40,189 nt of DNA from an uncultured Croceitalea sp. (GTDB lineage: Bacteria > Bacteroidota > Bacteroidia > Flavobacteriales > Flavobacteriaceae): the NCBI GenBank assembly GCA_937959125.1, contig CALGQU010000087.1, forward strand, positions 1-40,189, written 5' to 3'. Positions 1 through 40,189 of the stretch are shown piece after piece (the first letter of the stretch is position 1; every line of letters starts with the position of its first letter). The notes beneath the pieces are model-generated. The model did not search any database, was not told the DNA's origin, and was given only the letters and a program-made list of their open reading frames with translations. The position numbers and the translations under genes were made by a program.

Positions 1-378
1 GCCATTGAAAAAGTATTGCATAGACTCCCGGAAAACCATAAATCCAAAACTGTGGAAGCTCCAGGTATGCTTTCCTCGCATTATGCACCGCATACATTGA
101 CCGTTTTAGCTACGGATGTTGAGCGAGCTTTACAAGACCACCTTGGGAAACGTGTAGGGCTTATCAGTTTTGAAAAACAGTACCAAAACAATCTTCCACG
201 TATTCAAAGGGAAATCGTATTGTCCAAGGATGGTTCTTTGGAAGAGGTGGCCCAAAAGTTGTACGCTGCCATGCATACCATGGATGGGCTGGAATTGGAT
301 GTTATCCTTATAGAAAAAGTACCGGAAACCGGTATAGGTAAAGCCATCAACGATCGTATCCAAAGATCTACGCAGTGA
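1..378 (+). CDS. Sua5/YciO/YrdC-family threonylcarbamoyl-AMP synthase, C-terminal part (5' truncated by window edge)
   Basis: Frame 1 is open from base 1 (AIEKVLHRLPENHKSKTVEAPGMLSSHYAPHTL); PGM..HYAP motif and following Sua5-type C-terminal domain. Confidence 0.85.
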   Translation, partial: AIEKVLHRLPENHKSKTVEAPGMLSSHYAPHTLTVLATDVERALQDHLGKRVGLISFEKQYQNNLPRIQREIVLSKDGSLEEVAQKLYAAMHTMDGLELDVILIEKVPETGIGKAINDRIQRSTQ

Positions 379-529
379 TACCAAATGATCCACAAATTGT
401 AGATTAATGTGAGTTCGATATAAAAAGAGTCATTTTAGATACGTAAAGGGTAATAAATACTAGTTGATGTCACTTCGTAGTCTAAAAATTATGCGGGACT
501 TATGTTAAACCATCTTTGACGGCTCCCAT

Positions 530-557
530 AAAAAAAGCCACGAGTCTCTCGTGGCTT
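530..557 (-). terminator. Intrinsic terminator downstream of prc
   Basis: AAGCCACGAG-TCT-CTCGTGGCTT perfect stem, A-run on + strand (T-run on - strand), just past the prc stop. Confidence 0.85.
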
Positions 558-580
558 GCTAATTCTATGATATTCCTTTT

Positions 581-2782
581 CTACCCTTTTACTCCGGCTA
601 GCGTACTGTTATGCTTTATCGTATTCAGTTTTAAATCCCGCAATACATTGATGGCCTCTTCAACATACACATCCTTGGCCAAATCATTATGCCATCTGTC
701 CCTTTTCTCGCGTAATACAGGGTCTTGGGTGAACAATTCTTGCTCATATTTTAAGGATTCAAAAGTTAATTTAGAGTCATAGTCCCTTAATTTTTTAAAG
801 TAATTGGAACGCTCTTTATTATTCTCTTGGGTTGTCTTATAATTTTCATAGTTAAGGGATACGGTAGTTTCATCTTGCTGATCCCGTAGCCATTTGGCGT
901 TTTCCTCAATCAATTTAATTTGGGGGTTACCCGCCATACGTTCCGTGCTTCTTTTAATGGTTTCTTCATAGTCAATATTACCGTTCCAAACCTCATAGTC
1001 CGCCGGGGTAATCTTATCCCATGCCAATGGGTTTTCTTGATCACGCTCGCCCAAATCAATATAGCTATAGCGATCCGGCACTACAATATCACTTTTTACA
1101 CCTTCCAATTGTGTGGAACCACCGTTGATGCGATAGAATTTCTGGGTCGTTAACTTAATGGCCCCCAAGTCGCCATGCTCGTTACTACGCACAATATTAT
1201 CCAAAGGAATAACATTTTGTACCGTTCCTTTTCCAAAGGTTTGCTTGCTTCCAATCACAACGGCCCTTTTATAATCTTGCATGGCCGCAGCCAATATTTC
1301 CGAAGCTGAAGCGGATAATTCGTTGACCAAGATGACCAATGGGCCATCCCATTGGATACGCTCGTCCTTATCTTCATGGATTTCTTTTCCTTGACCGGAA
1401 GAACGCACTTGGACCACGGGTCCGGACTTGATAAACAGTCCTGCCATTTCAACAACGGTCTTTAAAGATCCACCGCCGTTGTCCCTTAAATCCAAAATAA
1501 GGCCTTCTGCACCTGCCTCTTTTAAACGATCTACCTCTTTAGCAACATCCGTAGCGGCGTTACGTTCCGTATAGTCATCAAAATCCACATAGAATTTAGG
1601 AAGGTTGATCAGACCATACTTGTAATCATCTTTAATGACCGTGGCCGATTTTGCGTAGGATTCCTCCAATTCCACCACGTCCCTAGTAATGGACACGATA
1701 TCCGTTGTGCCATCTACTTTTCTAACGGTAAGGTTAACAATGGTTCCTTTGGGTCCTTTTATCAATTTGATGGCGTCATCCAAACGCATCCCTACAATAT
1801 TGATAGGCTCTTCCCCTTCTTGACCTACTTTTAAGATCTCATCACCTACTTCTAAACTCTTATCCCTCCAAACCGGTCCTCCAGAGATAATCTCTACAAT
1901 TTTGGCCCCTTCCGGCTTCTTTTGCAATCGAGCACCAATACCTTCAAACTTGCCACTCATGCTAATGTCAAATTTGTCTTTTTCATCGGGTGCAAAGTAA
2001 AAGGTGTGTGGGTCAAACTCGTCTACAATAGTATTGATATACTGTACAAACCAGTCCTTTCTTTCCAAATCGGCAACAAAATCAAAGAACTCGTCCAATG
2101 TGTTTTTGGTTGTTTTCCTGGCTTCTGCCTCAACCTCGGCCAAAGTCATATCCCGGAGTTCAATATCTGACTCGCTCAATTCCACCTCAACATCGGCACT
2201 TGCCAATTCTTCCCCTTTTACACCATCGCCACCGGCCATGGTCATGGCCTTTTTACGTATTTTTACCTTACCGTCGTAAACACCTAAGGCATTATATTTC
2301 AATTGTTTTCTCCAACGTTCCTTTAGTTCTTTTTTATTGGACGCGTAGGCTTCGTCCTTATAATCTATACGAATGCTTTCCTCTGTGGTATAATCAAAAG
2401 GTTTTTCAAGAACATCGGCATAAATCACCTTGGCTTCATCCATTCTTTTGATCAAACGCTGGTATACCAAATTAAAGAACGAAATGTCCGTGTTCTTTAT
2501 CTGGTCATCCAACTGGTATTTGAATTTTTCAAATTCTTTAATGTCGCTCTCCAAAAAGTATCTTTTGGTAGGATCTAGGATATCCAAGAAATCTTCATAT
2601 ATGTTCGCAGAAAATTTATCGTTGATATCTTTTGGCTCATAATGTCCTCGCTCCAAAACATAGGTAATAAGGTCTAATAGTAATTTATCCTTATCATCGG
2701 ATTCAAAGGATTTATTAGTAAAACTGCAAGAGGCAACAGCAAGTAGGATTACTAAAAGGCCCAATACAAAATTCTTCTTCAT
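581..2782 (-). CDS. prc: Carboxy-terminal processing (tail-specific) protease, S41 family, lipoprotein-like signal
   Basis: 733 aa; PDZ region, ELSASASEILAAAMQDYKRAVVIGSKQTFGKGTVQ Ser/Lys catalytic region; N-terminal signal with Cys. Confidence 0.93.
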   Translation of the reverse strand: MKKNFVLGLLVILLAVASCSFTNKSFESDDKDKLLLDLITYVLERGHYEPKDINDKFSANIYEDFLDILDPTKRYFLESDIKEFEKFKYQLDDQIKNTDISFFNLVYQRLIKRMDEAKVIYADVLEKPFDYTTEESIRIDYKDEAYASNKKELKERWRKQLKYNALGVYDGKVKIRKKAMTMAGGDGVKGEELASADVEVELSESDIELRDMTLAEVEAEARKTTKNTLDEFFDFVADLERKDWFVQYINTIVDEFDPHTFYFAPDEKDKFDISMSGKFEGIGARLQKKPEGAKIVEIISGGPVWRDKSLEVGDEILKVGQEGEEPINIVGMRLDDAIKLIKGPKGTIVNLTVRKVDGTTDIVSITRDVVELEESYAKSATVIKDDYKYGLINLPKFYVDFDDYTERNAATDVAKEVDRLKEAGAEGLILDLRDNGGGSLKTVVEMAGLFIKSGPVVQVRSSGQGKEIHEDKDERIQWDGPLVILVNELSASASEILAAAMQDYKRAVVIGSKQTFGKGTVQNVIPLDNIVRSNEHGDLGAIKLTTQKFYRINGGSTQLEGVKSDIVVPDRYSYIDLGERDQENPLAWDKITPADYEVWNGNIDYEETIKRSTERMAGNPQIKLIEENAKWLRDQQDETTVSLNYENYKTTQENNKERSNYFKKLRDYDSKLTFESLKYEQELFTQDPVLREKRDRWHNDLAKDVYVEEAINVLRDLKLNTIKHNSTLAGVKG

Positions 2783-2979
2783 AATATGGTTTTTGGGACT
2801 GGAAAAATATTTTCAACAGGGAACCTTTGTTCCCAACAGTCTGCTTAGTTTACGATATCAATTCCCTAAGATACTGAAAAAATCATGCCACAAATAGGAG
2901 CCTGATTTAATTTTTTGTTAAACGCCAACAACAGCGCATCGTAATGAAAAACGTATTTTTACCGTATTAATTATATAAA

Positions 2980-3759
2980 ATGCAAAAACCTCTGATCCTT
3001 GTAACAAATGATGATGGAATTACCGCGCCAGGCCTACGCTCCCTTATTCATTTTTTAAAGGATCTGGGGGAAGTCGTAGTCGTTGCCCCAGATAGTCCAC
3101 AGTCCGGAATGGGACACGCCATTACCATCAATAGCACCTTATATTCCAAGAAGGTAATCATTGATAAAGAAAAGGGGGCTCCCAATGAGTTTAGTTGCAG
3201 TGGTACCCCGGCAGATTGCGTAAAATTGGGGTTGCAAGAACTTTTGGACAGAAAACCGGATATTGTGGTCAGTGGGATCAACCACGGATCCAATGCCTCT
3301 ATCAACGTTATTTACTCCGGTACCATGAGTGCCGCCATTGAAGCGGGTATCGAAGGGATTCCCGCCATTGGTTTTTCACTATGTGATTATGGTTGGAACG
3401 CTAATTTTGAAGGGTGTAAAAAGGTAGTGCAAACTATTGTACGTGAGGCTTTGACCAATGGCATCCCCAGAGGAACCGTCCTCAACGTAAACATACCAAA
3501 AACAGATGGGGGTGACCCCAAGGGTATACGGGTATGCAGACAGGCAAGGGCCAATTGGAAAGAGGCATTTGATAAAAGGACCAGCCCCATGGGCAAAGAA
3601 TATTATTGGTTGACCGGGGAGTTTGAACTTTTGGACAAAGGGGAGGATACGGATATCCATGCATTGGACAACGGTTATGTATCCATAGTACCCACCCAAT
3701 TTGATCTTACCGCCCACCACACCATTCAAGAAGTAACTAATTGGAATTTAAATGAATAA
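2980..3759 (+). CDS. surE: 5'/3'-nucleotidase SurE
   Basis: LVTNDDGITAPGLRSL, VVAPDSPQSGMGHAIT, CSGTPADCVKLG, SGINHGSNASINVIYSGTMSAA motifs. Confidence 0.96.
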   Translation: MQKPLILVTNDDGITAPGLRSLIHFLKDLGEVVVVAPDSPQSGMGHAITINSTLYSKKVIIDKEKGAPNEFSCSGTPADCVKLGLQELLDRKPDIVVSGINHGSNASINVIYSGTMSAAIEAGIEGIPAIGFSLCDYGWNANFEGCKKVVQTIVREALTNGIPRGTVLNVNIPKTDGGDPKGIRVCRQARANWKEAFDKRTSPMGKEYYWLTGEFELLDKGEDTDIHALDNGYVSIVPTQFDLTAHHTIQEVTNWNLNE

Positions 3760-4039
3760 CACCAAGAAAGAAGTCATCATCGGTTTTTTAACAGGAATCA
3801 TTGCCAATACCGTGGGCACTTTGCTTTATATCCTCCTTTTTTCTGATTTGGGGATTGTAGAAACCTTTAAGGCTGCCGTTGCGCAAGAACATATAGGAAG
3901 TCTGTTGGCTTTAGGGGCCATTTTAAACTTGGTCGCATTCTTTGGGTTTCTAAAGTTGAAAAGGGATTTTAGGGCCCGTGGGGTGATGATCGCCACCCTC
4001 CTTACCGCACTGGTCATTCTGTATTATAAGGTGTTCTAG
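3752..4039 (+). CDS. Small multi-pass membrane protein of unknown function
   Basis: 95 aa, three hydrophobic segments, overlaps surE stop by 8 nt and lies 1 nt before lpxB. Confidence 0.8.
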   Translation: MNNTKKEVIIGFLTGIIANTVGTLLYILLFSDLGIVETFKAAVAQEHIGSLLALGAILNLVAFFGFLKLKRDFRARGVMIATLLTALVILYYKVF

Positions 4040-4040
4040 C

Positions 4041-5150
4041 ATGAAATATTATATCATTGCCGGGGAAGCTTCTGGGGACTTACACGGTTCCAATCTGATA
4101 AAGGAACTACAAAAACAGGACAAGAACGCCCATATTCGCTGTTGGGGCGGTGATTTAATGGAAGGAGCCGGTGGGGAACTTGCCAAACACTATAAGAGCA
4201 TGGCTTTTATGGGGTTTTTGGAAGTACTAAAGAACCTCCCAACCATTTTTTCCAACATCTCCTTTTGCAAAACGGACATCCAAGAATTTCAGCCAGATGT
4301 GCTCCTATTTATTGATTTTTCGGGATTTAACCTTAGAATCGCCAAATGGGCCAAAGCGCAAGGCTACCGCACCAACTATTATATTTCCCCACAGGTTTGG
4401 GCCTCAAGGGCAGGACGGGTCCAAAAAATAAAGAGGGATATCGATGCCATGTACGTTATTCTGCCTTTTGAAAAAGCATTTTATGCCAAATACGGTATGG
4501 AGGTGGACTTTGTTGGCCATCCGCTTTTAGATGCCATTGACAACGCTTCCCTGATCAAAGAAGAACATTTTAGAACGCAACACCAACTACATCCGTCAAA
4601 ACCTATTGTGGCACTCTTACCCGGAAGTCGAAAGCAAGAAGTCCAAAAAATGTTGGCCATTATGCTATCCATTACCCCCGGGTTTGGCAACTTTCAATTT
4701 GTAATTGCGGGGGCACCCAGTTTAGATCAAGAATTTTATGCCCCTTTTCTTAAAGAAAAGGGTGTGGGTTTTGTAAACAATCAAACGTATTCACTTTTGC
4801 AGCACTCCCATGCCGCACTGGTGACCAGCGGCACTGCAACCTTGGAAACGGCACTGTTCAAGGTTCCGCAAGTGGTCTGCTATAAAGGCAATTGGATTTC
4901 TTACCAAATTGCAAAACGCATTATCACCTTAAAGTTCATTTCCCTGGTCAACCTGATTATGGATAAAGAAGTAGTCAAGGAACTTATACAAGCGGAATTG
5001 ACACCTAAAAACCTAGCCCTGGAATTCCAAAAAATAGTGAAGGGCGATCAACGCGAGCAAATCTTAAAGGATTATGACCAATTGGCGCAAAAATTGGGCG
5101 GAATTGGTGCCAGCAAGAAGGCCGCCAAACTGATCGTAGAAAATTTGTAA
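4041..5150 (+). CDS. lpxB: Lipid-A-disaccharide synthase
   Basis: MKYYIIAGEASGDLHGSNL; FIDFSGFNLRIAKWAK; YYISPQVWASRAGRVQKI; VALLPGSRKQEV; SGTATLE. Confidence 0.96.
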   Translation: MKYYIIAGEASGDLHGSNLIKELQKQDKNAHIRCWGGDLMEGAGGELAKHYKSMAFMGFLEVLKNLPTIFSNISFCKTDIQEFQPDVLLFIDFSGFNLRIAKWAKAQGYRTNYYISPQVWASRAGRVQKIKRDIDAMYVILPFEKAFYAKYGMEVDFVGHPLLDAIDNASLIKEEHFRTQHQLHPSKPIVALLPGSRKQEVQKMLAIMLSITPGFGNFQFVIAGAPSLDQEFYAPFLKEKGVGFVNNQTYSLLQHSHAALVTSGTATLETALFKVPQVVCYKGNWISYQIAKRIITLKFISLVNLIMDKEVVKELIQAELTPKNLALEFQKIVKGDQREQILKDYDQLAQKLGGIGASKKAAKLIVENL

Positions 5151-5182
5151 TTTTAGGTCCCAAGAAAAAGCCGCATTCTTGG

Positions 5183-5725
5183 ATGTATAGAAAATCGTTA
5201 GTTTTTGTTTTCATTATGTTACTTTCTGGTTGTATTGCCAAAAAGAAAACCACCTATAGTAAATCGAGGACCGTTACCGTAAACGCCTCTGATTCCAAGA
5301 AACGGAAAACCAAAAGGACCAAAAAAGCAGTAGCAGAAAATGATACCGCGGATAAGGTGGTCCATAGTGCCTTACGGTTTACTGGAGTCAAATACCGGTA
5401 TGGGGGCACCAATAAAAAGGGTATGGACTGTTCTGGCCTCATTTATGTTGCCCTGCAAGAAAACGACATCCTTTTTCCAAGGGTTTCCCATCAAATGGCC
5501 AATGAGGGCAAACGCATTCGACTGAACGAAGCCCAAAAAGGGGATCTCTTATTTTTTAAGACCCGTAAAAAAGGGAAAAACATCAATCATGTGGGGTTGA
5601 TCGTGGACATCGATGGGGATGACGTCAAGTTTATCCATTCCACCACGTCACGGGGCGTTATTGTTTCTTCCCTGCGGGAAGGCTACTGGAACTCCGCTTT
5701 TGTAAAAGCAACCCGAATCCTATAA
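5183..5725 (+). CDS. C40 family (NlpC/P60) peptidase lipoprotein
   Basis: Lipobox (LLSGC), GTNKKGMDCSGLIYVAL (catalytic Cys), GDLLFFKT, INHVGLIV (His). Confidence 0.92.
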   Translation: MYRKSLVFVFIMLLSGCIAKKKTTYSKSRTVTVNASDSKKRKTKRTKKAVAENDTADKVVHSALRFTGVKYRYGGTNKKGMDCSGLIYVALQENDILFPRVSHQMANEGKRIRLNEAQKGDLLFFKTRKKGKNINHVGLIVDIDGDDVKFIHSTTSRGVIVSSLREGYWNSAFVKATRIL

Positions 5726-7746
5726 TGCCGTTTTTCCAACTTGTTTCGGTCAAACTATCCTTAGGTTTGGTCCTTGGCATTCTCATTGGGTATTATTTTG
5801 AACCTTCCCTACTCCTTTCAAGTGTCTTATTAGCTACTTGTTTCATCGGTTTGTTTCTTGTCTATCGGCTACGAATCAAGATCAATGAATCCCTTTTCGG
5901 AATAACGTCAGCTTGTACCACGGTCGCTTTGGGCATCTTTATTATAGTGCTATCCAACCCTAAAAATCAATCCAACCATTATACACATGCCCCAATAACT
6001 ACGGAAGCTACCTTTAGTTTACGTATTACTGAAGTACTAAAACCTACGCAGTTTACCCAGCGCTATATCGCCAATGTGCAAATGCTGGATTCCAATCGCG
6101 TCTCTGGAAAACTATTGCTGCGTGTCCCAAAAGATAGCATAGTACCATCTTTAGCCGTAGATGATACGGTGATAGGTTACGGAAAAATGGAAGAAATTCC
6201 GGCTGCTTTAAATCCTCATCAATTTGATTATGGGGATTATATGAAAAAGCAAGGGATCCAACATCAACTCTATTTTGATCATCAAGACTACATCCGTATC
6301 AAAACGGATTCCAAAAGCTTAAAAGGCATGGCTTACAGGTTTAGGGAGCTTTGCATTGAAAAACTTAAGGAATATCCTTTTGGCAAGGACGAGTTGAGTG
6401 TACTAGAGGCCATTCTATTGGGACAACGCAATGACCTTTCTAGTAGCACCTACGACAATTACAAAGATGCCGGTGCTGTGCATATTTTAGCGGTTTCCGG
6501 ATTACATGTTGGTATTGTACTCCTTATCCTGCAATTTTTATTGGCACCCTTAAGACGATGGAAACATGGACAACAGATCCAACTGTTTCTAATTTTGCTA
6601 TTGCTTTGGGGTTTTGCCTTTATTGCGGGCCTCTCCCCTTCCATTGTACGGGCAGTTACCATGTTTTCCTTTGTTTCGTATGGCTTGTATTTAAAGCGAC
6701 CTACCCATCCGTTGAATACCATTGCGCTATCCTTTTTCTTCCTATTGCTGGTAAAACCCCTGTACCTGTTTGAGGTAGGTTTTCAGATGAGTTATGCAGC
6801 GGTATTCTCCATTGTATGGTTGTATCCCAAATTACAACGGTTCTGGAACCCCCAAAATTTCTTCCTCAGGAAAACGTGGCAGTTGTTGACAGTAAGTTTC
6901 ACCGCCCAACTTGGTGTTTTGCCCATTAGCCTTTTTTACTTTCATCAATTTCCCGGACTATTCTTTGTTTCCAACCTTATCATTGTCCCCTTTTTAGGAA
7001 TTCTATTGGGTACGGGAATCTTGGTGATACTACTTGCGCTTATTGGGGTTTTGCCCCAATTCCTTGCTATAAGCTATAATTCCGCTATTACCTGGATGAA
7101 CCAAACTGTGGGTTGGGTGGCCCAACAGGAATCTTTTTTATTCCGGGATGTTTCCTTTGATGGCGTACAACTCCTATTAAGTTATATGCTTATTCTTGGT
7201 TTAGTCTTTGTTTGCATCAAACCCAAGTTCCAACGAATCTCTTGGGCCTTGCTATCGGTCCTCTTATTACAAGGCTATACCATTTTCCAACTAAGACATG
7301 TAAACAATAAGGAACAGTTGATCATTGCCCATCAAACTGCAAATACCATTATTTTACATCAGAATGGGAACCAACTACAGGTGCTTCATAAGAATGAAAG
7401 AGGCTTGGATTACCTTCTTCCCAATTTTGCGGTTTCAGAGCGTATCGGCTCCGTTGCATTTAGCGGATTGTCCCATAGCTACCAAATTGCCCATAAAAGC
7501 TTTTTCATTGTGGATAGTTCAGCAATATATCCAAACAAAACTGTGGATTATCTTTTGCTTACCCAATCCCCAAAGCTAAATCTAGAACGTCTTTTGGATT
7601 CCATCTCCGTAGGACAGGTTTTGGTGGATGGTAGCAACTACAAAAGCAGTGTAGCATTATGGAAAACTACTTGTAAAGAAAAAGAAATCCCTTTTCACTA
7701 TACTGGTGAAAAGGGAGCTTTTTATTTTGATTTAGAACACTACTAA
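5725..7746 (+). CDS. comEC: ComEC/Rec2-family competence protein
   Basis: 673 aa multi-pass; EAILLGQRNDLS, HILAVSGLHVGIV, GLSPSIVRAVTM, typical ComEC competence-domain motifs. Confidence 0.93.
   Translation: MPFFQLVSVKLSLGLVLGILIGYYFEPSLLLSSVLLATCFIGLFLVYRLRIKINESLFGITSACTTVALGIFIIVLSNPKNQSNHYTHAPITTEATFSLRITEVLKPTQFTQRYIANVQMLDSNRVSGKLLLRVPKDSIVPSLAVDDTVIGYGKMEEIPAALNPHQFDYGDYMKKQGIQHQLYFDHQDYIRIKTDSKSLKGMAYRFRELCIEKLKEYPFGKDELSVLEAILLGQRNDLSSSTYDNYKDAGAVHILAVSGLHVGIVLLILQFLLAPLRRWKHGQQIQLFLILLLLWGFAFIAGLSPSIVRAVTMFSFVSYGLYLKRPTHPLNTIALSFFFLLLVKPLYLFEVGFQMSYAAVFSIVWLYPKLQRFWNPQNFFLRKTWQLLTVSFTAQLGVLPISLFYFHQFPGLFFVSNLIIVPFLGILLGTGILVILLALIGVLPQFLAISYNSAITWMNQTVGWVAQQESFLFRDVSFDGVQLLLSYMLILGLVFVCIKPKFQRISWALLSVLLLQGYTIFQLRHVNNKEQLIIAHQTANTIILHQNGNQLQVLHKNERGLDYLLPNFAVSERIGSVAFSGLSHSYQIAHKSFFIVDSSAIYPNKTVDYLLLTQSPKLNLERLLDSISVGQVLVDGSNYKSSVALWKTTCKEKEIPFHYTGEKGAFYFDLEHY
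7689..7728 (+). terminator. Terminator-like hairpin inside the 3' coding end of comEC
   Basis: CCCTTTTCAC-TATACTG-GTGAAAAGGG perfect 10-bp stem followed by AGCTTTTTATTTT. Confidence 0.75.
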
Positions 7747-9275
7747 TGTACGTTGCCCATCAATTTCTTGATTAAAGGAGAGGCCAAAAGTACTATTAAC
7801 CCTGCTCCTATGGAGTAATACGCAATTAGCTCAAAACCGTCTGTATATACCGCTAAAGTTTCAAAGCCTCCAACATTCTTATCGGTACTTTCGATGGCCA
7901 ATTGTTTCCCTATAAAACCAACTACTTGAAAAGCAAAAGCTGAGGACAAAAACCAAACGCCCATCATAAAAGCAACAATACGTATTGGGGAAAGGTCGGT
8001 TATTTTTGAGAGTCCCACCGGGGACATGAACAATTCACCAACAGAGAGTAAAAAATACATTAACAGGAGGTATGCAAAGGGAACCAGCCCATTCTCGTTA
8101 GCGCTATTTCCACTTATGGCAAGAATATAAAAACTTATTCCCGCGAACAACAGACCCAATCCAAATTTGTAGGGTGTTCTAGGATTTTTTCCACTTTTAG
8201 ATAAACGTGTCCACATCATGGAAATTGGAATGGCCAAAATAATGATCCACATGGAGTTAAGTGAATTTGTTTGGGCAGCCGTCATTATACCGTCCAAAGA
8301 AACGTTACGGGAAGCAAAAAGCGTGATAACGCTTCCGGACAACTCGTGAAAACCCCAAAATATGGTCATAAAGAAAGTTATCAAAACGGCAACAAAAAGC
8401 TTCTTCCGTTCGTCCAATGTGGCCTTGAACATGATGTAAGCCAAATAGGCCAATACGGCAATCCCGATAAACTTAAAGATTACATTGACGATGTTCTGAT
8501 CGGCAAACAATCCATCAGTGGCCACTGCTTTATACGAAGACAATAAATATGCGATAACCGGTGCGGAAAGAACCGCCAAAACGGGTACTAAAATTCCTTG
8601 TTTTATACCCATAACCGTTTTATGGATATTCCCATTTTCCGGCGGCAACCCTTTATCTCCAAACACCCCTTTTTTAATACCGCTCCAGAAAAAAATTAGT
8701 CCCGTAAGCATTCCTATTCCTGCAAGGCCAAATCCGTAGTGCCAGCCATAAGCGGCAGCCAACCAACCGCATAACAATGGGGCGACCCAACCTCCAATAT
8801 TGATACCCATATAAAAAATGGTGAATCCAGAGTCCTTTTTTGGATCTCCTTTTTCATATAAGGTTCCAACAAATGTGGAAATATTGGGCTTAAAAAAACC
8901 GTTGCCAACAATGATCAAAGAGAGTGCCAAAAAGAAAGCAATGTCATTTTCTATTGCCAATACAAAGTGGCCCAAGGCCATTAAAATACCTCCTAAGAAT
9001 ACCGAATTTCGCATTCCTAAAATAGCATCGGAAATCCTGCCACCAATTACGGTAGATGCATACACCAAAGAACCATAAGAAGCATATACCGCCGCTGTTG
9101 CATAATCCCTTTCCGCCAAAGCCTCAAAAATCACATTGACCATATACAGGGTCAATAAGGCGCGCATTCCATAAAAGCTAAAGCGCTCCCATAACTCGGC
9201 GAAGAATAAATAAAATAAGCCTTGTGGATGTCCTAAAATCTGTTTCTCACTGGCTGGTTTGATCACATCTGACAT
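7743..9275 (-). CDS. Proton-dependent oligopeptide (POT/PTR) MFS transporter
   Basis: ELWERFSFYGMRALLTLYM, NIGGWVAPLLCGWLA; 510 aa, about 12 or more TM segments. Confidence 0.93.
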   Translation of the reverse strand: MSDVIKPASEKQILGHPQGLFYLFFAELWERFSFYGMRALLTLYMVNVIFEALAERDYATAAVYASYGSLVYASTVIGGRISDAILGMRNSVFLGGILMALGHFVLAIENDIAFFLALSLIIVGNGFFKPNISTFVGTLYEKGDPKKDSGFTIFYMGINIGGWVAPLLCGWLAAAYGWHYGFGLAGIGMLTGLIFFWSGIKKGVFGDKGLPPENGNIHKTVMGIKQGILVPVLAVLSAPVIAYLLSSYKAVATDGLFADQNIVNVIFKFIGIAVLAYLAYIMFKATLDERKKLFVAVLITFFMTIFWGFHELSGSVITLFASRNVSLDGIMTAAQTNSLNSMWIIILAIPISMMWTRLSKSGKNPRTPYKFGLGLLFAGISFYILAISGNSANENGLVPFAYLLLMYFLLSVGELFMSPVGLSKITDLSPIRIVAFMMGVWFLSSAFAFQVVGFIGKQLAIESTDKNVGGFETLAVYTDGFELIAYYSIGAGLIVLLASPLIKKLMGNVH

Positions 9276-9302
9276 ATATTTTGAGTTTAGTTAGTTTGGT
9301 TT

Positions 9303-11525
9303 CTATCCTTTGATTTCTTCCGGCTTGACCATGGGTTTTTCATTCTTAGGCCTATCCCGAAGCTTTTCATGGGCAAACTCGGTCATTTTTCTGAACAGGT
9401 GGTTTCTGGTGTTACCGCCAAAAATACCGTGGTTCTTATCTGGATAAATGGCCCAATCAAAATCTTTGTCCGCCTGGATCAACGCTTCGATCATACGCAT
9501 GGAATTCTGTAGATGCACGTTATCATCACCGGAGCCATGCACCAACAAATAATCCCCTGTCAACAATTCTGGATAGTTAAATGGGGAATTATCATCATAA
9601 CCACTAGGGTTTTCTTGTGGGGTCTGCATATAGCGTTCCGTGTAAATGGTATCGTAAAAACGCCAGCTGGTCACTGGAGCGACCGCTATGGCCATCTCAA
9701 AAACTTCACTGCCTTTTAGCAAGGCATTGGTGGACATAAAACCACCATAACTCCACCCCCAAATTCCGGTACGGTCCTCATCAATATAGGGAAGTTCGCT
9801 CAACTTTTTAGCCGCTGCAATTTGGTCCTCCACTTCATATTTGCCCAATTCCTTTTGGGTGACCTTTTTAAAATCGCGGCCTTTTAAACCTGTTCCCCTG
9901 CCATCTACACAAGCTATAATATAACCTTCTGAGGCCATCATCTGATACCAATAGTCATTGGCTCCATTCCATCTGTTGGCAACGGACTGTGATCCGGGGC
10001 CACTGTATTGGTACAAAAGTAAAGGATATTCTTTACTAGCATCAAAATCCGCGGGTTTTATCATCCACATATTTAAATCGTTACCATTGATATTGATTGT
10101 AGAAAACTCCTTTTGACTGGTTTCATACCCTTTGAGATTTGCAGCCAGTACGTTATTATCCTTGATATCCGTTACCTTTTTACCATTGGCCGCCTTATGT
10201 AAAGTGTACTCGGGTGGTGTTGTAGTGTTGGAAAACGTATTGATGAAGTAGGAGTAATCCGCACTAAAATCCGCAGCATTGGTGCCTTCTTTGGTGGTCA
10301 ACCGCTTTTTGTTTGTACCACTACTGGAGATGCTATAGACATCCCGGTTGATTGAGCCGTTTTCAACGGACTGATAATAAATACGGTCTTCATTTTGATC
10401 ATAACCGTAATAATTGGTCACCTCCCAAGGCCCTTTGGTAATCTGGTTCATGAGTTCCCCATCGGAATTGTGCAAGTAGATATGGTTATACCCATCTTTT
10501 TCACTGGTCCAAATAAAGCTATCGTCCGCTAAAAAAGTAAGGTTGTCATGAATGTCGACATAAGCAGCGTCTTTTTCTTCCAACAGTACTTTTACGGAAT
10601 TATCCTTGGCATTGACCTCATGCAACGTTAAATGGTCTTGATGCCTGTTAATGGTCTGCACACTTAAATAGTTGGGATTGTTCATCCATTTGATTCTTGG
10701 GATGTAGTAGGCATCCCCCAAATCGATGTTCGCCACTTCCCCTTTGGTCACATCATACATATGTAGACTGACCTTCGCATTTTCCTCTCCGGCTTTTGGG
10801 TATTTAAATTGATTTTGGGTCTGGTACAGATTGGCGCCATAAACGTCCATGGAGAAATTAGGGACGTTGGTCTCATCAAATCGTAAAAATCCAATTTTTT
10901 TTCCATTGGAATTCCATTGATAGGCCTGCACAAAGGCGAACTCTTCTTCGTATACCCAATCCGTAACCCCATTGATAATACTTCCTTTTTTACCGTCCGT
11001 AGTAATTTGTTTGGTGGTGTTGGATGCTAAATCATGAACGTAGAGGTTGTTCTCAAACACATAGGCTACTTTGGAACCGTCCGGTGAAAGTTCTGGCTCC
11101 TGTATTTTGTTATCAGAGATTTTAACAAGACTTTCGCTGGTACTATCATAAACGTAATATACCCCCAATCTAGAACGCCTGAATATAGGCTCCACTTGGG
11201 TGGCCAAAATCAATTTGGACTCATCATCACTAAATTCATAGGAACTGAATACTGGAATTTTGGCGGAAGAGGAAACAATGGTCCGTTGTTTTTGTTGGGT
11301 TTTGTAATCATAAACATCAATACTTCGTATTCCATTGGCCTTATCATGGTTCAGTACCGTATATTCGATACCATTTTTCATGGACCGTAATACATCCAAT
11401 CCTTCTGTCCTAAAAACGCCTCCCCATATTTCTTCCAGGCTAATTTTCTTTTTTTGTCCTACCGCAGTAGCTACGGTCAAAAAGAAAAGGACGAGTAATA
11501 CATAGCTTTTTTTCATTTTCTTCAA
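9303..11525 (-). CDS. S9 family prolyl oligopeptidase / dipeptidyl peptidase IV
   Basis: N-terminal beta-propeller (DPPIV_N-like), GWSYGGFMSTNALL nucleophile elbow, GSGDDNVHLQNS, DKNHGI. Confidence 0.94.
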   Translation of the reverse strand: MKKMKKSYVLLVLFFLTVATAVGQKKKISLEEIWGGVFRTEGLDVLRSMKNGIEYTVLNHDKANGIRSIDVYDYKTQQKQRTIVSSSAKIPVFSSYEFSDDESKLILATQVEPIFRRSRLGVYYVYDSTSESLVKISDNKIQEPELSPDGSKVAYVFENNLYVHDLASNTTKQITTDGKKGSIINGVTDWVYEEEFAFVQAYQWNSNGKKIGFLRFDETNVPNFSMDVYGANLYQTQNQFKYPKAGEENAKVSLHMYDVTKGEVANIDLGDAYYIPRIKWMNNPNYLSVQTINRHQDHLTLHEVNAKDNSVKVLLEEKDAAYVDIHDNLTFLADDSFIWTSEKDGYNHIYLHNSDGELMNQITKGPWEVTNYYGYDQNEDRIYYQSVENGSINRDVYSISSSGTNKKRLTTKEGTNAADFSADYSYFINTFSNTTTPPEYTLHKAANGKKVTDIKDNNVLAANLKGYETSQKEFSTININGNDLNMWMIKPADFDASKEYPLLLYQYSGPGSQSVANRWNGANDYWYQMMASEGYIIACVDGRGTGLKGRDFKKVTQKELGKYEVEDQIAAAKKLSELPYIDEDRTGIWGWSYGGFMSTNALLKGSEVFEMAIAVAPVTSWRFYDTIYTERYMQTPQENPSGYDDNSPFNYPELLTGDYLLVHGSGDDNVHLQNSMRMIEALIQADKDFDWAIYPDKNHGIFGGNTRNHLFRKMTEFAHEKLRDRPKNEKPMVKPEEIKG

Positions 11526-11627
11526 AAAAATTAATTAAAACCTTCAAGTTTACTAATTATTTATTGGAATTCTAAACTTTAAATCACAATTATGCATCAA
11601 GAATCAGACCGCAATATCCTAATCCAT

Positions 11628-11635
11628 TATCTTTG
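11628..11635 (+). promoter_or_regulatory. Bacteroidota-type -7 box (TATCTTTG) upstream of HMG-CoA reductase
   Basis: Perfect TAnnTTTG match 17 nt before the ATG; no clear -33 TTTG. Confidence 0.4.
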
Positions 11636-11651
11636 AAATTTAACATTCGCC

Positions 11652-12968
11652 ATGCTAAAGCCTGTAGAAGGATTTTCAAAATTCTCCAAGGAGGAAAAAA
11701 TAGATTGGATTGCCAAAAACTGCACTTCGGATAGTGAGGCGACCGCCGCACTGTTAAAGACCTATTGGAATACGGATTTAAAATTACAGAAGGTCCATGA
11801 TGAGTTTATTGAAAACACGGTTTCCAACTATTATTTGCCTTTTGCCATTGCCCCCAACTTTTTGATCAACGGTGAACTTTACGCCATTCCTATGGTCATC
11901 GAAGAAAGTTCCGTAGTAGCGGCCGCCAGCAAGTCGGCAAAGTTTTGGTTGAACAAAGGTGGCTTTACGACAAGGGTGATTGCCACCGAAAAAGTGGGGC
12001 AAGTACATTTTATGTATGCAGGTCCCAAAGAAAAAATACAAGCGTTTTTTAATCAGGTAAAACCGCTCTTTTTTGAGGAATCAGAAGCCATAACCAAAAG
12101 CATGCGCAAGCGGGGCGGCGGTATTTTGGACATTGAGCTTAGGGACCTCACCCATAAACTGGATAACTATTACCAACTGCATTGCACCTTTGAGACCTTG
12201 GATGCCATGGGGGCGAATTTTATCAACTCGTGCTTGGAGCAATTTTCCAAAACCCTACGGGAGCAAGCTGCTCTGTTTACCGATTTTTCGGAGACCGAAA
12301 AGCAGCTGGAGGTGGTCATGAGCATTTTAAGCAATTACGTACCCAATTGTTTGGTGAGGGCAGAAGTTTCTTGCCCGGTCGAAGCGTTGGACGAAGCGGG
12401 ATCAAAGAGTAGTAATTTTGCACAAAAGATGGTCCAAGCAGTGCAGATAGCCAAAGCTGAACCTTATAGGGCCGTTACCCACAATAAGGGAATAATGAAC
12501 GGTATTGATGCTGTAATCTTGGCCACGGGAAACGATTTTAGGGCCATTGAAGCGGGCATCCATGCGTACGCTGCCAAAGACGGCACCTACTCTAGCTTAA
12601 CCCATGCCAGTATTACGGATGGTATTTTTAAATTTTGGATTGAAATTCCAATGGCCTTGGGTACCGTGGGCGGATTGACCTCTTTACATCCTTTAGTAAA
12701 GCTGGCTTTGGAAATTTTGAAAAAGCCAAATGCCAAAGAACTGATGCAAGTGGTCGCCGTAGCAGGATTGGCACAAAATTTTGCGGCTTTGCGGTCCTTG
12801 GTCACCACGGGAATCCAAAAAGGACATATGAAAATGCACCTTTTAAACCTGCTCAACCAGCTTGGGGCAACGGAAACGGAAAAGAAAACCTTAGTAGCCT
12901 ATTTTAAGGACCATACCGTGACCAATGCAGCTGTTAAGGAGGCATTGGAAAAAATCCAAAAGGGGTAA
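11652..12968 (+). CDS. Hydroxymethylglutaryl-CoA reductase, class II (degradative-type family)
   Basis: GFSKFSKEEKIDWIA, NPTxxN-like NFLINGELYAIPMVIEESSVVAAASKSAKFW, NGIDAVILATGNDFRAIEAGIHAYA, LGTVGGLTSLHPLVK. Confidence 0.95.
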   Translation: MLKPVEGFSKFSKEEKIDWIAKNCTSDSEATAALLKTYWNTDLKLQKVHDEFIENTVSNYYLPFAIAPNFLINGELYAIPMVIEESSVVAAASKSAKFWLNKGGFTTRVIATEKVGQVHFMYAGPKEKIQAFFNQVKPLFFEESEAITKSMRKRGGGILDIELRDLTHKLDNYYQLHCTFETLDAMGANFINSCLEQFSKTLREQAALFTDFSETEKQLEVVMSILSNYVPNCLVRAEVSCPVEALDEAGSKSSNFAQKMVQAVQIAKAEPYRAVTHNKGIMNGIDAVILATGNDFRAIEAGIHAYAAKDGTYSSLTHASITDGIFKFWIEIPMALGTVGGLTSLHPLVKLALEILKKPNAKELMQVVAVAGLAQNFAALRSLVTTGIQKGHMKMHLLNLLNQLGATETEKKTLVAYFKDHTVTNAAVKEALEKIQKG

Positions 12969-13879
12969 TGCAAAACATTTTTTACAGCAATGGAAAACTG
13001 CTCCTTACCGCTGAATATGGGGTCCTGGATGGAGCCACGGCATTGGCCGTTCCTACAACAGTTGGGCAGAACCTTAGTGTAACTACACATCCCGAGCAGC
13101 ATCGTATTTTATGGGAAAGCTTTAATAATGATGGAACCGTATGGTTTAGGGCGAGTTTAAAAAAAGAACAGCTACTACCGGACTCCTTTTCCAATGAAAA
13201 AATGGCCCAACGCTTAGCTGAAATCCTTAGAGCGGCAAGAGATCTTAATCCCCAATTTCTAAATAATGGTGACGGACTACACATTAAAACAGAACTTGGT
13301 TTTGATCGCAATTGGGGCTTGGGCAGCTCCTCTACCTTAATCAACAACATTGCGCAGTGGGCTGGTGTTGACCCGTATATGCTACTTGACCGAACTTTTG
13401 GTGGGAGTGGTTATGATATTGCCTGCGCAAAGCATAATCATCCAGTATTGTATACCCTAAAAAATGGCGCTCCTAAAGTAGAGGAAACTACCTTCCACCC
13501 TCCCTTTTTGGAACAACTATATTTTGTGTACCTCAACAAGAAACAAGACAGTAGGGAAGCGATAAAAAACTACCGGAAACATGTAAAAGACAGCCCCAAA
13601 TTGGTGGAGAAGCTTACCGAATTGACGCAGAGTATCCTTAAGACCGATAATCTGCCTGAGTTCCAATCCCTACTGAACGAACATGAGAACGTGCTTTCCA
13701 AAGTATTGCATCTGCCAACGGTAAAGGACCGCTTGTTTACGGATTATGACGGTGTCATAAAAAGTTTAGGTGGCTGGGGCGGGGATTTTATTTTGGCGGC
13801 CGGAAATGAAAAAACCCCTGCCTATTTTAAGGGCAAGGGTTTTTCTGTTGTTATCCCCTATAAGGACATGGTGCTATAA
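12968..13879 (+). CDS. GHMP-family kinase (mevalonate / phosphomevalonate kinase-like)
   Basis: GKLLLTAEYGVLDGATALAVP, GLGSSSTLINN, GYDIACA, GGWGGDFILA; start overlaps HMGR stop (TAATG). Confidence 0.88.
   Translation: MQNIFYSNGKLLLTAEYGVLDGATALAVPTTVGQNLSVTTHPEQHRILWESFNNDGTVWFRASLKKEQLLPDSFSNEKMAQRLAEILRAARDLNPQFLNNGDGLHIKTELGFDRNWGLGSSSTLINNIAQWAGVDPYMLLDRTFGGSGYDIACAKHNHPVLYTLKNGAPKVEETTFHPPFLEQLYFVYLNKKQDSREAIKNYRKHVKDSPKLVEKLTELTQSILKTDNLPEFQSLLNEHENVLSKVLHLPTVKDRLFTDYDGVIKSLGGWGGDFILAAGNEKTPAYFKGKGFSVVIPYKDMVL
13810..13844. terminator. Bidirectional terminator-like hairpin inside the 3' end of the GHMP kinase gene
   Basis: AAAAACCC(C)TGCC-TATTTTAA(G)-GGCA(A)GGGTTTTT; A-tract and T-tract flank, so it can act for both convergent genes. 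Confidence 0.65.
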
Positions 13880-13914
13880 CCACCACATCATAGCATAGGG
13901 AAGGCTACTTTTTA

Positions 13915-16029
13915 TTAATAGAAAGTAGCCCTATTGTCTTCTATTTCAGCAGCTTCTTTTAACGCGTTGTACACCGCTCCGTTGACCGCATTTCTGTTTG
14001 CGGTGGTCAAGGTCTGTCCAAAAGTGCTAAAGTTCTGCAATTCCGCCGCTGGTATTTTCTTGGTGAGTTTAATCATAAAGATTCCGGTTTCCCCTTCTAT
14101 AAGTCCAGAAGATTGCCCTTCTTCCAAAGAAAAGGCCTTCCCTACCACCAAAGGTTCGCGGCCCGCCCCTGGAATGGTCGGGGATTTGCGGGTCAAAGCG
14201 GAACCGTTGGATACGGTTACGTTATTATCCTTTGCTAAAGCCTGCAAATCCTTTCCTTTATTTGCTGCTATAATTTGAGCTGCTTTTTTCTCTTTGCGAA
14301 TTTTGGGCAATACAGTGGCGGAAGCATCTTCCGTCTCCATGACGCCTTCCTTAAATTTTTTGGTTAATTGCACTACGGCATAACCACTGGCCAAATCGAA
14401 CCTTTTGATATCCCCGACCGAAGTATCATCATTAAAAGCCCATTGTACAATATTACGTTGTGAACCAAGTCCAGGAAGGTTCTCATCCATTCGCTTCAAC
14501 TTGTTCACTGGGCGTACTGCATATTCACTTTCTTTGGCAATATCACCAAAAGACTCTGCATCCGCGTCCAAAGAAGACATTTCAAATTTGGTGGCATTGG
14601 TAAAGAGGGTATTGATGGTCTCATCCGAAGGCTCTATTTTTCTTGATAGTGTGGCTACCTGTAGGATATCCTGTTTGTCATCTACCTTAATAATGTGAAA
14701 ACCAAATTCCGTTTCTACCAATCCTATGGCATCAACATCATTGGAAAAACAAAAGTCGTTGAACTCATCTGCCATTACACCTTCTTGAAAGTAGCCCAAA
14801 TCACCACCTCTAGGAGCAGAAGGTCCATCAGAATTATCCCTGGCAAGTGCAGTAAAATCTGCATCCCCTTTTTTTGCTTCCACAAGAATCTTTTTGGCTT
14901 CTGCTTCCGCTTCTTCCTTAGTTCTTTTTATTTCTGGGTTGGCACGCGTAGCACCTTCGTAAGCAAAAAGGATATGGCTGGCCTTAACCGTACCCGCAGC
15001 TTTTCTACCCGTAACCTTGGAAACCTTAAAGAATTCCCCATCACGGTAAGGACCGTACACTTGTCCATTAGGAAGGTTCATCAAAGTATCTGCTGCAACG
15101 GCCGGTAAATCCTTTTTCGCCCTATATATGGTATCCAATTTAGTATCCGAATTGGAATCCAAAAAGGCAGCAATCTCATCCGTATTCTTAAATTGTTTAT
15201 CCACATAGGTAGTATCCGTACCTGTGGTCACCTTATCCTCGATCAAACCTTGAACGTATGCTTTAGCGGCATCTTCATCCGCACCTGATGCCTTTTCCTC
15301 AAAATAGACAAAGCGAATATCCCGTGCAGGTTCTTGTTTGTATTCGTCTTTATGTTCCTTTACATAGGCGGCAATCTCATCCTTGGAAACCGTAATAGTA
15401 CTGTCCGCAATAGAAGTATAAGGTACACGAACATATTGGACATCCACCTTATCATTCGCTAATTTGTAATCAAATTCGCCTTCTGTTAAGGTGGCACCAA
15501 CACCTGCCTTAACCATATTAAAATACATTTGCTCCTTAGCGGATTGCATGATGGATTTTTCTATCTGCAACCAATTGTCATAAAGTGCAGGGTTGGTTTC
15601 CCTCCAGTCGGCAATGGTCGTTTTAAAGACCTCTGCATTGAATACCCCATTTTCATCTTGAAAGGAAGGGTCTTGGGCATAACCGGTATTTTTAATAAAA
15701 TCTACAATTTGATCGCTCTCCACATCAATACCCAAATCTTCAAACTGCTGGTTGAGGACCAAACCCCGTACTTCTTGGTCGTACACCCTGTTTACCAATT
15801 GGGTGGAAGACAGGTTTTGACCGTACTGGCGTTGTGCCTGTTCTATTTTGGCATTAAAGCTGTCCATAGTAATCGCCTCATCATTCACTTCCGCTACCGT
15901 GGAACCTACTTTACCACCGGTAAAATCGCCACTGGTAAATACCCCGGAAATCACAAAAGCGAATAACGCCATACCTATGATTAGGATTAAAACCGTGGTT
16001 CTTTTTCTTATGTTTTCTAAAATTGCCAT
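13915..16029 (-). CDS. SurA/PpiD-like periplasmic peptidylprolyl isomerase
   Basis: N-terminal TM anchor, SurA_N region, parvulin domain (VKASHILFAYEG...LARDNSDGPSAPRGGDLGYFQEGVM...GFHIIKV). Confidence 0.93.
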   Translation of the reverse strand: MAILENIRKRTTVLILIIGMALFAFVISGVFTSGDFTGGKVGSTVAEVNDEAITMDSFNAKIEQAQRQYGQNLSSTQLVNRVYDQEVRGLVLNQQFEDLGIDVESDQIVDFIKNTGYAQDPSFQDENGVFNAEVFKTTIADWRETNPALYDNWLQIEKSIMQSAKEQMYFNMVKAGVGATLTEGEFDYKLANDKVDVQYVRVPYTSIADSTITVSKDEIAAYVKEHKDEYKQEPARDIRFVYFEEKASGADEDAAKAYVQGLIEDKVTTGTDTTYVDKQFKNTDEIAAFLDSNSDTKLDTIYRAKKDLPAVAADTLMNLPNGQVYGPYRDGEFFKVSKVTGRKAAGTVKASHILFAYEGATRANPEIKRTKEEAEAEAKKILVEAKKGDADFTALARDNSDGPSAPRGGDLGYFQEGVMADEFNDFCFSNDVDAIGLVETEFGFHIIKVDDKQDILQVATLSRKIEPSDETINTLFTNATKFEMSSLDADAESFGDIAKESEYAVRPVNKLKRMDENLPGLGSQRNIVQWAFNDDTSVGDIKRFDLASGYAVVQLTKKFKEGVMETEDASATVLPKIRKEKKAAQIIAANKGKDLQALAKDNNVTVSNGSALTRKSPTIPGAGREPLVVGKAFSLEEGQSSGLIEGETGIFMIKLTKKIPAAELQNFSTFGQTLTTANRNAVNGAVYNALKEAAEIEDNRATFY

Positions 16030-16195
16030 GCTGACCCTGTATTTATCTTAATTTCAGTGGGCGAAAATACCATTTTCTTTTCAAATAGGAAAGAATATGG
16101 CCCTGCACGATAAGGGTATTTTTAGTGGTTCAACACGCTTTTGGGGTATTTGTTTTCAATGAGCTCGAAATTAAATCACACTGTATAAGACTATG

Positions 16196-17485
16196 CTAAT
16201 CCCCATTAAGAATATGAAGCTGCACCAAGTCTATCTTATTGTTGGACACTTCAAGAATGCGAAATAGGAAATTCCCTATCCCTATTTCCGCATCTTTACT
16301 GGGAATTTCCCCGGTACCATTGGTAATCAAGCCGCCCAAGGTTTCGTATTCGTCACTCTCCGGAAGTTCCAATTTATAACTCTCATTGATGTAATCCACC
16401 TCTAAACGGGCGGAAAACCTAAAGGTCAGCCCATCCAACTGTTCTTCCAATAAGTCCGTGGTATCATGCTCGTCCTCTATCTCCCCAAACAATTCCTCTA
16501 CGATATCTTCTACGGTCATGATCCCCGATGTACCTCCGTACTCATCCAAAACCACGGCAATACTCCTTCTACGCTTGGTAAGTACGTTTAGAATATCATG
16601 GATAAGCATAGTTTCTGGAACGAATTCTACCGGCAGTAAAATACTTTTTATGGTCTTGGGCTTTTTAAAAAGTTCATAGGAATGAACATAGCCTATAATA
16701 TCATCAATGGTTTCTTTGTACACCAAAATCTTGGACAGGCCTGTCTCCGTAAAGAGCTTGGTTAAATTTTTTGGGGTATCATGGAGTTCAACGGCCATGA
16801 TTTCCGTGCGTGGGACCATCACCTCGCGTGCTTTTACCTCGGAAAATTCCAAAGCGTTTTGGAACAGTTGGATTTCAGAATCTACCTCGTCCTCTTCCTC
16901 TACGGATTCCATTTGTTCCGTAATATAATCTCCCAACTCCAATTTGGTAAAGGCCAATTGCACTTGATCACCATCGGTCTTAAAAAAATTCTTCAAGATA
17001 AAATCCGATACCTTGATCACAAACCAAGAAATAGCGAAAAACAGGAGATAGAAAAAATAGGCCGGTACGGCAAACACTTTAAGCAACGTATTGGAATAAA
17101 TTTGGAACAACACTTTAGGCAAGAACTCCGCCGTCAATAAAATTACCAAGGTAGAAACAACGGTTTGGGATAAAAGGCTAAAATCTGTTAGCAATGCATG
17201 TAAAAGAGAATTGGAGGTCGGCAGAAAACCCTCAAACCATACCATTAACGTCTTACCCATAAAAAGACCATAAATGACCAAGGCTATATTGTTCCCTATT
17301 AGCATAGTGGCTATAAACTTGGATGGTTTTTCCGTAAGCCATGCCAGTACTTTGGCCAAAAAGCCTTCCTGTTTTTTCTCTAGCTCAATATGGATCCTAT
17401 TGGCAGAAACAAATGCAATTTCCATACCTGAAAAAAAGGCCGAAAACAGCAAGGAGAATACAATGATCAAAACGTTATAGTCCAA
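16196..17485 (-). CDS. CNNM/CBS-domain hemolysin-family (CorC-like) membrane protein
   Basis: N-terminal CNNM TM domain (FFSGMEIAFVSANR), CBS pair (REVMVPRTEIMAV; VLDEYGGTSGIMTVEDIVEELFGEIEDEHD), C-terminal CorC domain. Confidence 0.93.
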   Translation of the reverse strand: MDYNVLIIVFSLLFSAFFSGMEIAFVSANRIHIELEKKQEGFLAKVLAWLTEKPSKFIATMLIGNNIALVIYGLFMGKTLMVWFEGFLPTSNSLLHALLTDFSLLSQTVVSTLVILLTAEFLPKVLFQIYSNTLLKVFAVPAYFFYLLFFAISWFVIKVSDFILKNFFKTDGDQVQLAFTKLELGDYITEQMESVEEEDEVDSEIQLFQNALEFSEVKAREVMVPRTEIMAVELHDTPKNLTKLFTETGLSKILVYKETIDDIIGYVHSYELFKKPKTIKSILLPVEFVPETMLIHDILNVLTKRRRSIAVVLDEYGGTSGIMTVEDIVEELFGEIEDEHDTTDLLEEQLDGLTFRFSARLEVDYINESYKLELPESDEYETLGGLITNGTGEIPSKDAEIGIGNFLFRILEVSNNKIDLVQLHILNGD

Positions 17486-17487
17486 GG

Positions 17488-17691
17488 CTATTTTGTGTTT
17501 TCCGTAGCTCTTTTTTCAAAACGCTTGCGGTATTTTCTTCTAAAGAAAAACATGGCCAAAGAGACTACGGCAAAAAATATGAATACGTAAGTTTCCTTTT
17601 GCGCCACCGCCCATAGGCTTATTATCTTATAAATTGATGCCGCCGCTACCACCAAGTAGAGGTATTCCGTATATTTTAAAATCTTGACCAT
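17488..17691 (-). CDS. Small membrane protein of unknown function
   Basis: 67 aa, two TM segments, basic C-terminus; 2-nt gaps to both neighbours. Confidence 0.75.
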   Translation of the reverse strand: MVKILKYTEYLYLVVAAASIYKIISLWAVAQKETYVFIFFAVVSLAMFFFRRKYRKRFEKRATENTK

Positions 17692-17692
17692 C

Positions 17693-18292
17693 CTATTCTT
17701 CTTTGATACTCATTAACCCAAACGTTTTATGGGCTTTAAAAAATGTAAACTCCCTATTAAAATCCATGCCTTCCCCATCCATGAGGGTACCATCTTCCGG
17801 ATTGGTATAGGTAAATTCCTTTTCTGTAAAAATCCATTTGTTGGCCCGATCCCAATACAATTGTGGCGTTTCCAACTTTTTGCCGTCATGGGTTTCAATG
17901 ACCACATTTCCTTGTAAATCTATAATCCCAGTTTGGCTGTAAATTATGGCATAGTCTGATGTGATTACGCTTTTCTGGTTTTTATCATCATAAAAATCCA
18001 GTTGCAGTCCTTCCGGAAACTCCTTATGCTGAAACCTTAGATTATCGAAATCTTTGTTGATGGGACTCTTTAAAATAGCAATTACCCGGGTCTCCGACGA
18101 ATCTTTGGTCGCCAGTTCTTTTAAGGATTCCGTATAGGTCAACGTAAAGTTCTGCGCAACCCCTTGCGGATAAATATGGGTCGCCGCCTCTTCCCCCACA
18201 CGTTGGTAATTGTCCTTACAGCATAAAAAAAGGATTGCCACAGTGCATACCGTGGCAAATCCCTTTAATCGTATAGTATTATGTAATAGCAC
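17693..18292 (-). CDS. lptC: LPS export ABC transporter periplasmic protein LptC (lipoprotein)
   Basis: Lipoprotein-type signal (LFLCC), LptC-type beta-jellyroll pattern (SDYAIIYSQTGIIDLQGNVVIETHDGKKLETPQLYWD). Confidence 0.85.
   Translation of the reverse strand: MLLHNTIRLKGFATVCTVAILFLCCKDNYQRVGEEAATHIYPQGVAQNFTLTYTESLKELATKDSSETRVIAILKSPINKDFDNLRFQHKEFPEGLQLDFYDDKNQKSVITSDYAIIYSQTGIIDLQGNVVIETHDGKKLETPQLYWDRANKWIFTEKEFTYTNPEDGTLMDGEGMDFNREFTFFKAHKTFGLMSIKEE
18225..18262 (-). terminator. Terminator-like hairpin plus T7 tract inside the lptC signal-peptide codons
   Basis: Minus strand GGATT-T-GCCAC-GGTATGCACT-GTGGC-AATCC-TTTTTTT; starts about 32 nt after the upstream gene's stop. Confidence 0.6.
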
Positions 18293-18294
18293 TC

Positions 18295-19668
18295 TTATAA
18301 GTTAGGTACCTTGACGCTACCACCTACCCAGCAACTAAAGGTTACTGTTTTACCGGCCATACCAGAGTTAAAAATCATGGTCTTGTCCGGTGCTTTGGCA
18401 GCATAACTGTTTGCGGCACTATTGGCCCTACCGCTTAATGAGGGATCTACCCTACCTGCTTTACGAGCCATTTCCGCAGCTTTCCAGTAAATCGCCCTTT
18501 TCTCAAAAGGAGTAGTTCCACACGCATTTGCACTAGTAGCGTACAAGCTTGCAATCAACAAATACGCTTTGCCATTAGAGGCATTGGCATTGATCGCTTT
18601 TTGTGCATAGTTCCTAGCTTGGGATTTGCTCCCACGCTTTTTCATAATAGTGGAAATCTTATACAGAATATCAGATTTTCTATTGCTATCGGCTTCTAAA
18701 TCCACCGCCTTGTTAAAATCGGCAACGGCACCGTTACTATCCCCTGATTTTGATTTTAACACACCGGCATAAAAATACGCGTCTGCAGATGGGTCCAAGG
18801 CCAATTGTTGCTCAAATAGTTTTTGGAACATGGCATCATCCGTACATTCTTTGGCATACATTCTCCCAACAGCACGCTTTACCCATGTAACATCGCCTTT
18901 CTTTTCTTCAAAGCTCTTTTGGTATAAAGGAACTAGGTTCTCGCAATCTGCCAAGGCCCCTAATTTGGAATCGATACTGCCTGCAACTTTACCCAACAAC
19001 TCTGAATTTCTGGTGTAAATACCCAAATTCTTCTTTTCCTTAGCGGTTAGCGTACCTGCCTCTTCTTTTTGTAATAGTTTGTTGATTTTGTCCGTATACG
19101 ACTTATTGATCACTTCGTTCTGGCCATTGACCTCATCATACACATCAAAAACCTCTTGCAAGTCCTTTTTACCTGCATTGTGCAGATTGACCAAGCTTGA
19201 GAAATAGATATACAATACCTTGGGATTGGTAAAGCTTTTTAAATCAGAGGCGAACGTGGGTTTGATCAGGTCATACAACTGCTCATCAGACGCCAATTTG
19301 TTATCACTCTTATACGTTACTTTTTTCTCTAAAATTTTTGTTGCAGGAAATTTCGCGGGAAAGTACTTGTTACTATCATCGTATAGCGAAAGTAAATCTT
19401 GCTCAAAACCATCTTTATCCGCACCAGAGGAATTCTTGATCTTAAATTTTAAGATACGCTCCCCATAGGTAAAGTTGGCCTTGTTTAAATCTGGGCAATT
19501 ATCGTAGACCATTTTCCATGGCTCGTAAGCAGCGTCATAATTTTTTACCTTGGCGTGCTCAGCATAAATGGAAAGATTGGTCATGCATTCTGGATTCTGC
19601 GCTTGGGCCATACTTAAACCCATAGCCGCTATAATCCCTATCATTGTTAAGTAAAATTTCTTATTCAT
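18295..19668 (-). CDS. Tetratricopeptide-repeat periplasmic protein
   Basis: Signal peptide from the internal Met (MNKKFYLTMIGIIAAMGLSMAQAQ); helical TPR-like region (DAYFYAGVLKSKSGDSNGAVADFNKAVDL). The ORF track starts at 19698; the ATG at 19668 fits the signal peptide better. Confidence 0.83.
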   Translation of the reverse strand: MNKKFYLTMIGIIAAMGLSMAQAQNPECMTNLSIYAEHAKVKNYDAAYEPWKMVYDNCPDLNKANFTYGERILKFKIKNSSGADKDGFEQDLLSLYDDSNKYFPAKFPATKILEKKVTYKSDNKLASDEQLYDLIKPTFASDLKSFTNPKVLYIYFSSLVNLHNAGKKDLQEVFDVYDEVNGQNEVINKSYTDKINKLLQKEEAGTLTAKEKKNLGIYTRNSELLGKVAGSIDSKLGALADCENLVPLYQKSFEEKKGDVTWVKRAVGRMYAKECTDDAMFQKLFEQQLALDPSADAYFYAGVLKSKSGDSNGAVADFNKAVDLEADSNRKSDILYKISTIMKKRGSKSQARNYAQKAINANASNGKAYLLIASLYATSANACGTTPFEKRAIYWKAAEMARKAGRVDPSLSGRANSAANSYAAKAPDKTMIFNSGMAGKTVTFSCWVGGSVKVPNL

Positions 19669-19770
19669 CTTCTTAATTTTAAAGCGGTTAATGTACAAAT
19701 TTTTATAAAACTATGTTTGAAAAGACCTGTACAGTGGTGGTTATTTATGAATATTTTAAAAAATGGTTTC

Positions 19771-21036
19771 TTAATTTATTTTTCTTTTAATAAACCATTT
19801 GTCGTTCAAAGACAATCCAACATTCACGAGCAGGTAACTTTCCCGTATTAGGCCTTGGTCCGTTGTTCCCCTTCGCCCTAGTTCAAAACCTAGGTTGACA
19901 TTGGAAAAATTGGCACCCAACGGTAAACCAAAACCAAAAGTTATGCCAAAGTTGTTTATTTCCTTTCCATTGACCAGCAAACCCGTCTGATCGTAACGAA
20001 GCCCTGCACGATACGTGACCCGTTTCAAATACCCGTCGATAGCCCGGTAGTCCGGTATAAAATACGTTCCAAAGGCGATGGAACTCGCATCATCGTAACC
20101 AACATTTTCTTGGCCAATGAAGTCATTGGCAAAAGAACTTAACGCCTGTAAGCTGTATTCTGCCCCTACAAACCATTTTTTATTTTCGCCAAAACCCAAT
20201 CCAAATGTAGCAACAGTAGGAATCTTCAATTCCGTGTTGGCCAAGTTCTGGGCACCCAGATTAATATCGACCGCTTCTATCTCCGCGCCCGTGGTCAAGG
20301 AAAATGAACTAATGCGTTCGCTATTTTGAGAAACTAAATTGACCTGGGTATCCACTCCTATATGGGAATGTAAGGTGTATTTTTTGTTGATGGTAGGAGT
20401 GTAGTTCAAGGCGTAGTTAAAATCAAAACCATTGACCCGGGATTCCCTAATATCCCTAGTGCCGAACAATACGTTTTCCAAACTTTGAATCCTATCAAAG
20501 GTCAAGGTGCCAAAATTAAAGTTAACGGTAGCCCCTAAACTTAGGTTTTTAATAGGCTCATACCCAACGGAAAAAAATACGCGATTGAGCCCTCCGTCAC
20601 CTTCAAAATTGTTGATTATGGTTTCTCCTTGGGCATTTTGATCTTCCGCAAGCAATCTGTACCCAACGGATGAGAATGGCACCAAACCAAAACCTATACC
20701 GGCATTTCTTGCAATAGGCAAACCAATGGCCAAGTATTCAAAAGTGGTGTTCGATACCCGCTGTAGTTCCGTGGCATCTTCCAACCGAAACTCGGTATGT
20801 GCAATGGCCGCCGTATATGTGGTCAATTTTAATTTGGAATACGCTGCCGGGTTCCTAAGGTTGACGTGGATACTATCCGCAAGCAATTGGATACCTCCCA
20901 TCATCTGGTTTTCCGCAGTACCATTGGATCTAAAATCACCAATACCAAAAAAGGAATAGGGAGAAATTGTGCCTTTTTGAGCATTAATGCCAAAAGAAAT
21001 TAGGCAAATTAATGCAATCAGAAATTTTTTGACCAT
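19771..21036 (-). CDS. Outer-membrane beta-barrel protein, function unknown
   Basis: Signal peptide (MVKKFLIALICLISFGINAQ), alternating strands, adjacent to coaX. Confidence 0.75.
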   Translation of the reverse strand: MVKKFLIALICLISFGINAQKGTISPYSFFGIGDFRSNGTAENQMMGGIQLLADSIHVNLRNPAAYSKLKLTTYTAAIAHTEFRLEDATELQRVSNTTFEYLAIGLPIARNAGIGFGLVPFSSVGYRLLAEDQNAQGETIINNFEGDGGLNRVFFSVGYEPIKNLSLGATVNFNFGTLTFDRIQSLENVLFGTRDIRESRVNGFDFNYALNYTPTINKKYTLHSHIGVDTQVNLVSQNSERISSFSLTTGAEIEAVDINLGAQNLANTELKIPTVATFGLGFGENKKWFVGAEYSLQALSSFANDFIGQENVGYDDASSIAFGTYFIPDYRAIDGYLKRVTYRAGLRYDQTGLLVNGKEINNFGITFGFGLPLGANFSNVNLGFELGRRGTTDQGLIRESYLLVNVGLSLNDKWFIKRKIN

Positions 21037-21765
21037 CTAGTTTTTATTGTATTCCAGCAGGTAATTCAACCCCTCTAATAGAAATTTAGAATTCGCAAAT
21101 ATGGAATTTTTTAACCGTTTGGCAAAAAATTGGGCGTTGCCGCCTGTTAAAATAACTGTTAAATGTTTAAACCGTTGTTGGTATTGGGCAATTACCCCTT
21201 CCAACTCTAGGGAAATTCCATTCACCACACCGCTATGCATACAGCTTTCCGTAGTATTTCCAATGGTATCCAAAATGGATGCTAATTTTAGCTGCGGTAA
21301 CCCATCGGTTTGGTTGTGCATGGCCCTATACCGCATCTCCGCCCCGGGGGAAATGGCCCCGCCCAAATATTCCCCATAATCGTTGACAAGGTCATAGGTA
21401 ATACAGGTGCCCATATCTATAACCAATACATTGGTGCCGGGATACTTATAAAATGCGGCCGTGGCCAGTGCCATCCTATCAATCCCTAAAGTTTGTGGAG
21501 AGGCATAACTATTTTTGTATGGTATTTTAGAGGTATGGGAAAGCACATGTACTTCACAAAAAAGGGAAAGTACCTTGAATGTTTGATCGGGCACTTTTTT
21601 TACACTTGCAATAATGGCATGGCTGATTTTTGGATACACCTCAAAAAGCCCTTTTATGGTGGCCGTAAATTCCCCTTGTTCGGATTTTTGATCTACCAAA
21701 AGTTTTTTACGCTCAAATACCGCATATTTTATTAGGGTATTCCCAATATCAACAACCAAGTTCAT
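21037..21765 (-). CDS. coaX: Type III pantothenate kinase
   Basis: MNLVVDIGNTLIKYAVF, GIDRMALATAA, VIDMGTCITYDLV, GGAISPGAEMRYRAMHNQTDGLP, ILTGGNAQFFAKRL. Confidence 0.96.
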   Translation of the reverse strand: MNLVVDIGNTLIKYAVFERKKLLVDQKSEQGEFTATIKGLFEVYPKISHAIIASVKKVPDQTFKVLSLFCEVHVLSHTSKIPYKNSYASPQTLGIDRMALATAAFYKYPGTNVLVIDMGTCITYDLVNDYGEYLGGAISPGAEMRYRAMHNQTDGLPQLKLASILDTIGNTTESCMHSGVVNGISLELEGVIAQYQQRFKHLTVILTGGNAQFFAKRLKNSIFANSKFLLEGLNYLLEYNKN

Positions 21766-21832
21766 TTCTGCTATTTTTTAAACCCCATCGCCGCTAAAAT
21801 AGCATTTATTAAAGCAAACCTTTCTAAAAAAT

Positions 21833-21868
21833 TACCACAAAAAAACCCGCAGATTGCGGGTTTTTTTG

Positions 21869-21873
<5 letters not shown>
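21833..21873 (-). terminator. Terminator of tRNA-Phe with 18-bp perfect inverted repeat
   Basis: TACCACAAAAAAACCCGC-AGATT-GCGGGTTTTTTTGTGGTA; overlaps the tRNA 3' end. Confidence 0.85.
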
Positions 21874-21941
<68 letters not shown>

Positions 21942-22097
21942 TGCTTAACAAAGCGGCTGCAAATATAATTTCAAAAATAGGATTTACCAATAAAAAAATT
22001 AAAAATTCGGGTTTTCTTTTCCCTTAGCAACACAACCCATACCCTATTGGAAAACTGTCCTACCATTTATACGCTTTTTTCTACCAGTTATATAAAT

Positions 22098-22135
22098 ACC
22101 CAAAACATGTGGGTGACCTTTGTATATTTTTGGGT
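22098..22135. repeat. Inverted repeat ACCCAAAA...TTTTGGGT overlapping a TATTTTTG -7 box
   Basis: Arms 22098-22105 and 22128-22135; -7 box at 22125-22132; an inner TGGGT at 22110-22114 can pair with the same left arm. Confidence 0.4.
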
Positions 22136-22167
22136 CCAACTAATAACCGAGACAAACATAAGGTAGT

Positions 22168-22269
22168 ATGAACACTATAGATCAAAAATTAGGCTATATC
22201 TTCTGGTATGGAGTCGTAGCCGTTTCCGTTATCTTATTGGCCAACAGCTTAATACTGTTCTTTAGCTAG
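22168..22269 (+). CDS. Putative 33-aa single-pass membrane peptide (not in the ORF track)
   Basis: ATG...TAG encodes MNTIDQKLGYIFWYGVVAVSVILLANSLILFFS; upstream AAGG and -7 box. Confidence 0.45.
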   Translation: MNTIDQKLGYIFWYGVVAVSVILLANSLILFFS

Positions 22270-22270
22270 T

Positions 22271-23830
22271 TCAGTTTTTCCAAATGGATGCCATGGTGCT
22301 TTTTTGGAAACCTCCGATTTCCAGATGGGTTCCGGTGTTATTTTGAAGCGTAACCGTAGTATACGACTCCGTAGGGAAAAGCTGTACGGTCATTACATTT
22401 TGCCCGCCATTAACAAAAAGCTCCAAAGAGGAACTATCTAAAAGCATACGGATTTCTTGCTGCTCTTGCCCAAAATCATCCAACGCCATATACTGCAAGG
22501 TATTGGCAAAATTGGGTTGAAAATCTTTTAAACCGGAATTGGTCCTATCCAAAATGACCAAATTGGAGGTCCCATCAAAAGTGATGCCCACGCGCTCCCC
22601 TTTTTCATTACTCAGTTCCATCTTAAAATCTTTATTGGTCGTTGTAAACACGATTTCGGATTGCTGCAAACCCTCTTCAAAGAACAAGTTCTTTTCGGAA
22701 TTTGGCTCCAAAGTCATGGAAGTCACTGTATTTCTTTGGATAAGGGCATCCAATTGAGGTACGGGATAATTCCTTAAGGCGTAGGTATCCCCATTTTTAT
22801 GCAGGCTTAATTCCCTAGGAACCGTCATGGCACTTCTCCATGTTGTGGTGGGGGTGGTTACCGCATACTGCCAGTTACTCATCCACCCTATAAAAATGCG
22901 TTTATCATCTGGGGTATTGTTATAGGTAACCCCGGCATAATTATCCGTTCCCCAATCCAACCATTTGTAAGTGGTTTGATCGGAAGTAAAGGTAGTCCCA
23001 TCAAAATCCCCAACAAAATATTGGGTGCCACTGCCCCCATTAGGACCGCCTGTTCCAATACTAATAATCAGCACCCATTTTTCCTCATCCGTACCTTCCA
23101 CTTTTAATTTAAAAAGGTCCGGGCATTCCCAAACCCCGCCATGGGCCCCTTGGGTTTTTCCAAAAGTGCTTAGCAACTTCCATTCCTTTAGGTTTTTTGA
23201 AGCATAGAATTGGGTATGGTCTCCGGCAACCAAGGCCATGATCCATTTCTCGGTTTCCTCATGCCAAAAGACCTTTGGATCCCTAAAATCCTTTAAGGTC
23301 GTGTTGTCAATTACGGGATTATTCGCATATTTAATCCAAGTATCCCCATTGTCCAAACTATAGGCAATACCTTGGGTCTGGGTATTGGTACCACCCGTTT
23401 TTTCAATATCCATTCTAAAGTAGGTATAGATAGCCACTAGTGGAACTTTACCATCCTTACCAAAACCAGAGGTGTTGTTTTTATCCACTATGGCACTACC
23501 AGAAAAAATAAAGCCTTTTTCATCTGGAAAAAGCGCTATGGGTTTATGCTCCCAATGCACCAAATCTTTACTAACGGCATGCCCCCAATGCATAGGTCCC
23601 CAAACAGTAGCATCTGGATAATATTGATAGAATAAATGGTATACCCCTGCATGATATACCAATCCGTTGGGATCGTTCATCCAATGGGCTTGCGGCGAAA
23701 AATGAAATTGTGGCCTAAAGGGCTCCTCATACAAAGCAGCAGTTTCCTGCGACAAAAAAGGATTGGTTTTAGCTTGTTCCTTGCAACAAATGAACAACAA
23801 AGACACAATTAAAAAGATTAGCTTTTTCAT
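22271..23830 (-). CDS. Glycoside hydrolase family 32 (fructan/levan hydrolase-like) lipoprotein
   Basis: HWMNDPNGLVYHAGVYHLFYQYYP, FRDPKVFW, WECPDLF; lipoprotein-type signal (LLFICC). Confidence 0.93.
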   Translation of the reverse strand: MKKLIFLIVSLLFICCKEQAKTNPFLSQETAALYEEPFRPQFHFSPQAHWMNDPNGLVYHAGVYHLFYQYYPDATVWGPMHWGHAVSKDLVHWEHKPIALFPDEKGFIFSGSAIVDKNNTSGFGKDGKVPLVAIYTYFRMDIEKTGGTNTQTQGIAYSLDNGDTWIKYANNPVIDNTTLKDFRDPKVFWHEETEKWIMALVAGDHTQFYASKNLKEWKLLSTFGKTQGAHGGVWECPDLFKLKVEGTDEEKWVLIISIGTGGPNGGSGTQYFVGDFDGTTFTSDQTTYKWLDWGTDNYAGVTYNNTPDDKRIFIGWMSNWQYAVTTPTTTWRSAMTVPRELSLHKNGDTYALRNYPVPQLDALIQRNTVTSMTLEPNSEKNLFFEEGLQQSEIVFTTTNKDFKMELSNEKGERVGITFDGTSNLVILDRTNSGLKDFQPNFANTLQYMALDDFGQEQQEIRMLLDSSSLELFVNGGQNVMTVQLFPTESYTTVTLQNNTGTHLEIGGFQKSTMASIWKN

Positions 23831-23906
23831 TGGATATGGTTAATTAGCGATAGAAAGATAAGCAATCCAGAATTTAAAAATTATCTTAGCTTACTCAAAA
23901 AGCGCC

Positions 23907-24413
23907 ATGCATTTTAAGCTGTTCTACATAGCGGTATTATTTTTCATGCCATTCGTTTTTTCCCAAAAAACGATTGACGGGACGCTTGCCAAGTTCAATA
24001 CCCAAAGTGTTCCCTATATTTCTGTAAACGAGCTTAAAAACCATAACCAATCCTTTCTTTTGGATACTAGGAAAAAGGAAGAATTTAACGTAAGCCATCT
24101 CAGCCAAGCCCATTGGGTAGGTTACGAGACGTTTAATATTGCTGCCGTAGAACAACTTATTCCAGACAAGAACAGTTCGATTGTGGTCTATTGCTCCATT
24201 GGGGTACGGTCTGAAGATATTGGGGAAAAACTTAAAAAAGCGGGATACTCCAATGTTAAAAACCTTTACGGCGGTATTTTTCAATGGAAAGCAGATGGGG
24301 AACTTGTCTTTGATCCCTCTGGAAATTCCACCGAAAAAGTCCATGCCTTTAGTAAGCAATGGGGTAAATTATTGACCAACGCCCAGAAAATCTACAGCAT
24401 AAAACCAGAATGA
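23907..24413 (+). CDS. Exported rhodanese-like domain protein
   Basis: Signal peptide; LDTRKKEEFNVSHLSQAHWVGY; active loop VVYCSIGVRSE; NLYGGIFQW. Confidence 0.88.
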   Translation: MHFKLFYIAVLFFMPFVFSQKTIDGTLAKFNTQSVPYISVNELKNHNQSFLLDTRKKEEFNVSHLSQAHWVGYETFNIAAVEQLIPDKNSSIVVYCSIGVRSEDIGEKLKKAGYSNVKNLYGGIFQWKADGELVFDPSGNSTEKVHAFSKQWGKLLTNAQKIYSIKPE

Positions 24414-24414
24414 C

Positions 24415-25038
24415 TTGAAAAAAAATTCGGAAAACCTACTTTTAATTTTTACCAGAAACCCTGAATTGGGAAAATGCAAGACCCGGTTGGCAGCAACGGT
24501 CGGGGATAAAACCGCTTTGGATATTTATAATTTTCTTTTGGACCACACGGTCAAGGTCACCAAAGACCTTCCCCTGGACAAGAAAGTGTATTATTCCGAA
24601 GAAATTTGGGACAAGGACATCTGGAACCCTACCTATTTTAAAAAGGAACTGCAACAAGGCATCGATTTGGGGGAACGGATGCACAATGCTTTTAAAACAG
24701 GGTTCAAACAAGGTTATAAAAAAATATGTATTATTGGGAGTGATATGTTCGATATTTCCCAGGACGATCTATCCAAGGCATTTGAAAGCTTGGGCAAACA
24801 CGAATATGTTGTGGGCCCTGCTGAGGATGGCGGGTATTACCTATTGGGAATGACGGTATTGAACAAAACACTTTTTCAGGATAAAGCCTGGGGAACCGGC
24901 AATGTACTAAAGGACACGCTTTCTGATTTAAAGGACAAATCCTACCAGCTATTGGACCAAAGAAACGATGTAGATTTGTACGAGGATATTCAAGATATTG
25001 CCGCTTTTCAACCTTTTTTAAAATCAATAAAAAAATGA
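24415..25038 (+). CDS. TIGR04282-like (DUF2064) transferase associated with arsenosugar-type clusters
   Basis: LLIFTRNPELGKCKTRLAATVGDKTAL, IGSDMFDISQDDL, VVGPAEDGGYYLLGM; TTG start. Confidence 0.85.
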   Translation: MKKNSENLLLIFTRNPELGKCKTRLAATVGDKTALDIYNFLLDHTVKVTKDLPLDKKVYYSEEIWDKDIWNPTYFKKELQQGIDLGERMHNAFKTGFKQGYKKICIIGSDMFDISQDDLSKAFESLGKHEYVVGPAEDGGYYLLGMTVLNKTLFQDKAWGTGNVLKDTLSDLKDKSYQLLDQRNDVDLYEDIQDIAAFQPFLKSIKK

Positions 25039-25850
25039 CCCAAAAACAATTAGACGAATCCGTTGCGCATTTAAAGAGCAAAGGATTTGATGCCCCGGAA
25101 ATTGGTATCGTATTAGGTACAGGTCTAGGACAGCTCGTAGCAGAGATAGAACATCCCATAGAAGCGCATTATAACCATATCCCTTACTTTCCTTTGGCTA
25201 CGGTAGAGTTCCACACCGGCAAACTCATTTTTGGCACTATTGGCGATAAGAAAGTGGTGGTCATGCAGGGGCGTTTCCACTTGTATGAAGGTTATGATTT
25301 TTCTGATGTTACCTATCCCATACGCGTTATGCACCAACTGGGGATCCAAAAGCTTTTTATATCCAATGCGGCGGGAGCGATCAATCTTAATTTTACCAAA
25401 GGGGATATCATGCTTCTTGAAGATCATATCAATTTACAAGGGGGATCACCTTTAGCTTTTAAGAATGTTGCAGAATTTGGCGATCGCTTTGTGGATATGA
25501 TGGAACCCTATGATGTGGACATGCGACAAAAACTTGAAAAAATTGCCAAGCGGGAATCCATATCGCTCCAAAAAGGGGTTTATGCATCCGTTGTAGGGCC
25601 ACAATTGGAGACCAAAGCGGAATACCGTATGCTAAAGCTAATGGGTGCCGATGCCGTGGGCATGAGTACGGTTCCTGAGGTCATCGTGGCCAACCACCTT
25701 AGACTTCCGGTAGTTGCGGTTTCCGTCTTAACGGATGAATGTGACCCAGATAATCTGCAACCCGTGGATATCCAAGAAATTATAGCCATTGCGGGACGTA
25801 CGGAACCCAAAATGATTATATTGTTCAAAGAATTGCTCAAAGAAATTTAA
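25035..25850 (+). CDS. Trimeric-type purine-nucleoside phosphorylase
   Basis: IGIVLGTGLG, MQGRFHLYEGY, SNAAGAIN, YASVVGPQLETKAEYRML, GADAVGMSTVPE. Confidence 0.94.
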   Translation: MTQKQLDESVAHLKSKGFDAPEIGIVLGTGLGQLVAEIEHPIEAHYNHIPYFPLATVEFHTGKLIFGTIGDKKVVVMQGRFHLYEGYDFSDVTYPIRVMHQLGIQKLFISNAAGAINLNFTKGDIMLLEDHINLQGGSPLAFKNVAEFGDRFVDMMEPYDVDMRQKLEKIAKRESISLQKGVYASVVGPQLETKAEYRMLKLMGADAVGMSTVPEVIVANHLRLPVVAVSVLTDECDPDNLQPVDIQEIIAIAGRTEPKMIILFKELLKEI

Positions 25851-25920
25851 ACAAAACCCGGTAAGTGGCTCCTAAATTTGGCTACATATAACCTATACAA
25901 CACCCACATTGATCACAGCA

Positions 25921-26619
25921 ATGGACCGCCCCAAGATTAGCATTGTAATTCCTGTCTTAAATGAGGTCAACATCATTGGAAACCTCATCACCTATCTTAA
26001 AAACCAAGCCTCCGGTAAACATATCTTGGAAATTGTAGTTGTTGATGGTGGCAGTAAGGACGGTACGCTTAAAATGTTGCAAGCAACTGATGCAAGGGTC
26101 GTCCACTCTAAAAAAGGTAGGGCAAGACAAATGAACGCCGGGGCAAAAAATGCGATGGGGGAACTGCTTTATTTTTTGCATGCAGATACTTTCCCGCCCA
26201 AAAACTATGACGCACTTATCATGGATGCCTACGTTACGGGGGCAGAAACCGGGTGCTTTAGAATGTCTTTTGATACTAAGAATCCCATACTCGGTTTTTT
26301 TGCTTGGTTATCCAGGATCAACCATACCCTATGTAGGGGCGGCGATCAGTCTTTGTTCATTACCAAAGCCCTTTTTGAGCGGCATGGAGGATTTAATGAG
26401 GCCTACCTGATCTACGAAGATTCCGAGTTTATCATGAGACTTTATAAGACTACCCGTTTCACCGTTTTACCGCAAAAAGTAATTACCTCTGCAAGAAAGT
26501 ATCGGCAAAAAGGCTGGCTACGGGTACAATTCCATTTTGGAATGATCCACCTAAAAAATAGATTGGGTGCGGGACCAGATGAGCTGTATGATTATTACAC
26601 TAAAAAACTACTTATGTAA
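25921..26619 (+). CDS. TIGR04283-like GT2 glycosyltransferase associated with arsenosugar-type clusters
   Basis: ISIVIPVLNEVNIIGNLI, VVDGGSKDGT, KGRARQMNAGAKNAMGELLYFLHADT, GGDQSLFI; ORF track uses TTG at 25909, ATG at 25921 preferred. Confidence 0.88.
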   Translation: MDRPKISIVIPVLNEVNIIGNLITYLKNQASGKHILEIVVVDGGSKDGTLKMLQATDARVVHSKKGRARQMNAGAKNAMGELLYFLHADTFPPKNYDALIMDAYVTGAETGCFRMSFDTKNPILGFFAWLSRINHTLCRGGDQSLFITKALFERHGGFNEAYLIYEDSEFIMRLYKTTRFTVLPQKVITSARKYRQKGWLRVQFHFGMIHLKNRLGAGPDELYDYYTKKLLM

Positions 26620-26661
26620 AGCGACCTAATCCAGGGATTGTTGGCTTGGGTCCGCTTTTTT
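26618..26661 (+). terminator. Possible terminator spanning the convergent junction
   Basis: AAAGCG...CGCTTTTTT imperfect long hairpin, right arm inside the convergent amidase gene. Confidence 0.3.
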
Positions 26662-27651
26662 AAAATCCAATAAAATCCCTTCTGAAATCCATTTGGCCAG
26701 GGCCTGTCTGTTGTCCGGGTCCAAAATTCTACGTTGATCTTTTTTATTCTTGATGTTCCCCACCTCAATATACGCCATGGGCGGAAGTGTTTTCCGAATA
26801 AGATATAGGTTTCTGGGTCCAAACGTTCCTTGATATTCCCTATTGGGTTGGAACCGCTCGTATTTCTTGGTAAACGTATTTCGGATGCTTTCTGCCAAAC
26901 GTTTTCCATTGGCACTCTTTTCATGATAATAAAAAAAGACATCAATATTGGCACCCTTACTTCTACTGTCCACATGGGTAACGATCAGCCTTTGGTATTT
27001 GCTTACATTTTTTTTGTACAGCGTATTAATAGTATTTGTACGTTGCTTTAGACGGGCCACTTGCCCTAATGGAATAACTTTATTGGGGTAAGTTACCTCA
27101 TCCGTATCCAATTCCAGCACCCTTTCATCGCGTATGCCGTCGTTCTTGTCTTGTATGATCATATAAACTTCCGCACCGTGGGAAAGTAGTTCCCGCGCCA
27201 AACGTAACGTAATATCATAGGCATATTCATCTTCAGCGATCAGTTTACCTTTATAGGTTTCGGTAGCCCCTGGATCCGGTCCACCATGCCCAGAAACCAA
27301 ATAGTACACACTCCCTTTTAATGTGGTGCTTAAGGAGTCGATACGCGAAAAATCCTTGCCAAAAATAGACGTATCAAATGTTCCGAACACCTTGGCTTTG
27401 GTAACCATCGTAGTATCCGGCAATTTATAGGCGACCCCAACTTTTAATAATTCACCATCGGTCAATAAGTCCGTATTCTCCTTTATGAAGGCATTATAAT
27501 GCCTACTTGGGCTGTACCCATTGTTTCGCAATAGGGAATAGATTCCGTCCCCGGCAACTGCGGACACGGTTCTTAGGGAGTCTTGTGCAAGGGTTGGTAA
27601 TGAGACCAACATCACCAATACAAGTAAAAATTTAAAAGAAGTGTATTTCAC
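26626..27651 (-). CDS. N-acetylmuramoyl-L-alanine amidase (Amidase_3-like) with N-terminal LysM-like segment
   Basis: YLVSGHGGPDPGA, AEDEYAYDITLRLARELLSHGAEVYMI, RLIVTHVDSRSKG, AYIEVGNIKNKKD; GTG start; signal peptide. Confidence 0.82.
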   Translation of the reverse strand: MKYTSFKFLLVLVMLVSLPTLAQDSLRTVSAVAGDGIYSLLRNNGYSPSRHYNAFIKENTDLLTDGELLKVGVAYKLPDTTMVTKAKVFGTFDTSIFGKDFSRIDSLSTTLKGSVYYLVSGHGGPDPGATETYKGKLIAEDEYAYDITLRLARELLSHGAEVYMIIQDKNDGIRDERVLELDTDEVTYPNKVIPLGQVARLKQRTNTINTLYKKNVSKYQRLIVTHVDSRSKGANIDVFFYYHEKSANGKRLAESIRNTFTKKYERFQPNREYQGTFGPRNLYLIRKTLPPMAYIEVGNIKNKKDQRRILDPDNRQALAKWISEGILLDFKKADPSQQSLD

Positions 27652-27662
27652 AGGATCTACGA

Positions 27663-28646
27663 CTAGTCCTGCAAATTTAGTTCAGCATAATCATTTAATA
27701 CGCCATTCGCTATCAAATCCGTGAACAAGGCTTTATCAGATTTGATGACCAAGGTGTTCCTATCCTCGGGATTGCTTTTGGTGGTAGTTTCCAATTCGAT
27801 CAAGGTAATGGCCGGCAGCGAATTCTTGGCCAAATAAAGATTGTTTTTGTCCGTAAATATCTCCTTGTACCTTTTTACGGTTTTACGGGTAACACTTTTC
27901 TGTTGGAATACATTCTGGATATTATTTGCTATTCGCTTACCATCCTCGCTGGTATCATGGTGGTAAATGGATACATCACAATAATTATTGGAAATCCCTC
28001 CTTTTACCCTAGTTATTAAGAGCCTTTGGTATTTGCCTGAATTCTTAAGGTATTTTTTGTTGATAGTTTCCAAGTACTCTTGCATTTGACTAAGATTGGC
28101 CAGCGCACCTTCCGTGGTTTCCCCTTCTAAGTTTCCAGATTTTACGGTTTGCGCCTTGGTCTTACTTTCTATGACATAGACTTGGGCCCCATGAACGATC
28201 AATTCCTTGGCCAGCCTTTTATTGATTTCTTCGGTTACCCTATTGTTTGTTGGGGTTTGACCCATAAGGTCATTCCCAGAGATAAGATAAATAACGGCAT
28301 CCTTAAGTTTGTCACTTTTGTGGTCGATATAGGCTAGTTCTTCATCAAAAATGGAATTTTCCTCTTTCGGATCGTTCTGGACCTGAATCCCCGTTTTTTT
28401 TAAAGAATCTTCCCCCAAAGGAATCTTGTATTCCCTGCCAAGATGCAATTCACTACCGTTTCTTAGGTTCCCTTTATTAAGCTCTACAAATTCCTCATAG
28501 TATTTTACAGGGTTCAAGCCTTCTTTACGCAACATTGAAAAAATACCATCCCCTTGTTGGGCAATTGCAGTTATATAATTTGTTTGTGCTAGGAGCAAAA
28601 CGGGAAATAGCATCCAAAAAACACTAAAAATCTGTTTCATATTCAT
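27663..28646 (-). CDS. Amidase_3-like paralogue lacking the predicted zinc ligands (pseudo-amidase)
   Basis: Same layout as 26626-27651 (GDGIFSMLRKEGLNP..., YLISGNDLMG, KRLAKELIVHGAQVYVI, RLLITRVKGG). ORF track starts at 28682; ATG at 28646 or 28640 fits the signal peptide. Confidence 0.78.
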   Translation of the reverse strand: MNMKQIFSVFWMLFPVLLLAQTNYITAIAQQGDGIFSMLRKEGLNPVKYYEEFVELNKGNLRNGSELHLGREYKIPLGEDSLKKTGIQVQNDPKEENSIFDEELAYIDHKSDKLKDAVIYLISGNDLMGQTPTNNRVTEEINKRLAKELIVHGAQVYVIESKTKAQTVKSGNLEGETTEGALANLSQMQEYLETINKKYLKNSGKYQRLLITRVKGGISNNYCDVSIYHHDTSEDGKRIANNIQNVFQQKSVTRKTVKRYKEIFTDKNNLYLAKNSLPAITLIELETTTKSNPEDRNTLVIKSDKALFTDLIANGVLNDYAELNLQD

Positions 28647-28754
28647 AAGGTTTCGTGTGGGATACCCTGCAAATATGCACATTAATCGATGAAATGCAAA
28701 AAAAATCGTTAAAAAGTATTTGAGTTTTATTTCTCCAAATGGTCTTCGGTATCC

Positions 28755-30068
28755 CTAAAAGTATTGTCCTATGCCAAAAACCACCCCACGCGTTGCATCT
28801 TGTGTAACGCCAACACCGTAATCAATTCTAAAAATGGCATTGAATATCCTTTTGTGTATAAATCGAAGACCAACACCTGGGTATACCCTTAAATTTTGGG
28901 ATTGGCCAAAATCACCAAAATCACCGCCCGGATTACGCCAAGTACCTCCATCTATAAAGACGTTACTCTGTAAGACGAACCAGTCCTTATCCATTAACGT
29001 ATGACGGTATTCAGTATTCAATACTATAGCTGCGGTACCCCTGTCAATCGTATTGCCAACGCCCCTAATGTTTAGGTTATTATCCACGGCAAAAGGGGCA
29101 AAAGGTGTCTCAATATTGCTAGCAAGGCCTAATCGCAAGCGCGATGCCCAATTACCTCTAGGGCCAATCCTATGGTAATATGAAAAATCGTTAAAACCGA
29201 TCCAAAAATCAGGGAGGGCATCATTATTACTAATGACGTACTGCATATTGAGTACACTTTTAAACCCTTCTAGATAATGATAGTAGTACTTAATACCGTC
29301 ATAATTATAGATAAACTTAAATAGTAGTTTATCCACAACCAAATCTTGGGGTACGTTGGGGTCCGTAGCCCCAAAGAGGAAATCATAATCCTCGGTAAAG
29401 AAATTCAAACCCGCTTCTACTTGGTGTCGACTGCCAAAATTTAACAAACCCAACACTTCAATAGATTCGTTATTGTATCGATAATCCGCGGTACCATTAT
29501 CCAAAAAAACAGGCTCTTGCGTAGTAAGGTTTTGATAAGCCACGGATAGCCCAAAGGTTTTGGAAAACAGAAAAGGCGCTCTAAGGTTTGCTCCAAAGGA
29601 GCTAAAAACATCATACTGGAAAAACGCCCCCAAGGTCATGTTCCTACCCAAAAAATTGAACTCTTGCAGTCCTACCCTAAAGGCAAACTCATCATCATTG
29701 CTGGTAAAAATATTGGCAAAGGGAATAATGGTGAAGTTTTCTTCTACACCATATTTTATTTCATAGGAATCCTTGACATTGGTATCCCGTACTTCAAAAT
29801 ACGCATGGGCTATGGAAGGTAATCTTTTTAGGCGGGAAACGTCTTCCTCCATCTTTACGGAGTCCACGGCCATACCGGGTTGAACCCGTATTAACTTTAG
29901 AAGTGCGGCATCCTTGGTTTTTTTATTGCCTTCTACCACCACTTTGGAAACAATCTTTTGGGAGTAAATTGTACAAGAGAGCAACAATCCAACCAATAAA
30001 AATAAATTTCTAGGTATAGCCCCCACTTTTTTTTCCAAATATAGCCTAATACGGCCTACACCTGCCAT
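28755..30068 (-). CDS. Short Omp85/BamA-like outer-membrane protein
   Basis: One POTRA-like segment (VVVEGNKKTKDAALLKLIRVQPGM...MEEDVSRLKRLPSIAHAYFEV) then a beta-barrel with GVGLRFIHKRIFNAIFRIDYGVGV...GQYF C-terminus. Confidence 0.78.
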   Translation of the reverse strand: MAGVGRIRLYLEKKVGAIPRNLFLLVGLLLSCTIYSQKIVSKVVVEGNKKTKDAALLKLIRVQPGMAVDSVKMEEDVSRLKRLPSIAHAYFEVRDTNVKDSYEIKYGVEENFTIIPFANIFTSNDDEFAFRVGLQEFNFLGRNMTLGAFFQYDVFSSFGANLRAPFLFSKTFGLSVAYQNLTTQEPVFLDNGTADYRYNNESIEVLGLLNFGSRHQVEAGLNFFTEDYDFLFGATDPNVPQDLVVDKLLFKFIYNYDGIKYYYHYLEGFKSVLNMQYVISNNDALPDFWIGFNDFSYYHRIGPRGNWASRLRLGLASNIETPFAPFAVDNNLNIRGVGNTIDRGTAAIVLNTEYRHTLMDKDWFVLQSNVFIDGGTWRNPGGDFGDFGQSQNLRVYPGVGLRFIHKRIFNAIFRIDYGVGVTQDATRGVVFGIGQYF

Positions 30069-30095
30069 ATCCCTGCCCTTAATTTACCGCCCAAA

Positions 30096-30851
30096 TCATC
30101 TAACTTCTATGGTAAACGGCCGCTCTGCCAACAGATTGACCCAGTTATCCTCGCTAACGGCTAGCAAGGTAAAATTGTACTCCGTATTGTCTTGTAACGC
30201 TGGCGGGGGAACTACTTCCGTGATGTTGAGTACCACATTGTCCAAATTGTAATATTGGAACCTTCTTTCAAAGGTATAGGTGCCTGAAAATAAGTTGTCC
30301 GCGGTATCGGAGACGACGTGAAAATAGATAATGGAATCATCGAAGGTACCGTCTTCCCAACGAAAGGTCGGCATGATGCTGTTGGCATCCACATCTACGT
30401 TTTCATTTAAATATTCCGTGGGTTTTGTCAACTGTTTTAAACGTATGGGATTGGATAAATGCAACTGGCCTTCTTCTTCAAAACTTACGATAACCCATTG
30501 CTCTTGTTCCGGTGAAATTTCATACTTCAACAAAAAACCATTGAATACATCGACCAATTCTGCATTGCCTTGGGTATAGTTCGTAAAATCATTCTTATCC
30601 GCAGCAGCATCAGCTTGATAGAAACCAATATCCGTTGCCCCTTCCCTAGGGTATAAAAAGACACTCACTACGCTAGGGTCTTCATTACTGGCTGCACATG
30701 CGATGACATTGTCCAAAACTACTTCCCTACCGGCAACCACGGTGGCAAGGGTAGGTTCCAATTCATCCGATAGTGCATTCAATCTATCAAGATCCGAAGA
30801 ACAGGAAACCAAAAGAAGGACAATGCAGGGGACAAGGTAATTTCTGCACAT
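30096..30851 (-). CDS. Lipoprotein of unknown function
   Basis: MCRNYLVPCIVLLLVSCSS lipobox; beta-rich sequence. Confidence 0.75.
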   Translation of the reverse strand: MCRNYLVPCIVLLLVSCSSDLDRLNALSDELEPTLATVVAGREVVLDNVIACAASNEDPSVVSVFLYPREGATDIGFYQADAAADKNDFTNYTQGNAELVDVFNGFLLKYEISPEQEQWVIVSFEEEGQLHLSNPIRLKQLTKPTEYLNENVDVDANSIMPTFRWEDGTFDDSIIYFHVVSDTADNLFSGTYTFERRFQYYNLDNVVLNITEVVPPPALQDNTEYNFTLLAVSEDNWVNLLAERPFTIEVR

Positions 30852-30859
30852 AGCAGTAC

Positions 30860-31876
30860 TTAGTTTTTACCTAGTTGGTCGCCAAAAAAGTTTTTGATTA
30901 CAGTTTCTGCCGGTTTGTTTTGTGGTGTAAACCTGTTATTCTTCGCACCCCCGGAACGGTCGTGATGAATAAACCATTTCCAAATAAAGCCACCAGCAAA
31001 CCAATCTTCGTCCCAAAACTGCTCAAAAGTAACTTGGATAGCATCTGCTTGGGCCTTTAGGTTGACCTGCATTTGGTTGCGATCTACCAACCAAGGTTTT
31101 TTAGCGGTATAGTCCATACTACGATAGCCAAACTCCGTAAACAGTACAGGCCTGTTTTTTTCTTCTGATATGGTTTTAAGTTTTGCCTTCCATTTTTGCC
31201 ATCCTTGCCCCATTTGTTCTTTGGACGGTTTTTGCACTTCCGTTAACGGAAAATAGGCATCCACCCCTATAAAATCCAAATCTTGCCAGAAGGGCACCCT
31301 TGGATACTCGTCCCAATTAGCGGCATAGGTAAGTTTCCCTTTATACACCTTCCTTACTTGTGCGATCAACTCTTGCCAGTACAAAGGTCGGTTTTTTACA
31401 AAACCTTCCAATTCCGTACCTATGCAATATAACGGCACTTGGGTTTCTTGTGCCAGTTGGGCGTAGGTAAGGATAAAATCTGAATAGGTTTCTTCCAATT
31501 GTTTCCACCCGGTTTCAGAATCCATGACCATATTCCCAGTGAACTCGCCATGCCAAATCCATATTTGCGGCTTTAGCATGACCTTGATCCCATTTTTTTG
31601 AAGCAATTTGATGTACTGCTTGGCGCCTGCCCGGGTTTCACCAAACCACTGCCTATCCGTATTAAAAACAACCTTGGGTTCGTTAAGGCTGCGCATAAAA
31701 CCAAAAGGCATAATGGCCGTATAGTTGGCATTTACTTCTTTTACGGGATCTACATTTCTCTGGGTAATCTTGTCCCTGGAGCCTACAAAACTAAGCCCAT
31801 TTATTTTAGCATTATCCTGTCCTTTTCCGCAGGAAAACTGTAGTATACAGTATAAAAAAAGCCCCAATCTTTTCAT
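30860..31876 (-). CDS. GH113-like glycoside hydrolase lipoprotein
   Basis: MKRLGLFLYCILQFSCGKG signal; CIGTELEGFVKNRPLYWQELIAQVR, DFIGVDAYFPL, PVLFTEFGYRSMDY, GGFIWKWF. ORF track starts at 31897. Confidence 0.78.
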   Translation of the reverse strand: MKRLGLFLYCILQFSCGKGQDNAKINGLSFVGSRDKITQRNVDPVKEVNANYTAIMPFGFMRSLNEPKVVFNTDRQWFGETRAGAKQYIKLLQKNGIKVMLKPQIWIWHGEFTGNMVMDSETGWKQLEETYSDFILTYAQLAQETQVPLYCIGTELEGFVKNRPLYWQELIAQVRKVYKGKLTYAANWDEYPRVPFWQDLDFIGVDAYFPLTEVQKPSKEQMGQGWQKWKAKLKTISEEKNRPVLFTEFGYRSMDYTAKKPWLVDRNQMQVNLKAQADAIQVTFEQFWDEDWFAGGFIWKWFIHHDRSGGAKNNRFTPQNKPAETVIKNFFGDQLGKN

Positions 31877-31893
31877 AGTCGATAGATTGGGGC
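31854..31893 (-). terminator. Terminator hairpin plus T7 tract whose loop contains the GH113-like start codon
   Basis: Minus strand GCCCCAATCT-ATCGACTATGAAA-AGATTGGGGC-TTTTTTT; about 28 nt past the upstream stop. Confidence 0.75.
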
Positions 31894-31921
31894 CCAATTT
31901 AAATGTTTTCCAACAAGGGAA

Positions 31922-32824
31922 CTACAAAACCGCTCGTAATCCTATGTTAAAAGTTTCGCCTAAACCGGTATCCCTTCCCCTTACAAAATTGGTATAAAGG
32001 GCCTCTATGTTCAATTCCTTGGTCAGCTGGTACTTGACTCCGCCACCAAGTGCCGTGAAATTCTGGGAAAAGTTATTCCCAAGATCAATGAGCTCCGTAT
32101 GTTGTGCAAGCCCCAATACCGTAAATTTTGAGCTTGGAAAATAACTTACAAATAAGCCCGGGGTCAATCTTAAACTATTATTGGCAAAACTGCCGTCAAT
32201 AGTAACGCCATTGGCATTTCTTACAGCTTCATCACCAAAATTATATTCGGAGTTGACCTCAGCAAAAATCTGCCATGTTTTGCCAGGGAACGTATAGTCG
32301 TAGAAAAAACGGTTCTGCCATGTAAAGCCATCTTGATCCAAGAAAACACCATTATCATCTTGTTCTTGGCTAACCAACGGAATAGAAATCGAACTTAAAA
32401 TGGAAAAATTGGCCGCTTTTGCAAACGGAACAAATTTTATCGATGGTGCAATAGAAGTAAGTCCAGAAGTACTGCGGCGTTCCAATACCGTTGGGTTGGC
32501 GGGATCCAAAATAAAATCACGCCCGTTAGCCCTGTATTCCGTAATAATCCCAACATTGATTCTTTTTGATGGGGACACCCCAACAAAAGCCTCTAAAGTA
32601 GAAGTAAAAAAGTTCTGTCTGATTCCATCTTCACTATCAAAAGTACTTCTGGTTTGCGTATACAGATTGTTGAACAATTTAAGGTCCCATTGCCCGGGTC
32701 CTACCAATTTTGATGGGGTCAAGTTTTGGATGACACTACCACCATCATCGCTATCCTGGGAATATCCTGTTAGTACTGCGGTCGCAAACAAGGCCAATAT
32801 AAGTTGTGTTCTTTTAAGTTTCAT
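31922..32824 (-). CDS. Outer-membrane beta-barrel protein (transporter-like)
   Basis: Signal peptide; repeated beta-strand pattern; C-terminal LNIEALYTNFVRGRDTGLGETFNIGLRAVL. Confidence 0.75.
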   Translation of the reverse strand: MKLKRTQLILALFATAVLTGYSQDSDDGGSVIQNLTPSKLVGPGQWDLKLFNNLYTQTRSTFDSEDGIRQNFFTSTLEAFVGVSPSKRINVGIITEYRANGRDFILDPANPTVLERRSTSGLTSIAPSIKFVPFAKAANFSILSSISIPLVSQEQDDNGVFLDQDGFTWQNRFFYDYTFPGKTWQIFAEVNSEYNFGDEAVRNANGVTIDGSFANNSLRLTPGLFVSYFPSSKFTVLGLAQHTELIDLGNNFSQNFTALGGGVKYQLTKELNIEALYTNFVRGRDTGLGETFNIGLRAVL

Positions 32825-32849
32825 TGTTGTTCGTGTTGAGATTTAAAAA

Positions 32850-33572
32850 TTATTTTGTTTTGTTCAGTGTCCAATCATAAGCGTAATAGCTTACTTTGGC
32901 TTTGGCATCCAATTTCTCCTTACGGTATTGGTTGACATAATCAATTTGGGATTTGCCACCTTGGGTAAAATCGCCCTTATACCATTCGAACAATTGGGAT
33001 AGCTGGACTTTTTTTCCTTTCACCCTAATAAAGTTGGGATTGTTCAATGCTTTTACCGTTTGCTTTTCCAGCTGGGCGTCCAAAGTGTTTGGCATATAAG
33101 CGTTGCTGATAATTGGAGGGCACCCAAGTCCTGCACAAACCAACACAAAATGGAAACGTGCTTCTTTGGGAAAGTTAGCGCGCAACAATTTGTGCTCAAT
33201 ATCATTTAAAGTGATGTCCTTGCCACCAACGTTGTACGTGGTCTTATCAAAAAAGCCGGCCTTATCCAATGGGGATTTTATGGGGTAGTTATCAACGATT
33301 CCCTTTATTACGGATAGATTGTAGGCGTTGATCCAAAAGGCTTGGTATTTTTTAGCGTCCGCTTTAGAAACCGTAATTCCTTTTGCCAAACCCAAAAGGG
33401 CATTCAAGGATGTAGGGTCCTTTTTGATGGTTTGATAATCTACGCGACCTCCCCGCACATGCGCTGAAAAGAAAGCGTCCGCCTTTGTAAAAAATTCCGT
33501 TGCGTCCTGTGCCTGAACGGAGGAAAACAAAGTCCCAAGGACAAAGAATATTAGTACTAACGTATTTCTCAT
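32850..33572 (-). CDS. DUF547 domain-containing exported protein
   Basis: YQAFWINAYNLSVIKGIVDNYPIKSP, LNDIEHKLLRANFPKEARFHFVLVCAGLGCPPI, FEWYKGDF. Confidence 0.9.
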   Translation of the reverse strand: MRNTLVLIFFVLGTLFSSVQAQDATEFFTKADAFFSAHVRGGRVDYQTIKKDPTSLNALLGLAKGITVSKADAKKYQAFWINAYNLSVIKGIVDNYPIKSPLDKAGFFDKTTYNVGGKDITLNDIEHKLLRANFPKEARFHFVLVCAGLGCPPIISNAYMPNTLDAQLEKQTVKALNNPNFIRVKGKKVQLSQLFEWYKGDFTQGGKSQIDYVNQYRKEKLDAKAKVSYYAYDWTLNKTK

Positions 33573-33614
33573 GATTTGCTGTAATTAGTTGATCAAAATC
33601 TTGGCTTAAGTCGT

Positions 33615-33651
33615 AAATGTTAAAAACTACCTACATCAAATTTTAACATTT
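33615..33651. repeat. 11-bp perfect inverted repeat in a divergent intergenic region
   Basis: AAATGTTAAAA (33615-33625), 15-nt spacer, TTTTAACATTT (33641-33651). Confidence 0.6.
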
Positions 33652-33809
33652 GTGAAATATTTAGGATTTGGATACCTGTGGAGAAGTATTGTGAGATGGT
33701 TGTATTAAGGTATACATATGCTTGGTATTTAAACTCTTTCTAAATAAAAGATTTCCATTAAGTTTATATCTTTAGATGCGACACAAAAGAACAACCAATT
33801 TGTACACCA

Positions 33810-35159
33810 ATGGAGAACATTGTTATCATAGGTAACGGTATTGCTGGCATCTCTGCTGCACGGCATATTCGTAAACTTTCCGATAAGAGAATTGTCATCG
33901 TTTCCGCAGAAACGGATTATTTCTTTTCAAGGACCGCCCTCATGTATGTCTACATGGGCCATATGAAATTTGAACACATACAACCCTATGAAAATTGGTT
34001 TTGGGAAAAAAATCGTATTGAATTGGTACGTGGTTATGTCAATAAGGTAGATACTGCCAACAAACAGTTATTATTGGACAGTTCTAGGGCACTCCATTAT
34101 GATAAATTGATCATCGCTACGGGATCAAAACCCAATAAATTTGGTTGGCCAGGACAAGACTTGCACGGCGTTCAAGGCTTGTATTCCAAACAGGATTTGG
34201 ATATGTTGGAAATCAACGCCCCCAATAAAGAGGTATGCAAACGTGCCGTAATCGTAGGTGGCGGGCTTATTGGTATTGAACTAGCGGAAATGCTACGCAG
34301 CAGGGAAATCCCAGTGACCTTTTTGGTTAGGGAAGATAGTTTTTGGAATGGGGTCCTGCCCAATGGGGAATCCCAATTGATCAATGAACATATACTGGAG
34401 CACCATATTGATTTACGGCTGGGTGCCAACCTTAAGGAAATTGTGGCCGACGAGTACGGAAGGGTAAAGTCCATCATTGTCCAAGAGACAGGCGAGGAAA
34501 TCCCTTGCGATATGGTAGGCTTGACCGCAGGAGTGAGCCCTAATATAGGCTTCCTACAAGATTCCGGCATTGAATTGGGCCGTGGAGTTAAAGTAAACCG
34601 CTTTTTGGAAACCAACGTTAAGGATATCTATGCCATTGGCGATTGTGCCGAACAACATGAACCCATTGGAAACAGAAGACCCATTGAAGCAGTTTGGTAC
34701 ACTGGTAGGATGATGGGAGAGACCGTAGCCCAAACCATTTGTGGCAATACCTTGGAATATAAACCCGGTCACTGGTTCAACTCTGCCAAGTTTTTGGATA
34801 TTGAATACCAAACCTACGGATGGGTGTTCAGCGAAAAGGGAAAAAAGGAAGAGGAACAACACTTCCACTGGAGACATGCTACGGAAAAATTATGCATCAC
34901 CTTGGCCTATCATAAGGACAGTAATCTATTTTTAGGCATCAATACATTCGGTATCCGTATGCGTCATGAGGTTTTTGACAGATGGCTTACGGAAGGTCGC
35001 ACCGCAGATTATATTATGGAACATTTGGCCGATGCCAATTTTGATCCAGAGTTTTTCAAACATCATGAAAAAGCCATTATTGCCGCTTACAACAAAGAAA
35101 CGGGTAAATCCTTGAAACCCAAGAAAAAAAGCCTAAAACGCATCTTTCAACTAACCTAA
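33810..35159 (+). CDS. NAD(P)/FAD-dependent oxidoreductase (NirB / rubredoxin-reductase-like fold)
   Basis: IVIIGNGIAGISAARHIR, LIIATGSKP, RAVIVGGGLIGIELAEMLR, DIYAIGDCAE. Confidence 0.92.
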   Translation: MENIVIIGNGIAGISAARHIRKLSDKRIVIVSAETDYFFSRTALMYVYMGHMKFEHIQPYENWFWEKNRIELVRGYVNKVDTANKQLLLDSSRALHYDKLIIATGSKPNKFGWPGQDLHGVQGLYSKQDLDMLEINAPNKEVCKRAVIVGGGLIGIELAEMLRSREIPVTFLVREDSFWNGVLPNGESQLINEHILEHHIDLRLGANLKEIVADEYGRVKSIIVQETGEEIPCDMVGLTAGVSPNIGFLQDSGIELGRGVKVNRFLETNVKDIYAIGDCAEQHEPIGNRRPIEAVWYTGRMMGETVAQTICGNTLEYKPGHWFNSAKFLDIEYQTYGWVFSEKGKKEEEQHFHWRHATEKLCITLAYHKDSNLFLGINTFGIRMRHEVFDRWLTEGRTADYIMEHLADANFDPEFFKHHEKAIIAAYNKETGKSLKPKKKSLKRIFQLT

Positions 35160-35175
35160 TTGAATACTATTAGCA

Positions 35176-36780
35176 ATGAGCACATACGATAAAAGCATGG
35201 CCCTCACGGGGCAACCGCCAAGGGAAATAAGCTTAAACCAAAAGTTGGCCTCCATAACAGGAATGTTGGGGTTAACCGTTTTGTTGCTGGCAAGTTTTGG
35301 GATCAACTTTCAAAATAAAGGCCTGTGGCTTACCGTGTCCCTAGGTTTGATTACCGCAGGTATTTTGTGGTTTTCCTATGAACAGTACAAAGGCAAGTCT
35401 GCTGGAATTAAAAATGACGGCGTTTGGTTCAAATCGCTCACCAATCTTGGTTTTTGGGGTTGGATTGCCGGTTTGTCCATTACTACCTTTTATTTCATAT
35501 TATACTTTTTCCCCAAATATTTGGGACTGGTAGAAGGCGGTGACAACAAAGGGGTCATAGCCCTTTTTGATCCTTTAAGCAAGGCGTTGAGCGGCAATCC
35601 TGCCAGCCAATGGTTTGTGTACGGTGCCTTGTATACCATTGCCATTTTAGCCTTTGGCATCAAATTTATGTGGAAATACCGGCACAATAGGTATGAGAGA
35701 TTACGTACCATGAGCGTTATGTTTTTCCAAACCGCCTTCGCTTTTATTATTCCAGAGCTTATGGCCAGGTTAAACGGCACCTCCGTATTAAATGGCGGTA
35801 GTCTTCCCTATTATGATTTAAAGAATATTTGGCCATTAAACTATTCCAATTTTGAGGGATACAGAATAAAGGGTTTTTTAAGCTCTGGTGACATTGGTTT
35901 TGCCATGTTGATTTTTGGGATTGTCTCCATTTTTGTCATCACCCCGTTTTTAACCTATAAATATGGTAAACGCTGGTACTGCTCTTGGGTTTGCGGTTGT
36001 GGGGGCTTAGCAGAGACTGCTGGGGATTCCTTTAGGCAATTGAGCGATAAAACGGTTAAGGCATGGAACGTAGAACGATGGATCATCCATAGTGTCATCG
36101 TTTTTGTTACCCTTATGACCACAGCGGTCATCTATTCCTATTTAGGGAATGATACCAGTAAATATTGGTTGACCAAAAGCACCTTTTTAATTGGGGTAGC
36201 CACATTGTTGACCGCAGTTTTCGCTTTGGTTATGATATTCAAAAGAGATCAACTTAAAAAAGATGCCCAATACGGGGCCATCGGCTATTTTGTGATCATC
36301 ATTTCCCTAGTCCTTATCCACTTCTATAGTGGCGAGGGAAATGTATTCCTATTTAAATCCGGTGCTTTGCGTAAAAACTATTCCTTTTTGATCGGGAGTA
36401 TCTTTTCTGGTGTCATAGGTACGGGTTTCTATCCCATTTTTGGGAACCGGGCTTGGTGTCGTTTTGGTTGTCCAATGGCCGGGATCATGGGTTTTCAACA
36501 ACGTTTGTTCTCAAGGTTTAGGATTACCACTAACGGGGGGCAATGTATTTCTTGCGGGAACTGCTCCACCTATTGCGAAATGGGAATTGATGTTAGGGCA
36601 TACGCCCAAAAAGGGGAAAACGTGGTACGTTCCAGTTGTGTAGGTTGTGGTATTTGTTCCGCCGTTTGCCCGCGTGGTGTTCTTAAATTGGAAAATGGCC
36701 CATTGGAAGGTCGTATAGACAGCAACCAAGTACTACTAGGTAACGATGTAGATTTAATGAACCTTGTGAATCAAAAATAA
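35176..36780 (+). CDS. Membrane polyferredoxin (NapH/CcoG-like) 4Fe-4S protein
   Basis: Multi-pass; WYCSWVCGCGGLAET, RAWCRFGCPMAG, two ferredoxin motifs CISCGNCSTYC and CVGCGICSAVCPRG. Confidence 0.9.
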   Translation: MSTYDKSMALTGQPPREISLNQKLASITGMLGLTVLLLASFGINFQNKGLWLTVSLGLITAGILWFSYEQYKGKSAGIKNDGVWFKSLTNLGFWGWIAGLSITTFYFILYFFPKYLGLVEGGDNKGVIALFDPLSKALSGNPASQWFVYGALYTIAILAFGIKFMWKYRHNRYERLRTMSVMFFQTAFAFIIPELMARLNGTSVLNGGSLPYYDLKNIWPLNYSNFEGYRIKGFLSSGDIGFAMLIFGIVSIFVITPFLTYKYGKRWYCSWVCGCGGLAETAGDSFRQLSDKTVKAWNVERWIIHSVIVFVTLMTTAVIYSYLGNDTSKYWLTKSTFLIGVATLLTAVFALVMIFKRDQLKKDAQYGAIGYFVIIISLVLIHFYSGEGNVFLFKSGALRKNYSFLIGSIFSGVIGTGFYPIFGNRAWCRFGCPMAGIMGFQQRLFSRFRITTNGGQCISCGNCSTYCEMGIDVRAYAQKGENVVRSSCVGCGICSAVCPRGVLKLENGPLEGRIDSNQVLLGNDVDLMNLVNQK

Positions 36781-36782
36781 AC

Positions 36783-37250
36783 ATGATCAGGCTTGCCGTT
36801 GCTTTTGTATTTTTCCTTTCCCTAACGATAAAAATGTACCATAGGGATTATTATGAAAACGGAAAGGTAAAAGCGGAAGGTTGGAAATTGACGGACTCCA
36901 AAGAGGATTTCTGGAAATTCTACTACTCCAATGGGAAACTTATGATGCAAGGGCATTATAAAAAGAGCAAAAAGGTGGGGTACTGGTATTTCTATAATAA
37001 CAACGGCAAACTTTCAAGTGAAGGCCATTACGAAGCAGGCAAGAAAGCCAAATGGTGGCTGTTCTACGACCAAAACGGCAAGGTAGACCACAAATGCCAA
37101 TTAAAAGACGGTATCAAAAACGGGTACTGCCTAAAGTACATGGATGAAGAACTTACGTCTGCAGAAAAATACAAAAACGGGGAAAAGATAAAAGAATGGT
37201 TTAGCTTTAGCAGTTTTAAAAAGGAGAACAAACTCTCCGACCTAAAGTAA
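36783..37250 (+). CDS. YwqK/MORN-like repeat protein
   Basis: Repeated YYxNGKxxxEGxxxxxxKxGxWxFY units. Confidence 0.8.
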   Translation: MIRLAVAFVFFLSLTIKMYHRDYYENGKVKAEGWKLTDSKEDFWKFYYSNGKLMMQGHYKKSKKVGYWYFYNNNGKLSSEGHYEAGKKAKWWLFYDQNGKVDHKCQLKDGIKNGYCLKYMDEELTSAEKYKNGEKIKEWFSFSSFKKENKLSDLK

Positions 37251-37939
37251 TGGCCAATATCAAAGTAATTATTCCGGCATTCAATGAAGCTGACTCCATT
37301 GGTTTGGTTATCCGGGAACTCCCCAAGACTGTTTCAGAGATTGTAGTGGTCAACAATAATTCTACGGATGATACCGTAAAGAACGCAGAAGAAGCAGGTG
37401 CTACGGTACTTACGGAAAACAGAAAAGGGTATGGTTATGCCTGTTTAAAAGGATTGGATTACATAGCCTCGCAATCCAAACAGCCGGATATTATCGTATT
37501 TATTGATGGGGACTATTCTGATTATCCAGAAGAATTGGATAAAGTGGTCGCCCCAATACTAGAGAACAATATGGACATGGTCATTGGGGCTAGAAGAAAA
37601 GAGCTACGGGAAGCCGGTTCCATGACTTTTCCCCAAATTTTTGGTAATGAACTCGCCACTTTTTTAATGAAATTGCTGTTCAGGGCCAACTTTACGGATT
37701 TAGGACCATTTAGGGCAATTAAGTACGAAAAACTCAAAGAATTGCAGATGCAGGACAAGACATATGGATGGACTGTGGAAATGCAATTAAAAGCCGTTCG
37801 CAAAAAACTGGCATATACCGAAGTACCAGTGCGTTACAAGAAAAGAATTGGCGTCTCAAAAGTATCAGGTACCGTAAAAGGTGCTATATTTGCAGGCATT
37901 AAAATTCTAGGTTGGATTTTTAAATACAGCATTAAATAA
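37250..37939 (+). CDS. GT2 family glycosyltransferase (DPM/DPG-synthase-like)
   Basis: VIIPAFNEADSIGLVI, VVVNNNSTDDT, FIDGDYSDYPEEL, GWTVEMQLKAV. Confidence 0.88.
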   Translation: MANIKVIIPAFNEADSIGLVIRELPKTVSEIVVVNNNSTDDTVKNAEEAGATVLTENRKGYGYACLKGLDYIASQSKQPDIIVFIDGDYSDYPEELDKVVAPILENNMDMVIGARRKELREAGSMTFPQIFGNELATFLMKLLFRANFTDLGPFRAIKYEKLKELQMQDKTYGWTVEMQLKAVRKKLAYTEVPVRYKKRIGVSKVSGTVKGAIFAGIKILGWIFKYSIK

Positions 37940-37941
37940 TT

Positions 37942-39426
37942 ATGGGACTAACAATTGCTTACATCATTATTGCCGTTTACAGTTTCGCGTTAATTTTAAT
38001 TTTCTGCTACAGCCTGGCCCAACTTAATTTATTGGTTAATTATTTGAGCAATAAAAAGCAAAATGACGAGGCCCCCAAATTCAACTTATTGGACCCAAAA
38101 GAAATTCCACACGTTACCATTCAGCTCCCTATCTACAATGAGGAATATGTGATGGAGCGCTTATTGGAAAACATCGCCAAAATAGAATATCCAAGTAGTA
38201 AATTGGAAATCCAAGTTTTGGATGACTCTACAGACGATACGGTTATTGGAACCGCTGCCCATATCAAAGCATTGCAAAAAACAGGGTTGGATATCCAGCA
38301 TATTAGAAGAACCAATAGACAAGGTTTTAAGGCAGGAGCCTTAAAAGAAGGTCTGGAAGTCGCAAAAGGGGAATTTGTCGCCATTTTTGATGCAGATTTT
38401 CTACCGGAGAGCGATTGGCTCAAAAAGACCGTTCCTTACTTCAAGGATAGCGAGATTGGTGTGGTACAGACCCGTTGGGGCCATATCAATAGGGATTTCA
38501 ATTCCTTAACAAGGATACAGGCATTTGCTTTGGATGCCCATTTTACCTTGGAACAGGTAGGTAGAAATTCCAAAGGACATTTTATAAACTTCAACGGAAC
38601 TGCCGGTATTTGGAGAAAAGAATGCATCTTGGATGCAGGCAATTGGGAAGGTGATACCTTAACGGAAGATTTGGATTTAAGTTATCGAGCACAGCTTAAG
38701 GATTGGAAATTCAAATACTTGGAAGATGTAGAAACCCCTGCAGAGCTTCCCGTAGTAATGAGTGCCGCACGTTCACAACAATTCCGTTGGAACAAAGGCG
38801 GTGCGGAAAACTTTAGAAAAACCGTAGCCAGTGTCGTAAAAGCAAAGAATATTGACTTTAAGACCAAATTCCACGGGGTCATGCATCTTTTGAACAGTAG
38901 CATGTTCCTTTGCGTTTTTATTGTTGCCCTATTAAGTATTCCCATGCTGTACATTAAGAATACTTATGGCCATTTAGGCTGGGTTTTTGAAGTAACCAGC
39001 TTCTTTATCGTAAGTACCATCATCCTTTTCTTTTGCTATTGGTACACCTATAAAAGCATTCAAGGGAGTGGTTTTGATAAGTTTATCGACTACATCAAAC
39101 TGTTCTTTACCTTTTTCTCCGTAGCGTTGGGCTTATCACTACACAATTCCATTGCGGTTATGGAAGGCCATTTAGGAAAACGAAGCGAGTTTGTACGTAC
39201 TCCTAAATTTAATATCAATAGCCTTACGGATAGTTGGAAGGGAAATCGCTATTTGGCCACCAAACTATCCCCCAACATGATTATTGAGTTCGCATTGATG
39301 CTCTATTTCCTATTTGGAATGTACAGTGCCGTACCCCTCAATGATTATGGTCTTTTTCCATTCCACTTGATGTTGTTCTTAGGTTTTGGCTTTGTATTCT
39401 TTAAATCCTTGACCGCAAAGGCGTAA
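37942..39426 (+). CDS. Cellulose-synthase-like processive GT2 glycosyltransferase
   Basis: TIQLPIYNEEYVMERLLENI, DDSTDDT, FDADFLPESDWL, NGTAGIWR, DTLTEDLDLSYRAQ, QQFRWNKG; flanking TM segments. Confidence 0.9.
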   Translation: MGLTIAYIIIAVYSFALILIFCYSLAQLNLLVNYLSNKKQNDEAPKFNLLDPKEIPHVTIQLPIYNEEYVMERLLENIAKIEYPSSKLEIQVLDDSTDDTVIGTAAHIKALQKTGLDIQHIRRTNRQGFKAGALKEGLEVAKGEFVAIFDADFLPESDWLKKTVPYFKDSEIGVVQTRWGHINRDFNSLTRIQAFALDAHFTLEQVGRNSKGHFINFNGTAGIWRKECILDAGNWEGDTLTEDLDLSYRAQLKDWKFKYLEDVETPAELPVVMSAARSQQFRWNKGGAENFRKTVASVVKAKNIDFKTKFHGVMHLLNSSMFLCVFIVALLSIPMLYIKNTYGHLGWVFEVTSFFIVSTIILFFCYWYTYKSIQGSGFDKFIDYIKLFFTFFSVALGLSLHNSIAVMEGHLGKRSEFVRTPKFNINSLTDSWKGNRYLATKLSPNMIIEFALMLYFLFGMYSAVPLNDYGLFPFHLMLFLGFGFVFFKSLTAKA

Positions 39427-39469
39427 GAAAGTCATCAAGAAACTAATAAGGTTGGTTCTTTTTTTATTT

Positions 39470-40078
39470 ATGAGACGGCTAATCCAATATATACTTTTAG
39501 TGACCGCAACCTTTGTCTTTAGCCAAAAAGAAATTGATTCTAATGTAGTTTCCCAAATTAGGTTTTTAAAATCTAAAAAAGTTTCCAAGCTTTTCAACTC
39601 AAGGGCCAAGACCCTTGTTTACGGAAAGGATATTCAACGTGTTATTGTTAGATGCGTAATCAATCCAAACAATAAGGACTTTGACATAAATGCCTTTTCT
39701 CTTGTAGATAGGAAAAACAAGGTGAGATATCGCTTATCCGATGTTTCCGCATATTATACTATAGGAGGGCCCAAAATTAAACGCTACTGGCGGGAACAGC
39801 CTTTTGACAAAAAAGGAAAGCCTGTTGAATCTTTTTATGCTACCTATGACGATACGGTAATTGACAGTTTTACCCAAGATGACTTTGAGAACTTCTATCT
39901 GTCAGAATCAACTTTTTCATTTACCAGTGGTCAAAAAGTCGCTACATACTTCGGCCTGGTTAAAGCAAAAAAGAAATTCACTACAGATCTCTACTTCGTT
40001 CTAAATAAAAAATTTCTAAAAATTAAGGAATATGAACTTTATCATGGGACGAAGAAGATAACCAACGTTAGTTTTTAA
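39470..40078 (+). CDS. Exported protein of unknown function
   Basis: ATG at 39470 gives signal peptide MRRLIQYILLVTATFVFSQ; ORF track starts at 39452. Confidence 0.7.
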   Translation: MRRLIQYILLVTATFVFSQKEIDSNVVSQIRFLKSKKVSKLFNSRAKTLVYGKDIQRVIVRCVINPNNKDFDINAFSLVDRKNKVRYRLSDVSAYYTIGGPKIKRYWREQPFDKKGKPVESFYATYDDTVIDSFTQDDFENFYLSESTFSFTSGQKVATYFGLVKAKKKFTTDLYFVLNKKFLKIKEYELYHGTKKITNVSF

Positions 40079-40095
40079 TTGATAAATTCCTGTCT

Positions 40096-40189
40096 GTGGC
40101 AACGAATATTATATCATATCTAAAACTACACAAGCTCCCCCTACTCATTGCACTACTATCCCTGTTGTTCTATTGCATCTTTGCCTATG
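40096..40189 (+). CDS. Start of a membrane protein running off the window, possibly a lipid-linked glycosyltransferase
   Basis: Open frame from GTG: ATNIISYLKLHKLPLLIALLSLLFYCIFAY; function only guessed from context. Confidence 0.35.
   Translation, partial: MATNIISYLKLHKLPLLIALLSLLFYCIFAY

Follow-up and report, generated by a model that had tools for sequence, protein, structure and literature searches.

A putatively secreted Amidase_3-fold pseudoenzyme is retained in Flavobacteriaceae that lack its catalytic sister

Results

A pseudoenzyme and an intact amidase in tandem

The window is a 40,189-nt stretch of contig CALGQU010000087.1, from an uncultured Croceitalea sp. (assembly GCA_937959125.1). 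It encodes two adjoining proteins that we refer to as PSE and ACT (Table 1). The original prediction had placed two same-strand reading frames 11 nt apart, and this is what the locus contains: both genes lie on the minus strand, PSE upstream and ACT downstream. The proteins are homologous over their full length (31% identity over 328 residues, E = 1e-43), and by sequence PSE is a tandem paralogue of ACT. The start first assigned to PSE, at 28682, is too early. In an orthologue with 90% identity, NLMNMKQ is preceded by an in-frame TGA, and the -7 box of a conserved promoter, at 28677-28670, falls inside the start of the longer frame, so the start is the ATG at 28646 or 28640. All PSE sequences have a hydrophobic, signal-like N-terminal segment, a few with a Cys at the lipobox position, as judged by a hydropathy heuristic rather than SignalP. 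PSE is thus likely secreted, with the caveat that a signal segment common to all sequences is no proof of periplasmic location.

Table 1. Features of the PSE-ACT locus, in window coordinates
Feature	Coordinates	Strand	Basis
PSE, putatively secreted LysM-like + pseudo-Amidase_3 protein, 325-327 aa	27663..28646	minus	ORF, corrected start
ACT, LysM-like + Amidase_3 N-acetylmuramoyl-L-alanine amidase, predicted intact	26626..27651	minus	PF01520, Foldseek
LysM-like domain of PSE (AQQGDGIFSMLRK...REYKIP)	28413..28571	minus	hhalign, conservation
Zinc ligand 1 position: His in ACT, Asn in PSE (SGN)	28272..28274	minus	alignment
Zinc ligand 2 position: Glu140 in ACT, Asn in PSE (TPTNNRVTEE region)	28245..28247	minus	alignment, CwlD 7rag
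Zinc ligand 3 position: His in ACT, Arg in PSE (ITR)	28008..28010	minus	alignment
Catalytic Glu position: present in window PSE (LIELE), gone from most orthologues	27795..27797	minus	alignment
Candidate PSE promoter/operator: direct repeats, -33 box and -7-like box	28670..28720	minus	18 aligned loci
BamA-like outer-membrane protein (POTRA plus barrel)	28755..30068	minus	PF07244 E = 5e-7, TIGR03303 E = 1e-15

In the ancestral gene order suggested by synteny, the BamA-like gene is the upstream same-strand neighbor of PSE. It belongs to a conserved upstream block (28755-33572 in the window) that encodes a DUF547 protein, a 300-aa protein without a Pfam match, a GH113 glycosidase, a lipoprotein and the BamA-like protein, which has one POTRA. 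Many Flagellimonas lack the lipoprotein and BamA-like genes of this block.

PSE keeps the amidase fold

ACT matches the Amidase_3 family well above threshold (PF01520, E = 5.3e-22; 79 bits, cut-off 27). It resembles CwlD and LytH in sequence, and its Foldseek matches include AmiC2 (5emi, 9e-12), LytH, CwlD, CwlV, Ami1, AmiA and AmiB. With H122, E140, H226 and E296 all present, ACT is predicted to be an ordinary zinc-dependent Amidase_3 enzyme, like the canonical AmiC, CwlV and Rv3717 in zinc set, catalytic Glu and fold. PSE scores below the same cut-off (E = 0.0014, 19.2 bits), and only its second half is matched. The AlphaFold model of PSE (mean pLDDT 83, pTM 0.84) nevertheless finds Amidase_3 structures as its best Foldseek matches, namely CwlD (1.4e-6), Rv3717, LytH, CwlV and AmiB, at a probability of about 1.00. 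In the predicted structure, then, PSE keeps the Amidase_3 fold, as had been proposed for the upstream copy. A LytM domain was sought as well, and neither Pfam nor the structure matches listed gave an M23 match for PSE.

The N-terminal domain had been labeled LysM-like, and both profile alignment and model topology favor the label. When aligned with LysM repeats taken from this genome, the domain reaches an hhalign probability of 88% and a score of 30.1, against a maximum of 14.6 among 60 column shuffles, none of which did as well (0/60). The model has a strand-helix-helix-strand topology, with strands at residues 22-26 and 70-74 and helices at 33-39 and 44-54. The domain is under the Pfam LysM threshold, with no PSE match among the families listed, and 1/29 ACT proteins has a Pfam LysM match (E = 0.012).

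The metal site is gone throughout the PSE family

We aligned 97 PSE and 85 ACT rows, which represent about 85 and 65 distinct sequences, since some genes appear in two rows. The H/E/H zinc set together with the catalytic Glu is kept in 85/85 ACT rows, while the zinc set is kept in 0/97 PSE rows. The proposal that the upstream copy had lost all three zinc ligands therefore extends to the whole family, and because the set is missing from every PSE row and present in every ACT row, the loss is neither chance nor a local artefact. When the window PSE is aligned with ACT and relatives, the three columns change from His to Asn, Glu to Asn and His to Arg. The second had been given as Glu to Arg; the residue is indeed lost, but the true ligand column lies two residues earlier. 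Within the ACT segment IA-E-DEYAYD, the first Glu (residue 140) is the ligand, and it lines up with the E of CwlD (7rag).

What took the place of the ligands varies among the 97 rows. Ligand 1 is most often N (47), then D (20), S (9), Q (7) and others, with H in two rows; ligand 2 is E in only 10; and ligand 3 is R in 69, N in 15, D in 6, Q in 4 and K in 3, and never H. The catalytic Glu column, described as preserved, is so in the window copy but not in the family, where T (49), E (18), D (15) and other residues occur and the Glu is replaced in 79/97 rows. The loop that follows ligand 1 in ACT (GGPDPGA...) and the DGIRD...DEV insert are absent or replaced in PSE, and thus the substrate groove has probably been dismantled along with the metal site. 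Relative to AmiC, CwlV and Rv3717, PSE is missing the entire ligand set as well as the substrate loops. We looked for PSE orthologues with the ligand set and for a substitute metal site among conserved residues, and found neither: across the PSE rows there is no conserved His/Asp/Glu/Cys set, and H227, D264 and D317 are the only residues of these types in the pseudo-amidase domain to reach or exceed 80% conservation.

A single duplication and loss of catalysis as the simplest history

In a tree of 150 proteins, a single branch with support of 100 separates PSE from ACT; this branch is long, and the tree, a quick one, cannot place the root. Since the split is one fully supported branch, the alignment and tree indicate that catalysis was lost once, in the PSE lineage, and several origins of ligand loss are rejected. 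Outgroup genomes (Robiginitalea, Eudoraea and two others) have a single ACT in the slot held here by the pair, after the GH113, lipoprotein and BamA-like genes and before convergent glycosyltransferase and purine phosphorylase genes. Because one ACT fills the same slot in these outgroups, the sequences are most simply explained if the gene was tandemly duplicated once and the upstream copy then lost catalysis. A phage origin of PSE was also considered and rejected, as PSE matches nothing in the phage collection searched and its chromosomal synteny is stable.

PSE is retained without ACT

PSE is found in Croceitalea (8/8 genomes), Flagellimonas/Allomuricauda, Croceivirga and Maribacter-like genomes. 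Within one genus of 73 genomes, PSE is present in 71 and ACT in 33: 38 genomes have PSE only, 33 have both (including G512, where PSE is just a fragment at the edge of a contig), none has ACT only, and two, which are 71% and 92% complete, have neither. The two genes occur together in 12/12 genomes of another genus. For 33/33 genomes in which PSE has no ACT neighbor, a whole-genome search for ACT returns PSE only, although one of these (L065) is uncertain, as its contig ends there. Single-contig PSE-only genomes (e.g. G481, G497, G502, G503 and G505) and clean junctions, where the next frame follows at 5-87 nt or overlaps slightly, lead us to reject assembly gaps as the reason for the absence of ACT. 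PSE is retained independently of ACT.

On a tree of four neighboring genes, the presence of ACT changes 13 times, with at least 9 changes forced by well-supported branches; such counts by themselves cannot separate loss from gain. Where ACT is present it almost always occupies the same slot, and the junctions of PSE-only loci are clean, so the changes are most simply read as losses. Outside the Flagellimonas/Croceitalea/Maribacter group, ACT without PSE is common. It follows that PSE is not needed by all relatives, and that the asymmetry in favor of PSE is a property of this clade.

An AmiC-type Amidase_3 protein of ~420 aa is encoded in 40/40 genomes tested, with and without ACT. It is the sole intact Amidase_3 in 11/21 PSE-only genomes tested, so replacement of ACT by another amidase is not a general explanation. 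Six Flagellimonas-like genomes (G433, G452, G460, G547, G555 and G558) have 4-7 Amidase_3 matches, several of them short (~210-290 aa); their close relatives have one Amidase_3, and the extra copies are possibly prophage-borne. One locus (L033, JAAEZN010000004.1) is titled Algicola sp., which the taxonomy places in Pseudoalteromonadaceae, but the locus and its neighbors fall inside the Flagellimonas/Allomuricauda group, and the label looks wrong or is an old flavobacterial name.

Selection acts on PSE, most strongly on its LysM-like domain

An open PSE frame is seen in at least 90 species, PSE-only ones included, and in about 85 distinct sequences. Between close pairs, dN/dS is 0.085 where ACT is present and 0.080 where it is absent, the latter from 6 usable pairs. 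The first codon-model omegas had saturated tree lengths and were cross-checked with these close-pair NG86 values. As estimated from the sequences, PSE is under strong purifying selection (dN/dS about 0.08). It evolves faster than ACT, and the constraint is distributed differently in the two proteins. In PSE, the mean majority share is 0.73 in the LysM-like domain and 0.54 in the pseudo-amidase domain (dN/dS 0.05 and 0.09); in ACT this is reversed, with 0.63 in the LysM-like and 0.83 in the amidase domain (dN/dS 0.05 and 0.03). By these measures, constraint in PSE is shifted to the LysM-like domain. No other part of PSE is as constrained as this domain, which lends support to peptidoglycan binding as a plausible role, as originally suggested. 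Measured against neighbor genes, the amino-acid divergence of PSE between sister pairs has a median of 2.2 without ACT and 1.4 with ACT, with overlapping ranges. This somewhat higher divergence leaves room for mild relaxation or a change of role where ACT is gone.

A conserved promoter with a candidate operator

Upstream of PSE, we observe direct repeats, TACTTTTTAACGAT and TGCATTTCATCGAT, exactly 20 bp apart, the second of which overlaps a TTTG -33 box that is followed by a -7-like box, CATATTTG. Over 18 aligned loci (the window, L025-L029, L034, L037, L039, L042, L060, L065, L075, L079, L086, L093, L094 and L102), repeat identity at an offset of 20 averages 10.9 of 13, compared with 1.9-5.3 at other offsets from 8 to 44. 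Paired TGCATTTCATCGAT repeats are found in Croceitalea, Croceivirga and part of Flagellimonas. We take the promoter to be of the Bacteroidota type (TTTG, 17-23 nt, then a TAnnTTTG-like consensus), and the spacing and sequence of the candidate operator presumably recall sites of LytTR-type response regulators. At 41/55 PSE loci (e.g. L028, L044 and L058), a box [GA]CA[CT]CC occurs at a fixed distance of 4 nt after the -7 box, where 3.9 are expected from shuffled sequence.

In Croceivirga lutea (L102), ACT has been relocated upstream of the GH113 gene, and the operator remains with PSE. In many Flagellimonas, the ATG of ACT directly follows the PSE stop with zero gap, and this lack of a gap suggests translational coupling of the two genes. 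A large regulon under the same operator is rejected, as this genome contains one further perfect paired site. That site (L187:4984-5013; genome contig C172:12483-12512, minus strand) lies ~107 bp upstream of a DUF1800-DUF1501 operon, the DUF1501 protein of which has a weak match to a T9SS sorting tail. As a perfect paired repeat precedes both, the PSE operon and the DUF1800-DUF1501 operon may share a regulator.

Discussion

Relatives of this Croceitalea keep PSE under strong selection and often discard ACT, and PSE therefore probably has a cell-wall job of its own. The analysis supports the original idea of a pseudoenzyme that preserves the fold and is dedicated to a non-enzymatic role. We think it probable that PSE is a non-catalytic, peptidoglycan-bound adaptor whose role is independent of ACT. 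Under this model, a LysM-like + Amidase_3 enzyme would have been tandemly duplicated once, and the copy that became PSE would then have lost its zinc site and the surrounding substrate loops while keeping its fold. The LysM-like domain would hold PSE on peptidoglycan, and the dead amidase domain would serve as a docking or occupying module without catalysis. Where ACT is present, the two proteins would be made from one message and possibly cooperate; in ACT-less species, the likeliest partners of PSE would be the AmiC-type amidase or peptidoglycan itself. What the model says about secretion, binding to peptidoglycan, action as an adaptor and the choice of partner is inferred from sequence.

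The original prediction also proposed that PSE may regulate its neighbor, which it might do by forming a heterodimer with ACT or by competing with it for peptidoglycan. As a dedicated role this is unlikely, if the strongest of the alternatives. The genes are adjacent with short or zero spacing, PSE accompanies ACT in 33/33 ACT-bearing genomes of the 73-genome genus (counting the G512 fragment), and both are present in all 12 genomes of the other. There is also precedent for a dead paralogue as regulator in the trypanosomatid deoxyhypusine synthase prozyme (PMC3663545), which, like PSE, is a catalytically dead paralogue of an active enzyme. The prozyme activates its sister, however, and both are needed, whereas PSE outlives the loss of its sister. 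At least 38 genomes of one genus have PSE and no ACT, with the same dN/dS and a clean gene order, and many other genera have ACT without PSE. Regulation of ACT does not hold up as the main function when PSE is intact and constrained in dozens of ACT-less genomes, and would be at most an additional role where both genes exist, in what may be a secondary partnership.

A related possibility, to which we also give a low probability, is that PSE is an activator or brake of the AmiC-type amidase, acting as EnvC or ActH do despite its different fold. The AmiC-type enzyme is encoded in every genome tested, and in about half of the tested PSE-only genomes it is the sole intact Amidase_3. We see no gene linkage between it and PSE, however, and because none of the genomes tested lacks it, whether they have ACT or not, its co-occurrence with PSE is uninformative. 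Less probable again is that the old active site has been rebuilt into a new zinc-free binding or catalytic site. The prevalence of Arg at ligand 3 (69/97) and Thr at the catalytic Glu (49/97) might point that way, but those positions are occupied by different residues (N, D, Q, E) in the Croceitalea, Croceivirga and Maribacter branches, so that the family as a whole has no new site, and many conserved PSE residues are scaffold positions common to ACT. That PSE is a decaying pseudogene or an annotation artefact, as its missing catalytic site and faster evolution might suggest, has a negligible probability and is refuted by the many open frames, the low dN/dS and the conserved promoter.

The closest precedent for our favored reading of PSE as a peptidoglycan-bound adaptor is, by analogy, CwlM, a mycobacterial Amidase_3 homologue that regulates MurA. 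Zinc histidines of CwlM have degenerated to arginine, replacing its remaining ligands leaves growth unaffected so that its essential role is regulatory, and the protein is cytoplasmic, without a signal sequence, and phosphorylated by PknB (Boutte et al. 2016, PMC4946905). Both proteins combine an Amidase_3 fold and degenerate zinc histidines with a peptidoglycan-binding region, putative in PSE. They differ in that CwlM is a cytoplasmic protein of Actinobacteria and PSE a protein of Flavobacteriaceae with a signal-like N-terminus, and in that PSE lacks the Glu ligand too and is encoded in tandem with its active sister. Since its own ACT is its nearest relative, PSE has an origin independent of CwlM.

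The original comparison with EnvC and NlpD stands insofar as these too are degenerate hydrolases that act without catalysis. It is otherwise loose, because EnvC and NlpD have a LytM (M23) fold; they regulate enzymes of another family (AmiA/B/C), whereas PSE is a paralogue of the adjoining enzyme and persists without it. Among the Amidase_3 enzymes near ACT in structure, LytH and CwlD are controlled by partner proteins, ActH and GerS (7tj4, 7rag), but these partners, unlike PSE, are not amidase homologues. We found no described flavobacterial pseudo-amidase in the open-access literature, which leaves out most subscription journals.

To our knowledge, the regulation of peptidoglycan hydrolases in Bacteroidota is poorly understood, and PSE offers a widespread and experimentally accessible entry point, with type strains of Flagellimonas and Croceitalea. 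In PSE, nature has separated a non-catalytic role of the amidase fold from catalysis, and species with and without ACT provide a built-in control. The broader proposal, which we hold to be evenly balanced between true and false, is that a secreted Amidase_3 pseudoenzyme has taken over from its catalytic sister as the member of the pair that is conserved. PSE would then be a non-catalytic envelope factor, controlled by a direct-repeat operator of its own and near-core in one genus, with ACT being lost again and again. If so, PSE would mark the second time, independently of CwlM, that an amidase fold has come to serve as a regulator or adaptor, and would be the first such protein we know of to act outside the cytoplasm. 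In an enzyme/pseudoenzyme pair, it can be the dead protein that is conserved, and automatic annotation based on fold would assign it the wrong activity.
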